Positions 1-64,000 of a stretch of 64,000 nucleotides of DNA are shown here, piece after piece. Under the pieces are notes generated by a model, which did no database searches, was not told the origin of the DNA, and was given only the letters and a program-made list of their open reading frames with translations. The DNA is from Nocardioides marmorisolisilvae (GTDB lineage: Bacteria > Actinomycetota > Actinomycetes > Propionibacteriales > Nocardioidaceae). The DNA is taken from contig NZ_RJSG01000002.1 in the NCBI RefSeq assembly GCF_003725775.1, forward strand, positions 1,206,400-1,270,399. Direction: 5' to 3'. Position numbers and translations under genes: made by a program. How positions within the stretch are numbered: position 1 is the first letter of the stretch; each line of letters begins with the position of its first letter.

Positions 1-1008
1 CTGGGTCCCGACCGCGAGCACCACCAGCGGCCGGGCGATCCCGGTCTGCTCGTCGATCGCGCGGGAGACCTCGCGCTGGAGGGTGTCGAACAGCTTGTCA
101 GCGGTCGGCCCGTTCAGGATCCCCTCGAACAGGACGTCGGGCGCGAACAGGTCCTTGGCGAGGATCTTCGCGTAGTCCTCGGTGATCTGCTGGCGCTGCT
201 GGTGCAGGATCCCCTTGAACGGGATGAAGCCGAGGTACTTCTTGGTCTCGTGCGGTCTGAAGAGCATCGTCAGCGCCAGCCAGTCCGAGGCGAAGCCGAC
301 ACCGAACCCGAACGCCGGCATGATCCAGGGATTGTGGATGAAGCCCCAGGCGGCCATCTGCACCAGACCGATGGCGAAGCCGAAGTAGATGCCGCTGCGA
401 CGGACGAAGCCCATCGCCCGTCCGCCGATCGTCTTCATCAGCTCGTTGAGCTGCTCCTTGTTCTTCACCAGTGTCGTCACGGTGAGGAACTGGAGGTCGA
501 TGTAGCGCGACAGGTCGGAGCGCATCTCGGCGAGCAACCGGTCGACGATCACCGGAGCCTGGCCGTGGATCCGGTTCAGCAGGGCGCGCCGGCCCGCCTC
601 GGGAAGCGAGTCCCACAGCCCGGGACGGATCTGCTCGGCCACCTCGCGGGCGATCTCGTCGACGGTGCCCTCGAGCGGTCCGCGCAGCTCCTCGAGCGCC
701 TGCTGGGCGTCGAACTTGTCGAGCAGCTCCTCGGGTCGCAGCAGCTTGGCGGTGAGGATGTCGATCGTGGTCGCGGCCACCTTGCCGGCACGCCGCGGCA
801 CGATGCCCTGCCAGCCGAACCAGCCGATGCCGCGGAACTCCAGCGGCCGGTACATCATCTGCAGGAACAGCAGCTTGGTGGTGTAGCCGACGAAGGCCGC
901 GACGAACGGCATCGAGAGGTAGATCGCCCAGTTCAGCGAGAAGTCGTGCTTGAGCTCGCCCCAGGTCTGCAGCAGCGGGACGACGGCCGCCGTCACCTCA
1001 GCGCTCAC
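1..1008 (-). CDS. DUF445 family membrane protein (3' end beyond window)
   Basis: The reading frame runs from GTG 1008 to the window edge without a stop, so at least 336 residues are encoded and the C terminus is missing. The N terminus has a membrane segment followed by the DUF445 signature GYTTKLLFLQMMYRP. A second copy of the signature (SDWLALTMLFRP) lies near residue 240, after another hydrophobic stretch. The middle is charged and probably helical. The start overlaps the stop of the upstream gene in a GTGA tetranucleotide, so the two are translationally coupled. DUF445 proteins (YheB-like) are envelope proteins of unknown biochemical role. Family assignment is firm; function is not known. 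Confidence 0.8.
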   Translation of the reverse strand, partial: MSAEVTAAVVPLLQTWGELKHDFSLNWAIYLSMPFVAAFVGYTTKLLFLQMMYRPLEFRGIGWFGWQGIVPRRAGKVAATTIDILTAKLLRPEELLDKFDAQQALEELRGPLEGTVDEIAREVAEQIRPGLWDSLPEAGRRALLNRIHGQAPVIVDRLLAEMRSDLSRYIDLQFLTVTTLVKNKEQLNELMKTIGGRAMGFVRRSGIYFGFAIGLVQMAAWGFIHNPWIMPAFGFGVGFASDWLALTMLFRPHETKKYLGFIPFKGILHQQRQQITEDYAKILAKDLFAPDVLFEGILNGPTADKLFDTLQREVSRAIDEQTGIARPLVVLAVGTQ

Positions 1009-1691
1009 TGCGCCGGGCCCATCGAGGCCGCCCACAGCGACTGCCCGAGGGCCGAGAGCCGGACGGTGCGCTTCTCCACCCGGGCCGGCAACGGCCCGCG
1101 GGAGCCGGCCTTGATGGCCTTGAGGACCGCGGTGTCGGCGCTCAGGATCTGGTACTCGTCCTTGAGGTCGGAGTCCTCGGGCCCGGTCTCGAGCAGGCCC
1201 AGCGCCAGCAGGTGGCCGACGTAGGTCGGGGTGAGGGCGGGGAGTGCGACGTTGGCGGTGCGACCCACCAGCGAGGCGTTCTCGATCAGCGCCTCGCCGA
1301 GCAGGCCGGCACGGCTCAGCGCGTGCACGCTGACCAGTGGGGAGACCGAGCCGTCCGAGAGTGCGCTGATGATCCGGGCCTCGTCGGGGACGATCTGGTC
1401 GAGGATCCGGTGGAAGAGCTCGTCCTTCCCGGCAGCGGTGCTCTGCTCCAGCGCCCGGGACAGCAGGCCGGTCATCTTCGCCTCGAGCGCGGCGTCGGTG
1501 TCCGGGGCCACCGGGGCCGGCGGCGCTGACGCGGGCTTGACCTTCGCAGGCTTGGCCTCGGGACGCGCTGCGACCGGCTTCGGTTCGGCCGCCGCGCCGC
1601 CCGTCCAGCCCTCCACGAAGGCGCCCGCGATCTCCCGGGCCGCGTTCACCGACGCGCTCACCAGGCCGAAGGGGTCGAGGGCTGGACTCAC
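1005..1691 (-). CDS. Abi-alpha-like (DUF4393) protein
   Basis: This 228-residue soluble protein has an Ala/Pro/Lys-rich linker (about residues 35-70). It is followed by a helical C-terminal half with the sequence ARIISALSDGS near residue 105 and a hydrophobic LLALGLLETG stretch, a layout I associate with the Abi-alpha/DUF4393 family. That family was named from a phage abortive-infection protein, but most chromosomal members have no tested function. GTG 1691 is chosen because a -10 hexamer TAACTT lies exactly six bases upstream, giving a leaderless start. It is coupled to the DUF445 gene by a 4-base overlap, which suggests a joint envelope or phage-related role. The family call is from memory of motifs and moderately sure. 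Confidence 0.6.
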   Translation of the reverse strand: MSPALDPFGLVSASVNAAREIAGAFVEGWTGGAAAEPKPVAARPEAKPAKVKPASAPPAPVAPDTDAALEAKMTGLLSRALEQSTAAGKDELFHRILDQIVPDEARIISALSDGSVSPLVSVHALSRAGLLGEALIENASLVGRTANVALPALTPTYVGHLLALGLLETGPEDSDLKDEYQILSADTAVLKAIKAGSRGPLPARVEKRTVRLSALGQSLWAASMGPAQ

Positions 1692-1703
1692 CGTCGAAAG
1701 TTA
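1689..1703 (-). promoter_or_regulatory. Leaderless promoter of the Abi-alpha-like gene
   Basis: On the minus strand TAACTT (1703-1698) is followed by six bases and the GTG start codon at 1691. Transcription would begin at or next to the start codon, leaving no room for a ribosome binding site. Confidence 0.5.
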
Positions 1704-1752
1704 CCGCGCGACGCGGACCCGGTGCGCGCAGTCTCAACGGGCGGGGCACGGA

Positions 1753-1770
1753 TAGTGTGGCCCCGACATG
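1753..1770 (+). promoter_or_regulatory. Near-leaderless promoter of the phosphatidyltransferase gene
   Basis: TAGTGT (1753-1758) resembles the local -10 hexamer and ends nine bases before ATG 1768. The predicted leader is only a few bases long. It lies back to back with the minus-strand promoter at 1689-1703. Confidence 0.4.
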
Positions 1771-2427
1771 AGCAGCACCAGGGGCACCCGCACGGCCGGC
1801 AGGGAACCGTACGCATCGGTCGTATGGACGCTGCCGAACGCCGTCAGCATGCTCCGGCTCCTCGGCGTACCGCTGTTCCTGTGGCTGGTGCTCGGCCCCG
1901 AGGCCGACGTGCTGGCGCTGCTGGTGCTGATGCTGTCCGGGTTCACCGACTGGCTCGACGGCTACCTAGCCCGTCGGTTGAACCAGACCTCGAAGCTCGG
2001 CGAGATCCTCGATCCCGTGGCCGACCGGCTCTACATCCTGGCCGTGGTGATCGGGCTCGGGTACCGCGACATCATCCCGTGGTGGGTGGTGATCATCCTG
2101 CCCGCGCGCGACGCCTTCCTCTGGTGCCTGGTGCCGTTCCTGCGCACCCGCGGTTACAGCGCCCTGCCCGTGCACTTCCTCGGCAAGGCCGCGACGTTCA
2201 ACCTGCTCTACGCGTTCCCGCTGCTGTTCATCGGTGACCCGAACGACCACCACATCAACGAGCACGTGCAGACGCTCGGCCAGGTCTTCGGCTGGGCGCT
2301 GGCGATCTGGGGGATGGGCCTGTACTGGTGGGCCGGGCTGCTCTACGCCTGGCAGGTGCGCAAGCTGCTCGCCGACCGCGACCGGCGGGCGCCCGAGCTG
2401 CCGATCGCCGGAAGCGGAACGGACTGA
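1768..2427 (+). CDS. CDP-alcohol phosphatidyltransferase family protein (PgsA2-like)
   Basis: This 219-residue integral membrane enzyme carries the full CDP-alcohol phosphotransferase motif DWLDGYLARRL...GEILDPVADR (D-x2-DG-x2-AR-x8-G-x3-D-x3-D) around residues 55-85. Several hydrophobic helices follow. Family members transfer a phosphatidyl group from CDP-diacylglycerol to an alcohol such as glycerol phosphate or inositol; the acceptor cannot be read from the sequence. In Mycobacterium the gene at this place (Rv1822, pgsA2) also precedes DUF881, DUF1290, DUF881 and gcvH, exactly as here. ATG 1768 is supported by the promoter spacing. The next gene begins six bases after the stop. Confidence 0.88.
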   Translation: MSSTRGTRTAGREPYASVVWTLPNAVSMLRLLGVPLFLWLVLGPEADVLALLVLMLSGFTDWLDGYLARRLNQTSKLGEILDPVADRLYILAVVIGLGYRDIIPWWVVIILPARDAFLWCLVPFLRTRGYSALPVHFLGKAATFNLLYAFPLLFIGDPNDHHINEHVQTLGQVFGWALAIWGMGLYWWAGLLYAWQVRKLLADRDRRAPELPIAGSGTD

Positions 2428-2433
2428 CGGGTC

Positions 2434-3300
2434 GTGGCCGAGGAGGAGCAGACCCGGGTGCTGCCCGAGCGGGTCACGATGGGCCTGCTGCCGTACATCA
2501 ACGCGCACGCGATCGACGAGGACTACGCCCTTGCCGCGGAGCGACGCGGCACCGACCCGGCCACACGGCCGCGCAAGGTCGGCAGGTCTGCCGGCGTCGT
2601 GCTCGCGGTCTTCGCGATCCTCGCGGTGACCGCTGCCGTGCAGACGTCCCAGGACAGCGTCTCGGAGGAGAAGGAGCGCCGGGCGCTCATCGAGCAGGTG
2701 AAGGACCGGCGTGCGCTGCTGGACTCCCAGCGCACCAGCATCGCGGCGCTGACCAAGCAGACCCAGCAGCTGGAGTCCGCGCTGCTGCGCGGCAACCAGG
2801 ACGCCGGGGGTCTGCTCGCCGACGTGACCCGACTCAGCCTGCGCAGCGGCATCGGCCCGGCGACCGGTCCCGGGGTGCAGGTGATCGCGGACGACGCCCC
2901 CGACGCGGAGAGCGACCGCAACCGGGTGCTCGACAGCGACCTGCAGAAGCTGGTCAACGGGCTCTGGCATGCCGGGGCCGAGGCGATCTCGATCAACGGC
3001 GAGCGGCTCACCACGCTCTCCGCGATTCGGCACGCCGGCAGCGCGATCACCGTGAACTACACCTCGCTGAGCCGGCCGTACAAGATCCTGGCCATCGGTG
3101 ACCCGAAGACGTTGCCCACGCGGTTCGGCAACACGACGACCGGGCAGGCGTGGTTGGATCTGGTCAGCGAGGTCGGTCTCGACTACTCGATGACCACCAA
3201 GAAGTCGCTTCGGCTGCCGGGCGCCGAGGTGCCCGACCTCCGCTACGTCGACGAGGACGAACCGGACCGCGTCGGGTCCGGCGGAAAGGGAACATCGTGA
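2434..3300 (+). CDS. DUF881 family membrane-anchored coiled-coil protein
   Basis: The 288-residue protein has a cytoplasmic N terminus, one membrane segment (about residues 51-70), a charged coiled coil rich in Glu, Lys and Gln (about 75-118), and a globular C-terminal DUF881 domain with TGPGVQVIADD and GAEAISINGERL. It corresponds to Rv1823 by gene order. The function of the family is unknown; many members occur near division and envelope genes. GTG 2434 is chosen because it is the first start after the upstream stop. Its stop overlaps the start of the next gene. Confidence 0.85.
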   Translation: MAEEEQTRVLPERVTMGLLPYINAHAIDEDYALAAERRGTDPATRPRKVGRSAGVVLAVFAILAVTAAVQTSQDSVSEEKERRALIEQVKDRRALLDSQRTSIAALTKQTQQLESALLRGNQDAGGLLADVTRLSLRSGIGPATGPGVQVIADDAPDAESDRNRVLDSDLQKLVNGLWHAGAEAISINGERLTTLSAIRHAGSAITVNYTSLSRPYKILAIGDPKTLPTRFGNTTTGQAWLDLVSEVGLDYSMTTKKSLRLPGAEVPDLRYVDEDEPDRVGSGGKGTS

Positions 3301-3629
3301 TCGCGATCATCGGGTTGCTCGTGGGCGTCGCGCTCGGACTGTTCCTCAAGCCGGACGTCCCGATCGGGATGGAGCCCTACCTGCCGATCGCCGTCGTGGC
3401 CGCGCTGGACGCTGTCTTCGGCGCGCTGCGGGCGTTCCTCGACGGGTTGTTCGACGACAAGGTCTTCGTGGTCTCGTTCGTCAGCAACGTCTTCATCGCG
3501 GCACTGATCGTGTTCCTCGGCGACAAGCTCGGCGTCGGCGCGCAGCTCTCCACCGGCGTCATCGTCGTCCTCGGGATCCGCATCTTCGCGAACGTCGCCG
3601 CCATCAGACGACATGTGTTCCACGCATGA
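3297..3629 (+). CDS. Small basic protein family (DUF1290)
   Basis: Starting at GTG 3297, which overlaps the preceding stop in GTGA, the gene encodes 110 residues that are almost entirely hydrophobic helices. It begins VIAIIGLLVGVALGLFLKP and has the diagnostic middle YLPIAVVAALDAVFGALRA. This matches the small basic protein (Sbp) family, always found between two DUF881 genes in actinobacteria (Rv1824). It is an inner-membrane protein of unknown role. A longer in-frame upstream ORF exists but lies within the DUF881 gene and is not used. The stop overlaps the next start as ATGA. Confidence 0.87.
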   Translation: MIAIIGLLVGVALGLFLKPDVPIGMEPYLPIAVVAALDAVFGALRAFLDGLFDDKVFVVSFVSNVFIAALIVFLGDKLGVGAQLSTGVIVVLGIRIFANVAAIRRHVFHA

Positions 3630-4396
3630 GCGAGCCTGACGCAGCGGCCACCGAACCGACGGCCGAACCCACCGCACCAGCCCCGAGCGCGTACCAGCTG
3701 ATCCGTCGCGCGCTGCTGCACCCCGGCCGCGGCCAGGTCTCGGCGGCGGTGCTCCTGGTCATCCTCGGCATCGCCGGCGTCACCCAGGTACGGCTGGCCG
3801 GCAGCGACGACGAGTACGCCGGCATGCGCCAGGCCGACCTCGTCCAGGCGCTCAACGGCCTCCAGGCGGCCTCGCGGCGCAACGAGCAGGACATCCGCGA
3901 CCTGCAGAACACCCGGGACTCGCTCAAGGACAACAACGACAAGACCGCGGCGGCCCTCAAGCAGGCCCGCGACGAGCTCGTCACCCTCGGGATCCTGGCC
4001 GGTACGTCCACGGCGACGGGACCGGGAGTACGGATCACCGTCACCGTGGCGGAGGACGGCCAGCTCACGCTCAACAACCTGCTGGACGGCATCGAGGAGC
4101 TGCGCGACGCCGGTGCCGAGGCGATGGAGATCAACGACGCCGTCCGGGTGGTGGCGCAGACCTCGTTCGAGACCGCCGACAACGGCATCAACGTCGACGG
4201 CAGGGTGCTGACCGCGCCGTTCGTGATCGACGCGATCGGCGATCCGGACAGCCTGGCCACCGCTCTGAACTTCCCGGGCGGGTTCGTCGACGACCTGCGG
4301 CCCGACCACGCCCACGTCGGGATCAAGAAGCGGCAGAAGATCGAGGTCACCGTGCTGCGGCGGGCCGTCGAGCCGCGGTACGCCGAGTCGCCCTGA
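3626..4396 (+). CDS. DUF881 family membrane-anchored coiled-coil protein (second copy)
   Basis: This 256-residue paralogue of the gene two positions upstream has a Thr/Ala/Pro-rich N-terminal tail, a membrane segment near residues 39-57, a coiled coil (62-118) and a DUF881 domain with [15 protein letters not shown] and [14 protein letters not shown]. It corresponds to Rv1825 in gene order. ATG 3626 overlaps the DUF1290 stop by four bases. The DUF881-DUF1290-DUF881 set is probably a single envelope complex; this is an inference from constant linkage. Confidence 0.86.
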
Positions 4397-4416
4397 CCGG
4401 TCGCGTCGGCCAGCGG

Positions 4417-4422
4417 TAGGTT
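4417..4422 (+). promoter_or_regulatory. Candidate -10 element before gcvH
   Basis: TAGGTT lies about 45 bases upstream of the gcvH start. It overlaps the 10-mer AGGTTTACCT (4418-4427), a near-dyad AGGT-TT-ACCT that recurs in the promoter of the second merR gene (6816-6825). It could be both promoter and operator. Confidence 0.35.
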
Positions 4423-4466
4423 TACCTCCACCAGACCCGAGTCCCGCCGAACTCCTGAGGAGCAGC

Positions 4467-4853
4467 GTGTTTCCCGACGACCTGAAGTACACCGCCGAGC
4501 ACGAGTGGGTCCGCACCCCCGGTGAGACCGCCGGCTCGGTCCGGATCGGCATCACCGACTACGCCCAGGACGCCCTCGGCGACATCGTCTACGTGCAGCT
4601 GCCCGAGGTCGGCACCGCGGTGAACGCCGGTGACGCGGTCGGCGAGCTCGAGTCCACCAAGTCGGTCTCGGACGTCTACTCGCCGGTCTCCGGTGAGGTC
4701 GTGGCGCGCAACGACGCCCTCGACGCGACCCCCGAGCTGGTCAACAACGACCCGTACGGCGAGGGCTGGTTGTTCGAGGTCGCGGTGGCCGACGGAGGCG
4801 CGACCTCCGAGCTGATGGACGCCGCTGCGTACGCCGGGACCGTCGGGTCCTGA
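4467..4853 (+). CDS. gcvH: Glycine cleavage system H protein
   Basis: The 128-residue lipoyl carrier shuttles the aminomethyl group between the P, T and L proteins of the glycine cleavage complex. The lipoylation motif [12 protein letters not shown] places the modified lysine at residue 65, flanked by the usual [12 protein letters not shown] and SGEVVARND strands. Length is normal for the family. GTG 4467 follows an AGGAG ribosome binding site and yields the conserved start [14 protein letters not shown]. As in Mycobacterium, gcvH sits next to garA and several kilobases upstream of gcvP. No gcvT gene lies in the window. Confidence 0.96.
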
Positions 4854-4903
4854 AGCCCGGAGGACTTCCGAGTTTCTGCTCCTCCTCGGTTGAGCGGCAC
4901 TGA

Positions 4904-4937
4904 TAGGTTGGCCGCAGAAACCATGAACCTCCACTGA
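4904..4937 (+). promoter_or_regulatory. Candidate garA promoter and tiny upstream ORF
   Basis: TAGGTT (4904-4909) is a plausible -10 element giving a leader of about 87 bases before garA. The leader contains ATG-AAC-CTC-CAC-TGA (4923-4937), a four-codon ORF with no visible ribosome binding site. No function is claimed for the small ORF. Confidence 0.3.
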
Positions 4938-5002
4938 CAGGTGAAGGTTTGACGGAGCACATCTTGAGGGCACCTCGGGAACGGACAGGGGAGGCGCGGG
5001 AC

Positions 5003-5524
5003 ATGCAGACCTGCTCGCAGTGCGGGAGCGAGAACAGCGACGAGGCCCGGTTCTGCTCGCAGTGCGGTAGCGCGCTCCCGCAGCAGAGCGAGGTACCTGC
5101 CGCTGGCGCGGGGGAGACCACCGCGACGATCACCTTCGGCGCCGTGGCCGGCAAGTCCGAGGAGGACCGCTCCGCCCTGAACGAGGCCGACGCGGCAGCT
5201 GCGGACGCACTGCCGGCGGGGAGTGCACTGCTGATCGTGCAGCGCGGCCCGGGCGCCGGGAGCCGGTACCTGCTCGACACCGACACCGTCAGCGCCGGGC
5301 GGCACCCGGAGAGCGACATCTTCCTCGACGACATCACGGTCTCGCGACGCCACGTGGAGCTCCACCGCGAGGGTGGCTCGTTCCGGGTCCACGACGTGGG
5401 CAGCCTGAACGGCACCTACGTGAACCGCGACCGGATCGACGACGCGCTGCTGCAGAACGGCGACGAGGTTCGCATCGGCAAGTTCCGCCTGGTCTTCTTC
5501 GCCAGCGCAGCGACGGGCGAGTAG
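5003..5524 (+). CDS. garA: FHA-domain regulator of the GarA/OdhI type, with an N-terminal zinc ribbon
   Basis: The 173-residue protein contains a C-terminal FHA domain (about residues 75-165) with AGRHPESDIFLDD, TVSRRHVELH and DVGSLNGTYVNR, which bind phosphothreonine. Before it lies an ETT motif (GAGETTATITFG, near residue 36), the site phosphorylated by PknB/PknG in mycobacterial GarA and corynebacterial OdhI. Phosphorylation turns the protein into a self-inhibited form and frees 2-oxoglutarate dehydrogenase and glutamate enzymes. Residues C4, C7, C18 and C21 form a zinc ribbon that the mycobacterial protein lacks. ATG 5003 is chosen because it starts the ribbon; an in-frame upstream start at 4949 would add 18 residues. 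Gene order matches Rv1827. Confidence 0.9.
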   Translation: MQTCSQCGSENSDEARFCSQCGSALPQQSEVPAAGAGETTATITFGAVAGKSEEDRSALNEADAAAADALPAGSALLIVQRGPGAGSRYLLDTDTVSAGRHPESDIFLDDITVSRRHVELHREGGSFRVHDVGSLNGTYVNRDRIDDALLQNGDEVRIGKFRLVFFASAATGE

Positions 5525-5528
5525 TCAG

Positions 5529-6251
5529 GTGCGGCAGACCGCCCGCAAGAGCATCGGCCAGGCGCTCGCGGACCTCTCGGCGGAGTTCCCCGAGGAGGAC
5601 ATCAAGGAGTCGAAGCTCCGGTTCCTCGAGTCCGAGGGACTCGTCGAGCCCGAGCGCACCCCGTCCGGCTACCGGAAGTACTCGGTGGACGACATGGAGC
5701 GGCTCCGGTTCATCATCCGGATGCAGCGGGACCACTACCTGCCGCTGAAGGTCATCAAGGAGCACCTCGACGCGATCGACCGCGGCCTCGAGCCGCCGGC
5801 GCTGAACGGCTCACCCCGGGTTCCCGCCGGAGTCCTCGGCGACCCGACCACCGCGACCGACCTGCTCCGCGGTGACCGCAGCGACGTGCGGATCTCCCGG
5901 CGCGAGCTGGTGAAAACGGCGGAGATCACCGAGGAGCTGCTCGTCCAGCTCGAGGGATTCGGCCTGGTCCGGACCCGTCCGGGTTCCAAGCACTACGACG
6001 CCGACGCCGTGGTGATCGCCCGGGCGGCCGGCGAGCTGGCCGCGTTCGGGATCGAGCCGCGCCACCTGCGGGCGTTCAAGACCGCGGCGGACCGGGAGGT
6101 CGGGCTGGTCGAGCAGATCGTCTCGCCGATCAGGCGCAGCCGCGAGGACGGGGCCGAGGGCCGGGCCGCGCAGGCGGTCGAGGACATCGCCGCACTGTCG
6201 CTCAAGCTGCACGCGACGCTGGTCCGCACGGGCCTGCGGTCCATGCGCTGA
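5529..6251 (+). CDS. ftsR: MerR family regulator, FtsR-like
   Basis: The 240-residue protein opens with a MerR winged-helix motif (KSIGQALADLS through VEPERTPSGYRKYSVDDMERLRFI, residues 5-60). It has a long C-terminal helical region and no cysteine pair for metal binding. Its place between garA and the DUF151 gene equals Rv1828, and the corynebacterial orthologue FtsR activates ftsZ. The same role is inferred here. It starts with GTG 5529, four bases after garA, so the two are probably cotranscribed. The symbol is assigned by synteny and domain, not by a search. Confidence 0.8.
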   Translation: MRQTARKSIGQALADLSAEFPEEDIKESKLRFLESEGLVEPERTPSGYRKYSVDDMERLRFIIRMQRDHYLPLKVIKEHLDAIDRGLEPPALNGSPRVPAGVLGDPTTATDLLRGDRSDVRISRRELVKTAEITEELLVQLEGFGLVRTRPGSKHYDADAVVIARAAGELAAFGIEPRHLRAFKTAADREVGLVEQIVSPIRRSREDGAEGRAAQAVEDIAALSLKLHATLVRTGLRSMR

Positions 6252-6267
6252 GCCAGGCACGACCGTC

Positions 6268-6282
6268 TAGGCTGGCACCGTG
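6268..6282 (+). promoter_or_regulatory. Leaderless promoter of the DUF151 gene
   Basis: TAGGCT (6268-6273) is followed by six bases and GTG 6280. This indicates that the DUF151 gene is transcribed separately from the garA-ftsR pair and translated without a leader. Confidence 0.55.
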
Positions 6283-6744
6283 CGCGAGGTAGAGGTCGTC
6301 GGAGTCCGGGTGGAGATGCCGTCCAACCAGCCCATCGTGCTGCTGCGCGAGGCGGAGGGCGAGCGCTACCTGCCCATCTGGATCGGTGCCGTCGAGGCCA
6401 CCGCGATCGCGTTCGCCCAGCAGGGCGTGATCCCGCCGCGGCCGTTGACCCACGACCTGCTCAAGAACGTCCTGGAGTCGACCGGCAACACCCTCACCGA
6501 GGTCCGGATCACCGAGATGACCGACGGGGTGTTCTACGCCAGCCTCGTCCTGGACTCCGGCGCCGAGATCGACGCCCGTCCGTCGGACTCGATCGCGCTC
6601 GCGATGCGTACCGGCGCGCGGATCGTGTGCTCCGAAGGGCTGCTCGACGAGGTGGGCATCGCGGTGCCCGACGAGCGCGAGGAGGAGGTCGAGAAGTTCC
6701 GGGAGTTCCTCGACCACGTCTCGCCCGAGGACTTCGAGAGCTGA
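6280..6744 (+). CDS. Bifunctional nuclease family protein (DUF151)
   Basis: This 154-residue protein matches DUF151 across its length: VGVRVEMPSNQPIVLLRE, YLPIWIGAVEATAIAFA and RPSDSIALAMRTGA are all typical. Plant relatives have DNase and RNase activity; bacterial members are little studied. The gene corresponds to Rv1829. GTG 6280 is used because a -10 hexamer lies six bases upstream. Confidence 0.88.
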   Translation: MREVEVVGVRVEMPSNQPIVLLREAEGERYLPIWIGAVEATAIAFAQQGVIPPRPLTHDLLKNVLESTGNTLTEVRITEMTDGVFYASLVLDSGAEIDARPSDSIALAMRTGARIVCSEGLLDEVGIAVPDEREEEVEKFREFLDHVSPEDFES

Positions 6745-6796
6745 GCGGGAACTCTCAACCCGCGATTTAAGGTTGGCGACACGCCGATGAGTGTCT

Positions 6797-6826
6797 TTGA
6801 CCAACCCTCAACCTGAGGTTTACCTT
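6797..6826 (+). promoter_or_regulatory. Promoter with embedded dyad before the second merR gene
   Basis: TTGACC (6797-6802) and TACCTT (6821-6826) are separated by 18 bases. The spacer contains the perfect odd palindrome AACCTGAGGTT (6810-6820), the usual place for a MerR-type operator. The predicted leader is about 100 bases. Autoregulation by the downstream protein is an inference. Confidence 0.45.
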
Positions 6827-6932
6827 TCAGGTGTCTTCGCTGTAACTCCATGGATGCAACTTCTGCCCCGCAGACGTGCCTCCAACCCTTCCCCAGGGGT
6901 TACGCTCAGCGGAGCGAGACTTGGAGGTCGTA

Positions 6933-7553
6933 GTGGGCACGAACAACGGAGACGGCAAGTCCGCTGCCGAGATCGACGCGCAGGCAGTGCTTGCCGCCGA
7001 GAAGGCAGCGGAGGCCGCGGACGAGCAGGGTCTGCTCTTCAGCGATGACGTTTCGCCGCTGCCGGACGACCTGGGCTACCGGGGACCGACCGCGTGCAAC
7101 GCCGCCGGCATCACCTACCGCCAGCTGGACTACTGGGCCCGCACCGGCCTGGTGGAGCCGACCGTGCGCAGCGCGACCGGTTCGGGCACCCAGCGCCTGT
7201 ACGGCTTCCGCGACATCCTGCTGCTCAAGATCATCAAGCGCCTGCTCGACGCCGGCGTCTCGCTGCAGCAGATCCGCACCGCGGTCAACCACCTGCGCGA
7301 GCGCGGCACCGACGACCTGACCCGCGTCACCCTCATGAGCGACGGCGCCTCGGTCTACGAGTGCACCAGCAACGACGAGATCATCGACCTGCTCCAGGGC
7401 GGTCAGGGTGTCTTCGGCATCGCCGTCGGCGGGGTCTGGCGCGAGATCGAGGGCTCGCTGGCCGAGCTCCCGTCCGAGCGCACCGCCGAGCAGCCCTCGC
7501 ACGACAGCTCCGACGAGCTGGCCGCGCGCCGCCAGGCGCGACTCTCCGGCTAG
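6933..7553 (+). CDS. MerR family transcriptional regulator (Rv1830-like)
   Basis: The 206-residue protein carries a MerR DNA-binding domain beginning GYRGPTACNAAGITYRQLDY and continuing through VRSATGSGTQRLYGFRDIL. A dimerisation helix and a C-terminal region ending in a polar tail follow. It matches Rv1830 by gene order. GTG 6933 is preferred over the upstream ATG 6876 because GGAGG (6923-6927) sits five bases before it and the extra 19 residues look non-conserved. A strong terminator follows directly, separating it from gcvP. Confidence 0.88.
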   Translation: MGTNNGDGKSAAEIDAQAVLAAEKAAEAADEQGLLFSDDVSPLPDDLGYRGPTACNAAGITYRQLDYWARTGLVEPTVRSATGSGTQRLYGFRDILLLKIIKRLLDAGVSLQQIRTAVNHLRERGTDDLTRVTLMSDGASVYECTSNDEIIDLLQGGQGVFGIAVGGVWREIEGSLAELPSERTAEQPSHDSSDELAARRQARLSG

Positions 7554-7576
7554 TTCCGCTTCCTCCAGTCTCATCC

Positions 7577-7618
7577 GGCCCCGTCTTGGTCCTCGACCAG
7601 GACGGGGCTGGTATTTTT
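7577..7618 (+). terminator. Rho-independent terminator after merR
   Basis: The arms GGCCCCGTCTTGGTC and GACCAGGACGGGGC form a long GC-rich stem with a CTC loop and one wobble pair. A TATTTTT run (7612-7618) follows. It ends the garA-merR block before the riboswitch leader of gcvP. Confidence 0.85.
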
Positions 7619-7637
7619 GGACCTGCTGACAATCCCG

Positions 7638-7760
7638 CACGGGAGAGTCTCCGGCGGTACCCCAGCACCACGGGGGCACCGAACCGGAGCGCCGAAGGGG
7701 CAATTCCTCCCCGGAACCTCTCAGGCGCCAGGACCGTGCGGACGAGGCAACTCTGAAGGG
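7638..7760 (+). ncRNA. Glycine riboswitch in the gcvP leader
   Basis: The leader contains the conserved glycine aptamer elements in order: GGGAGAG (7641-7647), GCGCCGAAGGGGCAA (7689-7703), CCTCTCAGGC (7717-7726), AGGACCGTGCGGACGAGG (7730-7747) and the closing CTCTGAA (7751-7757). One full aptamer is clear. A second complete aptamer is not obvious in the 55 bases before gcvP, so this looks like a singlet type. It should switch gcvP on when glycine is high, by analogy with other gcv riboswitches. Confidence 0.88.
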
Positions 7761-7813
7761 CATCCCGTCCGACAGAGGGGGAGGCGACCCACGCGACTCT
7801 TTTTGGGAGCCTC

Positions 7814-10657
<2,844 letters not shown>

Positions 10658-10701
10658 GCCGCGAGGACCGACGGGACGAGCAGGGACGCCTGCAGGCGGT
10701 C

Positions 10702-11940
10702 GTGGACCGGGCCCAGGGGCTCGGTCGGCTGCCGTCGGTGGTGGGCGCCCGGGTCGAGGAAGGCCGGGTCGTGCTGCGAGCCGGGGCGGGTGCGCACGGT
10801 GACCTCGACGCCCAGTACCGGATCGGGTCGATCACCAAGACCCTGACCGCGGTGCTGGTGCTGCAGTGCCAGCAGGACGGGCTGTTGGCACTGGAGGACC
10901 GGGTCCGTGATCACCTTCCGGAAGCCGGGTACGGCGACGCGCGCCTGCGGGACCTGCTCGCGCACACCGCCGGCCTTCAGGCCGAGCCCGTCGGGGACTG
11001 GTGGGAGCGCTCGCCGGGAGTGGACGTCCCTACACTGCTGGAGCGCAACGACGGGTCGGGCCGGGTGTTCGCCGCCGGCGAGGCCTTCCACTACAGCAAC
11101 CTCGGCTTCGCCCTGCTCGGCGAGGTCGCGGCGCGGCTGCGCGGGCGCACCTGGTGGGAGCTGGTCCAGGAGCGCCTGCTGGAGCCGCTGGGGATGACGA
11201 GGACCAGCTACCACCCGCAGGTCCCGAACGCCCAGGGCTACAGCGTCGGTCACTTCACCGGAACCCTCACCGAGGAGCCGCATGCGGACACCGGTGCGAT
11301 GGCACCGGCCGGCCAGCTGTGGAGCACGGTGGACGACCTCGCTCGCTGGCTCGACTTCCTGGCCACCGGGCACCCCGAGGTGCTCGGTGCCGACGCGCTG
11401 GCCGGGATGTGCATTCCCGGGGCCCCGGGAATCGACTACGGGCTCGGCCTGCGCCTGCTGGACGGTCTGGTCGGGCACACCGGCTCGATGCCGGGCTTCC
11501 TGGCCACCGCGTTCGTCGACCGCGCCACCCGCAGGGGAGTCGTGGGATTCGCGAACGCGACCACCGGTCTGGTCACCGACCAGTTCGCCTGCGACCTGCG
11601 CGACGGTGTCGACCGCAACGACACCCCGCTCTGGGAACCGAGCGTGTCGGTGCCGCCGGAGGTGGCCGAGGTCCTCGGGATCTGGTTCTGGGGCAACAGC
11701 GCGCACGCGGTGCGCTGGCACAACGGCCGGCTGGAGCTCCGCGACCTCAACGATCCCGAGGACCTCGGCGTCTTCACCGATGGGGCAGGAGTCCACGGGC
11801 GCGCCGGCAGTTGGCGCGGCACCGAGGGCTACCTCCTCGGGGAGACCTTGCAGGTCCGCCGGGACGGCTCCGGGCAGGCGGTCGAGCTCGAGTGCGCGAC
11901 CTTCCGTTTCACCCGGACGCCGTACCCCGACGCCCCGTAG
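10702..11940 (+). CDS. Serine hydrolase of the beta-lactamase/class C family
   Basis: The 412-residue protein has the active-site SxxK motif GSITKTLTA near residue 42, the YxN motif HYSNLGFALLGE near 130, and GHTGSMPGF in the usual KTG position. There is no signal peptide, so it is probably cytoplasmic and an esterase or peptidase rather than an antibiotic-inactivating enzyme. A C-terminal domain (about 310-400) resembles the extra lobe of serine hydrolases. GTG 10702 is the first standard start. An in-frame CTG start at 10654 that overlaps the gcvP stop is possible but less likely. Confidence 0.82.
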   Translation: MDRAQGLGRLPSVVGARVEEGRVVLRAGAGAHGDLDAQYRIGSITKTLTAVLVLQCQQDGLLALEDRVRDHLPEAGYGDARLRDLLAHTAGLQAEPVGDWWERSPGVDVPTLLERNDGSGRVFAAGEAFHYSNLGFALLGEVAARLRGRTWWELVQERLLEPLGMTRTSYHPQVPNAQGYSVGHFTGTLTEEPHADTGAMAPAGQLWSTVDDLARWLDFLATGHPEVLGADALAGMCIPGAPGIDYGLGLRLLDGLVGHTGSMPGFLATAFVDRATRRGVVGFANATTGLVTDQFACDLRDGVDRNDTPLWEPSVSVPPEVAEVLGIWFWGNSAHAVRWHNGRLELRDLNDPEDLGVFTDGAGVHGRAGSWRGTEGYLLGETLQVRRDGSGQAVELECATFRFTRTPYPDAP

Positions 11941-11953
11941 GCGTTCCTGGCTG

Positions 11954-13183
11954 CTACTGCAGGACCATGTTCGGTTCGCCGTTGGCGTTGAGGCCGTTGG
12001 CTCCCCGGACGCAGGTCCCGCTCTTCGGCGTACCGCCGTTCCAGGCCTGGCGCACACAGTTGCGCAGCGCCTTCTCGCCCCAGTAGTTCGGGTGCAGCGA
12101 CTCCTGGATGTAGTAGTTGCCGGTCGCGCTGACGGTGCGGATCGTGTTGATCCACTCGGTCTTGTCGACCGCGCCGGCGCTGGTCCAGTTGGCCAGGCCC
12201 TTCTCCTCGATCAGGCCGACGGTGTTCTCGCAGAGCCGGCGCCCGTTGAACGCGGTCGACAGGTTCAGGCTCTTCACGTTGGTCAGCCCCGAGTTCGTGA
12301 TCGCCTCGCTGATCGTCTGGTTGATCTTCGGGAGCAGGGTGCCGTTGGCGTAGTCGGCGTCGGCGTTCCAGAAGCCGCAACCGCCGGTGCTCTGCCGGGT
12401 GTAGCCGGACTCGGAGTAGCGGAAGCCGGAGCCGTTCGGGATCGGCGACATGTAGTTGCTGACCAGCAGGGTCCAGGCGTTGTCGGCGTACCCGGCGTTG
12501 CGCATCGCGGTGCGAATGTTCTGGAAGGCGCCGGCGATCTCGGCACGGCGGGAGTTCACCGCGGAGGTCGACATGTTGTTGGTGACGACGCTGTCGTCCT
12601 TGCAGTAGTCCGGCCACCACGACGGCGACCCGGCCCAGTCAGCCACGCACTGGGTCACGATGTCGGCGAAGTGGAAGTTGTTGCCGCCGATGCTGACCTC
12701 GACCATCTTCACGTTGTGGGTCGCCGCGAAGCTCTGCAGCATCAGGGCCTGGCCCTGGTTCCCGCCGGAGTTGTAGAAGTCGATACCGGGCTTGAAGTAG
12801 CTGCCGCTGGCGTCGGTCGACGTGGTGGCACCGGAGCAGGCCAGGTTGAGGCTGTTCACGCCGCCGCCGATGTGGATCTCGGCCGCCTTGCTGCGGTGGC
12901 AGCGGGTGATCTGCTCGGCGGTGTTGGAGGCGTTGTCGTAGTACGCCGTGTTGCCGAGGGCGTCGTGGTACGACTCGCCGTTGTTGGTGTTGCCGGCCCA
13001 GCGGCCCGCCTCACCCGAGATGTAGGAGTCACCGACCGAGATGACCCACGGGGTCCCGGACCCGGGACCGTCCGCGTGGGCGGCCGTGCCGGTGAACGAG
13101 AAGAACGCGAGGGGGAGGGTGACGAGGGTGAGGAACGTCAGGCGCGTCAGTGAGCGCCTGCGTACGCCGCGGGAGGACAGCAC
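11954..13183 (-). CDS. Secreted SGNH/GDSL-type hydrolase
   Basis: The 409-residue protein begins with an arginine-rich signal peptide and a hydrophobic core (about residues 12-36, cleaved near AHA-D). The block I motif GDSYISGEAGRW carries the nucleophilic serine, GGNNFHFADIV fits block III, and SLHPNYWGEKALRNC near the C terminus supplies the catalytic histidine. Several cysteines suggest disulfides in an extracellular enzyme. The substrate is not evident; lipids or acylated polysaccharides are usual for the family. GTG 13183 has an AGGAG ribosome binding site nearby. Confidence 0.85.
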   Translation of the reverse strand: MLSSRGVRRRSLTRLTFLTLVTLPLAFFSFTGTAAHADGPGSGTPWVISVGDSYISGEAGRWAGNTNNGESYHDALGNTAYYDNASNTAEQITRCHRSKAAEIHIGGGVNSLNLACSGATTSTDASGSYFKPGIDFYNSGGNQGQALMLQSFAATHNVKMVEVSIGGNNFHFADIVTQCVADWAGSPSWWPDYCKDDSVVTNNMSTSAVNSRRAEIAGAFQNIRTAMRNAGYADNAWTLLVSNYMSPIPNGSGFRYSESGYTRQSTGGCGFWNADADYANGTLLPKINQTISEAITNSGLTNVKSLNLSTAFNGRRLCENTVGLIEEKGLANWTSAGAVDKTEWINTIRTVSATGNYYIQESLHPNYWGEKALRNCVRQAWNGGTPKSGTCVRGANGLNANGEPNMVLQ

Positions 13184-13281
13184 AAGAGACTCCTGGGAGG
13201 TGAGAGCTCGAGCCTCGGTCGAGGCCCACGCGCACGTTAGTGGCCTGGGTCACACGAAAGGGAGCCTTGTTCTTGTGGTTA

Positions 13282-13297
13282 GTTACTGCTAAGTAAC
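13282..13297. repeat. Dyad GTTACT-GCTA-AGTAAC in the intergenic region
   Basis: A perfect 6-base inverted repeat with a 4-base centre sits between the end of tldE (13315) and the start of the SGNH hydrolase (13183). It could be an operator for the hydrolase or a weak hairpin after tldE. No T-run follows. Confidence 0.35.
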
Positions 13298-13314
13298 CGA
13301 GTGCACAGGTGTTC

Positions 13315-14691
13315 TCAGAGGGCTTGCGAGACCGAGCTCATGTTGAAGTCGGGGATCCGCAGCGCCGGTGTTGCGGTCCGGCTGAAGTAGTCGTCGCCCC
13401 ACTCGCGCGAGAAGCTCGGGACGGTCGCCGAGGCGGCCGTGTAGCGGCGCAGGAGGTCGATGGGGCTCTCGTTGAACCGGAAGTTGTTGACCGCGCCGGT
13501 GATCTCGCCGCCCTCGACCCGGTAGACCCCGTCGCGGGTCAGCCCGGTGAGCAGGAGCGTCTGGGGGTCGACCTCGCGGATGTACCAGAGGCAGGTCAGC
13601 AGCAGCCCGTCCTCCAGGTCGCCGACCAGGTCGCCGATGGTGCCGGTCCCACCCACGTCGAGCACCAGGTTGTCGATCCCCGGAGTCGTCGGGAGCCCGG
13701 TCAACGCCGCTGTCTCACGGGTCTGGATCAACGAGGTCAGCACCCCGTTCTCGATCCACGAGGTCGGCTCCAGCGGCACGCCGTTGTCGTAGACGCTGCT
13801 CTCGTTGGAGGACCCGCTGGCGACGACGAACGGGGCGCACTGGAGCGCGGGGTACGCGGGGTCCGAGAAGAGCCGAACCGCCGGGTTGGTGAGCGTCTCG
13901 CCGATCCGGGTGCCGCCGCCGGGCTTCGCGTAGACGGTCTCGCCCTCGTGCGCCAGGCGGGCGCCGGCGCTCCAGTAGGCGTCGATCATGAGGTCGGCCA
14001 CGGCCGTCGGCGGCAGCACCGTGTCGTAGCGCCCCGCCGGCAGGTCGATCCGCCGTTCACCCCAGGAGAGACGGGTGGCGAGCTCGCTGGCCATCCGGTC
14101 CGCGGCGACGTCGCTGAAGTCACGGGTGGCGCCACCGACCCAGGCGCTGTTGGTCAGCGCGGCGTTCTTGCCGGTGCAGCCGTAGTGGCCGGTCGGCTGC
14201 TCGTGCCGCAGCCGGAGCCCGGTGCTCGATCCGAGGTAGGTGGTGGTGACGTCGTGACTCACGAACCCGTAGAGGATCCGGCCGGCGCTCTCGGCGGCGC
14301 CGAACTCCTCACCGAGCGCCGTGCTGAACGCGCGGAACACCTCGATCGACGTGCTCCCCGGCGCCTGGTCCCAGTCGGCGGAGGTGACATCTGCGAGCAG
14401 CTCGGCCCGGTCGGACGCCGGATCCGCGTCCCGGGCTGCTGCATCGGTCAGCCCGACCAACCGCTCGACCTGCTCCGGTGTGGACACCGCGGCGCTCAGC
14501 GAGGCGTTGCCGTCACCCTGGAACGCGATCACGGTGACCGAGACGCTGTGCATCACCCCGTTCGTGGTCAGGGTGTTGTTGGCCCAGCGCAGGTTCACCC
14601 CGGTCGAGTCCTGGGCGATCACGATGCACGCGTCCGACGTGGAGGCGGCCAGACCGCGCTCGACCAGGTCCTGGGGGAGTGCCGCGACCAT
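13315..14691 (-). CDS. tldE: TldE/PmbA family metalloprotease component
   Basis: This 458-residue protein belongs to the TldD/PmbA family and lacks the zinc-binding HExxxH motif of its partner, as expected for the TldE subunit. TldD and TldE form a heterodimer that unfolds and cleaves small peptides, for example in modified-peptide maturation. Recognisable parts are GNASLSAAVSTPEQVERL, SVYDNGVPLEPTSW and LVLDVGGTGTIGDLVGD. ATG 14691 overlaps the tldD stop by one base (TGATG), showing translational coupling. Confidence 0.88.
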   Translation of the reverse strand: MVAALPQDLVERGLAASTSDACIVIAQDSTGVNLRWANNTLTTNGVMHSVSVTVIAFQGDGNASLSAAVSTPEQVERLVGLTDAAARDADPASDRAELLADVTSADWDQAPGSTSIEVFRAFSTALGEEFGAAESAGRILYGFVSHDVTTTYLGSSTGLRLRHEQPTGHYGCTGKNAALTNSAWVGGATRDFSDVAADRMASELATRLSWGERRIDLPAGRYDTVLPPTAVADLMIDAYWSAGARLAHEGETVYAKPGGGTRIGETLTNPAVRLFSDPAYPALQCAPFVVASGSSNESSVYDNGVPLEPTSWIENGVLTSLIQTRETAALTGLPTTPGIDNLVLDVGGTGTIGDLVGDLEDGLLLTCLWYIREVDPQTLLLTGLTRDGVYRVEGGEITGAVNNFRFNESPIDLLRRYTAASATVPSFSREWGDDYFSRTATPALRIPDFNMSSVSQAL

Positions 14692-16220
14692 CAGCTGTCC
14701 TCACCTTCGTCGTTGACGTTCAGCACCCGTACGTCGCGGAACAGGGCGCTCGGGCACCCGTGACTCACCGCAGCCACCTGCCCGGGTTGCGCCTTGCCGC
14801 AGTTGAACGCCCCGGCGAGGACGAAGGTCTGCGGGCCGCCGACGGCCTCCATCGAGCCCCAGAACTCGGTCGTCGTGCCCTGGTAGGCGAAGTCGCGCAC
14901 CTGCCCGGCGAGCTCGCCGTCCTTGATCGCGTAGGCACGCTGCCCCGTGAACTGGAAGTTGAAGCGCTGCATGTCGATCGACCAGGAGCGGTCGCCGACG
15001 ATGTACAGACCGTTCTCGACCCGGCTGATCAGGCCGGCGGTGTCGGGTCCGTCCGGATCCGGTTGCAGGGAGACGTTGGCCATCCGCTGGATCGGGATGT
15101 GGCCAGGAGAGTCGGCGTAGGCGCAGCCGTTGGAGCGGCCACCGTTGAGCGCCTCGCCGAACGCAGCGGCCATCGGGCGGTCGAGCTGGTAGCCGACCAG
15201 GACGCCGTCCTTGACGATGTCCCAGCCCTGCGTCTCGACGCCCTCGTCGTCGTACCCGATGCTCGCCAGGGCGTGCGGGGCGGTGCGGTCGCCGGTGACG
15301 TGCATGAACGGGGCCCCGTACTGGAGCGTGCCGAGCTTGTCGGGGGTGGCGAACGAGGTGCCGGCGTAGTTCGCCTCGTACCCGAGCGCTCGGTCGAGCT
15401 CGGTCGCGTGACCGATCGACTCGTGGATGGTCAGCCAGAGGTTCGTCGGGTCGATGACCAGGTCGTACCTCCCGCTCGCGACGCTCGGGGCCGCGAGCTT
15501 CTCGGCCAGCAGGCTCGGCAGCTGGGCGCGCTCCCCGGCGAAGTCGTAGCCCCCGTCGGTCAGGTACTCCCACCCGCGACCGACCGGCGGGGCGATCGAG
15601 GCCATCGAGTCGAACACGTCGCCGCGGGAACCGTGCACCTCGAGGTGGGGTTGCAGCCGGACTCGCTGCTGGGTCGTCGAGGTCCCGGCGAGGTCGGCGT
15701 AGTACTTGTTCTCCTGGACCTGCTGGAGGCCGCCGCTGGCGTGCTCGACGGACTCGCCGCGCAGCAGCTCTGCGGTCCAGTCGCAGAAGAGGCCGGTCTT
15801 CTCGGAGAGCGGCACCGCGAACGGATTGATCTCGTACGCCGAGCGCCAGACAGCGTCGGCGTGCACCGGTTCGGCGGCGAGCTCGATGGGGGAGCGCGAC
15901 ATGCCGGCAGCGACCATCGCCACCGCGACGGCCTCCTCGGCCAGCCGGACGGCCTCTTCGGTGCTCACCCGTACGCCGGCCGCGAAGCCCCACGCCCCCT
16001 GGTGCACCACCCGGACGGCGAACCCGAGGTCCTCGACGTTCTCCGCTCCCTGGAGCCGGCCGTCCCGGACGGAGAAGTGCTCGTAACGCACCCGCTCGAA
16101 CCGGAAGTCGGCGTGCGTGACGCCGAGGTCACGGGCGCGGGAGAGGGCGGCGTCCGCGAGCTTGCGGTACGGCAGCGCGGTGAAGGTCGGATCGATCAGG
16201 TCGTTGTCCGCCGTAGCCAT
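14691..16220 (-). CDS. tldD: TldD family metalloprotease
   Basis: The 509-residue protein carries the zinc motif HESIGHATELDR with H266, E267 and H271, the catalytic site of the TldD subunit. The N-terminal domain has GFAVRVVHQGAWGFAAG. The C-terminal part contains FNFQFTGQRAYAIKDGELAG and the late GHGCPS-like segment VSHGCPSALFRDV. No RiPP precursor was seen nearby, so a general peptide-clearing role is as likely as a dedicated one. ATG 16220 is leaderless: TAGGGT lies six bases upstream. Confidence 0.92.
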   Translation of the reverse strand: MATADNDLIDPTFTALPYRKLADAALSRARDLGVTHADFRFERVRYEHFSVRDGRLQGAENVEDLGFAVRVVHQGAWGFAAGVRVSTEEAVRLAEEAVAVAMVAAGMSRSPIELAAEPVHADAVWRSAYEINPFAVPLSEKTGLFCDWTAELLRGESVEHASGGLQQVQENKYYADLAGTSTTQQRVRLQPHLEVHGSRGDVFDSMASIAPPVGRGWEYLTDGGYDFAGERAQLPSLLAEKLAAPSVASGRYDLVIDPTNLWLTIHESIGHATELDRALGYEANYAGTSFATPDKLGTLQYGAPFMHVTGDRTAPHALASIGYDDEGVETQGWDIVKDGVLVGYQLDRPMAAAFGEALNGGRSNGCAYADSPGHIPIQRMANVSLQPDPDGPDTAGLISRVENGLYIVGDRSWSIDMQRFNFQFTGQRAYAIKDGELAGQVRDFAYQGTTTEFWGSMEAVGGPQTFVLAGAFNCGKAQPGQVAAVSHGCPSALFRDVRVLNVNDEGEDS

Positions 16221-16232
16221 GCCGCGACCCTA
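16218..16232 (-). promoter_or_regulatory. Leaderless promoter of tldD
   Basis: On the minus strand TAGGGT (16232-16227) is followed by six bases and ATG 16220. Confidence 0.55.
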
Positions 16233-16259
16233 CCCAGCCGGCGGCTGGTGGTCGCCCGG

Positions 16260-19200
16260 TTAATGGTCACCCAGCGCCGCGCGCACGCTCGACCCGGTGC
16301 GGCCCTTGCTGACCTCGAGCTGGGTGCTGATCCGGCTGCGCAGCTCGGGCACGTGGCTGACCAGTCCCACCACCCGGCCTCCGTCACGCAGGCTGTCGAG
16401 GGTGTCCATCACGTCCTCGAGGGTGTCGGCGTCCAGCGAGCCGAAGCCCTCGTCGATGAACAGGGTGTCGATGTCGGTGCCGCCGGCCTCGTGGGCCACC
16501 GTGTCGGCCAGACCGAGCGCGAGGGCCAGCGAGACCACGAACGTCTCGCCGCCCGACAAGGTCGCCGGGTCGCGGGTCTCCCCGTTCCAGTCGTCGCGGA
16601 CGCGCAGGCTCAGCCCGCCGCGCTGCTCGCCGACGCCACGGTCGTCGGAGTGCTCGAGCGCGTAGCGCTGGTCGGTCATCCCTGCGAGCCGCTCGTTGGC
16701 AGCGGCCACGACCTGGCGCAGGCGTTCGGCGAGGACGTAGGCGGCGAGGCGCATCCGGAGCGGGTTGTCGACGCTCTTGCCCTCGACCAGCGCGGCGAGC
16801 TCCGCCACCGTGCGGTGCCGCTCGCGCAGGGGTGCCCACGCGCGCAGCCGGTCCGCGGCGTCACGGGAGAGCACCCCGACGCGGTCCCGGCGCAGCTCGG
16901 CGGCGTGCCGGGCGGAGGCGGCGAGACGGGCGGCTTCGGCGAGCTGGGCGCGGGTGGCGGCCGTGCTCTCGAGCTCGACCGGTGCCGCGGACAGCGCCTC
17001 GGCCACCGCCGGGTCGGCGAGCACCTGCTCGGCGGTCCGGGTACGGACCTCGGCGCGGGTCAGCCGGTCCTGGGCGCGGTCGGCGTCCTCCTCGGGCAGC
17101 AGGGCGGACAGGGCGGCGGCGAGATCCTCGAACCCGGCGTCCAGCGCCGCGCAGCTCAGCTCGGCCTCGGCCTCGCGGGCCCGGCGATCGGCCTCGGCCA
17201 GGGCGTCCAGGTCGGCGACGGTGTCGTCGTAGCCGGCCGCCAGGCGGGCGCGCCCGGCCACGATGAGGGCCAGACCCGCCTCGGGGTCCTCCTCCGGAGC
17301 GGCGCCCGGGTCGGCGAGCACGGCCTCCCACTCGTCAGCGATGCCCTCCAGCAGAGCGCCGAGCTGGTCCTTCTCGGCAGCCAGGGCGGCCCGCTCGAGC
17401 AGCGCCTCGGCACGCTTCTGCTCGGCCTCCCGCAGACGGGCGCGGCAGGTCAGCTCGCGATCGGTGAGCACGTCGAGGGCGGCGACCAGCGGCTCGAGGC
17501 GCTCGGACTCGGCGCGGGCGGCGTCCAGGGCACTCGGCAGGCCGGCCCGGTCGACACCGTCGAGGCGCTCGTCGAGAACGGCCAGCTCGGACTCGAGACC
17601 GGAGAGCACCACCTCGCGGCTCTGCAGGACGAACGCCGCGTCCTCGTGGACCTTGCGAGCCTGGTCCTCGTCGCTGCGGTTGACGCTCCCCGCGGAGAGG
17701 GTGGCCGGGGACGGGTGCTCGGCGCTGCCGCAGACCGGGCACGAGCAGCCGACCGCGAGCTGTCCGGCCAGCTCGCCGGCCATGCCGTTGATCCGCGCCT
17801 CGCGGACGTCGAGGTAGATCTCGCGGGTGAGCTGGGCCTGCTCGGTCGCCTCGATGACGTCGGTACGAGCAGCGCTGAGCTCCAGCTCGACGAGCTCGGC
17901 CCGGCGGGCGGCGTGGTTGAGCTCGTCCAACCGGACGATCTTGCCGGCGACGACCGGGTGCCGTGCGGCGGCGGCGCGGGCCTCGTGGACGGCCGCGACG
18001 GCCTCGGTGATCACCGCCGGGAGCTCGGCGATGACCACCTCCAGCTCGGCGACGCTCGCCTCGAGGGACTGGAGCTCGGCACGCACAGCAGCGCTCCGTG
18101 CCTCGGCCTCACGGCCCGCCTCGGCCCGGGCAGCATGCGCCGACGCCCGGGTGTGGGCGGCGTGGGCGCGCCGCTGGGCGGCGAGCAGGTCGTCGCGGTC
18201 GACGTCGTCCGCCAGGCCGAGTGCTGCCAGGAACCCGACCCGTTCGGCCCACCGCTGGCGGGCGCGCTCGAGGGCCCGTCCGGCGTTCGTCGAGCTGCTG
18301 CTCAGGGCGGCGAGCGGCGCAGCCCGCCGGTGCTCCTCGAGGCGGTTCGCGAGTGCGGTCAGAGCATCGGCCTCGGACGCGAGCAGCGCCAGGTCCGCCT
18401 GCGCTGCCAGGGCACGCCTGCGGTGGTCGTGCTGCGCCGTCGCCAGGGTGAGAGCTGCCTCAGCAGCGGCCAGCGCCTCGTCCGCGGCGGTGGACCGGAC
18501 CACTGCGGAAGCCGCGGCAGCGGTGCTGCGCTCCTGCAGCGCGCGCGTCCACTCCGTCACCGCGCCGGACTCGGCGGCACCGACCAGATCACCGGTCCAG
18601 CCGGGCTCGTTCGTCTCGCCGGCGGCCTCCCGCACCCGGTTCAGGGTCTCCAGGACCGCGTCGGCACCGGCCTCGCTGGTCCGGCGGGCCGCCGTACGAC
18701 GCTCCACGAGCCAGCGCTCGACCCGTTCGAACCGGTCGGTGCGGAAGAGCTGCTGGAGCACGCTGTGCCGCTCGGCCGACGTCGCCCGCAAGAAGGCCTG
18801 GAACCGGCCCTGGGGGAGCATCGCGACCTGGGTGAACTGCGTCGCGGTCATGCCGAGCAGGTCGGTGACCAGCAGCCCGGCGTCGTCGAGCCGGTTGGTC
18901 AGCGTCGTCCAGGTGCCCTCCCGCAGCTCCTCGACCAGGACGCGGGCCTGCTCACGGGTCTCGCCGCTGCCGCGCAGCTTGGGGCGGTCCCAGGCAGGGG
19001 AGCGGGTGAACAGGAATTGGCGGTCGCCGATGCTCAACCGCAGGCTGACGCTGGGCGCGACCTGCGGCCCGGCGTGGTCGCTGCGCAGGTGCTTGGCGCC
19101 GGCGCGGTCACCGGGGACGGCGCCGTACAACGCGAAGCACACCGCGTCGAGCACGCTGGTCTTGCCGGCTCCGGTCGCCCCGGTCAGGAGAAACAGGCCC

Positions 19201-19283
19201 GCGGCGGACAGCTCGTCGAAGTCGACCTCGACGGTGTCGGCGAACGGCCCGAACGCGGTGACGGACAGGTGGTGCAGCCGCAT
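16260..19283 (-). CDS. sbcC: Exonuclease SbcC, SMC-like ATPase
   Basis: The 1007-residue protein starts MRLHHLSVTAFGPF and has a Walker A GATGAGKTS (lysine 41). Two long Ala/Glu-rich coiled coils flank a zinc-hook CPVC at residues 515-518. The C terminus carries the ABC signature TLSGGETFVVSLALALGLAD and a Walker B with DTLFIDEGFGSLD. With SbcD it cleaves hairpin and blocked DNA ends. ATG 19283 overlaps the sbcD stop by one base. A start 14 residues earlier exists but lies inside sbcD and does not fit the conserved N terminus. Confidence 0.95.
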   Translation of the reverse strand: MRLHHLSVTAFGPFADTVEVDFDELSAAGLFLLTGATGAGKTSVLDAVCFALYGAVPGDRAGAKHLRSDHAGPQVAPSVSLRLSIGDRQFLFTRSPAWDRPKLRGSGETREQARVLVEELREGTWTTLTNRLDDAGLLVTDLLGMTATQFTQVAMLPQGRFQAFLRATSAERHSVLQQLFRTDRFERVERWLVERRTAARRTSEAGADAVLETLNRVREAAGETNEPGWTGDLVGAAESGAVTEWTRALQERSTAAAASAVVRSTAADEALAAAEAALTLATAQHDHRRRALAAQADLALLASEADALTALANRLEEHRRAAPLAALSSSSTNAGRALERARQRWAERVGFLAALGLADDVDRDDLLAAQRRAHAAHTRASAHAARAEAGREAEARSAAVRAELQSLEASVAELEVVIAELPAVITEAVAAVHEARAAAARHPVVAGKIVRLDELNHAARRAELVELELSAARTDVIEATEQAQLTREIYLDVREARINGMAGELAGQLAVGCSCPVCGSAEHPSPATLSAGSVNRSDEDQARKVHEDAAFVLQSREVVLSGLESELAVLDERLDGVDRAGLPSALDAARAESERLEPLVAALDVLTDRELTCRARLREAEQKRAEALLERAALAAEKDQLGALLEGIADEWEAVLADPGAAPEEDPEAGLALIVAGRARLAAGYDDTVADLDALAEADRRAREAEAELSCAALDAGFEDLAAALSALLPEEDADRAQDRLTRAEVRTRTAEQVLADPAVAEALSAAPVELESTAATRAQLAEAARLAASARHAAELRRDRVGVLSRDAADRLRAWAPLRERHRTVAELAALVEGKSVDNPLRMRLAAYVLAERLRQVVAAANERLAGMTDQRYALEHSDDRGVGEQRGGLSLRVRDDWNGETRDPATLSGGETFVVSLALALGLADTVAHEAGGTDIDTLFIDEGFGSLDADTLEDVMDTLDSLRDGGRVVGLVSHVPELRSRISTQLEVSKGRTGSSVRAALGDH

Positions 19284-20449
19284 CAGGCACCTACCTGGGT
19301 GTCGGCGTCCGGATCGGCTGCGCACGCCTCGCAGGCGTCCCGCAGCAGGTCGCTCTCGACGGCGGACGCGGGCTCCCCGCGCACGTCGGCCACGAACGCG
19401 AGGGCGATGTCGTGGTCGGAGCGTCCTTCGACCGGGCGCGCGGTCGAGAGGCCGTCGGTCGCTTGCAGGGCGAAGCCGAGGGCCACCAGGTGGGGGAACC
19501 GGGCCTGGAGCCGGGCCATCGCGCGCGCCGGTCGGACCGGGTCGGTCAGGGTGACCTGGAGCCAGGCGTCCTCGGCCTCGGCGTACCGGGGGTGGCTGAG
19601 GAGGTCGTCGATGGCGCCGGAGAGCCGGACCAGCCGCCGGGGGACCGGGGCGTCGACGAACTCGGCACTCAGGCCGGCGGCCTCCAGGTCGATCAGCCAG
19701 CAGCCCTTGCGGTGGGCTGCCTCGGAGAAGGAGTAGGCGAGCGGGGAGCCCGAGTAGCGGATCGAGTCGGTCAGCGTGTGCCGCCCGTGCAGGTGACCGA
19801 GCGCGACGTAGTCGATCCCCTCGAACACCGAGGTCGGGACGGCCGAGACCCCGCCGACGGCGATGTCGCGCTCACTGTCGCTGGCCTCGGTGCGTGCAGT
19901 TCCGCCGACCACGAAGGCGTGCGCCAGCACCACCGAGCGGGTCCCCGGCTCGCGGGTGGCCAGGTCCGCGCGGATCCGGGTCATCGCCTCGGTGAGCGCG
20001 GCCTGGTGGGAGCGGGTGCCCAGGTCCCAGGCGCGCTTGACCTGGTCCGGCTCCAGGTAGGGGATCCCGTAGACGGCGACGGGCCCGTGCGCGTCCTCGA
20101 GCAGGACGGGCACGTCGACGCGGTCGACGTCGGTGCGCAGGTGGAACCCGGCCGCGTCGGCGAGGCGGGCGTTGAACCCGAGCCGGCGCGCGGAGTCGTG
20201 GTTGCCGCTGGTCAGCACCACCCGTGCCCCGGTGGCGGCCAGGCGCGCGAAGGCGTCGTCGGCCAGGGCGACGGCGTCCACCGGGGGCAGCGCGCGGTCG
20301 TAGATGTCCCCGGCGATCACCACCAGGTCGACGGCGCGCTCGGTCACCGTCGTGATCAGGTGATCGACGAACGCGGCCTGGTGGCCCAGCATCCCCTGCC
20401 CGTGGAACTGGCGCCCGAGGTGCCAGTCGGAGGTGTGGAGGATACGCAC
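19283..20449 (-). CDS. sbcD: Exonuclease SbcD, Mre11-like nuclease
   Basis: The 388-residue metallophosphoesterase shows the metal-binding motifs in order: SDWHLGRQFHG, VIAGDIYDRALPP, LTSGNHDSARRL, VVLAHAFVVGG and ALGHLHGRHT. These bind two manganese ions. It partners with SbcC, encoded immediately downstream with a one-base overlap. GTG 20449 is leaderless, with TAGCGT six bases upstream. Confidence 0.95.
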   Translation of the reverse strand: MRILHTSDWHLGRQFHGQGMLGHQAAFVDHLITTVTERAVDLVVIAGDIYDRALPPVDAVALADDAFARLAATGARVVLTSGNHDSARRLGFNARLADAAGFHLRTDVDRVDVPVLLEDAHGPVAVYGIPYLEPDQVKRAWDLGTRSHQAALTEAMTRIRADLATREPGTRSVVLAHAFVVGGTARTEASDSERDIAVGGVSAVPTSVFEGIDYVALGHLHGRHTLTDSIRYSGSPLAYSFSEAAHRKGCWLIDLEAAGLSAEFVDAPVPRRLVRLSGAIDDLLSHPRYAEAEDAWLQVTLTDPVRPARAMARLQARFPHLVALGFALQATDGLSTARPVEGRSDHDIALAFVADVRGEPASAVESDLLRDACEACAADPDADTQVGA

Positions 20450-20461
20450 GGCTCCACGCTA
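20447..20461 (-). promoter_or_regulatory. Leaderless promoter of sbcD-sbcC
   Basis: Minus-strand TAGCGT (20461-20456), six bases, then GTG 20449. Confidence 0.55.
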
Positions 20462-20486
20462 GGAGCACGGGCCGACAAACCGCGGG

Positions 20487-21320
20487 TCACACGCCGAAGC
20501 GAGCCGCCCCGGCGTACGCGACGCAGCGGTCCGAGCGGGTGAACCCGGCCAGGCCGACCCCGGCGCGCTCGGCCAGCGACACCGCGAGCGAGGACGGCGC
20601 ACCGACGGCGACGACGGCGGAGATCCCGCTCACCACGGCCTTCTGGACGAGCTCGAAACCGACCCGACCGCTCAGCACCAGGACGGGGGGCACGTCCTGG
20701 CCCCCGAGCAGGCGGGAGCCGACCGCCTTGTCCACGGCGTTGTGGCGCCCGACGTCCTCGCGGACGACGACCGCGGTTCCATCCGTCTCGAACAGGCCGG
20801 CGGCGTGCAGTCCACCGGTCCGGTCGAAACCGGGCTGGGCCGCCCGCAGCGCCTCCGGCAGGGCGCGCACCACGTCGAAGGGGACCACCACGGTGCTCGC
20901 GACCGGTGCAGCCGCGCGCAGTGCGTCGTCGATCGACCCGGTCCCGCACACCCCGCACGCCGAGCTCACCGTCCGTGCCGCCGGCAGGTAGGCCGGAGCG
21001 ACTGAGCTGTGCACGGTCACGACGTTGAACTCCTCCTCCTCGGCCAGGTCGGCGTCGGTGCAGTACCGGACGGACTCGATCGCAGACGCCGGCACGATCT
21101 GCTCGTGCACGAGCCACCCGGCTGCGAGCTCGAAGTCGTGGCCCGGGGTCCGCATCGTGACCGCGAGCCGCTCGGCGACGGCTCCGGGCCAGGCCAGCCT
21201 GATCTCCAGCGGCTCCTCGGTGGCCAACCGGTCCTCGTGCTCGGTGACCGTGTCCCCGTTGACCTCGACGACGCGGGTGCGCACCGTCGGACCGGGACGA
21301 CGAGCCCGGGTGTCGCTCAT
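20487..21320 (-). CDS. fdhD: Formate dehydrogenase accessory sulfurtransferase FdhD
   Basis: The 277-residue protein contains the CGVCG motif (C122, C125) of FdhD, which moves sulfur from a cysteine desulfurase to the molybdenum or tungsten bis-MGD cofactor of formate dehydrogenase. FELAAGWLVHEQIV and VREDVGRHNAVDKAVGSRL are also family signatures. No formate dehydrogenase genes lie in the window. ATG 21320 overlaps the pepN stop by four bases, so expression is coupled to an unrelated peptidase. Confidence 0.95.
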   Translation of the reverse strand: MSDTRARRPGPTVRTRVVEVNGDTVTEHEDRLATEEPLEIRLAWPGAVAERLAVTMRTPGHDFELAAGWLVHEQIVPASAIESVRYCTDADLAEEEEFNVVTVHSSVAPAYLPAARTVSSACGVCGTGSIDDALRAAAPVASTVVVPFDVVRALPEALRAAQPGFDRTGGLHAAGLFETDGTAVVVREDVGRHNAVDKAVGSRLLGGQDVPPVLVLSGRVGFELVQKAVVSGISAVVAVGAPSSLAVSLAERAGVGLAGFTRSDRCVAYAGAARFGV

Positions 21321-23785
21321 CGGTGGTAGCGCTCCACGGCGCGCAGCCGGGAGCGCAGCTCGTCCCCGGCGTCGACGAGGACGCGGCGGATGCTGGCGTT
21401 GAGCTGCTGGTCCGCGATGAGGGCGTCGGTGCGGTCGACGACGTCCTGGTCGAGCTCGGTGATGGGGTAGAAGAACCGCGCCCCGTCGGCCAGCCCCCAG
21501 CCGGCGCGAACCGCCGTGGTGCCGGGCAGCTCGGCGAAGTACCGGTCGACGTACGGCCCGACCAAGGCCTCGTGTCCGGCCTGCCAGAACCCGGTACCGA
21601 TCGCCTCGACCTCGTAGTTGGAGGCCGCGACCTCACCGGTGAAGCGCTGCCAGGCCCAGGCCTTCGCCTCCGGATCCGGGATCCGTGCGTGGCACCAGGC
21701 GTGCGCGACCTGGGACTTGGCGTCGTTGGCCAGCGCCAGCGCCCGGTCCAGCTCGTCGAGGTCGGTCCCGCCCAGGGAGGTCAGCCGCTGGAGCACCTTC
21801 CAGCGCACGCCGGCATCGAGCTCCATGCCGGGCCAGAGCCCGCCCTCGAGGAGCCCGCGCAACCAGTCGACGTCCTCGCCGGTGCCGATCGCTCCGTCGG
21901 CGGCCGCGAACTGGATCTCCGATCCTGCGGGTGCACTGTCGGCACGCTCCCGGAAGGCCCGGTGGATCCGCTCCCGAGCGGCGCCGGCGTCCCGCACCAC
22001 CGGCAGCAGCTTCTCGTGGACCACGCCACGCGCGCCGTAGCCGTCGTCGGCCGCCCAGATCGCGAGGGTGTTCAGCGCGGTGTCCTGCTCCTCGCCCGGG
22101 ATGCCGGCGACGAGCAGCTCGACGGCGACCGCAGGGTCCAGGGTGCCCTGGTAGACGGCGTTGCGCGCGGTGATCCAGAGCGTCGCGCGGAGCTGTTCGC
22201 CGACGCCCGGGAGCAACGTCGGAAGAGCAGCCGCGGTCACGTCGTCGAACGTCAGGTCGGCCCAGGCCTCGTCCGCCGGATCGAGCACGACCGGTGCGTC
22301 CTGCGGGATCTCCACCGGCGTCCGGGGAGACTCCACCAGGACCGACGAGCGCAGCCAGGCGCTGCCGTCCCAGACCGCCAGTCCCAGGTCGTGCCCGCGG
22401 TCCGCCGGGTCGGCGGCCTGGGCGGTCCGGACCAGGGCCCCGGCCGAACGGTCCAGCTCGATGCGGTCCAGTCCCGCGGTCCGCAGCCAGGCGTCGGTCC
22501 ACGGAGTGAGGTCGCCGGCCCCGGCGCGCTCCCACGAGGTGAACAGGTCCTTCATCGTGGCGTTGCCGAAGGCGTGCTTCTCGAAGTGGTCGCGGACGCC
22601 GCCGAAGAAGACCTCGTCGCCCACCCGGCGGGCCAGCTGGGTGAGCACCGCCTGACCCTTGGAGTAGGAGATGCCGTCGAAGTCCTGGAGCGCCGCATCG
22701 GCGTCGACCGCGCCCGTGCCCGCGACCGGGTGGGTCGAGGGCCGTGAGTCCGCGGTGAGGCCCCAGTTCTTGCGCACCAGGGAGGCCCAGACCAGGGCGT
22801 CGGTGAACTCGGTGACCTCGGCGGTGACCCGGTTGCCCATGTACTCGGCGAAGGCCTCGTTGAGCCAGAGGTCGTCCCACCAGCGCGGGGTCACCAGGTT
22901 GCCGAACCACTGGTGCGCCATCTCGTGCGCGACCGTGGTCGCTCGCTGCACCCGCACACTGCGCGGAGCCTTCGTCGTGAAGAGCAGACCTTCGCGGAAG
23001 GTGACGCAGCCGGGGTTCTCCATCGCGCCGGCGTTGAAGTCGGGCACGAACGCCTGGTCGTACTTGTCGAACGCGTAGCGGATGCCGAAGACCCGGTGGA
23101 ACTCGTCGAAGCACTGCCGGGTGATCGTGAACAGCTCCTCGGCGTCGACGTCCAGGGCGGCGGCCATCGAGGAGCGGCACAGGAAGCCGAGGTCGATGCC
23201 GTCGTGCTGGCCGGTGACGCGGTGGTACGGCCCACCGACCAGGGTGACGAAGTACGTCGACAGCGGCTGGCTCTGCCCGAACTCCCACCGCCCCGGCTCG
23301 ACCTGCTCGCCGCGCGCGTTCGCGACCACGACCCAGTCCTGCGGCGCCAGCACGTGCAGGGTGTACGGCGCCTTGAGGTCGGGCTGGTCGAAGCAGGCGA
23401 AGACCGAGGGAGCCGCACTCATGAAGCTCATCTGGTAGACGTACGCGCGGCCGTCGCTCGGGTCCACGGCGCGGTGCAGGCCCTCGCCGTCGTTGCGGAA
23501 CGCCATCGTCGCCGCCACCTCGAGCCGGTGCTCGCCGGCGGGGAGGGACAGGGGAAACCTGCCCTCGGACCACAGCGCCGCTGGCAGCGGCACGCCGTCC
23601 AGGGTGATCGACTCCAACGACTTCGCCTTGAGGTCCAGGAACGTGTCGCCGCCGCGCGAGGTCAGCTCGATGACCGTGCGGCTGGAGAACGTGTCCTCAC
23701 CGCGCAGGTCCAGGGACACGTCGTACGACGTGAGCGTGATGAGCTCGAACCGGGCCACCGCTTCATCGCGTTGCAGGCTGCGCAT
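21317..23785 (-). CDS. pepN: Aminopeptidase N, M1 family
   Basis: The 822-residue protein has the M1 substrate motif GAMENPGCVTF and the zinc motif HEMAHQWFGNL (H287, E288, H291), with the third ligand glutamate in LNEAFAEYMG. The C-terminal ERAP1-like domain is complete. It removes N-terminal residues from peptides in the cytoplasm. No signal peptide is present. ATG 23785 lies six bases after a TAGGGT hexamer, indicating a leaderless message. Confidence 0.96.
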   Translation of the reverse strand: MRSLQRDEAVARFELITLTSYDVSLDLRGEDTFSSRTVIELTSRGGDTFLDLKAKSLESITLDGVPLPAALWSEGRFPLSLPAGEHRLEVAATMAFRNDGEGLHRAVDPSDGRAYVYQMSFMSAAPSVFACFDQPDLKAPYTLHVLAPQDWVVVANARGEQVEPGRWEFGQSQPLSTYFVTLVGGPYHRVTGQHDGIDLGFLCRSSMAAALDVDAEELFTITRQCFDEFHRVFGIRYAFDKYDQAFVPDFNAGAMENPGCVTFREGLLFTTKAPRSVRVQRATTVAHEMAHQWFGNLVTPRWWDDLWLNEAFAEYMGNRVTAEVTEFTDALVWASLVRKNWGLTADSRPSTHPVAGTGAVDADAALQDFDGISYSKGQAVLTQLARRVGDEVFFGGVRDHFEKHAFGNATMKDLFTSWERAGAGDLTPWTDAWLRTAGLDRIELDRSAGALVRTAQAADPADRGHDLGLAVWDGSAWLRSSVLVESPRTPVEIPQDAPVVLDPADEAWADLTFDDVTAAALPTLLPGVGEQLRATLWITARNAVYQGTLDPAVAVELLVAGIPGEEQDTALNTLAIWAADDGYGARGVVHEKLLPVVRDAGAARERIHRAFRERADSAPAGSEIQFAAADGAIGTGEDVDWLRGLLEGGLWPGMELDAGVRWKVLQRLTSLGGTDLDELDRALALANDAKSQVAHAWCHARIPDPEAKAWAWQRFTGEVAASNYEVEAIGTGFWQAGHEALVGPYVDRYFAELPGTTAVRAGWGLADGARFFYPITELDQDVVDRTDALIADQQLNASIRRVLVDAGDELRSRLRAVERYHR

Positions 23786-23797
23786 CTCCCCACCCTA
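23783..23797 (-). promoter_or_regulatory. Leaderless promoter of pepN
   Basis: Minus-strand TAGGGT (23797-23792), six bases, then ATG 23785. Confidence 0.55.
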
Positions 23798-23842
23798 GGC
23801 TCGGCTGCCCGAAGACGTGAGGGGGCGTGGCAGTCTGTCGCC

Positions 23843-24295
23843 ATGACCGACGCCACGTTGCCGGACCGTCCCACCTACCGCTACGTCGACCTCACCAAGA
23901 TCGGCGACGCGCGCTACAAGGCCACCAACCGTCGCGGCGGGGTGCTGCCGATCGGGGAGGGCGACGACCCCGACTTCACCCCGGTCGAGCTGCTGCTGGC
24001 CGCGATCGCGGGCTGCACCGCGATCGACGTCGAGTACATCACCCGCAAGCGCGCGGTGGCCGAGTCGTTCTCGGTGCGGGCCGAGGGCGACAAGGTGCGC
24101 GACGAGAACGGCAACCACATGACCAACCTGCGTCTGATCTTCGACGTCACGTTCCCCGACGGCGAGGCCGGCGACGCGGCCCGGGAGAACCTGCCGGACG
24201 CGATCGCGAAGTCGCGGGACCGGATCTGCACGGTCAGCCGCACCGTCGCGCTCGGCAGCCCCGTCGAGATGGTGCAGTCCAGCGAGGTGGAGTGA
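23843..24295 (+). CDS. OsmC family protein
   Basis: This 150-residue protein has the OsmC/Ohr fold signature TPVELLLAAIAGCTAIDVEYI, with the cysteine in AGCTA. A second, C-terminal cysteine lies in RICTVSRTV, consistent with thiol-dependent peroxide reduction. Whether it reduces organic hydroperoxides or has another redox role is not evident. ATG 23843 is chosen because it begins the conserved region and follows the divergent pepN promoter; a longer upstream ORF overlaps pepN and is rejected. Confidence 0.85.
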   Translation: MTDATLPDRPTYRYVDLTKIGDARYKATNRRGGVLPIGEGDDPDFTPVELLLAAIAGCTAIDVEYITRKRAVAESFSVRAEGDKVRDENGNHMTNLRLIFDVTFPDGEAGDAARENLPDAIAKSRDRICTVSRTVALGSPVEMVQSSEVE

Positions 24296-24298
24296 GCC

Positions 24299-25012
24299 TC
24301 ACTTCACGCTGGTGATCGTCACCGGCTCCTTGGGCGCGCCGTCACCGGGGCCCATCCCGCTCGGCGTACCGATGCCCTTGGCGGCGATCGCCTTGATGAC
24401 CTTCAGGCCCGAGGCGTCCAGGTGCCCGAACACGGTGAAGTCCGGCGGGAACCGCGAGCTGCCGTAGACGAGGAAGAACTGCGACCCGTTGGTGTTCGGG
24501 CCGCGGTTGGCCATCGCGACGGTGCCGGTCCCGTAGGTGCAGTACGCCTGGCCGCCGGCGTTGCCGCAGGGCTGCAGGCGCGGGTCGTTGTCGAGCAGCT
24601 CGTCCTTGAAGGAGTACCCGGGCCCACCCTGACCGGTGCCCAGCGGGTCGCCGCACTGGAGCACGTAGTAGCCCTCGGTCGTCAACCGGTGGCAGGAGGT
24701 GTTGTCGAAGTAGCCCTGGGTGGCCAGCGCGACGAACGAGTTCACCGCGCACGGAGCCTGGTCGGGCTCGAAGGTGATCGGGATGGTGCCGCGGTTGGTG
24801 GTGATCACCATCGACGCCGGGTTCGCCGGGTCTGGCGTGCTGGGCGGCAGGTTCACGGGCTTGGCCGCCTTGGAACCGTCCTTGGTGTACGAGCACGGGC
24901 CGGAGTCGGCGGTCTTGTCGGCCGCCGGCTTCTTGGAGCCGCTCCCGCACCCGGCCACGAGCAGCAGCGAGACGAGCAGGAGCACCACGGCGGCAGTGAG
25001 ACGTCGGATCAC
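24299..25012 (-). CDS. Lipoprotein peptidyl-prolyl isomerase, cyclophilin type
   Basis: The 237-residue protein has a lipoprotein signal peptide with lipobox LLVAGC, so it is probably anchored outside the membrane. The cyclophilin domain (about residues 65-235) contains MVITTNRGTIPITFEPDQAP, NSFVALATQGYFDNTSCHR, AMANRGPNTNGSQFFLVYG and TVFGHLDASGLKVI. It should assist folding of exported proteins. GTG 25012 gives the signal peptide and sits six bases after TACCAT. It converges with the OsmC gene, three bases apart. Confidence 0.9.
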   Translation of the reverse strand: MIRRLTAAVVLLLVSLLLVAGCGSGSKKPAADKTADSGPCSYTKDGSKAAKPVNLPPSTPDPANPASMVITTNRGTIPITFEPDQAPCAVNSFVALATQGYFDNTSCHRLTTEGYYVLQCGDPLGTGQGGPGYSFKDELLDNDPRLQPCGNAGGQAYCTYGTGTVAMANRGPNTNGSQFFLVYGSSRFPPDFTVFGHLDASGLKVIKAIAAKGIGTPSGMGPGDGAPKEPVTITSVK

Positions 25013-25024
25013 GGTGCGATGGTA
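25010..25024 (-). promoter_or_regulatory. Leaderless promoter of the cyclophilin gene
   Basis: Minus-strand TACCAT (25024-25019), six bases, then GTG 25012. It lies just downstream of the hairpin that ends the aldo/keto reductase gene. Confidence 0.45.
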
Positions 25025-25027
25025 CGC

Positions 25028-25059
25028 AGAAGGCCGCGGGCACCTGCCCGCGGCCTTCT
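25028..25059 (-). terminator. Hairpin terminator after the aldo/keto reductase gene
   Basis: A perfect 15-base inverted repeat (arms AGAAGGCCGCGGGCA and TGCCCGCGGCCTTCT, two-base centre) follows the reductase stop at 25078 on the minus strand. There is no U-tract, as is common for actinobacterial terminators. Confidence 0.75.
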
Positions 25060-25077
25060 GGAGAAAACGCTGAGAAA

Positions 25078-25914
25078 TCACATCTCGTAGTGCTCGTCCG
25101 GGTCCCCGCCGAACAGCCGGCCGTCCTCACGACCCAGGCCGCTGATGGCGTCGACCTCGTCGTCGCTCAGCTCGAACTCGAAGATGTCACCGTTCGCGAG
25201 CTGGTGCTCGGGCACGGTCGACTTCGGGATCGGGACCGAGCCGAGCTGGAAGTGCCAGCGCAGCACGACCTGGGCGGGGGAGACCCCGTGCGCCTCGGCG
25301 GCCGCACGGACGACGTCCTCCTCGAAGAGCGCCTTGGCCTTGGCCAGCGGGCTCCAGGCCACGGTGCGGATGCCCAGCGAGTCGTGAACCGCGCGCAGCT
25401 CGTCCTGCGGGAAGTACGGGTGCATCTCGATCTGGTTGACAGCGGGCACCACGCCGCTGGTGTCCATGATCCGGTCGAGGTGCTCGGCGCTGAAGTTCGA
25501 GACGCCGATGGTGGTGACCAGGCCGTCGCGCTGCAGGTCGACCAGCGCGCGCCAGGCCTCGCTGTACTCGTCCCGCTTCGGGTTCGGCCAGTGGATCAGG
25601 TGCAGGTCGATGTGCTCGAGACCGAGACGGCCCAAGGACTCGTGCGTGGAGACGATCGCGTCGTCGTACGCGTGGTGACGACCCGGCAGCTTGCTGGTGA
25701 CGCGGAACTCCTGGCGCGGGACGCCGGAGCGGCGGATGGCCTCGCCCACGGTCATCTCGTTGCCGTAGTTCACGGCGGTGTCGAGGAGCCGGTAGCCGTT
25801 CTCAGCAGCGGTGAGGATCGCCTCGAGGCCGTCCGCTCCCTGGAGGCCGGTCGTTCCGAAGCCGACGGCGGGAAGCTCGGTGCCGTCATTGAGGTCATAA
25901 ATCGGGATATCCAT
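25078..25914 (-). CDS. Aldo/keto reductase
   Basis: The 278-residue NADPH-dependent oxidoreductase shows the family tetrad: aspartate and tyrosine in LLDTAVNYGNE, lysine in VTSKLPGRHH, and histidine in HLIHWPNP. The cofactor site is formed by IPKSTVPEHQLAN. It resembles the 2,5-diketo-gluconate reductase-like group, but the substrate is unknown. ATG 25914 yields the conserved start MDIPIYDLNDGTELPAVGFG; an in-frame start 16 residues upstream is less likely. A TAGGGT hexamer (26003-25998, minus strand) may serve as its -10 with a leader of about 75 bases. Confidence 0.92.
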   Translation of the reverse strand: MDIPIYDLNDGTELPAVGFGTTGLQGADGLEAILTAAENGYRLLDTAVNYGNEMTVGEAIRRSGVPRQEFRVTSKLPGRHHAYDDAIVSTHESLGRLGLEHIDLHLIHWPNPKRDEYSEAWRALVDLQRDGLVTTIGVSNFSAEHLDRIMDTSGVVPAVNQIEMHPYFPQDELRAVHDSLGIRTVAWSPLAKAKALFEEDVVRAAAEAHGVSPAQVVLRWHFQLGSVPIPKSTVPEHQLANGDIFEFELSDDEVDAISGLGREDGRLFGGDPDEHYEM

Positions 25915-26132
25915 CGAACTCTCACGTTTCTGGTCGCAGGCCTTCAGGACTCGCTCGGCCACCTCGCTACTTCTCCCCGGTGACCGGGTTCGATCAAACC
26001 CTAGCGAGTCCTCGCGGCGCTGGCACGCTCTTCCGATAAGGAAATATCAGACTATCTAGACAATTCTTCGGGCACCGCGGGGCACATCTGGGCGCTGCGA
26101 GCCCCGATCTGCCGGCCAGCTGGGCCAGGGGA

Positions 26133-26172
26133 TTGACTTATGCAGGCAAATACCTGCATATTAAGTCTCGTG
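26133..26172 (+). promoter_or_regulatory. Promoter and ArsR-type operator of the arsR-SRPBCC gene
   Basis: TTGACT (26133-26138) and CATATT (26157-26162) are spaced by 18 bases. Between them lies the inverted repeat ATGCAGG (26140-26146) / CCTGCAT (26153-26159) with a six-base centre, extended imperfectly by GACTTA / TAAGTC. Seven bases separate the -10 from GTG 26170, so the mRNA is probably leaderless. A repressor bound here would block RNA polymerase; autorepression by the encoded ArsR domain is inferred. Confidence 0.65.
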
Positions 26173-26994
26173 AGCAGCGCAGACATGGATCCGGTCTTCA
26201 AGGCGCTGGCGGACCCCACCCGCCGGACGCTCCTGGACCTGCTGCGCGAGCAGAACGGTCAGACGCTGGGGGAGCTGTGCGCGCGGGTCGACATGACCCG
26301 ACAGTCGGCGACCCAGCACCTGGACCAGCTCGTCGCCGCGAACCTCGTCACCGTCGTACGACGGGGGAGGGAGCGGTTGCACTACCTGAACCCGGCCCCG
26401 ATCCACGAGATCGAGGAGCGCTGGATCTCCGGGTTCGACCGTCCGCGGCTGGAGGCACTCCGTGCCATCCGGCAGCGGGCAGAAGCGCAAGCACTGGAAA
26501 CGCACGCCCTGGAAGAGAGAGCACTCATGGAAGCAACAGCTACGCAGATCCCGTCGTACGTGTACGTGACCTACATCCAGGCCAGCGCCGAGCAGGTCTG
26601 GGAAGCACTCACGGACGCCGACCTGACGGCCCGGTACTGGGGCCACCGCAACGTCTCGGACTGGCAGGTCGGGTCCGGCTGGGAGCACCAGCGCCTGGAC
26701 GGTTCGGGCAACGACGTCGTCGGCACCGTGGTCGAGGCCGAGCCGCCGAGCCGGCTCGTGGTCACCTTCGAGGACTCACCGGACGAGGAGCGGGAGAACG
26801 GCCCGTCGCGCGTGGTTTTCGAGATCGCCGCGGACCAGGACATCGTCCGGCTCACCGTCACCCACGAGAACCTACCGAACGTGGAGATGCTCAACGGAAT
26901 CTCGTCCGGGTGGCCGGCGGTCCTGGCGAACCTCAAGTCGCTGCTCGAGACCGGCAACGTGCTCTCGACCGCACCGTGGGAGATGGCCCGATGA
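26170..26994 (+). CDS. ArsR-family repressor fused to an SRPBCC (AHSA1) domain
   Basis: This 274-residue protein joins an ArsR winged helix (residues 5-95: VFKALADPTRRTLLDLLRE, DMTRQSATQHLDQL, RRGRERLHYLNP) to an SRPBCC/AHSA1 ligand-binding domain (about 125-270: VYVTYIQASAEQVWEALTD to NLKSLLETG). The linker is Glu/Ala-rich. ArsR repressors are usually encoded next to a separate SRPBCC gene; here both a fusion and a separate partner exist. GTG 26170 is chosen because of the promoter spacing; the ATG 30 bases upstream lies inside the operator, and ATG 26185 is a possible alternative. Confidence 0.9.
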   Translation: MSSADMDPVFKALADPTRRTLLDLLREQNGQTLGELCARVDMTRQSATQHLDQLVAANLVTVVRRGRERLHYLNPAPIHEIEERWISGFDRPRLEALRAIRQRAEAQALETHALEERALMEATATQIPSYVYVTYIQASAEQVWEALTDADLTARYWGHRNVSDWQVGSGWEHQRLDGSGNDVVGTVVEAEPPSRLVVTFEDSPDEERENGPSRVVFEIAADQDIVRLTVTHENLPNVEMLNGISSGWPAVLANLKSLLETGNVLSTAPWEMAR

Positions 26995-27446
26995 ACGCGA
27001 CGAGCTTCGACATCGTGCACGAGGTCGGCGTCCGCGACGCCTCGCCGGACAAGGTCTACGACGTGCTGACCACGCTGGACGGCCTCGCGGGCTGGTGGGC
27101 CAGCACCACCGACGGGTCCCCGGAGCTGGGCGGCGTCATCGACTTCCACTTCGGTCCTGGCGACATCAACATGAAGGTCGTCGAGCTGGTTCCGGCCGAG
27201 CGCGTCGCCTGGGAGGTCGTCGGGGGACCGGAGGAGTGGATCGGCAGCACCGTGACCTTCGACATCCACCAGGACGGCGAGTGGACCATGCTCGTCTTCG
27301 CCCACCGCGGCTGGCGCGAGCAGGTGCCCTTCATGCACCACTGCAGCACCAAGTGGGCCGTCTTCCTGCTCAGCCTGAAGTCGCTGGTGGAGACCGGTAC
27401 CGGAGCGCCGGACCCGCGGGACGTGAAGATCAGCAGCTGGAACTGA
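26991..27446 (+). CDS. SRPBCC (AHSA1-like) domain protein
   Basis: The 151-residue protein has the START/SRPBCC fold pattern: FDIVHEVGVRDASPDKVYDVL, WWASTTDGSPELGG, FHFGPGDINMKVVELVPAERVAWEVV and the C-terminal helix CSTKWAVFLLSLKSLVETG. The fold makes a hydrophobic pocket for a small ligand. ATG 26991 overlaps the arsR-SRPBCC stop as ATGA, so the two genes form one repressed operon. Confidence 0.88.
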   Translation: MNATSFDIVHEVGVRDASPDKVYDVLTTLDGLAGWWASTTDGSPELGGVIDFHFGPGDINMKVVELVPAERVAWEVVGGPEEWIGSTVTFDIHQDGEWTMLVFAHRGWREQVPFMHHCSTKWAVFLLSLKSLVETGTGAPDPRDVKISSWN

Positions 27447-27509
27447 AGAGTTGTCCTCGCGGCCAGCAGATCGGTACCTGCGGCGGAGGGGAGGGGCGGC
27501 GATCCTGCC

Positions 27510-27524
27510 TAGCGTCGAGGCATG
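27510..27524 (+). promoter_or_regulatory. Leaderless promoter of the VanZ-like gene
   Basis: TAGCGT (27510-27515), six bases, then ATG 27522. Confidence 0.5.
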
Positions 27525-27983
27525 CGCTGGTTCTCCGCCTTCCTCCTCGCCCTGTACGCCGTCTTCGTCGCCCGCCTGACGCTGGCCGACCCGTCCGCCG
27601 GCCGCCCGGTCTTCTCCGCCTTCAACTACTGGTCCGAGCTCTTCGCCGGGGGGCGCCTGGACGGCTCCCAGCTCGAGGTGATCGCCAACGTGCTGCTCTT
27701 CGTGCCGGCCGGTCTGCTGCTGGCGATCGTGCTGGGCCGCCCGTTGCTCACGATCGCCCTGTGCGTCCTGGCCTCGACCGGGATCGAGCTGGCCCAGCGG
27801 ACCTGGTTCCCGATGCGGGTGCCGAGCATCGCCGACGTCGAGCACAACGGATTCGGCGCGATCATCGGGGTGCTGATCTTCGCGGTCGTCGGCTGGGGGA
27901 TCAGCTGGCTCAACGGCCCTGCGAGCCCGACGCCGGTCCCGACTCCTGGCCCTGCGCCGCGTTCAACCGGGCTGCCTGTCTGA
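27522..27983 (+). CDS. VanZ-like membrane protein
   Basis: The 153-residue protein has about four membrane helices. It carries the VanZ pattern IANVLLFVPAGLLLAIVLGR, STGIELAQRTWFPMRVPSIADVEHN-type block (residues 87-107) and a final hydrophobic helix. VanZ in enterococci gives low-level teicoplanin resistance, but most homologues have no known function. The Pro/Thr-rich tail runs 74 bases into the 3' end of the convergent sigma-factor gene, an unusually long tail-to-tail overlap. Confidence 0.82.
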   Translation: MRWFSAFLLALYAVFVARLTLADPSAGRPVFSAFNYWSELFAGGRLDGSQLEVIANVLLFVPAGLLLAIVLGRPLLTIALCVLASTGIELAQRTWFPMRVPSIADVEHNGFGAIIGVLIFAVVGWGISWLNGPASPTPVPTPGPAPRSTGLPV

Positions 27984-29088
27984 CCAGGTGGTCGCGCTCG
28001 GCCGTGTTCGGCGCCTGGCGAGCCGCTTCGGCGTACAGGCGGGCTGCCGTCCGTACGTCGCCGTCACGCTCGTGCAGGTGCGCCGACACCGCGGTGTAGC
28101 GGGGAAGTGCGGGGTCGAGCCCGGACAGGGCGGCCAAACCCGAGCGGGCACCGTCGGCCTCGCCGACCGCGACCGCTCGATTGAGCCGCGCGATCGGGGA
28201 GTCGGTCAGCCGGACCAGCTCGTCGTACCACTCGACGATCTGCACCCAGTCGGTCTCCTCGGCGCTCTGGGCGTCAGCGTGCAGGGCGGCGATCGCGGCC
28301 TGTGCCTGGAACTCGCCGAGCCGTTCCTGCGCCAGAGCCGTTTGGAGGATCTGCACCCCTTCGGCGATCAGCACGGTGTCCCAGAGCCTGCGGTCCTGAT
28401 CGGCGAGAGGAACGAGTGACCCGTCGCTCCCGGTCCGCGCCGGTCGACGGGCATGGTGCAGCAGCATCAGCGCGAGCAGCCCCGAAACCTCGGGGTGATC
28501 GATCTGTGCCGCCAGCTGGCGGGCCAGGCGGATCGCTTCGGCTGCCAGGTCGACGTCGCCGGAGTAGCCCTCGTTGAAGACCAGGTAGAGCACGCGCACC
28601 ACAGTGGCGACATCGCCAGGGGAGTCGAGACGGACCTCCGAGACCGTCTTCTTGGCCCGCGAGATCCGCTGGCCCATCGTCGCCTCGGGAACCAGGTAGG
28701 CCTCGGCGATCTGACGGGTGGTCAGTCCGCCCACTGCGCGCAGCGTGAGAGCCACCGCAGAGGACGGCGTCAGCGAGGGGTGGGCGCAGAGGAAGTAGAG
28801 CTGCAGCGTGTCGTCGAGACCGGATGCCGCCTCCGGGACCGGTTCTTCGGCGACCCGTTCCTCACGGCCGCGACGGGAGCCCTCCGATCGGGTGAGGTCG
28901 AGGAACTTCCGCCAGGCGACGGTCACCAGCCAGGCCTTCGGATCGCGCGGGGGATCCGAAAGCCACGAGCCGACGGCCTGGATCAGCGCCTCCTGGACCG
29001 CGTCCTCGGCCGCCGCGAAATCGGCTCCGCGGCGGACGAGGATCGCGATGACCTGAGGAGTCAGGGCCCGCAGCAGGGCTTCGTCCAC
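27910..29088 (-). CDS. ECF RNA polymerase sigma factor, ECF42 type
   Basis: The 392-residue protein has an N-terminal sigma-2 region (DFAAAEDAVQEALIQAVGSW, PKAWLVTVAWRKFLDLTR). A sigma-4 region follows, with the ECF42 hallmark LYFLCAHPSLTPSSAVAL followed by TTRQIAEAYLVPEATMGQRI. The long C-terminal extension is TPR-like (about 180-385) and is typical of ECF42, which uses it in place of an anti-sigma factor. GTG 29088 begins one base after the stop of the DGPF partner gene, so they form one operon. The 3' end overlaps the VanZ-like gene by 74 bases. Confidence 0.92.
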   Translation of the reverse strand: MDEALLRALTPQVIAILVRRGADFAAAEDAVQEALIQAVGSWLSDPPRDPKAWLVTVAWRKFLDLTRSEGSRRGREERVAEEPVPEAASGLDDTLQLYFLCAHPSLTPSSAVALTLRAVGGLTTRQIAEAYLVPEATMGQRISRAKKTVSEVRLDSPGDVATVVRVLYLVFNEGYSGDVDLAAEAIRLARQLAAQIDHPEVSGLLALMLLHHARRPARTGSDGSLVPLADQDRRLWDTVLIAEGVQILQTALAQERLGEFQAQAAIAALHADAQSAEETDWVQIVEWYDELVRLTDSPIARLNRAVAVGEADGARSGLAALSGLDPALPRYTAVSAHLHERDGDVRTAARLYAEAARQAPNTAERDHLVRQAARLNAAQGQESGPASGSQGR

Positions 29089-29089
29089 C

Positions 29090-29509
29090 TCAGTGGCAGG
29101 TGGCGTCGGCGGCGGTCGGCGGCTCGGACATGACTGGGCGGACCTCGATCCACTCGTGGATCGGCTTGCCTCCGGCGCCCGGCGCTGCGGAGAGCTCGGC
29201 AGTGAGCTCGACGGCCCGCTCGTAGCTGTCGACGTCGATGAACATCCAGCCGGCGATCAGGTCCTTGGTCTCCGCGAACGGTCCGTCGGTGACCGGGGGA
29301 CGTCCCTCGCCGCCGTACTGGACCCAGGCGCCCTCGGGCGCGACGGCCTCGGCCGCGACGAACTCGCCGCTCTGCTCGAGCCGGGAGGCGAAGTCCCGCA
29401 TGAACTGGATGTGGTTGGTGATCTCCTCAGGCGTCCACTGGTCCATCGGCACGTCGTTCACCGGAGCAGGTGCGCCGTTGTAGTGCTTCAGCAACAGGTA
29501 CTTGGCCAT
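29090..29509 (-). CDS. YciI/DGPF-domain protein, partner of the ECF42 sigma factor
   Basis: The 139-residue protein begins MAKYLLLKHYNG and has the DGPF motif TDGPFAETKDLIAGWMFIDV near residue 80. Such proteins are almost always encoded next to ECF42 sigma factors and are their known target genes in Streptomyces. The biochemical role is unresolved. It lies one base upstream of the sigma gene in the same operon. Confidence 0.92.
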   Translation of the reverse strand: MAKYLLLKHYNGAPAPVNDVPMDQWTPEEITNHIQFMRDFASRLEQSGEFVAAEAVAPEGAWVQYGGEGRPPVTDGPFAETKDLIAGWMFIDVDSYERAVELTAELSAAPGAGGKPIHEWIEVRPVMSEPPTAADATCH

Positions 29510-29650
29510 CTGCGAATCTCCTCGGTTGCGGTGCGACCCATTCTGGCCGCGTCTGTCCCAGGGACGGAGTCGTCAGACGCTTTCCTACATCTGAGGTGCC
29601 AGAAACCTGGAAAAGGGGAGGTGGAACCCGTTCTCCCGCGTAAACGTGTT

Positions 29651-29677
29651 GACATAATGTCCCTTATCGGCGACATA
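29651..29677. repeat. GACATA repeats in an AT-rich patch
   Basis: GACATAATGTC (29651-29661) is an odd palindrome, and GACATA recurs at 29672-29677. The patch, between the DGPF gene start and the GNAT stop, is lower in GC than its surroundings. It could be an operator or the relic end of an insertion sequence; no transposase is present. Confidence 0.3.
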
Positions 29678-29678
29678 C

Positions 29679-30149
29679 CTACTCACGGGGGTCTACCGGG
29701 AGAAGGGCCAGATCCACGTACTCAGCCCCGTCGACGACGTACCTGTCGATCTCACAGAACCAGTTCCCCACCGCGAACCGCATGCCGTCGACGTTCGCGA
29801 CCAGGACGACGGTCTCGATCCGCTGCGAGCCGAGCTGACGTGCAACCTCCAGCATCTGTGCCAGGTATTCGGTCCCGTACCCCCGGTTCCTGTACTCCGG
29901 CAGGATCTTGACGATCACTGTTCGGGTGTCCGAATTGTCGGTAGGCGAGCGCACCGTGGCATTCCCGACCAGGTCCTCGCCCGCGTAGGCCAGGGTCAGA
30001 AGGTTCACCTGCCGGCGCTCGCTGATCTCCTCCGCCGACAACGGCGAGGCCGGAATGATCGTGTTGTGGATCTGCCTCCAGGCATCCTCGGTCTCCTCGG
30101 TGACCTCGACGATGCGCAGCTGCTTTCCCACACCGCCATCTTCGGTCAT
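29679..30149 (-). CDS. GNAT family N-acetyltransferase
   Basis: The 156-residue protein contains the acetyl-CoA binding motif A pattern VKILPEYRNRGYGTEYLAQML (residues 87-107), preceded by a beta-strand core with DLVGNATVRSPTD. The substrate is unknown. ATG 30149 is chosen because it begins the first recognisable strand (MTEDGGVGKQLRIVEV). The longer frame would run through the divergent VOC gene, only nine bases away. Confidence 0.85.
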   Translation of the reverse strand: MTEDGGVGKQLRIVEVTEETEDAWRQIHNTIIPASPLSAEEISERRQVNLLTLAYAGEDLVGNATVRSPTDNSDTRTVIVKILPEYRNRGYGTEYLAQMLEVARQLGSQRIETVVLVANVDGMRFAVGNWFCEIDRYVVDGAEYVDLALLPVDPRE

Positions 30150-30158
30150 GCTGCGCCC

Positions 30159-30512
30159 ATGGAACGTGTTCTGGGCATCGGCGGTTTCTTCCTGCGCGCG
30201 GACGACCCGGCAGCGCTGAACGCCTGGTACCGCGACGTGCTGGGTCTGGACGCTGGTGAGCACGGGATCTGGACCCAGGAACCCGGCCCGACGGTGTTCG
30301 CCACGTTCGACGCGGACACCGACTACTTCGGCCCGGGTTCGGCACCCAGCATGCTGAACTTCCGAGTTGCGAGCCTGGACGCGATGCTCGCCCAGTTGCG
30401 CGAGGGCGGCGCCGACGTCGCTGACCACGTCGAGGCGATGGAGGGTGTCGGTCGCTTCGGGTGGGTCACCGACCCGGCCGGCAACCGGATCGAGCTCTGG
30501 GAACCCGCCTGA
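30159..30512 (+). CDS. VOC (glyoxalase/bleomycin-resistance fold) protein
   Basis: This 117-residue protein has the vicinal-oxygen-chelate pattern: GGFFLRADDPAALNAWYRDVLGLD at the N terminus and FGWVTDPAGNRIELWEPA at the C terminus, with a metal-ligand glutamate in IELWE. Function may be detoxification of an electrophile, but no substrate is indicated. ATG 30159 is separated from the divergent GNAT start by nine bases, so each promoter must lie inside the other gene or the leader regions overlap. Confidence 0.85.
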   Translation: MERVLGIGGFFLRADDPAALNAWYRDVLGLDAGEHGIWTQEPGPTVFATFDADTDYFGPGSAPSMLNFRVASLDAMLAQLREGGADVADHVEAMEGVGRFGWVTDPAGNRIELWEPA

Positions 30513-30536
30513 CGACACGCGGGTGAACATTGCCTG

Positions 30537-30569
30537 AAAACGCTTCCCAAACGGCACCGGAGGCGTTTT
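30537..30569 (+). terminator. Hairpin after the VOC gene
   Basis: AAAACGCTTCC (30537-30547) pairs with GGAGGCGTTTT (30559-30569) through one wobble, giving an 11-base stem that ends in TTTT. It probably terminates the VOC transcript. Confidence 0.6.
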
Positions 30570-30580
30570 ATTGCTCTCAC

Positions 30581-30612
30581 GGGGACGCCACTTCGGCGTC
30601 CCCTTCTCGTTC
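30581..30612 (+). terminator. Second hairpin before the phospholipase gene
   Basis: GGGGACGCC (30581-30589) and GGCGTCCCC (30595-30603) form a 9-base stem with an ACTTC loop, followed by the pyrimidine run TTCTCGTTCC. It lies only 23 bases before the phospholipase start, so it is either a tandem terminator or part of that gene's leader. Confidence 0.65.
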
Positions 30613-30634
30613 CCCCGCACCCAGGAGCGTTCAG

Positions 30635-32347
30635 ATGTTCGAAGGCATGACCCGCCGTGATGTCGTGAAGCTGATGGCAGGAGCCGGCAGTGCGGCGGCC
30701 CTCAGCTCGCTGGCCGGACCGATCCTGGACCGGGCCTATGCCGCGGACCCGTGCGGCGGTTCGCTGTCGGACATCGAGCACTTCGTGTTCCTGATGCAGG
30801 AGAACCGGTCCTTCGACCACTACTACGGCACGTTGTCCGGGGTGCGGGGCTTCAACGACACCGCGGCGATCAACGCCGGGCTCTTCAACCAGAAGGGCTA
30901 CAACATCGCCACCAAGCAGGCGGACCCGAACTCCTACGTGCAGCCGTTCCGCCTGGACACCACCCGGGGCGCCACCCTGGACGGCGAGGCGATCAACGAC
31001 CCGGACCACGGCTGGGCCGGCGCGCACCAGTGCTGGAACGGCGGTGCGATGGACCAGTGGGTGAAGTCGCACGTGGCCACCGACGGCCTGGCCAACGGTC
31101 CGGCGACGATGGGGTACTACACCCGCGAGGACATCCCGGTGCACATGGCGCTGGCCGATGCCTTCACGATCTGTGACCACTACTTCTGCTCGGTGCTCGG
31201 GCCGACGGACCCGAACCGGCTCTACTGGATCTCGGGCACCATCGACCCCGACGGCACCCACGGCGGTCCCCTGCTCGAGACCCCGACACTGGTCCCCCGC
31301 AACAAGTACTCCTGGCGCACCTACCCGGAGAACCTGCAGGACGCGGGCGTCTCCTGGAAGGTCTACACGAGCCAGCAGGCACCGATCGTCTCCGGTGCGG
31401 TCCTGTCCGGCATGCTCAGCGCCTTCAAGAACTTCCAGAACCCGCTCTCGCAGCTCTACTTGCGCGGCCAGGCGCCGATCTACCCGGTCAACTTCGCCTC
31501 GGACGTGAAGAACAACAAGCTGCCGAAGGTCTCCTGGATCATCCCGGACCTGCTGGCCTGCGAGCACCCGGCGCTGCCGCCGGCGTTCGGCGCGGTCGGC
31601 ATCCTGCGGGTGCTGGACATCCTGACCTCCAACCCGGCGGTGTGGGAGAAGACGGCCCTGATCATCAGCTACGACGAGAACGGCGGGTTCTTCGACCACG
31701 TGGCTCCCCCGACGGCTCCCCCGGGAACGCCGGGCGAGTACGTGACGGTGAACCCGCTGTCGAACGTGAAGAGCTCCGCGGGCATCCGCGGGCCGATCGG
31801 TCTCGGCTTCCGGGTCCCGGGCCTGGTCATCTCGCCGTACTCGCGCGGTGGCCTGGTGGCCAGCGAGACCTTCGACCACACCTCCCAGCTGCGCCTGGTC
31901 GAGTCCCGGTACGGCGTCGAGGTGCCGAACCTGACGTCCTGGCGCCGTTCGGTGACCGGTGACATGACCTCGGCGTTCAACTTCGCCGCGGCCAAGGACG
32001 CCTCGAACCCGAACATCCAGCCGCGTCAGGAGATGGGCACCGGCCAGGTGCTGATCCAGACCCACGCCGGCCTGGACGTCATCGCCGGGACCTTCTTCGC
32101 CTCCCAAGCGCTCACTCCCTACCCGGTTCCGCCGAACTCGATGCCGGTCGTCGAGTCCGGACCGGCCCGGGGTGTGCCGAGCGGCCCCGACGGCTGCTCG
32201 CCGGTCGCCTCGCAGGACAGCACGCCGAGTGCGGTCGACGGTCTCGAGGACCTCTCCATCGAGCCGGTGCAGACCCGCATCGGCAAGGCCGGTGAGGAGA
32301 TCCGCGCCGCGGTGCTCGACAAGACCTCCCCGAAGACGAAGGCCTGA
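30635..32347 (+). CDS. Exported phosphoesterase, phospholipase C/acid phosphatase (AcpA-like)
   Basis: The 570-residue enzyme begins with a twin-arginine signal (R7-R8 in MTRRDVVKLMAG, hydrophobic core to about residue 33), so it should leave by the Tat pathway whose tatA and tatC genes are in the same window. The phosphoesterase motif FLMQENRSFDHYYGTLSG follows directly. Later motifs include YDENGGFFDHVAPP and GLGFRVPGLVISPYSRGG. It may cleave phospholipids or other phosphate esters. ATG 30635 follows a CAGGAG ribosome binding site. Confidence 0.9.
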   Translation: MFEGMTRRDVVKLMAGAGSAAALSSLAGPILDRAYAADPCGGSLSDIEHFVFLMQENRSFDHYYGTLSGVRGFNDTAAINAGLFNQKGYNIATKQADPNSYVQPFRLDTTRGATLDGEAINDPDHGWAGAHQCWNGGAMDQWVKSHVATDGLANGPATMGYYTREDIPVHMALADAFTICDHYFCSVLGPTDPNRLYWISGTIDPDGTHGGPLLETPTLVPRNKYSWRTYPENLQDAGVSWKVYTSQQAPIVSGAVLSGMLSAFKNFQNPLSQLYLRGQAPIYPVNFASDVKNNKLPKVSWIIPDLLACEHPALPPAFGAVGILRVLDILTSNPAVWEKTALIISYDENGGFFDHVAPPTAPPGTPGEYVTVNPLSNVKSSAGIRGPIGLGFRVPGLVISPYSRGGLVASETFDHTSQLRLVESRYGVEVPNLTSWRRSVTGDMTSAFNFAAAKDASNPNIQPRQEMGTGQVLIQTHAGLDVIAGTFFASQALTPYPVPPNSMPVVESGPARGVPSGPDGCSPVASQDSTPSAVDGLEDLSIEPVQTRIGKAGEEIRAAVLDKTSPKTKA

Positions 32348-32752
32348 TCAGCGCTCGGGCGTCAGCACCGGCTTCACGTCGAGGATCGGGGTGCCGTCCA
32401 GCGCTTCGAGGGCGCGCACCCGGATCCTGGTGCCGCTGACCTCGACGACCTGGACGTCGTGCAGGCCGATCGGGTTGGGGCGCGACGGCGAGCGCGTGGC
32501 GAACACCCCGGTCAGCGGTCGGTCGGTCTCCCCGCGCGGGTGCACGGCGAGCGTGTCCCGGTCGGCCCGGTCGAGCCAGGTGATCACGACCAGATCGTGC
32601 CCCGGCTCGATACCGGTCAGCGCCGCGGCGTACGGGTCCTCGAGGACGAGCCAGGCCTCGGGCGCGCCCTCGTCCGCCTGTCGGGGCGCGTCCGCCAGGG
32701 AGGTCAGCGTCGAGCTGACGTGACCGATCGGGCGTACCTCGAAGCCGGTCAC
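32348..32752 (-). CDS. TrmO/TsaA-like tRNA m6t6A methyltransferase domain protein
   Basis: The 134-residue protein shows the TsaA/YaeB signature: FEVRPIGHVSST, DLVVITWLDRAD, FATRSPSRPNPIGLHDVQVV and GTPILDVKPVL. TrmO methylates t6A37 in certain tRNAs using SAM. This copy is short and may lack the C-terminal half of the E. coli enzyme, so activity is not certain. GTG 32752 overlaps the stop of the UvrA-like gene (GTGA). Its stop abuts that of the phospholipase gene, forming TGATCA. Confidence 0.82.
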   Translation of the reverse strand: MTGFEVRPIGHVSSTLTSLADAPRQADEGAPEAWLVLEDPYAAALTGIEPGHDLVVITWLDRADRDTLAVHPRGETDRPLTGVFATRSPSRPNPIGLHDVQVVEVSGTRIRVRALEALDGTPILDVKPVLTPER

Positions 32753-35100
32753 GACGCGACGTACTCCGCGAGGTGCTTCCCGGTCAGCGTCTTCTTCTTG
32801 GCCGTCACCAGGGCGCGCGGCGTGCCCTCGAAGACGACCTTCCCGCCGTCGTGGCCGGCGCCCGGACCCAGGTCGATGATCCAGTCCGCGTGCGCCATCA
32901 CCGCTTGGTGGTGCTCGATGACCACGACCGACTTCCCGGAGTCGACCAGACGGTCGAGCAGCCCGAGGAGCTGCTCGACGTCGGCCAGGTGCAGCCCGGT
33001 GGTCGGCTCGTCGAGCACGTAGACGTCGCCCTGCTCGGCCATCTGGGTAGCCAGCTTGAGCCGCTGCCGCTCTCCCCCGGACAACGTGGTGAGAGCCTGG
33101 CCGAGGTTCAGGTAGCCCAGCCCGACGTCGGCGAGCCGCTCCAGGATCTTGTGAGCGGTGGGTGTGGCGGCCTCGCCCTCGGCGAAGAACGTCAGCGCCT
33201 CGGTCACGGGCATCTCCAGGACCTCGGCGATGTTCCTGCCACCGAAGGTGTACTCCAGCACCGCCGCCTGGAACCGTCGTCCCTCGCACTCCTCGCAGGT
33301 TGACTCGACCGTGGCCATCACGCCGAGCTCGGTGAAGATGACGCCGGCGCCGTTGCAGGCCGGGCAGCCACCTTCGGAGTTGGCGCTGAACAGTGCCGGC
33401 TTGACCCCGTTGGCCTTGGCGAACGCCTTGCGGATCGGTTCGAGCAACCCGGTGTAGGTCGCGGGATTGCTCCGGCGCGAGCCCTTGATCGCGCCCTGGT
33501 CGATCACGACGACGCCATCGCGCCCGGCCACCGAGCCTTGGACCAGGGAGCTCTTGCCGGAGCCGGCGACTCCGGTGAGGACGCACAGCACCCCCAACGG
33601 GATGTCGACGTCCACGTCCTGGAGGTTGTGCGTGCCGGCCTTGCGGACCTCCAGCTGACCGGACGCCGTCCGGACCTCGTCCTTGAGGACCGCGCGGTCG
33701 CCCAGGTGCTTGCCGGTGACGGTGCCGCTGGAGCGCAGGCCCGACACGGTGCCTTCGAAGCAGATCTGGCCACCTCCGGCACCGGCCCCCGGGCCGAGGT
33801 CGACGACGTGGTCGGCGATCGCGATCGTCTCCGGCTTGTGCTCGACGACGAGAACGGTGTTGCCTTTGTCGCGCAACTGGAGGAGCAGGCCGTTCATCCG
33901 CTCGATGTCGTGCGGGTGCAGCCCGATCGTGGGTTCGTCGAAGACGTAGGTGACGTCGGTTAGCGACGAGCCGAGGTGGCGGATCATCTTCGTCCGCTGC
34001 GACTCACCGCCCGACAGCGTCCCGGCTGGCCGGTCGAGCGAGAGGTAGCCCAGGCCGATCTCAGCGAAGGCGTCGAGCAGGTCCTGGAGGCCGGAGAGCA
34101 GCGGCGCCACCCCGGGCTCCTTGACCGTGCGCAGCCAGGCGGCGAGGTCGCTGATCTGCATCGTGCAGACCTCGGCGATGTTCTTGCCGTTGATCGTCAC
34201 CGAGCGGGCCTCGGCCGACAGCCGGGTGCCCTCGCACTCCGGGCAGGTGGTGAAGGTGACGGCGCGCTCGACGAACCGTCGCACGTGCGGCTGCATGGCC
34301 TCGACGTCCTTGGCGAGCATCGACTTCTGGACCTTGACCAGCACACCCTCGTAGGTGAGGTTCACGCCCTCGACCTTGATCTTCTCCGGCTCGCCGTACA
34401 GCAGCTTCTTGAGGTCACGGGCGGAGAACTTGCCGACCGGCTTGTCCATGTCGAAGCCGGCGCCGGAGAAGATGCGCCCGTACCAGCCGTCCATGCTGTA
34501 GCCGGGCACGAGCAGGGCGCCGTCGGCCAGGGACCTCGTCTCGTCGAAGATCGCGGTCAGGTCGAAGTCGTTGAGCGCTCCCATGCCCTCGCACCTGGGG
34601 CACATCCCGCCCTGGTAGACCTGCTGCTTGACGACCTGGGTCTTCCCCTTGGTCGTCTCGGTCTTCATCATCCCGCTGGCGATCCGCGTCGGGACGTTGA
34701 AGGAGAACGCTTGCGGGGATCCGATGTGCGGCGTGCCGATCCGGCTGAACAGGATGCGCAGCATCGCGTTGGCGTCGGTCGCTGTGCCGACGGTCGAGCG
34801 CGGGTTGGCGCCCATCCGCTCCTGGTCGACGATGATCGCGGTGGTCAGACCCTCGAGATGGTCCACCTCGGGCCGCGCGAGCGTCGGCATGAACCCTTGG
34901 ACGAACGCGCTGTAGGTCTCGTTGATCAACCGCTGGGACTCTGCGGCGATGGTGTCGAACACCAGCGAGCTCTTGCCCGAGCCGGAGACCCCGGTGAAGG
35001 CGGTCAACCGCCTCTTCGGGATCTCGACGGTGACGTCCTTGAGGTTGTTCACCCGAGCCCCGTGCACCCGGATCAGGTCGTGGTTGTCGGCCTTGTTCAT
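32749..35100 (-). CDS. Short UvrA-family ABC ATPase (UvrA2/DrrC-like)
   Basis: The 783-residue protein has both UvrA nucleotide-binding domains: Walker A GVSGSGKSSLVFDT near residue 37 and GVAGSGKSSLVQGS in the second half, each with a signature such as LSGGESQRTKM and LSGGERQRLKL. Zinc-binding CPRCEG, CPECEG and CPACNG/CEECEG clusters are present. It is about 170 residues shorter than housekeeping UvrA, and the segment after LRILFSRIGTP lacks the UvrB-binding domain. Such paralogues occur in antibiotic producers and stress-tolerant bacteria. ATG 35100 has a GGGGAGAG ribosome binding site. Confidence 0.9.
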   Translation of the reverse strand: MNKADNHDLIRVHGARVNNLKDVTVEIPKRRLTAFTGVSGSGKSSLVFDTIAAESQRLINETYSAFVQGFMPTLARPEVDHLEGLTTAIIVDQERMGANPRSTVGTATDANAMLRILFSRIGTPHIGSPQAFSFNVPTRIASGMMKTETTKGKTQVVKQQVYQGGMCPRCEGMGALNDFDLTAIFDETRSLADGALLVPGYSMDGWYGRIFSGAGFDMDKPVGKFSARDLKKLLYGEPEKIKVEGVNLTYEGVLVKVQKSMLAKDVEAMQPHVRRFVERAVTFTTCPECEGTRLSAEARSVTINGKNIAEVCTMQISDLAAWLRTVKEPGVAPLLSGLQDLLDAFAEIGLGYLSLDRPAGTLSGGESQRTKMIRHLGSSLTDVTYVFDEPTIGLHPHDIERMNGLLLQLRDKGNTVLVVEHKPETIAIADHVVDLGPGAGAGGGQICFEGTVSGLRSSGTVTGKHLGDRAVLKDEVRTASGQLEVRKAGTHNLQDVDVDIPLGVLCVLTGVAGSGKSSLVQGSVAGRDGVVVIDQGAIKGSRRSNPATYTGLLEPIRKAFAKANGVKPALFSANSEGGCPACNGAGVIFTELGVMATVESTCEECEGRRFQAAVLEYTFGGRNIAEVLEMPVTEALTFFAEGEAATPTAHKILERLADVGLGYLNLGQALTTLSGGERQRLKLATQMAEQGDVYVLDEPTTGLHLADVEQLLGLLDRLVDSGKSVVVIEHHQAVMAHADWIIDLGPGAGHDGGKVVFEGTPRALVTAKKKTLTGKHLAEYVAS

Positions 35101-35122
35101 CGTGCTCTCCCCAGATCCCGTC

Positions 35123-35575
35123 TCACACCAACCAGTCCCCGTCGCGCATGAGCGTACGGCCGGCGATCTCGTTGGACTCCCGCCACGCCTGGAGCCGCAG
35201 CGGACGCAGCACCAGGAACCGGTAGCTGCTCCCCTGCCGGGGGTCCCAGTCCGCCTGCCCCACGTACGCCGCCCAGAGCTCGTCGTCATCCTCGACCGCG
35301 ACGTCCCGCTCGAGAACCGCGTCGATCATCACCACGTCGCGAGTCGGGCCGACGGCCAGGCGTGCCGCGCCCGAGGCCACCAGGTTCCGTGCGGTGCGCG
35401 AGGTCGGTTCGACCGCGATCACGGCCCGCTCCCCCGCCCAGCACAGCGAGAGGGGCACCAGGTGAGCCTGGCCGGCGGCTGAGGCCGTGGCCACCCAGAC
35501 GTCGATCGCGTGGGTGGCCAGCAGCGCGAGCGCGTCGGCCTTGCGGGTCAGCGGGTCGCGGGCGTCCTCGGTCAA
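35123..35575 (-). CDS. PPOX-class (F420-dependent type) oxidoreductase
   Basis: This 150-residue split-barrel protein shows the pyridoxamine-oxidase-like pattern LLATHAIDVWVATASAAGQ, HLVPLSLCWAGERAVIA, TARNLVASGAARLAVG and the C-terminal YRFLVLRPLRLQAWRE. Actinobacterial relatives bind F420. TTG 35575 overlaps the upstream stop in TTGA, so it is the third or fourth gene of a VOC operon. A start further inside is possible. Confidence 0.8.
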   Translation of the reverse strand: MTEDARDPLTRKADALALLATHAIDVWVATASAAGQAHLVPLSLCWAGERAVIAVEPTSRTARNLVASGAARLAVGPTRDVVMIDAVLERDVAVEDDDELWAAYVGQADWDPRQGSSYRFLVLRPLRLQAWRESNEIAGRTLMRDGDWLV

Positions 35576-36171
35576 CGGCTCTCCCAGACGAAGCCGTCCG
35601 GGTCGGCGAACGCACCGAGCGAGCCGAGGACGGCGAGCCGGTGCGAGCCGGACCCCTCGGGGCTCACCCCGGCGTCCTTCGCCGCGGCCTTGCGACCGTA
35701 GAGCGCCAGCTTGACCGGAGCGGCGTCGAACTCGACGTACTTGCTGCCGAAGCTCTTGGCCACGCCCAGACCGCGGTCGGCGTAGAACTGCTTGGTCGCC
35801 TTCACGTCCGTGACGCCCAGCAGCAGGACCAGGTCCTCGAAGCGCTGCTCCACCGGCGCCGTGTCCTTCTTCGAGGACGCCGCGACTTTCCACAGGGTCC
35901 CGTCCGGGGCCTGGAGGACCGCGCCGTAGCCCCAGAAGCTCTTCGCAGCCGGCTTGATCGTCGTGGCTCCGGCGTCCAGGGCCGCGGTCACGAACGCGTC
36001 CACGTTCCCGGGCTGGGAGCAGACCAGCGAGACGGTGAAGCCGCGGAAGCCCGAGGTGGCCTCGGTCGTCTCACGCACCTCGATGCGCTCCTCGACGCCG
36101 AGCGCCTTGTAGAAGACCTGGGCGGCGGCGACGTCCTCGACCTCGAGGACCAGCGTGTCGACGGTCCCCAT
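35572..36171 (-). CDS. VOC family protein with two glyoxalase modules
   Basis: The 199-residue protein contains two VOC repeats (residues 3-100 and 110-197): VDTLVLEVEDVAAAQVFYKAL and VLLLGVTDVKATKQFYADR start each half, and APDGTLWKVAAS and DPDGFVWESR end each. ATG 36171 overlaps the preceding stop by one base. GTG 36174 would give a four-base overlap and one extra residue and is equally possible. It is coupled to both neighbours. Confidence 0.82.
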   Translation of the reverse strand: MGTVDTLVLEVEDVAAAQVFYKALGVEERIEVRETTEATSGFRGFTVSLVCSQPGNVDAFVTAALDAGATTIKPAAKSFWGYGAVLQAPDGTLWKVAASSKKDTAPVEQRFEDLVLLLGVTDVKATKQFYADRGLGVAKSFGSKYVEFDAAPVKLALYGRKAAAKDAGVSPEGSGSHRLAVLGSLGAFADPDGFVWESR

Positions 36172-36581
36172 CACGACACCTGGTTGATGCGGATGAGGTT
36201 GCCGAACGGGTCGCGCACCGCGCAGTCCCGGATGCCGTACGGCTGGTCGATCGGCTCCTGGACGATGTCGATGTCCGCGGCCTGGAGGCGCTCGAAAGCC
36301 GCGTCGAGGTCCTTGCTGGCCAGCGTAAGGATCGCGTAGGTGCCCTTGGCCATCATCTCGGTGATGGTCGCGCGCTCCTCGGCGGTCACGCCCGGGTCGG
36401 CGGCCGGCGGGGTGAGCACGAGGTTCACGTCGGGCTGGTCGGCCGGTCCCACGGTGAGCCAGTGCATGCCGTTGTAGCCGACGTCGTTGCGCAGGTCCAT
36501 GCCGAGCTTGTCGCAGTAGAACTCGACCGCGGCGTCCCGATCGGTGTGCGGGAGGAATGCTGAGTGAATGTTGATGTCCAT
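36171..36581 (-). CDS. VOC family protein
   Basis: The 136-residue single-module VOC protein begins MDINIHSAFLPHTDRDAAVEFY and ends CAVRDPFGNLIRINQVS, the usual first and last strands. It resembles proteins annotated as glyoxalase/extradiol dioxygenase superfamily members of unknown substrate. ATG 36581 is chosen over GTG 36590 because TAGCGT lies seven bases before it. The gene starts the minus-strand VOC-VOC-PPOX operon just downstream of an AraC regulator. Confidence 0.85.
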   Translation of the reverse strand: MDINIHSAFLPHTDRDAAVEFYCDKLGMDLRNDVGYNGMHWLTVGPADQPDVNLVLTPPAADPGVTAEERATITEMMAKGTYAILTLASKDLDAAFERLQAADIDIVQEPIDQPYGIRDCAVRDPFGNLIRINQVS

Positions 36582-36594
36582 GACGTTCACGCTA
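36579..36594 (-). promoter_or_regulatory. Leaderless promoter of the VOC operon
   Basis: Minus-strand TAGCGT (36594-36589), seven bases, then ATG 36581. It supports a start nine bases downstream of the longest possible frame. Confidence 0.5.
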
Positions 36595-36630
36595 GAGGCG
36601 GGCGCGCCACGGGTGCTTCTCGATTCCTGA

Positions 36631-37041
36631 TCAATGCTGCCGGACAGGCCGCGTGACCTTCTTGGCCTCGCACGCGGGGATGCCCGAGAGGTCCTCGCCC
36701 CCGGACTCGCGGTACACGCTCGGCGGTACGCCGACCAGCTCGGTGAACCGGGTGCTGAAGGTTCCCAGTGAGGAGCAGCCCACCTCGAAGCAGACCTCCG
36801 TGACCGAGAGGTCGCCGCGACGGAGCAGAGCCATCGCGCGCTCGATCCGACGGGTCATCAGGTAGGCGTACGGCGACTCGCCGTACGCCAGCTTGAACTG
36901 CCGGCTCAGGTGCCCGGCGGACATGTGCACGCCACGCGCCAGCGCCTCCACGTCGAGCGGCTGGGCGTACTCCCGGTCCATCCGGTCGCGCACCTGGCGC
37001 AGCAGCGCGAGGTCACGGAGTCGGGCTTCGTCGGTGGGCAC
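36631..37041 (-). CDS. AraC family transcriptional regulator
   Basis: The 136-residue protein is essentially an AraC DNA-binding domain (residues 12-110), with both helix-turn-helix motifs: LDVEALARGVHMSAGHLSRQF and LSVTEVCFEVGCSSLGTFS, followed by FTELVGVPPSVYRE. It lacks an N-terminal sensory domain. Short AraC proteins beside VOC genes are common in actinobacteria, so the downstream VOC operon is the probable target. GTG 37041 is leaderless. Confidence 0.9.
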   Translation of the reverse strand: MPTDEARLRDLALLRQVRDRMDREYAQPLDVEALARGVHMSAGHLSRQFKLAYGESPYAYLMTRRIERAMALLRRGDLSVTEVCFEVGCSSLGTFSTRFTELVGVPPSVYRESGGEDLSGIPACEAKKVTRPVRQH

Positions 37042-37053
37042 CCCTCGATGCTA
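37039..37053 (-). promoter_or_regulatory. Leaderless promoter of the AraC gene
   Basis: Minus-strand TAGCAT (37053-37048), six bases, then GTG 37041. The first three bases of the hexamer are also the TAG stop codon of the upstream dehydrogenase gene. Confidence 0.5.
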
Positions 37054-38217
37054 ACGAGGAGCAGGGACAGTCGCCGCACTCCGCGGGTCGATCAGGATCT
37101 TCGCGTGGGTCTCCGGGTCGGCCAGGGCGTCGAACGCGCCCGCCACGCCGTCGAGGCCGACCACACCGGTGACCAGCGGCTCCGGGTCGACCTTGCCCTC
37201 GGCGAGCAGGGTCAGCGCGTCACTGAACTCCAACGGGGTGTAGCCGAGCACGAACCGGAGGTCGATCTCCTTGTTGATCGCCATCGCCGGCCGGATCCTG
37301 TCGGGCTCCATGCAGACACCGACGACAACGACGCGGGCGTAGATCGGGGCGTGGCTGATGATCTCTTCGACCACGCCCGGCACACCGACGCACTCGAAGA
37401 CGACGGGGTGCTTCGGCGTGGCTGCACCGGCCTTGTCGGCGACGCGCCAGACCGACTGCCAGGGCACGAACGGCAGCTTGCGGAGCTTCTCCACGCTGGA
37501 GACACCGAGCTCGAAGACGTCAGGAGCGTGGGTGAGGTGCCCGTGCCCGTCCGCTGCCGACCACGGCGACTCGACCTTCGGGTCGACGACCACGTCCGCG
37601 CCCATGGTCTCGGCGAGCCGCCGGCGGCCGGCGGAGTAGTCGCTCGCGATCACGGTCCGCACACCCTTGGCCTTGAGCATGGCGATGACGGCCAGTCCGA
37701 CCGGTCCGCAGCCGATCACGATCGCGACCTGGCCCTTGCCGACCTCGCCGCGGTTGACCGCGTGCAGGCCGACCGCCATCGGCTCGGTGAGGGCTGCCAG
37801 GTCACCGGCCAGCCCGTTCGGCACGGCCAGCGAGAGAGCGTCCTGGACCAGCACCTGCTCCGCGTACCCGCCGGGCGCGTGCGGCGAGAGACCGGTCGTG
37901 TGCACCGCTCCCCCAGCGCGTAGCAGCGGGAAGGAGACGACCGTGCTGCCCTCGGAGATCCGGGTCCCCTTGCCGCGGCCGGTCACCACGCCTGAGAACT
38001 CGTGACCGAGCACGATCCGGTCCGCGGTGCGCATCATGCCGTCGTAGCCGACCTCGCCGGCGACGTCAGCCAGCGCGTCGGCGTACCTGCGCGCGTGCAG
38101 GTCCGAGCCGCAGATCCCGCAGCGGGTGACGTCGAGCAGCAGCTGCCCGGGGCCGGGGACCGGGTCCTCGACCTCGCCGACGCTCAGCGCCTCGTTCTCG
38201 CAGATGACCGCCTTCAT
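37051..38217 (-). CDS. Zinc-binding alcohol dehydrogenase family protein
   Basis: The 388-residue MDR enzyme has the catalytic-zinc cysteine in RCGICGSDLHARRY and the histidine in VLGHEFSGVV. The nucleotide-binding motif is IGCGPVGLAVIAML. The four-cysteine structural zinc loop is missing. This and the lack of further cofactors fit a subgroup annotated as zinc-binding dehydrogenases of unknown substrate. ATG 38217 overlaps the SRPBCC stop by four bases, so the two are cotranscribed. Confidence 0.9.
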   Translation of the reverse strand: MKAVICENEALSVGEVEDPVPGPGQLLLDVTRCGICGSDLHARRYADALADVAGEVGYDGMMRTADRIVLGHEFSGVVTGRGKGTRISEGSTVVSFPLLRAGGAVHTTGLSPHAPGGYAEQVLVQDALSLAVPNGLAGDLAALTEPMAVGLHAVNRGEVGKGQVAIVIGCGPVGLAVIAMLKAKGVRTVIASDYSAGRRRLAETMGADVVVDPKVESPWSAADGHGHLTHAPDVFELGVSSVEKLRKLPFVPWQSVWRVADKAGAATPKHPVVFECVGVPGVVEEIISHAPIYARVVVVGVCMEPDRIRPAMAINKEIDLRFVLGYTPLEFSDALTLLAEGKVDPEPLVTGVVGLDGVAGAFDALADPETHAKILIDPRSAATVPAPR

Positions 38218-38675
38218 CTCGCCTCCGCCTCCACGATCTCCTTGATCCGTTCCAAGGTCTGGCGCATGCCCCGCTCGTTGGTCTTCCCGCGGGCCCAGCC
38301 CAGCAGGGCCCAGTACGCCTTGGACCAGGCCTGGGTCTCCAGCCGGAACGACTCGGTCACCTCGGTGCCGCCGTCGGTGGCCCGCAACTGGTAGCGCCAG
38401 TGATTGGTCGGCCGGTCGCCGACCAGGACCACGAACCCGAAGTCCTCGCCGACCACGCAGTGCTCCACCTGGCACTTGGTCCAGTAGACGGGGCCGACGC
38501 CGTTCCGCTTCACGTGCCCCTTGAAGTACGCCCCGAGCTCTGGCCCGGTGGCGCCACGCAGCCAGACGGCTTCGAAAGTCTCCGGCGACAGCTCGCCGAT
38601 CCGGGTCACGTCGCTCACCAGGCTCCAGACGACCTCCGGAGGAGCAGCCATGTGGACGGTCACAGATCCCTGCAT
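38214..38675 (-). CDS. SRPBCC family protein (polyketide cyclase-like)
   Basis: The 153-residue protein begins MQGSVTVHMAAPPEVVWSLVSDVTRIGELSPE, the canonical first strand and helices of this fold (given here as residues 1-32). It ends with a long amphipathic helix (RGMRQTLERIKEIVEAEA). It resembles the group annotated as polyketide cyclase or coenzyme Q-binding proteins. ATG 38675 is leaderless and the stop is fused to the dehydrogenase start (ATGA). Confidence 0.85.
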   Translation of the reverse strand: MQGSVTVHMAAPPEVVWSLVSDVTRIGELSPETFEAVWLRGATGPELGAYFKGHVKRNGVGPVYWTKCQVEHCVVGEDFGFVVLVGDRPTNHWRYQLRATDGGTEVTESFRLETQAWSKAYWALLGWARGKTNERGMRQTLERIKEIVEAEAR

Positions 38676-38688
38676 GGGACGGAACCTA
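38673..38688 (-). promoter_or_regulatory. Leaderless promoter of the SRPBCC-dehydrogenase operon
   Basis: Minus-strand TAGGTT (38688-38683), seven bases, then ATG 38675. Confidence 0.5.
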
Positions 38689-38709
38689 GCAGCGGATGTT
38701 CCGGGCGGG

Positions 38710-39174
38710 TCAGCGCGGGCGCCAGCGCTTCCAGAGCGCAGAACCGGTGGCCCGGTCCTTGCCGTCCCACTCCAGGCGCACGTGCGCGGTCATCTCCGCC
38801 TCCGAGGCGTCCACGACCTCACCGACCAGCGTCACGGTCGCATCCAGCGGCGCCGGCCGGAGGTAGCGGACGTCGAGTCCCGAGGTCACGTACGGCAGGT
38901 CGGCACCGGGCAGCGGCGGCCAGCCGTTCTCGAAGGCGGTGTGGGTCACCGCCGCCGCGCTGTGGCAGTCGAGCACCGTGGCGATGATCCCGCCGTTGAG
39001 GAACCCCAGGCCGTTGTTGTGCTCGGCCCACGGCGTGAACTCGGCCCGGATGAGGCCGTCGTCGTCGACGAAGCTCTTCAGCCGCAGACCGCGGTCGTTC
39101 GCCGGCCCGCAGCCGAAGCACGGCAGCTCGGGGAAGTAGGTGTCCTGGAGGCTCTTGCGCTCGGGGTCGTCCAC
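38710..39174 (-). CDS. PaaI-like hotdog-fold thioesterase
   Basis: The 154-residue protein has a single hotdog domain with an N-terminal CFGCGPANDRGLRLKSF motif and the catalytic helix region GFLNGGIIATVLDCHSAAA, followed by GLDVRYLRPAPLDATVTL. It should hydrolyse a medium or aromatic acyl-CoA. GTG 39174 lies six bases after TAGGCT, so the message is leaderless. Confidence 0.88.
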   Translation of the reverse strand: MDDPERKSLQDTYFPELPCFGCGPANDRGLRLKSFVDDDGLIRAEFTPWAEHNNGLGFLNGGIIATVLDCHSAAAVTHTAFENGWPPLPGADLPYVTSGLDVRYLRPAPLDATVTLVGEVVDASEAEMTAHVRLEWDGKDRATGSALWKRWRPR

Positions 39175-39186
39175 GCGCGGAGCCTA
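39172..39186 (-). promoter_or_regulatory. Leaderless promoter of the thioesterase gene
   Basis: Minus-strand TAGGCT (39186-39181), six bases, then GTG 39174. Confidence 0.55.
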
Positions 39187-39260
39187 TCGAGCGCCCGCCG
39201 AGCGCCAGCGAGGTGAGGCCGAGTGGGCGACGTCGCGTTGACGAGCGCAGCGAGGATCAC

Positions 39261-41051
39261 CTAGGCAGCGTGCAGGACGTTGGCGATCACGTCCAGCAGG
39301 TCCCGCATGCTGCCGCCCTTGACGACGTAGCGGTCGGCGCCGGCGGCCATCGCCTCCTCCTCGAGCGTGGCCTGGTTGAACCCGGACAGCACGATGACTC
39401 GTACGTCGGGCACGGCCTCGCGGATCAGCGGCAGGGCCTGCAGGCCGTCCATCCGGGGCATCGCCATGTCCAGCAGCACCAGGTCGGGACGCAGCTCGCG
39501 CGCCCGGTCGACAGCGTCCAGTCCGTCGACCGCCTCGCCGACGACGTCGTAGGCGCCCTGGTTGGCCAGCTTGAGGCGCAGCAGCATCCGGATGTCCTCG
39601 GCGTCGTCGACGATCAGGATCCGCGGGTGCGCCGTCTCCCCCACCACCGGGTCGGAGGCGGTGATCGCCTCGACCGGGATCACCGGCTCGAGCTTCGCGG
39701 CATGCTGCCGGATCAGGTCGCCCGGACGGATCTGCTGGCCCTGCGGCTCGAGCAGGTCGTCCATCATGTGCCGGGCGGCATGCAGGGTCCGATCGACGAA
39801 GGACCGGGCGGCGAGGACGTCGTGGTGCTCCAGCGAGTACGCCGCGGAGACGAGTCCCTGGACGACGTTGTCGTTGATCTCCAGCGCCTGGCGCCGTCGC
39901 TGCTGCGACTCGCCCAGCCGGGTGGCCATCGCCTCGCGCTCGAGCCGGGGCCGGGCGTCCGCCAGGAACAGCGCGGTCATCGTGCTGAGGTCCGAGGCCC
40001 GCAGCCCGACCGTGGCCACGTCGAGGACCAGGCCCTGCCCGTCCTGACGGAGGCCCGCCAGAGCGCGGCCGTCAACGATCCCCTGGGGCAGGAAGTCCCG
40101 CAGCGGGCGGTCGGATGGGTCGGCGCCGAGGATCTCGGCCGCACGCGGGTTTGCCTGCACGATGCGCTCCTCTGAGTCGGCGACGATGATGGCCTCGGGT
40201 GCTGCGTCGACGAGCTGCTGGAAGCGCTCGGTCACGCGCTCGCGCTCCTGCTCGGCGAGCACCCGGTCGGTGATGTCGATGCAGGTGCCGCGCATCCGGA
40301 CGGGGTTGCCGCTCTCGTCCATGATCACCTCGCCGTTGGAGGAGAGGTAGCGCAGCTCTCCGTCGGGCCGGACGATGCGCTCGACCATGTGGTACGGCTC
40401 GCCGGTGGCGTAGGCCTGCTGGTGCACGGCCTGGATCCGTTCCCGGTCCTCGGGGTAGATCGCGGAGAGAAATCGCTCGTAGGACGCGTTGAACGACTGC
40501 GGCTCGTGCCCGTAGATGCGAAACAGCTCGTCGGACCACTGGTTGGTGTCCGAGGCGATGTGCCAGTCGTAGTCACCCATCGTGGCCAGGTGCTGGGCAC
40601 TGTCGACGCGTTGGACCAGGTCCGCCAGGTCGCGTTCGCAGACCATCTTGCTGACCGACATGGTCACCAGCTCGAGGACCACGTTGAGGTCGCGGTGGGC
40701 CGCCTCGGCGTCGGCCTGGCTCGTCCACCCGATGAGCAGGATGCCGCTGTGTCCGGCCAGGCGCTGGGCGATGACGTGCTCGACGCCCACGGCCCGCCAG
40801 GTGTCCGGCGTGAGCACCACCGAGCGCCCACCGTTGGCGACCACCGACGTGCCCTCGGCCGGAACCGCGAGGCCGTCGACGTGCTCGAGGACCGGCCCGT
40901 CCGGACTCGGTACCTGCACCGCGATCACCGCCGCGCTCACGAACCGTCGGACCTTGGGCAGCACGGCGTCGAGGAACGCCTCCTGCCCTGTGGTGGCCGC
41001 GCACGTGTGCACGATCTCGATCAGAGACCCACTCCCCTGGATCTGATCCAT
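39261..41051 (-). CDS. PAS-PAS signalling protein with a degenerate kinase helix and C-terminal receiver domain
   Basis: The 596-residue cytoplasmic protein appears to have a GAF-like N terminus (1-150), a PAS/PAC sensor (about 155-275, ending RGTCIDITDRVLAEQ), a second PAS (about 280-370) and a DHp-like helix pair (about 385-430). Its H-box reads EINDNVVQGL: the expected phosphoacceptor histidine is asparagine. There is no ATPase domain. The receiver domain (475-594) is intact: ILIVDDAEDI, phosphoacceptor aspartate in LVLLDMAMPRMDG, and lysine in VVKGG. It probably receives a signal from another kinase. ATG 41051 has a GGAGGAG ribosome binding site. Confidence 0.85.
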   Translation of the reverse strand: MDQIQGSGSLIEIVHTCAATTGQEAFLDAVLPKVRRFVSAAVIAVQVPSPDGPVLEHVDGLAVPAEGTSVVANGGRSVVLTPDTWRAVGVEHVIAQRLAGHSGILLIGWTSQADAEAAHRDLNVVLELVTMSVSKMVCERDLADLVQRVDSAQHLATMGDYDWHIASDTNQWSDELFRIYGHEPQSFNASYERFLSAIYPEDRERIQAVHQQAYATGEPYHMVERIVRPDGELRYLSSNGEVIMDESGNPVRMRGTCIDITDRVLAEQERERVTERFQQLVDAAPEAIIVADSEERIVQANPRAAEILGADPSDRPLRDFLPQGIVDGRALAGLRQDGQGLVLDVATVGLRASDLSTMTALFLADARPRLEREAMATRLGESQQRRRQALEINDNVVQGLVSAAYSLEHHDVLAARSFVDRTLHAARHMMDDLLEPQGQQIRPGDLIRQHAAKLEPVIPVEAITASDPVVGETAHPRILIVDDAEDIRMLLRLKLANQGAYDVVGEAVDGLDAVDRARELRPDLVLLDMAMPRMDGLQALPLIREAVPDVRVIVLSGFNQATLEEEAMAAGADRYVVKGGSMRDLLDVIANVLHAA

Positions 41052-41131
41052 CCCTCTGCTCCTCCCACACCCCCGTTCGCGATCGTATGCCTGTGCAGGC
41101 CTGGGTGTCCGAGCTTCGCTAGACCGGTCAT

Positions 41132-41146
41132 TAGGCTCGCGTCATG
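41132..41146 (+). promoter_or_regulatory. Leaderless promoter of the LEH-like gene
   Basis: TAGGCT (41132-41137), six bases, then ATG 41144. Confidence 0.55.
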
Positions 41147-41536
41147 AATGGCGAAATCTCCGTCGTACGTCGGTTCTTCACGCTCCTGGAGGACGAGCAG
41201 GCCGCGGAAGCAGTCGCGCTGCTCGCCCCGGAGGTCGTCTGGAAGAACACCGGGATGCCGACGATCTCGGGGCGCCGGGTCGGCGGGATGCTGCTGGACA
41301 TGCAGCGTCGCAACATCGGGTTCCGCGCCGATCTGCACCACATCGCCTCGGACGGTCCGGTCGTGCTGACCGAGCGCACCGACTACCTGACCTACCGTCG
41401 CTGGGAGTCAGCGTTCTGGGTCTGCGGCACCCTCGAGGTGCACGACGGGCTGATCACGCTGTGGGACGACCACTTCTCCCCCGGGGGCTTCGTGGCGGCG
41501 TCCCTCAAGGGGCTGGTCGGCGCTCTGCGGCGCTGA
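41144..41536 (+). CDS. Limonene-1,2-epoxide hydrolase-like (SnoaL/NTF2-fold) protein
   Basis: This 130-residue protein has an NTF2-like fold. It appears to keep the Asp-Arg-Asp catalytic set of limonene-epoxide hydrolases: arginine and aspartate in LTERTDYL and an aspartate in TLWDDHFSPGGF. The substrate could be another small epoxide; this is inferred from the pocket motifs only. It converges with the lyase gene, three bases apart. Confidence 0.75.
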   Translation: MNGEISVVRRFFTLLEDEQAAEAVALLAPEVVWKNTGMPTISGRRVGGMLLDMQRRNIGFRADLHHIASDGPVVLTERTDYLTYRRWESAFWVCGTLEVHDGLITLWDDHFSPGGFVAASLKGLVGALRR

Positions 41537-41539
41537 CCG

Positions 41540-42301
41540 TCAGTGCCAGCGGGCCAGCCACTCGGCCGAGACGCCGGCCAGCTGCATCTGCCAGATCGGC
41601 CCGAAGCTGATCCTCCCGGCTCCTGCCCGCGCGTACATCGCCAGGTCACCGTCGACGGGGTTCGCGATGGCGTTGACCGGCAGCGGCAGTGCCGCACAGA
41701 TCCGGGCCAGGGTCTCCTCGTCGTGGAACCCGACCGGGTACAGCGAGTCGGCGCCGGCCTCGGCGCACGCCTTCATCCGCTCGATCGCGATGTCGACGCG
41801 CTCCTCGTCGGTGCCGAGCTTGTTCTTGAAGGTGTCGGTGCGCGCATTGATCACCACGTGCACGCCGGCGGCGTCGGCCGCGGCCCGCAGCTCGCCCACG
41901 AACGCGGCATGCTCCTCCGAGCTCCGCATCCGGCCGCCCTCGCTGTGCACCGTGTCCTCGATGTTGAGGCCGACGGCCCCTGCTGCGAGCAGGCCGCTGA
42001 TGAGGGTCGTCGCCGACTGCCCGTAGCCCGACTCGATGTCGACCGAGACCGGCAGGTCGACCGACCCGGTGATCTGGGCGACCCGGGTCGTGACCTCCTC
42101 GAAGGTCGCGCCCTCCCCGTCGGGTCGTCCGATCGAGTCCGCCAGCGGGTGACTACCCACGGTCAGCCCGCGGAAGCCCGCTCCCGCGGCGACGTTGGCG
42201 GACCAGGCGTCCCAGACGGTCGGGAGCACTCCGGGTTCGCGGGGCTTGTGCAGGGCGAGCAGGGCGTCGGCAAGGCCGGCGAGCTTCGTGGTGTCGGGCA
42301 T
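41540..42301 (-). CDS. Isocitrate lyase/PEP mutase superfamily protein
   Basis: The 253-residue TIM-barrel enzyme has VSVDIESGYGQSATT, AVGLNIEDTVHSEGGRM and VVINARTDTFKNK, the metal- and substrate-binding loops of the PEP mutase/2-methylisocitrate lyase family. The KKCGH motif of true isocitrate lyases is absent, as in small family members such as oxaloacetate decarboxylase or phosphonate hydrolases. ATG 42301 has a GAGGAG ribosome binding site and starts 11 bases after the dehydrogenase stop, so they form one operon. Confidence 0.85.
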   Translation of the reverse strand: MPDTTKLAGLADALLALHKPREPGVLPTVWDAWSANVAAGAGFRGLTVGSHPLADSIGRPDGEGATFEEVTTRVAQITGSVDLPVSVDIESGYGQSATTLISGLLAAGAVGLNIEDTVHSEGGRMRSSEEHAAFVGELRAAADAAGVHVVINARTDTFKNKLGTDEERVDIAIERMKACAEAGADSLYPVGFHDEETLARICAALPLPVNAIANPVDGDLAMYARAGAGRISFGPIWQMQLAGVSAEWLARWH

Positions 42302-42312
42302 CGGTTCTCCTC

Positions 42313-43329
42313 CTACGGCTGCAACAGGACCTTGATCGAGCGCCGCTCGTCCATCGCCTTGTAGCCCTCGGCGACCTCCGACAACGGCAGTACCGAGTCG
42401 AACACCAGACCCGGGTTCACTGTTCCGCTGGTGACCAGGTCGAGCAGCTCGGGCAGGTACCGGCGGACCGGCGCGACCCCGCCGGCCAGGCCGACGTTCT
42501 TGGAGAACATCTTCCGGATCGGCAGCTCCACTCCGTGCGGTACGCCGACGAAGCCGACCATCGCGCCCGGGCGCGCGGCCGCGAACGCGAGCTGCATGGC
42601 GTCGTCGGTCCCGACACACTCGAGCACGGCGTCGGCACCGACCCCGCCGGTGATCTCCTTGATCCGCTTGCCGCCCTCGACGCCGCGCTCGGCGACGATG
42701 TGGGTGGCCCCGAACGCGGTGGCGACCTTCTGCCGGCTCTCGTGCCGCGACATCGCGATCACCTTCTCCGCGCCCATCTGGGCCGCGGCCAGGACGCCGC
42801 ACAGCCCGACCGCTCCGTCACCGACCACGACGACGGTGTCGCCCTTCTTGACCCCGGCGGAGACGGCGCAGTGCCACCCGGTCGGGAACACGTCGGAGAG
42901 CGTCAGCAGCGAGGCGATGAGGTCGTCGTCCGGCATCCCGTCGGTCTTGACCATGGAGCCCTCAGCCTGGGTGACCAGGCCGTACTCCCCCTGGCCCCCG
43001 GTGGTGAACCCGCCGTTGACGCAGGCCGAGTGCGCGCCGTTGTCGCAGTGCGGACAGGTGTTGTCGCAGGTGCAGAACGGCACGATGACGAAGTCGCCGG
43101 GCTTGAAGGACCCGACCTCCGCGCCCACTTCCTCGACGACGCCCACCATCTCGTGGCCGATGGTGTCGCCGGGCGTGATGGGGTTCTCCCCCCGGTACGG
43201 CCACAGGTCCGAGCCGCAGATGCAGCCCGCCTTGATCTTGATGACGGCGTCCGTCGGGGCGGTGATCTGCGGCACCGGCCGGTCCTCGAGTCGGATGTCG
43301 CCGGGCGCGTGGATCGTCGTTACTCGCAT
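42313..43329 (-). CDS. Zinc-dependent alcohol dehydrogenase, MDR family
   Basis: The 338-residue enzyme has catalytic-zinc ligands in GCICGSDLWPYRG and TIGHEMVGVV, a structural zinc loop CTCDNTCPHCDNGAHSAC and the nucleotide-binding motif VVGDGAVGLCGVLAA. It probably oxidises a short alcohol with NAD. The first residues MRVTTIHAPGDIRLE fit ATG 43329. The promoter region is shared with the divergent HTH-MurA gene and its dyad, so joint control is possible. Confidence 0.92.
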   Translation of the reverse strand: MRVTTIHAPGDIRLEDRPVPQITAPTDAVIKIKAGCICGSDLWPYRGENPITPGDTIGHEMVGVVEEVGAEVGSFKPGDFVIVPFCTCDNTCPHCDNGAHSACVNGGFTTGGQGEYGLVTQAEGSMVKTDGMPDDDLIASLLTLSDVFPTGWHCAVSAGVKKGDTVVVVGDGAVGLCGVLAAAQMGAEKVIAMSRHESRQKVATAFGATHIVAERGVEGGKRIKEITGGVGADAVLECVGTDDAMQLAFAAARPGAMVGFVGVPHGVELPIRKMFSKNVGLAGGVAPVRRYLPELLDLVTSGTVNPGLVFDSVLPLSEVAEGYKAMDERRSIKVLLQP

Positions 43330-43357
43330 GCCCCCACCCTGCCAGGAACGTCCTACA

Positions 43358-43395
43358 TTGGCCGTATCTCATATGTGAGATACCGTCCGACCATG
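43358..43395 (+). promoter_or_regulatory. Promoter with perfect dyad before the HTH-MurA gene
   Basis: TTGGCC (43358-43363) and TACCGT (43381-43386) are spaced by 17 bases, and six bases follow before ATG 43393. The spacer is filled by the perfect inverted repeat GTATCTCA (43364-43371) / TGAGATAC (43376-43383) with centre TATG. The dyad overlaps the -10, so a bound protein would block transcription. The encoded XRE-type HTH is the obvious candidate ligand. Confidence 0.65.
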
Positions 43396-44922
43396 AGCGT
43401 CGATTACCTCGGCCAGATCGGCACCCTGATCCGCAGCGCCCGGCAGCACCGGGGCTGGACCCAGCAGCAGCTCGCGGACGCCCTGAGCACCTCGCAGAGC
43501 GCGGTGAACCGCATCGAGCGCGGGCACCAGAACGTCTCGCTGGAGATGCTCGCCCGCATCGGCGAGGCCCTGGACGAGCAGCTGGTCAGCATCGGCGCCG
43601 GCCCGGTCCACCTCCGGGTGACGGGACCGACGACACTCTCCGGCTCGATCGACGTCAAGACCTCGAAGAACGCCGGCGTCGCGCTGCTCTGCGCGGCGCT
43701 GCTCAACAACGGCCGCACCACCCTGCGCCGGGTGGCCCGGATCGAGGAGGTCAACCGGCTGCTCGAGGTGCTGGCGAGCATGGGCGTGCAGACCCGGTGG
43801 CTGAACGACGACAACGACCTGGAGATCGTCCCGCCGGCGCACATCGACATCGCGGGCATCAATCACGACGCGGCGCGCCGCACGCGCTCGATCATCATGT
43901 TCCTCGGCCCGCTCCTGCACCGCAGCGCCGACTTCGAGCTCCCGTACGCCGGAGGCTGCGACCTCGGCACCCGGACCGTCGAGCCGCACATGACCGCACT
44001 GCGGCCGTTCGGCCTGGAGGTGAAGGCCACCGAGGGCAGCTACCACGCAGTCGTCGCCGAGGACGCGGCGCCGGTCCGGCCGATCGTGCTCACCGAGCGC
44101 GGCGACACCGTCACCGAGAACGCCCTGATGGCTGCGGCCCTGCACGAGGGCACCACGGTGATCCGCAACGCCAGCCCGAACTACATGGTCCAGGACCTGT
44201 GCTTCTTCCTGCAGGAGCTCGGCGTCGAGATCGACGGCGTCGGTACGACCACGCTCACCGTCACCGGCCGCTCGGAGATCGACGTGGACGTCGAGTACTC
44301 CCCGAGCGAGGACCCGATCGAGGCGATGTCGCTGCTGGCCGCCGCGATCGTGACGGGTTCGGAGATCACCATCCGTCGGGTCCCGATCGAGTTCCTGGAG
44401 ATCGAGCTGGCGCTCCTGGAGGAGATGGGCTTCCGCTACGAGCGCTCCGAGGAGTACCAGGCGGCGAACGGCCGGACCCGGCTGGTCGACCTGACCACCC
44501 ACGTCTCGGTGCTGCACTCCCCCATCGACAAGATCCACCCGATGCCGTTCCCCGGTCTCAACATCGACAACCTGCCGTTCTTCGCGGTCATCGCCGCCGT
44601 GGCCAACGGCCAGACGATGCTGCACGACTGGGTCTACGAGAACCGCGCGATCTATCTCACCGAGCTCGGCAAGCTCGGCGGCAAGGTGACGCTCCTGGAC
44701 CCGCACCGGGTGATGATCGACGGGCCCACGCACTGGTCAGGTGCGGAGATCGTGTGCCCGCCCGCGCTGCGTCCGGCCGTGGTGATCCTGCTGGCGATGC
44801 TCGCCTCGAAGGGCACGTCGGTGCTGCGCTCGGTCTACGTGATCAACCGCGGGTACGAGGACCTCGCCGAGCGCCTGAACCAGCTCGGTGCGCGCATCGA
44901 GACGTTCACCGACCTGCGCTGA
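43393..44922 (+). CDS. XRE-type HTH fused to a MurA-like enolpyruvyl transferase
   Basis: The 509-residue protein has an N-terminal helix-turn-helix (about 8-65: LIRSARQHRGWTQQQLADAL, STSQSAVNRIERGHQNVS) joined to a complete MurA/EPSP synthase fold. Catalytic residues of MurA are retained: K92-N93 in TSKNAGVALLCAALL, C189 in AGGCDLGTR with the following arginine, and D392 in FPGLNIDNLPFF. MurA makes UDP-GlcNAc-enolpyruvate, the first committed peptidoglycan precursor. Homologues with this fusion are known in actinobacteria, but whether they are enzymes, regulators or both is open. ATG 43393 is leaderless. Confidence 0.92.
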   Translation: MSVDYLGQIGTLIRSARQHRGWTQQQLADALSTSQSAVNRIERGHQNVSLEMLARIGEALDEQLVSIGAGPVHLRVTGPTTLSGSIDVKTSKNAGVALLCAALLNNGRTTLRRVARIEEVNRLLEVLASMGVQTRWLNDDNDLEIVPPAHIDIAGINHDAARRTRSIIMFLGPLLHRSADFELPYAGGCDLGTRTVEPHMTALRPFGLEVKATEGSYHAVVAEDAAPVRPIVLTERGDTVTENALMAAALHEGTTVIRNASPNYMVQDLCFFLQELGVEIDGVGTTTLTVTGRSEIDVDVEYSPSEDPIEAMSLLAAAIVTGSEITIRRVPIEFLEIELALLEEMGFRYERSEEYQAANGRTRLVDLTTHVSVLHSPIDKIHPMPFPGLNIDNLPFFAVIAAVANGQTMLHDWVYENRAIYLTELGKLGGKVTLLDPHRVMIDGPTHWSGAEIVCPPALRPAVVILLAMLASKGTSVLRSVYVINRGYEDLAERLNQLGARIETFTDLR

Positions 44923-44971
44923 GCCGTTCGAGACGGTTGCTGCCCAACCTCCTCAGGACTTCGGCTCCGCC

Positions 44972-45235
44972 TCAGCCCTTGAACAGGGTCTCCACGAAAG
45001 CCCGCGTCCGCTCGGGGGCGACCGGCGGGGTGTCCATGTCCGAGGTGATCCGCGGCAGCGTGGCCGTGTTCGGCGACTGGAACGCGTGCCAGTCCGTCTC
45101 CGCCTCGATCAGGGCGCCCAGGTCGGCACGGGACAGGAACACCCCGGAGCAGTCCGCGCACCGGCGTACGGACACGTGACCGAAGGTGCGCACGGCCATC
45201 GTCCCCTGGCACTGCGGGCAGGTGAGTTCGTCCAC
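44972..45235 (-). CDS. Small zinc-ribbon (zf-TFIIB) protein
   Basis: From GTG 45235 the protein has 87 residues. It contains a TFIIB-type zinc finger, LTCPQCQGTMAVRTFGHVSV followed by RRCADCSGVFLSRADLGALI (CxxC-x17-CxxC), and a C-terminal tail ending AFVETLFKG. Family function is unknown. GTG 45235 is preferred because it lies just before the first cysteine pair and follows CGGGGA; a frame starting at 45361 would reach across the start of the divergent GDPD gene. Confidence 0.75.
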   Translation of the reverse strand: MDELTCPQCQGTMAVRTFGHVSVRRCADCSGVFLSRADLGALIEAETDWHAFQSPNTATLPRITSDMDTPPVAPERTRAFVETLFKG

Positions 45236-45359
45236 TCCCCGAAGGTACTCCTCGATCCGGGCACGTCTGAGTACCCGTACGGATGTGCCGCGGTCGTGTC
45301 GGGGACAGGCTGGGGTCATGACCGCGATACTGCTGACGGAGCGGAGGGGCTGAGGGGGC

Positions 45360-46157
45360 ATGGGACGACCGACGACAGGCTTCGCCTACCTGGACGGGGC
45401 GGCACCGGTGATCGCGTTCGCGCACCGGGGTGGGGCCGAGCACCCCGACCTGATCGGCCTGGAGAACACCGCGCACGCGTTCCGGCACGCGGTCGCACTC
45501 GGGTACCGCTACCTGGAGACCGACGTGCACCTGACCGCCGACGGACGGCTGGTCGCCTTCCACGACGAGGTGCTCGACCGGATGACCGACGCGGCCGGGC
45601 CGATCGTCACCGCCTCGCGCGAGGTGCTGGACGGAGCCCGGATCGCTGGTGAGCACGCCCTCCCGCTGATGGCCGACCTGCTCGACGAGTTCCCCGAGGC
45701 CCGGTTCAACATCGACCTGAAGTCTCCCGGTTCCGGGCCGGCCCTGATCGAGCTGGTCGAGGCGCGCAACGCGTTCGACCGGATCTGCGTCGGCGCGTTC
45801 TCCCTGGAACGGATGCACGAGTTCCGCAGGCTCGCCCGTGGAAGGATCGCCACGGCAGCGACCCCGGTCGAGGTGGTCGCCTTCCTGCAGCCGAGTGCCC
45901 GGCTGGCGCGCCTGCTCACCCGGGGCCAGGTGTCCGCCCTGCAGGTGCCACCCCAACGCAACGGGTTGCCGATCGTGACCGCGTCGTTCGTACGCCGGGT
46001 GCACGCGGCCGGCGCGCAGGTGCACGTGTGGACCATCGACGAGGAGTCCGAGATGCACCGGCTCCTGGACCTGGGGGTCGACGGGATCTTCACCGACCGC
46101 ACCGATCTGCTCAAGGCGGTGCTCACCGAGCGCGGCCAGTGGCAGGACCGGTCGTGA
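45360..46157 (+). CDS. glpQ-like: Glycerophosphodiester phosphodiesterase
   Basis: The 265-residue TIM-barrel enzyme has the GDPD motifs AFAHRGGAEHPD, ENTAHAFRHAVALGYRYLETDVHLT (within residues 38-62) and FHDEVLDRMTD, with metal ligands E, D and H in place. It splits glycerophosphodiesters to glycerol-3-phosphate and an alcohol. No signal peptide is evident, so it acts in the cytoplasm. Its stop overlaps the start of the MFS gene in GTGA, suggesting that the transporter handles a related substrate. Confidence 0.92.
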   Translation: MGRPTTGFAYLDGAAPVIAFAHRGGAEHPDLIGLENTAHAFRHAVALGYRYLETDVHLTADGRLVAFHDEVLDRMTDAAGPIVTASREVLDGARIAGEHALPLMADLLDEFPEARFNIDLKSPGSGPALIELVEARNAFDRICVGAFSLERMHEFRRLARGRIATAATPVEVVAFLQPSARLARLLTRGQVSALQVPPQRNGLPIVTASFVRRVHAAGAQVHVWTIDEESEMHRLLDLGVDGIFTDRTDLLKAVLTERGQWQDRS

Positions 46158-47527
46158 CCACCACCCTGGAGCCGGCGGCCGATCGCCTGCGCCAGCAGAA
46201 GGCGTGGAACTGGTACGACTGGGCGAACTCGGCGTTCTACACGACGGTCCTCTCGGTGATGTTCGCGCCGTACATGATCACCGTCGCCGGCAAGGCGGCC
46301 GGCTGCGTGGATGCGGACGAGACCTGCAAGCGCACCGTCGACGTGCTGGGCCTGCACCTGGCGTCCGGATCCCTGCCCAGCTACCTGACCAGCTTCGCCA
46401 CGATCAGCAGTGCCTTCGTCCTTCCCGTCGTCGGGTCGTTCGTCGACCGCTCGGCGCACAAGAAGTGGCACATGGCGGCGTACGCGTGGGCCGGCGCGCT
46501 GGTCGGTGGCCTGCTGTTCTTCCTGGCCGGTGACCACTGGCAGCTCGGCGCCGTCGCGGTGGTGGTGAGCAGCATCCTGGCCGGGTGCTCCCTGGTGAGC
46601 TACTACGCGATCCTGGTCGACATCTCCACCGAGGACGAGCGGGACCGGGCGTCCTCCCGCGGGTGGGCCTGGGGGTACCTCGGCGGCGGCTTGCTGCTCG
46701 CGCTGAACCTGGTCCTGTTCCTGGGCCACGATACGTTCGGGCTGTCCAAGTCGATATCCGTGCGGATCTCGCTGCTCTCCGCGGCCGTGTGGTGGGCCGC
46801 GTTCACGGTGATCCCGTTCGTCCGGCTGCGTGACTACGCACCGTCCGCGGTAGTACCCGAGCCCGGGGGCGTCCTGCGGCGCAGCTTCGGCCAGCTGTTC
46901 GCGACGTTGCGCGACCTGCCGAACTACCCGATGACGCTGACGTTCCTGCTCGCCTACCTGTTCTACAACGACGGCATCCAGACCGTGATCTACGCCGCGT
47001 CGACGTACGGCGAGAAGCAGCTGGGCTTCGGCACCTCGGTCCTGATCGCCACGATCCTGCTGATCCAGTTCGTGGCGTTCGGCGGGGCGCTCTTCTTCGG
47101 TCGGCTGGCGCAGACCTACGGCGCCTACCGCTCGATCCTGTGGGGCACTGTCGCCTGGATGGTGATCGTGGTGGCGGCCCTCGCACTCCCCCGCAAGAAC
47201 GTGGTGCTGTTCGTGCTCGTCGCCATCGCGATCGGCCTCGTGATGGGCGGGACCCAGGCGTTGTCCCGGTCGTTCTTCAGCCTGCTGATCCCCCGTGGTC
47301 GCGAAGGCGAGTACTTCGCCCTGTACGGCGCGGCCGAGCGCGGCACGTCCTGGTTCGGCACGCTGCTGTTCGGGGTGGTGTTCCAGATCACCGGCTCCTA
47401 CCGCCCGGCGATCCTCGCCCTGATCGTCTTCTTCGTGCTCGGGGCGTTCTTCCTCCTGCGGCTCGACCCGGAGCGCGGCATCCGGGAGGCCGGCAACGAG
47501 GTCCCGGTCACACTTCCCGCCGGGTAG
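46154..47527 (+). CDS. MFS transporter, UMF1/Atg22-like
   Basis: The 457-residue protein has about twelve membrane helices and begins with the UMF1 signature AWNWYDWANSAFYTTVLSV. Other family features are LVSYYAILVDISTEDERDRA, GWAWGYLGGGLLLALNLV and QALSRSFFSLLIPRGREGEY. Bacterial members are putative permeases of unknown substrate. GTG 46154 overlaps the GDPD stop by four bases. Confidence 0.9.
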   Translation: MTTTLEPAADRLRQQKAWNWYDWANSAFYTTVLSVMFAPYMITVAGKAAGCVDADETCKRTVDVLGLHLASGSLPSYLTSFATISSAFVLPVVGSFVDRSAHKKWHMAAYAWAGALVGGLLFFLAGDHWQLGAVAVVVSSILAGCSLVSYYAILVDISTEDERDRASSRGWAWGYLGGGLLLALNLVLFLGHDTFGLSKSISVRISLLSAAVWWAAFTVIPFVRLRDYAPSAVVPEPGGVLRRSFGQLFATLRDLPNYPMTLTFLLAYLFYNDGIQTVIYAASTYGEKQLGFGTSVLIATILLIQFVAFGGALFFGRLAQTYGAYRSILWGTVAWMVIVVAALALPRKNVVLFVLVAIAIGLVMGGTQALSRSFFSLLIPRGREGEYFALYGAAERGTSWFGTLLFGVVFQITGSYRPAILALIVFFVLGAFFLLRLDPERGIREAGNEVPVTLPAG

Positions 47528-47552
47528 ACCAGTTCAGCCCGTTTCGGGGATC

Positions 47553-47580
47553 GGGAATCCTCAAACTCCTTGGGTCGTTG
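47553..47580 (+). promoter_or_regulatory. SigR/SigH-type promoter of rbpA
   Basis: GGGAAT (47553-47558) is followed by exactly 18 bases and GTTG (47577-47580), an exact match to the sigma-R/sigma-H consensus GGGAAT-N18-GTT. In Streptomyces rbpA is under sigma-R control during disulfide stress. The predicted leader is about 150 bases and contains the G10 run. Confidence 0.8.
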
Positions 47581-47615
47581 ACGATCCTGAGGTTGACTGA
47601 TTCTGGGCCGCCTCA

Positions 47616-47625
47616 GGGGGGGGGG
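47616..47625 (+). repeat. G10 homopolymer in the rbpA leader
   Basis: Ten consecutive G residues lie between the sigma-R-type promoter and the rbpA ribosome binding site. It may be a slippage site or a length error in sequencing; the run is outside any gene. Confidence 0.9.
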
Positions 47626-47740
47626 AACCGACCAGCCGGACCGACCGTCCGACGTCACGATCCCCTTGCCTGGCCGTCCTGAAGGTTGTACGCATGAGTA
47701 AGGCCACGATCTGGCCTGAAGACATATTGGAGGAAGCACC

Positions 47741-48136
47741 ATGGGAGACCGCACACTGCGAGGCGCGCGCCTCGGTGGCCAGAGCTTCGAGGACGAGCGT
47801 GGCATCGAGTTCGCCGCACGCCAGCAGGTCGGCTACCAGTGCGCGAACGGCCACCACTTCGAGATCACGATGTCGGTCGAGGCCGAGGTGCCCGCGAACT
47901 GGGAGTGCCCGCGTTGCGGCGCCCTGGGCCTGAGCGTCGACGGCATCCTGCCGGAGGAGAAGGTCGAGAAGCCGGCCCGCACGCACTGGGACATGCTGCT
48001 CGAGCGTCGCTCCATCAAGGAGCTCGAGGACATCCTCACCGAGCGCCTGGAGCTGCTCCGCGGCGGCGAGATCGGGCCGGCGCACCTGCACCGCCCGGTC
48101 AAGAAGACCGCTGCCAAGAAGAAGGTGAAGGCCTAG
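47741..48136 (+). CDS. rbpA: RNA polymerase-binding protein RbpA
   Basis: The 131-residue actinobacterial protein stabilises the principal sigma factor on RNA polymerase and opens promoters. It has GIEFAARQQVGYQCANGHHF, a zinc or zinc-like CPRCGALG cluster and the sigma-interaction domain RTHWDMLLERRSIKELEDIL. The Lys-rich tail is longer than in Mycobacterium. ATG 47741 follows GGAGGAA. A sigma-R-type promoter lies 160 bases upstream. Confidence 0.96.
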   Translation: MGDRTLRGARLGGQSFEDERGIEFAARQQVGYQCANGHHFEITMSVEAEVPANWECPRCGALGLSVDGILPEEKVEKPARTHWDMLLERRSIKELEDILTERLELLRGGEIGPAHLHRPVKKTAAKKKVKA

Positions 48137-48139
48137 CCC

Positions 48140-48649
48140 TCACCGATCCTCGGGATCGATGACGTCGCCCTGGACCACATCCGGTCCGGGGCGACGAGCA
48201 TTTCCGGGCCCGTTCCCCGGCCCGTTCCCCGGTCCGTTCCCCGGCCCGAAACCGGCGCCGGGGCCACCCTGGACGAAGACCAGGCGACGAGCGAGCACCC
48301 GTGAGAGCAACCGGCGGCCGAGCGGCCGGGTCAGCGGCAGGATCAGGAAGATGCCGAACACGTCGGTGACGAAGCCGGGGCTGATCATCAGGGTGCCGCC
48401 GACGACGATCAAGATCCCGTCAGCCAGCTCCTTGGCCGGCATCCGCCCCTCGGCGAGCGCGATCCGGAACGCCGTCCACGCCCGGGCGCCCTCGCGCTTG
48501 AGGAGCCAGGAGCCGAGGATGCTGTCCGCGATCAGCAGCAGGATCGTCCACCACGGGCCGATCACCTGCCCGACCTGGATCAGCACGTAGATCTCCGCGA
48601 TCGGGACCAGGATGAACGCGATCACCAGGAACAGCGGGAGGCGGCGCAT
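48140..48649 (-). CDS. fxsA: FxsA family membrane protein
   Basis: This 169-residue protein has the FxsA domain: LFLVIAFILVPIAEIYVLIQ, WWTILLLIADSILGSWLLKR and DGILIVVGGTLMISPGFVTD, forming about three membrane helices. FxsA relieves exclusion of phage T7 by the F plasmid in E. coli; its general role is unknown. The C-terminal tail contains four tandem GNGP units. ATG 48649 overlaps the DinB stop by one base; GTG 48652 is an alternative. It converges with rbpA, three bases apart. Confidence 0.85.
   Translation of the reverse strand: MRRLPLFLVIAFILVPIAEIYVLIQVGQVIGPWWTILLLIADSILGSWLLKREGARAWTAFRIALAEGRMPAKELADGILIVVGGTLMISPGFVTDVFGIFLILPLTRPLGRRLLSRVLARRLVFVQGGPGAGFGPGNGPGNGPGNGPGNARRPGPDVVQGDVIDPEDR
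48201..48248 (+). repeat. Four tandem 12-base repeats in the FxsA tail
   Basis: Four units of consensus TTCCCCGGCCCG (first unit slightly diverged) run from 48201 to 48248 and encode (GNGP) repeats in the minus-strand protein. Copy number is likely to vary among strains. Confidence 0.9.
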
Positions 48650-49176
48650 CACTCGCCCACCGTCCCGTCGACCGACTCGCGCAGGAGGTCGGCGTGCCCG
48701 TTGTGCCGGGCGTACTCCTCGAGCATGTGCAGCAGGATCCACCGCAGGCTGAACGGGGCGTCGTCGGTCCGGCTCGGACGCGCTGAGAGCGAGTCCAGGC
48801 CCCCGTCGGCCAGGGCCGTCGCGACCTGGGAGCGCGCCAGGCCGACCGCGGCGTCGTAGGCCGCGAACAGGTCCGCGGACGGATCGGTCGATCCCGTCCG
48901 CCACTCCCAGTCGGGGTCGTCCTTCCAGTCCACGGAGTCCCAGGGTTCGCCGAGCTCGCCGCCGAGGTAGACCCGGGAGAACCAGCTGGCCTCGACCAGG
49001 GTCAGGTGCTTCATCATCCCGCCGAGCGTCATCGTCGACGGGCCGACCGTGGCCGCCAGCCCGGCCGGGTCCACGCCGGAGACCTTCGCCCGGAAGGTGT
49101 CGCGGTGGTAGTCCAGGAAGGCCACCAGCGTCTCGGCCTCGGTCGCGCGCAGCGGCGGGTCGACGCGTTCGCTCAT
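48649..49176 (-). CDS. DinB-like (DUF664/mycothiol transferase-type) protein
   Basis: The 175-residue four-helix protein has the DUF664 pattern TLVAFLDYHRDTFRAKVSGVD, STMTLGGMMKHLTLVEASWF and LLHMLEEYARHNGHADLLRE, with three histidines placed as metal ligands in H54, H150 and H159 regions. Actinobacterial members are predicted mycothiol-dependent transferases. ATG 49176 is leaderless. A paralogue lies at 56534-57085. Confidence 0.85.
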   Translation of the reverse strand: MSERVDPPLRATEAETLVAFLDYHRDTFRAKVSGVDPAGLAATVGPSTMTLGGMMKHLTLVEASWFSRVYLGGELGEPWDSVDWKDDPDWEWRTGSTDPSADLFAAYDAAVGLARSQVATALADGGLDSLSARPSRTDDAPFSLRWILLHMLEEYARHNGHADLLRESVDGTVGE

Positions 49177-49188
49177 GGCCTCACGCTA
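49174..49188 (-). promoter_or_regulatory. Leaderless promoter of the DinB-fxsA operon
   Basis: Minus-strand TAGCGT (49188-49183), six bases, then ATG 49176. Confidence 0.55.
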
Positions 49189-49614
49189 GCCGGAGGGTCA
49201 ACCCGATACCCGGGGACCGAAGATGGGCGGCGGGGGGAGGAACGGGACCTTCGGACCGCCCGCACGATGACTGGATGCCACCGGGCGACCGTTGTCTACT
49301 GGCGCCGCACTCCCCCCGTGTTCTCCCGTCCCGGTCACGAGGCTCCGACTCGCCGAGGAGGTCCGCCCACACCGCGGCGGCCGGTGAGGCTTTCCTGCCC
49401 ATGTCGAAGCTCGCAAGCGAGACGATCTGCCTGGAGGAACGACGTAACCCAACTCATCCGGAGCCGTCCTGTCAACCACTCGCTGACCTGCGGGGATGGT
49501 GCAAAAACGCAGGTCAGACCTAAGACGTTCCGGCGAACAATTGGTGAATGAATTTTTTGGCCGACGGCGTGTCCTGCTGGACACGCACGAAGTACGAGTT
49601 GAGAGTTCGCGAGC
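49189..49614. other. Non-coding stretch of about 430 bases
   Basis: No convincing gene is visible: overlapping frames are low-complexity or shadow the next gene. Visible marks are GGGACCTTCGGACC (49244-49257), a palindrome-like site resembling DosR/DevR boxes; GCTCGC-AA-GCGAG near 49410; and the hairpin GCGTGTCC-TGCT-GGACACGC (49567-49586) just after the end of the kal operon on the minus strand. Confidence 0.5.
49567..49586 (-). terminator. Candidate terminator of the kdd-kamDE-kal operon
   Basis: A perfect 8-base stem (GCGTGTCC / GGACACGC) with a 4-base loop lies 30 bases after the kal stop on the minus strand. There is no U-tract, so the call is moderate. Confidence 0.5.
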
Positions 49615-50010
49615 TCAGGCCGGGACGACGCAGGTGCCCCGTGCCGTCGTCGCCACCAGTGGCTCGTCGAGCACGCGCGCTGCGGACTCGGAGACCTCCG
49701 GGGTGCCGCGCGCGATCACGGTCGCGGTGAACGCGATCTCCCGCGACCGGCTCCCGACCCTGACGAGCTCGGCCCGCACCTCGAGCACGTCGCCGGCCCG
49801 TACCGGGTTGAGGAACTGCACCTCGGCGTACGACGCGAACAGGCCTTCGTCCTCGTCGGTGGTGATGCACAGCTCGGTGGCCACGTCACCGAAGAGGCCC
49901 AGGCTGTACGCGCCGTCGACCAGGTTGCCCGCGTAGTGCGCGTGGCTGAAGGGCACGTAGCGCCGGTGGGTGATCACCAGTCCCGGCTGGCAGGCGTCGG
50001 TTCGCATCAT
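49615..50010 (-). CDS. kal: 3-aminobutyryl-CoA ammonia-lyase (hotdog fold)
   Basis: The 131-residue single-domain hotdog protein has YVPFSHAHYAGNLVDGAYSLGLFG and ASYAEVQFLNPVRAGDVLEVRAE, like the Kal enzyme that removes ammonia from 3-aminobutyryl-CoA to give crotonyl-CoA. A general MaoC or thioesterase role cannot be excluded from the fold. The assignment rests on its place as the last gene after kdd, kamD and kamE. ATG 50010 overlaps the kamE stop (TAATG). Confidence 0.8.
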   Translation of the reverse strand: MMRTDACQPGLVITHRRYVPFSHAHYAGNLVDGAYSLGLFGDVATELCITTDEDEGLFASYAEVQFLNPVRAGDVLEVRAELVRVGSRSREIAFTATVIARGTPEVSESAARVLDEPLVATTARGTCVVPA

Positions 50011-50774
50011 TACCTCGGTTCCTGAGGAGGCGCTCCAGCGCCGTCTCGAAGGGTCATGCGGTGCACCAGGAAGCTGGCGACCTCGCCGGGGGTGGTTCCC
50101 CGTCCGTAGATCCGGTCGACACCGAGCTCGGCGGCCATCGCCTCGTCGAACCGGGGGCCGCCGACGACCAGCAGCGGCCGACGGTCCGGCGGGAACGCCT
50201 CACGGAAGGCGGCCGACATCTCGCGGGTATTGAGCAGGTGCGCCTCGCGCTGGGTGACCACCTGGCTGACCAGGACGGCGTCAGCCTTCTCGGCGATCGC
50301 TTTCTCGACCAGGTCGGGCACCGAGACCTGGGCCCCGAGGTTCACGACCTTGAGCTCCCGGTAGTACTCGAGCCCCTTCTCCCCCGCGAAGCCCTTGATG
50401 TTGAGGATCGCGTCGATGCCGACGGTGTGCGCGTCGGTGCCGATGCAGGCGCCGACGACGACCAGGCGGCGCCGGAGGGCGGCCTTGACCGCGCCGTTGA
50501 CCTCCTTCGGGGTCAGCAGCGGGTAGTCGCGCTCGACGACCACGACCTGGCTGGGGTCGACCAGGTGCTTGACCGGCCCGTAGACGACGAAGAACGTGAA
50601 GTCGGGACCCATCGGCTTGGCGTGCACCACCAGCGCGGGCTCGATGCCCATCTTCGCGGCGAGCTGGGCTGCCGCGCCCTCGGCGACCTTCGAGTGCGGC
50701 ATCGGCAGGGTGAAGGACACCTGCACCATCCCGTCCCCGGTGGTGTCGCCGTACGGGCGGACCAGGCCGGTCAC
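50010..50774 (-). CDS. kamE: D-lysine/L-beta-lysine 5,6-aminomutase, cobalamin-binding beta subunit
   Basis: The 254-residue subunit binds adenosylcobalamin through GTDAHTVGIDAILNIKGF; D114, H116 and G119 form the DxHxxG base-off motif. The second half is a Rossmann-like domain (VNLGAQVSVPDLVEKAIAEK, LVVGGPRFDEAMAAELG). The family PLP lysine is also carried by this subunit. GTG 50774 overlaps the kamD stop by four bases. Length is close to the clostridial protein. Confidence 0.93.
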   Translation of the reverse strand: MTGLVRPYGDTTGDGMVQVSFTLPMPHSKVAEGAAAQLAAKMGIEPALVVHAKPMGPDFTFFVVYGPVKHLVDPSQVVVVERDYPLLTPKEVNGAVKAALRRRLVVVGACIGTDAHTVGIDAILNIKGFAGEKGLEYYRELKVVNLGAQVSVPDLVEKAIAEKADAVLVSQVVTQREAHLLNTREMSAAFREAFPPDRRPLLVVGGPRFDEAMAAELGVDRIYGRGTTPGEVASFLVHRMTLRDGAGAPPQEPR

Positions 50775-52342
50775 GGGGTGCCGTCCAGAAGGTCCATCGC
50801 CGGGTTGAAGAACCCCTCGGCCTTGCGGAACACGCCGTCCAGCCCGCGGCCGCCGTCGGCGGGCCGCTTCATCAGTCCGAAGGTGCCGTCGGCGATCGCC
50901 TCGAGGAGCGGGGCCTTCCCCGGCTCGTCGGCGATCCGCTCGAGGAGACCGATGGTCTCGGCGAGCACCTGGTTCGCGCGGCGGACGATGAACCCGTCCG
51001 GCGCCGGGACGAAGTCCTCGTGCAGGTCCCCGGCCGCGTCGAGCACGTAGCGCACGTTCTGCAAGGCCAGGTCGCGGTCCGAGAGCCACGGGGTGACCAC
51101 CGCCTCGGTCATCATCCCGACGAGCAGGATGCCCTGGCCGGTGAGCGCGCCGACGAGGTTGAAGAACCCGTCGAGCAGGTAGCCCCGGAAGACGTCGCCG
51201 GTCATGTGCCGGGTCGGCGGCATCCACTTCAGCGGGGCGTGCGGGAAGAGCTCGCGGGCCAGCAGCGCGTGCGCCAGCTCCAGGCGGAAGGACTGGGGCA
51301 CCTCGGGGTCGATCTCGAAGGCGTGCCCGAGCCCGAGCTGCCAGTCCTCCAGGCCGGCCTCCTTGGCGAAGTACTCGTTGAGGAGCTGGCTGGTCGTCAC
51401 CGTGTGCGCCGCCTCGACGGCATCAGCGGTGGTCAGGTAGTTGTCCTCGCCGGTGTTGATGACGATCCCGGCCCGGGCGTGCACCTGGCGGCTGAACCGC
51501 TGGTCCACGAAGGTGCGGATCGGGTTGATGTCGCGGAAGAGGATCCCGTACATCGAGTCGTTGAGCATCATGTCCAGGCGCTCGAGGCCGGCCAGGGTCG
51601 CGATCTCGGGCATGCAGAGCCCGGAGGCGTAGTTCGTCAGCCGGACGTAGCGGCCGAGCTCGCGGCTGCTGTCGTCCAGAGCGGCCCGCATCAGCCGGAA
51701 GTTCTCCTGGGTGGCGTAGGTGCCCGCGAAGCCTTCTCGGGTGGCTCCCTCGGGCACGTAGTCGAGGAGTGACTGCCCGGTCGAGCGGATCACCGCGATG
51801 ACGTCCGCCCCGGCGCGGGCTGCCGCCTGCGCCTGCGGGATGTCCTCGTGGATGTCGCCGGTCGCGACGATTAGGTAGATCCACGGCGTCCGTGGGGCGT
51901 CGCCGACCCGCTTGATCATCCGGTCCCGGGCGGTTCGTTGCGCATCGATGCGCCGTACGCCGGCCCGCACCGCGCGCGTGGCCGCCGTGCGGGACCGCGT
52001 CGCGTCGCGTCCTTCGGGCAGTCGGAACGTCACCGAGCCCGCAGCCGCCTTCTGCGCCAACGTGAGCAGGTCCTCGGCCTCGCCGCGGACCAGGGCGTCC
52101 CAGACGGGAAGCGCGAGGCCGTGCTCCAGGCCGGTGTCCGCACGGACCACGTCAGCGAGTCGGTTCACCCACGGGGTGCCCTCGGCGTCGGCGCCGGCGA
52201 GTCCTGCCATCCGCAGCGTGGCTCGCTCGACCGAGACGGTGGTGTGCTGCTTGGCCAGCCGGACGATCGGGCTGCCGACCTTGCGGGCGAGCGAACGCGC
52301 CTGCCGTACGACGGCAGGGTCGAGGTCCAGCTTCCCCCTCAT
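50771..52342 (-). CDS. kamD: Lysine 5,6-aminomutase, alpha subunit
   Basis: The 523-residue TIM-barrel subunit matches KamD in length and motifs: VRLTNYASGLCMPEIATLAG, LNDSMYGILFRDINPIRTF, NTGEDNYLTTADAVEAAHTV and HAFEIDPEVPQSF. With KamE it moves the terminal amino group of beta-lysine to C5. No reactivating factor (kamB/kamC) is encoded nearby, although clostridial enzymes need one. ATG 52342 overlaps the kdd stop (ATGA). Confidence 0.94.
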   Translation of the reverse strand: MRGKLDLDPAVVRQARSLARKVGSPIVRLAKQHTTVSVERATLRMAGLAGADAEGTPWVNRLADVVRADTGLEHGLALPVWDALVRGEAEDLLTLAQKAAAGSVTFRLPEGRDATRSRTAATRAVRAGVRRIDAQRTARDRMIKRVGDAPRTPWIYLIVATGDIHEDIPQAQAAARAGADVIAVIRSTGQSLLDYVPEGATREGFAGTYATQENFRLMRAALDDSSRELGRYVRLTNYASGLCMPEIATLAGLERLDMMLNDSMYGILFRDINPIRTFVDQRFSRQVHARAGIVINTGEDNYLTTADAVEAAHTVTTSQLLNEYFAKEAGLEDWQLGLGHAFEIDPEVPQSFRLELAHALLARELFPHAPLKWMPPTRHMTGDVFRGYLLDGFFNLVGALTGQGILLVGMMTEAVVTPWLSDRDLALQNVRYVLDAAGDLHEDFVPAPDGFIVRRANQVLAETIGLLERIADEPGKAPLLEAIADGTFGLMKRPADGGRGLDGVFRKAEGFFNPAMDLLDGTP

Positions 52343-53394
52343 CGCCGGCTCTCGAACAGGCTGCGCACCCCGGGCTGGGAGCGGTAGAGGTCCAGCGCGA
52401 GGGCCGCGTGGCCGGGGACGTAGCCGTTGCCGACGAGCATCGTGACGTCCGCGGCCAGGCCCTCGGCTCCGAGGGCAGCTGCGGAGAACGAGGTGGCCAT
52501 GGAGAAGAAGATCACCGTGCCGCCGGACGCGGTGGACAGCACGGCGCCACCCTCGCAGCCGGGTACGTCGACGCAGACCACGGTGACGGTGCCCGGTCCT
52601 CCGGCCGCAGTGACCGCGTCCCGGAGCCCAAGAGGATCACGGGCGTCCGCGAGCACCACGACGTCAGCGAGGCCGGAAGCCCGTAGCAGGCGCTCCTCGG
52701 TCTGATGGGGCACGACGCCGAGCAGCAGGTCGGCGCCGGCGTTGCGTGCGGCGGCCAGGCTCAGCGACCCCGACTTGCCGGCTGCCCCGATCACCGTGAC
52801 CACGACCGGGTCGCCCTCCCGGGCGAGCTTGTGGCCGAGCACGACCCGGCGGGTCAGCGCCGGCGCCCCGCAGACGTCCATCACCGCGATGGCGTCCTCG
52901 GTCGCCAGGTCGTCAGGCAGGACCGCTGCGATCGAGCGGCCGAACAGGATCGCGTGGCCGTCGGCGGGCACCTGCTCACTGGTGCCGTCCCAGCGCGCCA
53001 GGCCGTCGGTGATGACCAGGGGGGTCAGCGTCAGCGAGACCAGGGTCGCCACCCGGTCCCCCTCGGCGAGGCCGAGCGGCGAGTCGGGCCCGACCTCCTC
53101 GACGGTGCCGATCAGCATCCCGCCCGACCCGGTCACCGGGTTCTGCATCTTGCCGCGCTCGGCCACGATCGCGAGCACCTCCGCGCGCAGCCCGTCGGTG
53201 TCCCCGGCGTGCTTCTCCCACAGCTGGCGGAACGAGGCTGCGTCCAGGTTCAGCCGCTCGACCCGGACCCGCACCTCGTCGGACCAGAGCTCGGGTCGGG
53301 TGTCCAACCGGGACGCCGCCTGCGGCAGGGCGCCGGACGGCTCCAGGACCCGGTGGCTGCCCACCGGATCTCCCTCGACCAACACCCGTTCCAC
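52339..53394 (-). CDS. kdd: L-erythro-3,5-diaminohexanoate dehydrogenase
   Basis: The 351-residue protein has the Kdd N-terminal pattern GDPVGSHRVLEPSGALPQAA and MQNPVTGSGGMLIGTVEEVG, followed by a Rossmann motif VTVIGAAGKSGSLSLAAARN. It oxidises 3,5-diaminohexanoate to 5-amino-3-oxohexanoate with NAD. GTG 53394 is chosen because AGGGAG lies eight bases upstream and length then fits the clostridial enzyme; GTG 53364 (also with AGGGAG) and GTG 53463 are alternatives. It heads the minus-strand operon kdd-kamD-kamE-kal. Confidence 0.9.
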   Translation of the reverse strand: MERVLVEGDPVGSHRVLEPSGALPQAASRLDTRPELWSDEVRVRVERLNLDAASFRQLWEKHAGDTDGLRAEVLAIVAERGKMQNPVTGSGGMLIGTVEEVGPDSPLGLAEGDRVATLVSLTLTPLVITDGLARWDGTSEQVPADGHAILFGRSIAAVLPDDLATEDAIAVMDVCGAPALTRRVVLGHKLAREGDPVVVTVIGAAGKSGSLSLAAARNAGADLLLGVVPHQTEERLLRASGLADVVVLADARDPLGLRDAVTAAGGPGTVTVVCVDVPGCEGGAVLSTASGGTVIFFSMATSFSAAALGAEGLAADVTMLVGNGYVPGHAALALDLYRSQPGVRSLFESRR

Positions 53395-53521
53395 GATCTG
53401 ATCTCCCTCTGAAATCCGCTTTGCCAGGAAAATATCCCGTGTCGATGTGGAGAAACCGAACACTCTCTCCTACTCTGGCACTTGAGAGCCAGGTCACACA
53501 ACCGACACGCGAGGAGGGACG
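53395..53521. promoter_or_regulatory. Divergent promoter region between kdd and kamA
   Basis: This 127-base AT-richer region must hold both promoters. Minus-strand TATTTT (53435-53430) and plus-strand TACTCT (53472-53477) are possible -10 hexamers, neither with a strong -35. A short dyad TGGC-N8-GCCA (53478-53493) lies near the kamA side. A shared lysine-responsive regulator is likely but not visible. Confidence 0.4.
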
Positions 53522-54976
53522 ATGAGCGTGCAGTCGCTTCCGGGCACTGCTGCCGAGCAGCCGTACCGGTACCGGAAGGTGGAGCTCGTCGAGCCGGACT
53601 GGCGCCGGTTCCCCGGCTGGCGGGACGTCACCGCCGAGGACTGGGCCTCCGCGCAGTGGCAGCGGGCGCACTGCGTCAAGAACGTCCGCCAGCTCCGCGA
53701 CCTCCTCGGCGACCTCGTCGACGAGCGCTTCTACGCCGACCTCGAGCGCGACCAGGCCGAGCGGGCCACGATGTCGATGCTGGTCCCGCCGCAGATGATG
53801 AACACGATGGTCCCGCACCTGGCGCCTGCCGGTCCGGGGTCCCTGACCGACGCGTTCTACGCCGACCCGGTCCGCCTGTACATGCTGCCGGTCTTCTCCG
53901 ACCGCCGGACCGACTGGCCCTCGCACCCGCACGCCACCCGCGACTCGCTGCACGAGCACGATATGTGGGCGGCCGAGGGACTGACGCACCGCTACCCGAC
54001 CAAGGTGCTCGCCGAGCTGCTGCCGACCTGCCCCCAGTACTGCGGCCACTGCACCCGGATGGATCTCGTCGGGAACTCGACGGCCCAGGTCGAGAAGCTG
54101 AAGTTCACCGCCAAGCCCGGAGACCGGCTCGAGTCGATGCTCGAGTACCTCCGCCGCACACCGGAGGTTCGCGACGTCGTCGTATCGGGGGGCGACGTCG
54201 CGAACCTGCCGATCGCCCGGCTCGAGGACTTCCTGCTCCAGCTGCTCGAGATCGAGAACATCCGCGACATCCGCCTGGCCACCAAGGCGCTGATGGGGAT
54301 GCCGCAGCACTGGCTCCAGGACGACGTCCGGGCCGGCGTCGAACGGGTGGCGACGCTGGCCCGGACGCGCGGGGTCTCCCTCGCGATCCACACGCACGTC
54401 AACCACGCCAACTCGGTGACGCCCCTGGTGGCCGATGCCGCCAAGGCGATGCTCGAGGCGGGCGTCCGCGACGTACGCAACCAGGGCGTGCTGCTCAACG
54501 GGGTCAACGCGGCGCCGCACGAGCTGCTCGACCTGTGCTTCGCACTCCTCGACGGCGCCCAGGTGATGCCGTACTACTTCTACATGTGCGACCTGATCCC
54601 GTACTCGGAGCACTGGCGGGTCTCGGTCGCCCAGGCGCAGTGGCTCCAGCACCAGATCATGGGTTACCTGCCCGGGTTCGCGACCCCGCGGATCGTCTGC
54701 GACGTCCCGTTCGTCGGCAAGCGCTGGGTGCACCAGCTCGCCGAGTACGACCGCGAGCGCGGCATCTCGTACTGGACGAAGAACTACCGGACCTCGATCG
54801 AGGCCGAGGACGCCGAGGCCCTGTCGCGGTACTACGAGTACTACGACCCGATCCACACGCTTCCCGAGGCCGGGCAAGCCTGGTGGCGCGAGCACGGCGG
54901 GCTCGACGAGAGCGCGCTCAAGGCCGCCGAGGTGGCTGAGGCGTCACGCCGGACGGCGGCGCTCCAGGCTCACTGA
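53522..54976 (+). CDS. kamA: Lysine 2,3-aminomutase, radical SAM
   Basis: The 484-residue enzyme carries the radical SAM cluster motif CPQYCGHC (C170, C174, C177) and the PLP and product-binding regions VVVSGGDVANLP, THVNHANSVTP and YYFYMCDLIPYSEHW. It converts L-lysine to L-beta-lysine, the first step of the pathway completed by the divergent operon. ATG 53522 follows GAGGAGGGACG. Its 3' end overlaps the exonuclease gene by seven bases. Confidence 0.95.
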   Translation: MSVQSLPGTAAEQPYRYRKVELVEPDWRRFPGWRDVTAEDWASAQWQRAHCVKNVRQLRDLLGDLVDERFYADLERDQAERATMSMLVPPQMMNTMVPHLAPAGPGSLTDAFYADPVRLYMLPVFSDRRTDWPSHPHATRDSLHEHDMWAAEGLTHRYPTKVLAELLPTCPQYCGHCTRMDLVGNSTAQVEKLKFTAKPGDRLESMLEYLRRTPEVRDVVVSGGDVANLPIARLEDFLLQLLEIENIRDIRLATKALMGMPQHWLQDDVRAGVERVATLARTRGVSLAIHTHVNHANSVTPLVADAAKAMLEAGVRDVRNQGVLLNGVNAAPHELLDLCFALLDGAQVMPYYFYMCDLIPYSEHWRVSVAQAQWLQHQIMGYLPGFATPRIVCDVPFVGKRWVHQLAEYDRERGISYWTKNYRTSIEAEDAEALSRYYEYYDPIHTLPEAGQAWWREHGGLDESALKAAEVAEASRRTAALQAH

Positions 54977-55896
54977 CGCGCGTCGGTGATGGTGGTGACC
55001 AGCCGGGCGATCGGGGTGTCCAACCCCCAGCGCTCGGCCAGCACCGTGAGGGCGTCCGCGTCGACCGGTGTCGGCGGCAGCGTCAGGTCGAGCTCGCCGA
55101 GCGGGATGTCCCGCGCGACCGCCACGACCGTCGGGGCCACATCGAGGTAGTCGGCGGCAGCCACGATCTTGCTCCGCGGGCCGGGCGCCAGGTCGCTGTC
55201 CGGGTCCAGGGAGGCCGCCCGGATGCCGTCGATGCTGCCGAACCGGTTCAGGAGCGTTGCGGCAGTCTTCTCCCCCACCCCGGCCACGCCGGGAAGGCCG
55301 TCCGAGGCGTCGCCACGCAGGGTCGCGAAGTCGGCGTACTGGTTCGCCTCGACGTCGTACTTCTCGCGCACGACCGCGTTGGTCACCTTCTCGTGCCGAC
55401 CGACGCCCCGCGCGGTGTAGAGAACCCGGATCCCCAGGTCGTCGTCGACGAGCTGGAACAGGTCGCGGTCACCCGTGACGATCTCGACGGGCATCCCGGC
55501 GTCGGTGGCGAGCGTCCCGATGACGTCGTCGGCTTCGTAGCCGTCGGCCCCGACCACCGCGATGCCGAAGGCAGCGAGCACCTCGATGATGATCGGGATC
55601 TGCACCTGCAGCGGGTCCGGCACCTCTTCGATGTCCGATCCGCCCGGCACCTCTGCCTCGACCCGGTGTGCCTTGTACGTCGGCAGCAGGTCCACGCGCC
55701 ACTGCGGGCGCCAGTCGTTGTCCCAGCAACAGACCAGGTGGGTGGGCTGGTACTCCTCGACGAGCCGGCTGATGAAGTCCAGCAGCCCCCGCACCGCGTT
55801 CACCGGGGTGCCGTCCGGAGCACGCATGGTGTCCGGGACGCCGTAGAAGGCTCGGAAGTACAACGAGGCGGTGTCCAGCAGCATCAGGGAGCTCAC
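54970..55896 (-). CDS. 5'-3' exonuclease, Pol I N-terminal-like
   Basis: The 308-residue flap-nuclease-family protein has LMLLDTASLYFRAFYGVPDT, CCWDNDWRPQWR, GYEADDVIGTLATDAG, VTGDRDLFQLV and a helix-hairpin-helix GVAGVGEKTAATLLNRFG. The metal-binding acidic residues are present. It is a stand-alone version of the DNA polymerase I 5' nuclease (Rv2090 in Mycobacterium occupies the same neighbourhood). GTG 55896 is leaderless. Confidence 0.92.
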   Translation of the reverse strand: MSSLMLLDTASLYFRAFYGVPDTMRAPDGTPVNAVRGLLDFISRLVEEYQPTHLVCCWDNDWRPQWRVDLLPTYKAHRVEAEVPGGSDIEEVPDPLQVQIPIIIEVLAAFGIAVVGADGYEADDVIGTLATDAGMPVEIVTGDRDLFQLVDDDLGIRVLYTARGVGRHEKVTNAVVREKYDVEANQYADFATLRGDASDGLPGVAGVGEKTAATLLNRFGSIDGIRAASLDPDSDLAPGPRSKIVAAADYLDVAPTVVAVARDIPLGELDLTLPPTPVDADALTVLAERWGLDTPIARLVTTITDARQ

Positions 55897-55918
55897 AGAC
55901 CCACCCTAGGGTTAGCCT
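55894..55918. promoter_or_regulatory. Divergent leaderless promoters of the exonuclease and secreted-protein genes
   Basis: On the minus strand TAGGGT (55908-55903) lies six bases before GTG 55896. On the plus strand TAGCCT (55913-55918) lies seven bases before ATG 55926. The two -10 hexamers are only four bases apart, so the promoters compete for polymerase. Confidence 0.5.
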
Positions 55919-55925
55919 CGGACAC

Positions 55926-56534
55926 ATGACCTCTCGGAGCACCCTGCGTGCGGTCCTCGCCGCCGTCGCGTCCCTCACGCTTCTCGCCGGCACCGCCAGC
56001 GCAGCCCATGCTGATGCGTTCCGCCACCGGGATCCCACCGGAGACGTGTTGATCAGCACCGCGGACGAGAACGGTCCGCACTACTCACACGACTCCCGGC
56101 GCCGACTGCCCGATATCCAGCAGTTCACGGTGCTGCACACCCGCTGGACGGTCAGCGTCGCCACCGCGCTCCGCGGGCTGGACGCGATCGACGACGCGTG
56201 GAGTGCCACGGTCGTGACCTCGAAGGGCGACCGCTTTCAGGTCGGTCGCAATGTCAGCACGGGCTCGTTGGACGGTTTCACGCCGTTCGTGACGGCGTCC
56301 CGTAACGGATACCACTTCAAGTGCGACGGGATCACGGCAACGCGCACGCGCTCGGGCGTCATCGCCAAGATCCCGACGCGCTGCCTGGGGAACCCGTGGA
56401 AGGTACGTGTGGGGGTTCAGGCAAGTTCGACCTACGCCGAGTGCTGCCCCGAGGTCACCGGTCTCGACGACGCACTCCTCAACGGCGCCTACACCGACCG
56501 CAAGCCCGCCCTGAGCCCCTGGATCGCACGGTGA
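55926..56534 (+). CDS. Secreted protein of unknown function
   Basis: The 202-residue protein has a clear signal peptide (residues 1-30, ending ASAAHADA). A mature domain follows that is rich in beta strands, with an Asp-rich start (DPTGDVLISTADENGPHY) and three cysteines (FKCDGI, TRCLGN, YAECCPE). I do not recognise the family. It is followed, with one-base overlap, by a DinB gene. Confidence 0.75.
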   Translation: MTSRSTLRAVLAAVASLTLLAGTASAAHADAFRHRDPTGDVLISTADENGPHYSHDSRRRLPDIQQFTVLHTRWTVSVATALRGLDAIDDAWSATVVTSKGDRFQVGRNVSTGSLDGFTPFVTASRNGYHFKCDGITATRTRSGVIAKIPTRCLGNPWKVRVGVQASSTYAECCPEVTGLDDALLNGAYTDRKPALSPWIAR

Positions 56535-57085
56535 TGACCGAGCTACCACCGTGGGAACCCCCGTTCAACGGCACCGAGGCCGAGGCGATCTTCGGTGCGC
56601 TCGACCGGCAGCGGGTGACCTTCCGCTGGAAGGCGGCCGATCTCGACGAGAAGGGCCTGCGCGCGACGATCCCGTCCTCGACGATGACGCTGGGCGGCCT
56701 CCTCAAGCACCTGGCGCTGGTCGAGGACCTGTACTTCCACCGCAAGATCCTCGACGAGCCGATGCCGGAGCCGTGGGCCTCGGTCGACTGGGAGACCGAG
56801 GGCGAGGGCTACGACTGGCGGACAGCGGCCGAGGAGTCCGCCGCGGACCTCTACGCGCTCTACGACGCCGCAGCCGACCGCTCCCGGGCACTCGTGGCCC
56901 AGATCATGGAGCAGGGCGGGCTGAGCTCCCCCTCGAACGCGACCCTCCCGGACGGCACCCGGGCCAACGTGCGGCGGGTTCTGATGGATGTCATCGAGGA
57001 GTACGGCCGGCACACCGGCCACGCCGACCTCCTGCGCGAGGCGGTCGACGGACGGACCGGCGAGGACCCGCCCTGGCCCGCGTGA
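56534..57085 (+). CDS. DinB-like (DUF664) protein, second copy
   Basis: The 183-residue protein is a paralogue of 48649-49176: STMTLGGLLKHLALVEDLYF, WASVDWETEGEGYDWRTA and MDVIEEYGRHTGHADLLRE align with the other copy, including the metal-ligand histidines. It is probably another mycothiol-dependent transferase. ATG 56534 overlaps the secreted-protein stop (TGATG); GTG 56531 is an alternative. Confidence 0.85.
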   Translation: MTELPPWEPPFNGTEAEAIFGALDRQRVTFRWKAADLDEKGLRATIPSSTMTLGGLLKHLALVEDLYFHRKILDEPMPEPWASVDWETEGEGYDWRTAAEESAADLYALYDAAADRSRALVAQIMEQGGLSSPSNATLPDGTRANVRRVLMDVIEEYGRHTGHADLLREAVDGRTGEDPPWPA

Positions 57086-57154
57086 GCCGGTCCTGACGCC
57101 CGGTCGTCGAACCAGCCTGTGGAAAAGTTCGGGCCGGTGATCCGTGTAGACCAG

Positions 57155-57170
57155 TAGGCTCAGCGCCGTG
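57155..57170 (+). promoter_or_regulatory. Leaderless promoter of the Lrp-type gene
   Basis: TAGGCT (57155-57160), seven bases, then GTG 57168. Confidence 0.55.
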
Positions 57171-57605
57171 GAGAAGATCGATCGGAAGATCCTGCTGCTG
57201 CTCGCGGGCGATGGCCGGATGTCCTACACCGACCTCGGCAAGGCCACCGGGCTGTCCACCTCGGCGGTCCACCAGCGCGTGAAGCGCCTCGAGGAGCGCG
57301 GCCTGATCACCGGGTACGGCGCCTCGATCGACCACGCCCAGGCAGGTCGGCCGCTGACCGCGTTCATCTCGATCACGCCGTTCGACCCGTCCGCGGCGGA
57401 CGACTACCCGGAGCGCTTGGCGGACATCGAGGAGATCGAGAGCTGCTGGTCGGTCGCCGGCGAGGAGTCCTACATCCTCAAGATCCGCACGGCGACGCCG
57501 GCCGACCTCGAGGAGCTCCTGGCCCGCATCCGGACCACGGCCAACGTCGCCACGCGCACGACCATCGTGCTCTCGACCGCGTTCGAGAACCGCCCGATCA
57601 GCTAG
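57168..57605 (+). CDS. Lrp/AsnC family transcriptional regulator
   Basis: The 145-residue protein has an N-terminal helix-turn-helix (KIDRKILLLLAGDGRMSY, LGKATGLSTSAVHQRVKRLE) and a C-terminal RAM ligand-binding domain (AFISITPFDPSA, CWSVAGEESYILKIRT). Such proteins sense amino acids. It is not next to the lysine operon (2.2 kb away and separated by three genes), so control of that operon is only a possibility. It converges with helY. Confidence 0.9.
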   Translation: MEKIDRKILLLLAGDGRMSYTDLGKATGLSTSAVHQRVKRLEERGLITGYGASIDHAQAGRPLTAFISITPFDPSAADDYPERLADIEEIESCWSVAGEESYILKIRTATPADLEELLARIRTTANVATRTTIVLSTAFENRPIS

Positions 57606-57613
57606 TCCGGGCG

Positions 57614-60388
57614 CTAGTCGCTGACCGAGCTGTAGGCGACCACTCCCCGGCGCAACCGCTCGGTGGCCTCGCGAGCGTTGTCCCGGAGCACCGGGTCCCC
57701 GGCCGCGTCCCCGATCTGACCGGCGAGGTCGAGCAGCTGCTTGACCCAACGGACGAAGTCACCGGCGGCCAGACCCGTGGCGTCGAGCACCTCGTCGAGG
57801 TCGTCACCCTCGGCCCACCGGAACGCCGCCCAGGCGAACCCGAAATCAGGCTCCCGCAACTGCTCCAGCTTGTGCTCGCGCTCCAGCGCGTCCAGGTCGG
57901 ACCAGAGGGAGGTCATCTCCTTGAGCACGTCGCGGACCTTGCTGCCCGGGATCCGCGGCGCCGCGGTGTCGTCAGCCTTCCGTGACTCGAAGACCAGCGT
58001 GGACAGCACGGCCGCCAGCTGGCTCGGGTCGAGGTCCTTCCAGAGCCCGGCCCGGAGCGACTCGGCCGTCAGCAGGTCGAGCTCGTTGTAGATCCGCATC
58101 AGCGCCTTGCCGCGCTTGGTGACGGTGTCCCCGTCCAGGTACTCCAGCGCGGTCAGCACCTCGCAGATCCGGTCGAACTGCCGCGCGATGGTGTTGGTGC
58201 GCTGCTCGATGCGCCGTCGCAGCGTCTTGGCGTCCCGGTCGAGCTTGTACCAGCGCTCCATCCAGCGGGCGTGGTCCTCGCGCTCCGGACAGCTGTGGCA
58301 CGGGTGGTCGCGCAGCCGCTGCCGCAGCTCCTCGATCTTGGCCGAACCCTCCCCTGACGGCGTACCGGTGGCGCCGCGGCGGCTGGGCGGCGGCGGGGTG
58401 AAGTTGTGCGTCCGCGACCGCAGCGCGCTCGCCAGGTCCCGGCGCGACTGCGGGTTGCGGCCGTTGAACGTCTTCGGGATGCGCATCCGGTCGAAGGCAG
58501 TCACCGGGGTCGGGAAGTCGACCAGGCTCAGCCGCCGCGCGTGCCGGTCCGCGGTCAGGACGTAGGGGCGTGGGCCTTCCCGGTCCCCCTGGTTGCCGGG
58601 GTCGATGACGACGGCCATCCCGGAGAAGCGGCCGGCCGGCACTTCGATCACGTCGCCGGGGCGCAGCGCGTCCAGGGAGGCGATCACCTCGGCGCGCTTG
58701 TCGTGCCGGCGAGACTTCGCCAGCCCCGCCTCGGTGTCGGACAGCTCGCGGCGCAGCCGGGCGTACTCGCCGAAGTCGCCGAGGTGGCACTTCGCGGAGT
58801 CCGCGTACCCGTCCAGGGCGTCGTCGCTCTTCCGCAGCTGGCGGGCCAGGCCGACGACGGCCTTGTCGGCCTGGAACTGGGCGAAGGAGGACTCCAGGAG
58901 CTCGCGCGCACGCTCCCGGCCGAACTGGTGCACCAGGTTGACCGCCATGTTGTACGACGGCGCGAAGGAGGACCGGAGCGGGTACGTGCGGGTCGAGGCG
59001 AGGCCGGCGACCGACTTGGGCTCCAGGCCGGGCTGGTAGAGCACCACCCCGTGGCCCTCGACGTCGATCCCGCGGCGACCGGCGCGTCCGGTCAGCTGGG
59101 TGTACTCCCCCGGCGTGATGTCGGCGTGGGTCTCGCCGTTCCACTTCGACAGCTTCTCGATGACGACCGACCGGGCCGGCATGTTGATGCCCAGGGCCAG
59201 GGTCTCGGTGGCGAAGACCACCCGGCACAGGCCACGCAGGAACAGCTCCTCCACGCACTCCTTGAACGTCGGCAGCATCCCGGCGTGGTGCGCGGCGATG
59301 CCGCGGGTGAGGCCGTCGAGGAACTCGTGGTAGCCGAGCACCTGGAGGTCCTCGTCCGGCAGGTTCGAGCAGTGCTCCTCGACGAATGCGAGGATCTCGT
59401 CGCGCTCCTCCGGAGTGGTCAGGCGCAGGTTCGCGTTGAGGCACTGCTGGACTGCTGCGTCGCAGCCGACCCGGCTGAAGATGAACACGATCGCGGGGAG
59501 CAGTCCGGCGCGGTCAAGCTGCTCCACCACGTCGGCGCGACTCGGCACCCAGACCCGGCGGCCGTTCCCGCTCTGGCGTGCGCGGTCGGGTCGCCGCTGA
59601 CCCTTGGGCGAGCGCCGGTCCCGCATCCGGCCCGCCATGTAGTCGTCGCGGGCCACCCGGAGCAGCTGCGGGTTCACCGTGCCCTCCTGCGGAGCGGTGG
59701 GTCCATCGGCGAACAGGTCGAACATCTTCCTGCCCACGAGCACGTGCTGGTACAGCGGCACCGGCCGCTTCTCCTCGACGATCGTCACGGTCTCGCCGCG
59801 CACGGTGCCGAGCCACTCCCCGAACTCCTCGGCGTTGCTCACGGTCGCAGAGAGCGAGACCAGGGCCACCGAGTCGGGCAGGTGGATGATCACTTCCTCC
59901 CAGACCGCGCCGCGGGATCGATCGGCGAGGTAGTGCACCTCGTCCATCACGACGTAGCCGAGGCCGGTCAGGGTCCGCGATCCGGCGTACAGCATGTTGC
60001 GGAGCACCTCGGTGGTCATCACCACGACCGGGGCGTCGCCGTTGATGCTGTTGTCCCCGGTGAGCAGTCCGACGTTCTCGGCGCCGTAGCGCTCCACCAG
60101 GTCGTTGAACTTCTGGTTCGACAGCGCCTTGATCGGCGTGGTGTAGAAGCACTTGCGCCCGCTGCCGAGAGCCAGGTGGACGGCGAACTCGCCCACGATC
60201 GTCTTGCCGGACCCGGTGGGAGCCGCGACCAGGACGGAGTGCCCGTCCTCGAGCACCCGGCAGGCGCGCAGCTGGAAGTCGTCGAGCGGGAAGTCGTAGT
60301 GCGAGGTGAAGTCGGCGACCTGCGGGTGGTCCTTGTTCCGGCGGTACCGCGCGTACTGGTCCGCGGGCGTCGGGTCCGAGGCGGTCAT
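57614..60388 (-). CDS. helY: DEAD/DEAH-box (Ski2/Mtr4-like) helicase HelY
   Basis: The 924-residue RNA helicase has Walker A VAAPTGSGKTIVGEFAV, DEVH box VVMDEVHYLADRSRGAVWEE, motif III VSLSATVSN and motif VI QLTGRAGRRGIDVEGHGV. A C-terminal DSHCT domain follows. It corresponds to Rv2092c. ATG 60388 is chosen because it starts the conserved region and overlaps the lipid-kinase stop (ATGA). A longer frame upstream belongs to that gene's shadow. Confidence 0.95.
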   Translation of the reverse strand: MTASDPTPADQYARYRRNKDHPQVADFTSHYDFPLDDFQLRACRVLEDGHSVLVAAPTGSGKTIVGEFAVHLALGSGRKCFYTTPIKALSNQKFNDLVERYGAENVGLLTGDNSINGDAPVVVMTTEVLRNMLYAGSRTLTGLGYVVMDEVHYLADRSRGAVWEEVIIHLPDSVALVSLSATVSNAEEFGEWLGTVRGETVTIVEEKRPVPLYQHVLVGRKMFDLFADGPTAPQEGTVNPQLLRVARDDYMAGRMRDRRSPKGQRRPDRARQSGNGRRVWVPSRADVVEQLDRAGLLPAIVFIFSRVGCDAAVQQCLNANLRLTTPEERDEILAFVEEHCSNLPDEDLQVLGYHEFLDGLTRGIAAHHAGMLPTFKECVEELFLRGLCRVVFATETLALGINMPARSVVIEKLSKWNGETHADITPGEYTQLTGRAGRRGIDVEGHGVVLYQPGLEPKSVAGLASTRTYPLRSSFAPSYNMAVNLVHQFGRERARELLESSFAQFQADKAVVGLARQLRKSDDALDGYADSAKCHLGDFGEYARLRRELSDTEAGLAKSRRHDKRAEVIASLDALRPGDVIEVPAGRFSGMAVVIDPGNQGDREGPRPYVLTADRHARRLSLVDFPTPVTAFDRMRIPKTFNGRNPQSRRDLASALRSRTHNFTPPPPSRRGATGTPSGEGSAKIEELRQRLRDHPCHSCPEREDHARWMERWYKLDRDAKTLRRRIEQRTNTIARQFDRICEVLTALEYLDGDTVTKRGKALMRIYNELDLLTAESLRAGLWKDLDPSQLAAVLSTLVFESRKADDTAAPRIPGSKVRDVLKEMTSLWSDLDALEREHKLEQLREPDFGFAWAAFRWAEGDDLDEVLDATGLAAGDFVRWVKQLLDLAGQIGDAAGDPVLRDNAREATERLRRGVVAYSSVSD

Positions 60389-61257
60389 GGGACCAGGACG
60401 CGCAGCGCCGCCGGCGCGACCTCGACCGTGAGCGGGAGCGCGGACATCCGCTCGCCGTCGGCGTAGGCGGTGATCCCGGGTGCGGCCACGGTGACGACCT
60501 TGCCCGCCCAGTGCCGGTACTTGGGGTGCTGGACGTGGGTGCCGCTGAACAGCTTGGGGAAGGTCCGGATCAGCTCGAGCTTGCTCATCGGCATGATCGC
60601 GACGACGTCCAGGATGCCGTCGTCGATGACGGCTCCCTCGGTGATCCGCATCCCGCCACCGAACGACTCGCTGTTGCCGACCGCCACCATCATCGCCTCG
60701 AACCGCTGCTGCTCGCCGTCGACCTCGATCACGTACGGGATCGGGCTGAAGGTGCGCAGCTCGGCCAGCGTGGCCAGGTTGTAGCGCATCTGGCCCTTCG
60801 GCCAGGTCATCTCGTTGGCGCGCTCGTTGACGATCGCGTCGAAACCGGCCGCGAGCACGGTCACGTAGTACTTGTGACCGGCCTTGGCCAGGTCGATCGC
60901 CCGCTCCTTGCCCCCGATGATGACGTCGGTGGCCGCCTCGGCGTCCTTGCGGGGCAGGCCGAGCGCGCGGGCCACGTCGTTGCCGGTGCCGGCCGGGACC
61001 AGGCCCAGGCGGGTCTGCGAACCGGCGAGTGCCTGCACGGCGAGGTGCACCATGCCGTCGCCGCCGATGACCACCAGGGTCTCGACCTGGTCCTCGACAC
61101 ACTGGCGGGCCAGGTCCAGCGCTTCGTCGCCGTCACGGCCCTGCAGGGCACGCACCTGGTAGCCGGTGTCGGAGAGCCGGCTGTGCACGACGTCGCCGAT
61201 GCGCCCGCCGCGGCCCTTGCCGGAGGTGGGATTGGTCAGGACAGCGATCACGGTCAC
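60385..61257 (-). CDS. Diacylglycerol kinase-family lipid kinase
   Basis: The 290-residue protein has the catalytic-domain motifs LTNPTSGKGRGGRIGD, VVIGGDGMVHLAVQAL and GLVPAGTGNDVARALGLPR. The C-terminal half has VDGEQQRFEAMMVAVGNSES and ADGERMSALP. It phosphorylates a lipid such as diacylglycerol. GTG 61257 is leaderless, with TAGGGT six bases upstream. It sits between tatC and helY, a position with no lipid kinase in Mycobacterium. Confidence 0.92.
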   Translation of the reverse strand: MTVIAVLTNPTSGKGRGGRIGDVVHSRLSDTGYQVRALQGRDGDEALDLARQCVEDQVETLVVIGGDGMVHLAVQALAGSQTRLGLVPAGTGNDVARALGLPRKDAEAATDVIIGGKERAIDLAKAGHKYYVTVLAAGFDAIVNERANEMTWPKGQMRYNLATLAELRTFSPIPYVIEVDGEQQRFEAMMVAVGNSESFGGGMRITEGAVIDDGILDVVAIMPMSKLELIRTFPKLFSGTHVQHPKYRHWAGKVVTVAAPGITAYADGERMSALPLTVEVAPAALRVLVP

Positions 61258-61269
61258 GCTCGAACCCTA
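61255..61269 (-). promoter_or_regulatory. Leaderless promoter of the lipid kinase-helY pair
   Basis: Minus-strand TAGGGT (61269-61264), six bases, then GTG 61257. Confidence 0.55.
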
Positions 61270-61285
61270 TCCGGCGACGGGCCGC

Positions 61286-62137
61286 TCAGAGCGCCGACGC
61301 GGTGTCGTCGTCGAGCCCGGCTTCTTCCTCGGCCCGGCGGCGGCTCTTGCGGCGGTCGAGCACCCGAGCGATGACCTCGGAGACGAGGAACAGGACCGTC
61401 ATCGGGACGGCGAGCAGGGTCATCGAGAACGGGTCGGTCGACGGGGTCGCCACCGCGGCGAAGACGAAGACGCCCACGATGATCCAGGAGCGGTAGCGCG
61501 CCAGCTGGGCACCGGTCACGACCCCCACCAGGTTGAGCAGCACCACGAACAGCGGGATCTCGAAGGAGATGCCGAAGACCAGCAGGGTCCGGATGACGAA
61601 GGTGTAGAAGTCGTTGAAGTTGTTGAGGTTGGTGAAGTCAGCGGGCGTGTTGAGCGAGATCAGGAACTTCAGGCCGGCGGGCAGGACGTAGTAGCCCACG
61701 GCCACGCCCAGCAGGAACAGCGGACCCGCGATGGCCACGAAGACCCGGGTCCACTTCTTCTCCTTGGGGTGGAGGCCCGGCAGGACGAACGCCCAGATCT
61801 GGTACAGCCAGTACGGGCTGCTGACGACCACGCCGGCAGTCGCGCAGAGCTTCAGCTGCAGCATCAGACCGGCGGCGATGCCCGAGAGCACGATCGAGGA
61901 GTCGACCTTGCGCTTGCCGCCGAGCATGTCGACGGCCTGGTTGTACGGGTGCACGAACAGGTCGAGGAGCTGGTCGTAGAAGAAGAACGCCACGATCGTG
62001 ACGACGATCAGGACGAGCAACGACCGCATCAGCCGGGCACGGAGCTCCCGGAAGTGGTCGGCCAGCGCCATCCGGCCGCCCTCGCCGGTGGGTTTGGTCT
62101 GGATCTGAAAAAGGCGCAGTGCACCCACGAACGACAC
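61286..62137 (-). CDS. tatC: Twin-arginine translocase subunit TatC
   Basis: The 283-residue protein has six membrane helices and the TatC signature MALADHFRELRARLMRSLLV at its N terminus, then YQIWAFVLPGLHPKEKKW and GISFEIPLFVVLLNLVGVV. It binds twin-arginine signals such as that of the phospholipase in this window. GTG 62137 is the first start after tatA, 17 bases beyond its stop. Confidence 0.96.
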   Translation of the reverse strand: MSFVGALRLFQIQTKPTGEGGRMALADHFRELRARLMRSLLVLIVVTIVAFFFYDQLLDLFVHPYNQAVDMLGGKRKVDSSIVLSGIAAGLMLQLKLCATAGVVVSSPYWLYQIWAFVLPGLHPKEKKWTRVFVAIAGPLFLLGVAVGYYVLPAGLKFLISLNTPADFTNLNNFNDFYTFVIRTLLVFGISFEIPLFVVLLNLVGVVTGAQLARYRSWIIVGVFVFAAVATPSTDPFSMTLLAVPMTVLFLVSEVIARVLDRRKSRRRAEEEAGLDDDTASAL

Positions 62138-62154
62138 CGCTGCGCCCCGATCCG

Positions 62155-62406
62155 TCAGTCGGTGGGCTTGGCCTGCGTCTCGGCGTCCGCCTGGGTCGGG
62201 GTGGCCTCGACCTCACGCGCCTCGATCGGCTTGGGGGTGGTCGGCGTCTCGTCGTCCTCGTCCATCAGGCCCTTGGTCTCGGCCTTGAAGATCCGCAGTG
62301 CGCGACCGGAACCACGGGCGAGCTCGGGCAGCTTCTTGCCGCCGAACAGCAGGATGACCACTGCGAGGATGATGATGATCTCGGTGGGTCCGATTTGCCT
62401 GAACAC
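62155..62406 (-). CDS. tatA: Twin-arginine translocase subunit TatA
   Basis: The 83-residue protein has one N-terminal membrane helix (EIIIILAVVILLFGGKKLPE) followed by an amphipathic helix (ELARGSGRALRIFKAET) and an acidic tail, the TatA layout. It forms the protein-conducting pore with TatC encoded downstream. It starts with GTG 62406; tatB is not in the window. Confidence 0.95.
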   Translation of the reverse strand: MFRQIGPTEIIIILAVVILLFGGKKLPELARGSGRALRIFKAETKGLMDEDDETPTTPKPIEAREVEATPTQADAETQAKPTD

Positions 62407-62467
62407 TGCCGTGCCTCATTCCGTCCGGGTGCCCGACTGGGAGTACGGGGCACCGTCCGCCCTCATC

Positions 62468-63451
62468 CTACGCCGTGGCCTGCTGCAACCGGAGCGCATC
62501 CCGTGCCACGGCCCGGACCCGTTCGTCCAGGTCAGCGGGCTCCAGCACGCGCAGACCGCCGCCGAAACGCAGGGCCAGCCGCAGCAGCCAGCGCTCGTCG
62601 GAGACCGCGAGGGTGACCTCCAGACCGCCCTCGGGCGTCTCCGCGGTGGTCAGCACCGGGTAGTACTCCGCGAACCACCGCATCTGCGGGCTGAGGCGCA
62701 GACGCACCACCAGGTCGTCCGGGCTGGCCTCGAACAGGCCCTCGGCGAGATCGCGCGGTTCCAGGTCCGGCACCGCGCGGGGCGAGTCGAGGACCTCCAC
62801 GGCGGTGATCCGGTCAACCCGGAACAGCCGGCGGTCGTCGGCCAGGTGGCACCAGGCGTCCAGGTAGGTCTTGCCGTCGTTCTGGAGCAGCGCGATCGGG
62901 TCGACGACGCGCTCGGTGACCTCGTCGCGGGTCGGCACGAGGTAGCCCAACCGTGCCTGCCGGTCGGAGGTGATGGCCCGGGCGAGGCTGTCCCGCGCCT
63001 GCTTGAGCGCCGGCGGCGGCTCCGGGACCCGTACGTCGACCAGCGGCGTGGCGCCCTCCTCGGTCGCGGTCTCGAGCTTGGCCAGGGTCCGTTCGACGAC
63101 CTCGCGGGAGGCGACCGTGCTCGAGTCCAGCAGCGCCCGCAGCGCCACGATCAGCGCCGTCGCCTCGCTGCTGCCCAGGCGCAGCGGTCGAGCCAGGTAG
63201 TCCGCGTTGTCGATCCGGACCAGGCCCTCGGGGTCGCTCTCCAGCGCCTCGACGTTGATGTCGATGAGCTCGCCGGGCCCGAAGCCGGGCAGCCCGCACA
63301 GGTACAGGACGCGGAGGTCCTTGAGCATCTGGGCGCTGGTCACCCCGAAGTCGGCGGCGACCTCCGACAGCGGTACCTCCCCGCGGGTCTGCAGGTAGGG
63401 CGCGAGCGCGAGCAGCCGGGACAGCTGGTCCCGGGTGGATGCCCCGCTCAC
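62468..63451 (-). CDS. pafC: WYL-domain transcriptional regulator PafC
   Basis: The 327-residue protein has an N-terminal winged helix (LSEVAADFGVTSAQMLKDLR), a WYL domain (about 155-215, LGYLVPTRDEVTERVVDPIA, YLDAWCHLADDRRLFRVDRI) and a C-terminal WCX domain. PafB and PafC together activate the RecA-independent DNA-damage response in actinobacteria. GTG 63451 overlaps the pafB stop as GTGA. Confidence 0.93.
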   Translation of the reverse strand: MSGASTRDQLSRLLALAPYLQTRGEVPLSEVAADFGVTSAQMLKDLRVLYLCGLPGFGPGELIDINVEALESDPEGLVRIDNADYLARPLRLGSSEATALIVALRALLDSSTVASREVVERTLAKLETATEEGATPLVDVRVPEPPPALKQARDSLARAITSDRQARLGYLVPTRDEVTERVVDPIALLQNDGKTYLDAWCHLADDRRLFRVDRITAVEVLDSPRAVPDLEPRDLAEGLFEASPDDLVVRLRLSPQMRWFAEYYPVLTTAETPEGGLEVTLAVSDERWLLRLALRFGGGLRVLEPADLDERVRAVARDALRLQQATA

Positions 63452-64000
63452 TGGTCCACCCCGATCAGCTCGGACAGCGAGTCGGCGACCATCGCGCGCA
63501 GCTCGGGCGGTTCGACCGCCACCACGTCGCCGAGGTGCCCGCGGACGTCCTCGGCCAGCTCGCGGTGCGAGTACGTGCTGACCTCGAGCCGGTCCCACGG
63601 TGTCTCGGTGTCCGGCCCCGGAACGTCCTCGACGACCGAGAGCGCACGGCGGCGCAGGAACACCGCACTCCCCTTGCGGGCGAGCACGGTCGCGGTCGTG
63701 GTCGACCGGGTCGGCGTGAGACCGGTCGTCAACGCTCGGATGTCGGTGCCTTCCGGCACGGTGAACGCTCCGGGCTTCCCGTCCGCGACCACGTCACCCT
63801 CGATCCGGCTGAGCCGGAACATCCGGACCTGCTCCCGGTCGCGGTCGTGCCCGATCACGTACCAGCGCTCCTTGGAGGTCACCACCCCCCACGGCTCGAG
63901 GTGCCGCAGCGTCGTCTCGGTCTCGGACGGGCGCTTGTAGTGGAACCGCACCGGGGTCCGGCTGATCGTCATCTCCCACATGGTGTCGAAGGCAGGCTCG
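63448..64000 (-). CDS. pafB: WYL-domain transcriptional regulator PafB (5' end beyond window)
   Basis: The frame enters the window from the right without a start and ends at 63448; 184 codons, including the stop, are visible. The WYL domain is clear (VRFHYKRPSETETTLRHLEP, WYVIGHDRDREQVRMFRLSR), followed by a C-terminal WCX domain. It partners with PafC. The N-terminal helix-turn-helix should lie just outside the window. Confidence 0.93.
   Translation of the reverse strand, partial: EPAFDTMWEMTISRTPVRFHYKRPSETETTLRHLEPWGVVTSKERWYVIGHDRDREQVRMFRLSRIEGDVVADGKPGAFTVPEGTDIRALTTGLTPTRSTTTATVLARKGSAVFLRRRALSVVEDVPGPDTETPWDRLEVSTYSHRELAEDVRGHLGDVVAVEPPELRAMVADSLSELIGVDQ

Follow-up and report, generated by a model that had tools for sequence, protein, structure and literature searches.

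The window, by which we mean the whole stretch of 64,000 nucleotides that was analysed, carries a gene in which a helix-turn-helix (HTH) domain of the XRE type is fused to a complete MurA-like enolpyruvyl transferase. Directly upstream of this gene lies a perfect 8+8 inverted repeat, which we regard as a predicted operator, and close by, on the opposite strand, a zinc-dependent alcohol dehydrogenase gene runs in the divergent direction. All three features had been pointed out in a preliminary description of this DNA and were borne out; their coordinates, together with those of the smaller elements discussed below, are collected in Table 1.

Table 1. Positions of the fusion gene, its domains, its promoter elements and the divergent neighbor in the window.
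Feature	Position	Strand	Remarks
Divergent zinc-dependent alcohol dehydrogenase	42313..43329	-	Neighbor not conserved with the dyad
Weak -35-like TTGGCC, 17 nt from the -10 element	43358..43363	+	Sequence reading; TTG at 16-18 nt in 50/189 orthologues
8+8 perfect dyad GTATCTCA-TATG-TGAGATAC, predicted operator, core TATCT-N8-AGATA	43364..43383	.	Exact
-10 element TACCGT, overlapping the right dyad arm	43381..43386	+	TANNNT in 184/189 orthologous promoters
HTH-MurA fusion gene	43393..44922	+	ATG start, 509 aa, stop codon included
XRE/HipB-like HTH domain, residues 8-66	43414..43590	+	Pfam HTH_3; TIGR03070 (couple_hipB) below cut-off; HipB and ClgR chains in PDB
Recognition-helix region, residues 33-43 (TSQSAVNRIER)	43489..43521	+	Near-invariant; varies together with the dyad
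MurA-like enolpyruvyl transferase domain, residues 71-505	43603..44907	+	Pfam, NCBIfam, AF2 model
Codon of Cys189, equivalent to the catalytic C115 of E. coli MurA	43957..43959	+	Cys in 175/175 aligned fusion rows, duplicates included

The two parts of the protein are readily recognized. Pfam HTH_3 matches residues 13 to 63 (3.7e-14; 52.9 bits, cut-off 23) and EPSP_synthase residues 76 to 495 (1.9e-48), and the NCBIfam model of a MurA subfamily, NF006873, scores 322.4 bits, above its cut-off of 297. Scores fell below the cut-offs of two further models, the stricter curated MurA equivalog TIGR01072 (304.2 against 392.7 bits) and couple_hipB, TIGR03070, a family of type II toxin-antitoxin antitoxins (54.8 against 71.65 bits). 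A search of an anti-phage library gave matches to the HTH part of the fusion protein only. The HTH domain (about residues 8 to 66) is joined directly to the MurA fold, the first strand of which lies within about five residues of it, and residues 33 to 43 are presumably the recognition-helix region, judging from other XRE domains.

The catalytic cysteine, the lysine-asparagine pair and the aspartate were said to be retained, and they are, as C189 (equivalent to C115), K92-N93 (K22-N23) and D392 (D305). Across 175 aligned fusion rows (duplicates kept, L165 left out), the equivalents of K22, N23, R91, C115, R120, D231, D305, R331, L370, R371 and R397 are invariant, and that of H125 is kept in 174. 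At other positions the fusion departs from MurA: V161-S162-V163-G164 reads RGDT (G-D-T in nearly all rows), K160 is replaced by Glu, and a Pro stands opposite D369 in 173 of the 175 rows, so that neither the SVG loop nor D369 is found; S, V, G and D369 are all present in the host's canonical MurA. With the RGDT loop and the missing D369, the nucleotide pocket of the fusion is therefore altered. An AF2 model (mean pLDDT, 80.5) superimposes on the MurA structure 1UAE with a Z score of 41.4 over 409 aligned residues (rmsd, 2.1), and on other MurA structures with Z of about 41 over about 410 residues, indicating a complete two-domain fold; the model is best read as a check of the fold, with pLDDT values below 50 at the linker (65-70), around the cysteine (188-191) and at 383-388. 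Because the TIGR01072 cut-off is missed, although the broader NF006873 is satisfied, we filed the fusion on its sequence as a divergent MurA-type enzyme and not as a canonical MurA.

In the host genome, the canonical MurA (G000:C4:2047925-2049160; L178) has an Asp at the C115 position, where the fusion has Cys. Asp at this position is, we assume, of the fosfomycin-insensitive type, as in mycobacterial MurA. Because of this Cys-Asp difference, the two MurAs of the host are predicted to respond differently, and in fact oppositely, to fosfomycin.

The preliminary description had placed the dyad in the spacer between the -35 and -10 elements of a leaderless promoter, and most of this picture holds. 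The dyad wholly occupies the 17-nt spacer and extends 3 nt into the -10 element, and the ATG at 43393 lies 6 nt past the latter, a distance that fits a promoter that is apparently leaderless in the window. The part that needs correction is the -35 element: since a strict sigma-70 scan reported no promoter at this site, TTGGCC is a weak, local call. With up to three mismatches allowed, the dyad has a single match in the window, where 0.03 would be expected, and a single match in the whole 3.8-Mb genome. A shorter dyad pattern matched one further site in the genome, with three mismatches, between nitroreductase-like and sortase-like frames (names assigned by reading the sequence); we treated it as a chance match and not as a regulon member, and beyond it the searches of this genome with the two dyad forms at up to three mismatches gave no sign of a regulon. 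The host's canonical MurA was likewise rejected as a second target, as the best match in the 400 nt upstream of it (7/12 positions) was no better than the null.

Orthologous loci came from named contigs of Nocardioides, Marmoricola, Kribbella, Aeromicrobium, Mumia, Actinopolymorpha, Streptomyces and others (the best 80 of at least 590) and were supplemented by orthologues from additional actinobacterial genomes, giving 202 usable loci, 192 of them distinct after removal of duplicates; one locus without an N-terminus (L192) was excluded from the comparison of upstream regions. The dyad was scored as ATCTCA-N4-TGAGAT, at 12 positions, in the 90 nt preceding codon 9. At least 9 of the 12 positions were kept in 189 of the 192 distinct upstream regions, and 139 matched exactly; among null windows taken elsewhere in the same loci, 40 of 3,531 reached 9/12 and none was exact. 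The preliminary description had proposed looking for the dyad at other loci and in orthologues and had named orthologues lacking a conserved dyad as one outcome that would count against it; the opposite was found, with a dyad conserved at the orthologues. When the upstream regions were aligned on the dyad (189 rows, with the three below 9/12 dropped), the arm columns carried 1.35 to 2.0 bits and the bases further upstream mostly 0 to 0.4, with one column at 0.75; choosing the best site in each row itself favors conservation, and the null windows serve as the control for this.

The -10 element and the nearby start codon are shared as well. The -10 element overlaps the right arm in nearly all orthologues (Table 1), and an in-frame ATG or GTG lies 4 to 9 nt past it in 183 of 189 (6 to 7 nt in 163), the six exceptions being L143, L146, L147, L153, L171 and L182. 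The dyad sits further upstream in L143, L146, L153 and L150, the last of which scores below 9/12 within the 90 nt and has a 10/12 site 127 nt before codon 9. L143, L146 and L153, all from genus g30 of family f2, have the dyad AACTCAGATCTGATAT starting roughly 80 nt ahead of codon 9, and behind it comes a leader that contains a ribosome-site-like stretch, AAAGGA; judging from these sequences, this genus seems to have exchanged the leaderless arrangement for another. Family f4, which is Actinopolymorpha-like, combines an intact helix with a degenerate left arm (ACATCA, ACACCA, ACCTCA or ACGTCA), and one dyad arm is degraded in L161. Searching the 98 relatives with the exact 12-base pattern returned 69 copies in 67 genomes, of which 64 were just upstream of the fusion and 5 were elsewhere, versus 1 copy (in G069) for a reversed-pattern control. 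Because 64 of the 69 copies are at the fusion, the dyad is not a general motif; it is a near-unique, dedicated site of the fusion, generally with one copy per genome.

Across the 192 regions, the recognition helix hardly departs from TSQSA(V/I)NRIE, and its few variants are informative. Two orthologues have eroded helices, L173 (MDEGAVARVEQ) and L165 (MTEQDIEQIES), and both are without the dyad; the probability that both would fall among the three failures of 192 is 1.6e-4, with L150 counted as a failure and relatedness ignored. L173 keeps the -10 element and the abutting GCGAGATACCGT and has no left arm, and compared with the window protein (P0001) it is 59% identical in the HTH and 81% identical in the MurA domain, a larger HTH deficit than in any other aligned row. 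In L087, whose helix reads TTQSVVNR, both arms are changed symmetrically, to ATCGCA/TGCGAT, and helices of the form QGA[VI]T (L162 in family f9; L171 and L182 in genus g13) pair with AACTCA half-sites, which are also found in three f2 rows with a different helix, TSQSAIHRV. Helix and dyad thus appear to vary together, and the evidence for this is strong but not conclusive, the lineages being few and the tests ignoring relatedness. An RNA element in place of an operator was considered and rejected, because the close start codon in 183 of the 189 promoters would leave the dyad untranscribed; the covariation with the helix is a further argument. The genome of L173 (G042) has the fusion as its sole MurA, with an eroded HTH, the dyad gone and the MurA domain intact, and on these sequence grounds its fusion is probably a natural unregulated version.

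How far the relatives depend on the fusion was judged from the 98 genomes scanned with TIGR01072, a model that was over its cut-off in 10 of 14 known genomes used as a control; a relative was called fusion-only where the fusion was present and no MurA over that cut-off was found. The fusion was found at least in part in 92 of the 98 and a MurA over the cut-off in 51: 50 relatives have both, 42 have the fusion only (completeness is 90% or more in 35 of these), 1 has only the canonical enzyme (75% complete), and the 5 with neither are draft assemblies, 82 to 97% complete. Thirty of the 42 fusion-only genomes were rescanned with PF00275, and because this model cannot separate AroA from canonical MurA (both score 326 to 352 bits in the host genome), an AroA model was added. 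Each of the 30 contains one strong locus besides the fusion, and this locus is over the AroA cut-off in every case; in G032, the third of three PF00275 pieces lies at a contig end and is the tail of an AroA. The rescanned genomes include all 13 of family f2, 99 to 100% complete, a family that by elimination is presumably Propionibacteriaceae. Genomes outside the 98 were additionally scanned with TIGR01072, and three of them (G307, G395 and G477) are also fusion-only, while the four Streptomyces-like f6 genomes tested, together with G105, G351 and G489, have the fusion plus a MurA over the cut-off; G172 is without the fusion and has two MurAs over the cut-off. Since peptidoglycan requires the MurA step, genomes in which the fusion stands alone most likely use it for this step, to judge by their gene content.

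Two further observations concern the MurA-type complement. In G214, which is outside the 98 and 100% complete, the fusion (L208, G214:C1:1261846-1263365) is the only MurA-type locus besides AroA, and it is interrupted by a frameshift, its HTH being eroded and the dyad absent; an error of assembly, gene decay or something more unusual may lie behind this. Seven f4 genomes, G063 (G063:C1:879396-882113), G066, G068, G071, G076, G079 and G081, have two further MurA-type genes besides the fusion, both over the TIGR01072 cut-off and close together on opposite strands.

Taken together, these results lead us to a reading that we consider quite probable, namely, that the fusion is a divergent MurA that works as an enzyme, represses the promoter of its own gene and would thereby act as a "trigger enzyme" of peptidoglycan synthesis. 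Autoregulation through the predicted operator is strongly supported by the sequence comparisons; that the fusion binds DNA, that it represses and does not activate, that it dimerizes and that it is catalytically active are what we infer. Several results count against the overall reading: the fusion misses the TIGR01072 cut-off and is without D369 and the SVG loop, the left arm is degenerate in family f4 beside an intact helix, L161 has a degraded arm and L150 a displaced dyad, and AACTCA half-sites also accompany another helix in f2. A dimer of the fusion would bind the 20-bp palindrome, which spans the spacer and overlaps the -10 element of its own leaderless promoter, and would exclude RNA polymerase once bound; with polymerase excluded, MurA synthesis would be capped and the supply would be self-limiting. 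Binding at an operator in the spacer/-10 position normally blocks polymerase, which is established behavior.

The preliminary description had taken as its simplest reading a metabolite sensor, in which the MurA fold reports to DNA, and had offered as an alternative an enzyme that regulates its own supply. Because the fusion is the only MurA found in 42 of the 98 relatives, the alternative fits better and the sensor reading is not the best one. In its strict form, the latter would make the MurA fold catalytically silent, with the binding of UDP-GlcNAc or PEP gating the HTH and a canonical MurA doing the chemistry; the window host does have such a canonical MurA, and the fusion is without D369 and the SVG nucleotide loop. 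However, the relatives without a MurA over the TIGR01072 cut-off (30 of the 42 rechecked, with the same result in G307, G395 and G477), the invariance of the catalytic Cys, Lys, Asn, Arg and Asp, and the G042 protein, in which the HTH is eroded and the MurA domain kept, the opposite of what a pure sensor predicts, make this very improbable. If the enzyme represses its own gene, it may do so by dosage alone, with an abundant dimer repressing and no ligand modulation, which we place only slightly below an even chance and against which none of our results argues; a single dedicated site per genome as a rule, with no sign of a regulon, is what simple negative feedback would give, although the fusion of the HTH directly onto a fold that closes makes ligand coupling plausible. 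In known MurAs, the first strand lies near the hinge between the two halves of the enzyme, which close on substrate, and it is because the HTH is fused next to this strand that such coupling can be entertained. We therefore also hold, tentatively and with somewhat less confidence, that the repression could be gated by substrate: the sole MurA would read the occupancy of its own active site (by UDP-GlcNAc/PEP or product) via domain closure beside the HTH and set its own transcription accordingly, a task to which the altered nucleotide pocket may be suited.

Other readings separate the dyad from repression by the fusion. XRE domains are common, and the HTH might serve something else while the dyad is bound by another regulator or is a mere promoter feature; the right arm doubles as -10 context, which could by itself conserve GAGATA. 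Against this, the left arm, which is outside the -10 element, is about as conserved as the right, both orthologues with eroded helices are without the dyad (the bases abutting the -10 element persisting in L173 with no left arm), some helix variants track half-site variants, and the dyad has the geometry of a HipB operator, all of which leave the idea with very little probability. It is unlikely, if less so, that the fusion activates its own promoter or mainly controls the alcohol dehydrogenase. The -35 element is weak or absent in most relatives, as at activator-dependent promoters, and the dyad lies 35 to 54 bp upstream of the dehydrogenase start; however, the site overlaps the -10 element, where, as a general rule, binding blocks polymerase, and the dyad persists beside other neighbors. 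A homologue of the dehydrogenase is present in the fetched piece of only 58 of 203 loci, some of the pieces being short, and in a Streptomyces locus (L103) an aconitase-like gene, named from reading its sequence, adjoins the fusion.

PutA, BirA, NadR and the like are trigger enzymes. Like them, the fusion is a metabolic enzyme that has its own DNA-binding domain and is predicted to bind at its own gene: enzyme and HTH are in one protein, and the operator-like dyad at its own promoter covaries with the recognition helix. To our knowledge, no peptidoglycan-precursor enzyme is among the trigger enzymes. With MurA (EC 2.5.1.7; NF006873/TIGR01072) the fusion shares the full-length fold, the core catalytic residues and the status of being the only MurA found in many genomes. 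It differs from the solved MurAs in its N-terminal HTH and is 24 to 28% identical to them in structure alignments, and it differs from the canonical enzyme in its changed nucleotide loop and D369 and its TIGR01072 score below the cut-off. The HTH sequence is like that of HipB, and the site is a palindrome of HipB geometry at the gene's own promoter: the core of the predicted operator has the same length and spacing (TATCY-N8-RGATA) and the same autoregulatory position as the HipB operator, reported as TATCCN8GGATA (PMC3376134, PMC3920265). Unlike HipB, for which four operator sites are described (PMC3376134), the fusion has its HTH attached to an enzyme, falls below the TIGR03070 cut-off and has one site.

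Streptomyces orthologues are 74 to 76% identical to the fusion and keep both the HTH and the dyad. SCO5998 of S. coelicolor is presumed to be an orthologue too, judging from the Streptomyces loci and from the aconitase neighbor (SCO5999 beside SCO5998, as at L103). SCO5998 has been called MurA2, the second of a pair of MurAs, and a DmdR1 site is predicted for it (PLoS Biol 2025, PMC12161575), and its promoter is listed as SigB dependent, with a sequence that differs from the fusion promoters (IJMS 2021, PMC8346170); this published promoter counts against our preferred reading of an autorepressing MurA. Neither an HTH nor this dyad comes up in the passages on SCO5998 that were consulted. In the main text of a study of XRE palindromes (PMC12565409), neither ATCTCA, TGAGAT nor a transferase occurs, and the sole match to "MurA" comes from the name of an author cited there; the motif could be present in the supplementary list of that study. 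Searches of an open-access library returned no recognizable description of an HTH-MurA protein, and as far as that library shows, an enzyme that doubles as an autorepressor is known, and a version built on the peptidoglycan-precursor enzyme MurA is new.

MurA is the first committed enzyme of cell wall synthesis and the target of fosfomycin, and the controls of MurA known to us in Gram-positives are post-translational. ReoM/PrkA and CwlM are separate proteins that act after translation. The fusion, unlike these, carries a DNA-binding domain on MurA itself. ReoM/PrkA in Listeria and CwlM in mycobacteria are reported to control peptidoglycan synthesis at or around MurA (PMC7286690, PMC8959180, PMC8528326, PMC4946905). 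If self-repression by the fusion is true, Propionibacteriales and Streptomyces would have a transcriptional feedback on the step at which peptidoglycan synthesis begins, and if substrate gating is true as well, peptidoglycan flux would be under homeostatic control by the first enzyme itself. Further, if the fusion is the sole enzyme where it stands alone, D369 and the SVG loop would be dispensable, which calls into question the set of residues that a MurA needs.

A draw of 398 genomes across the phylum gave an outline of the spread of the fusion. It returned 34 matches with identities of at least 65%, in families f1, f5, f6, f9, f12 and f15, and 18 others at 31 to 37% identity, the alignments of which start no earlier than query residue 44 and leave out most of the HTH. 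HTH-bearing MurAs in other classes were sought among eight distant matches, and no HTH was seen by eye in the reading frames of the five that were viewed (L210, L211, L213, L214 and L216). In the window, a gene of the isocitrate lyase/PEP mutase superfamily lies two genes from the fusion (window:41540-42301, minus strand), with matches to the prpB and CPEP phosphonomutase models that are below their cut-offs; the presence of a PEP mutase-superfamily gene so near the fusion is probably a coincidence.
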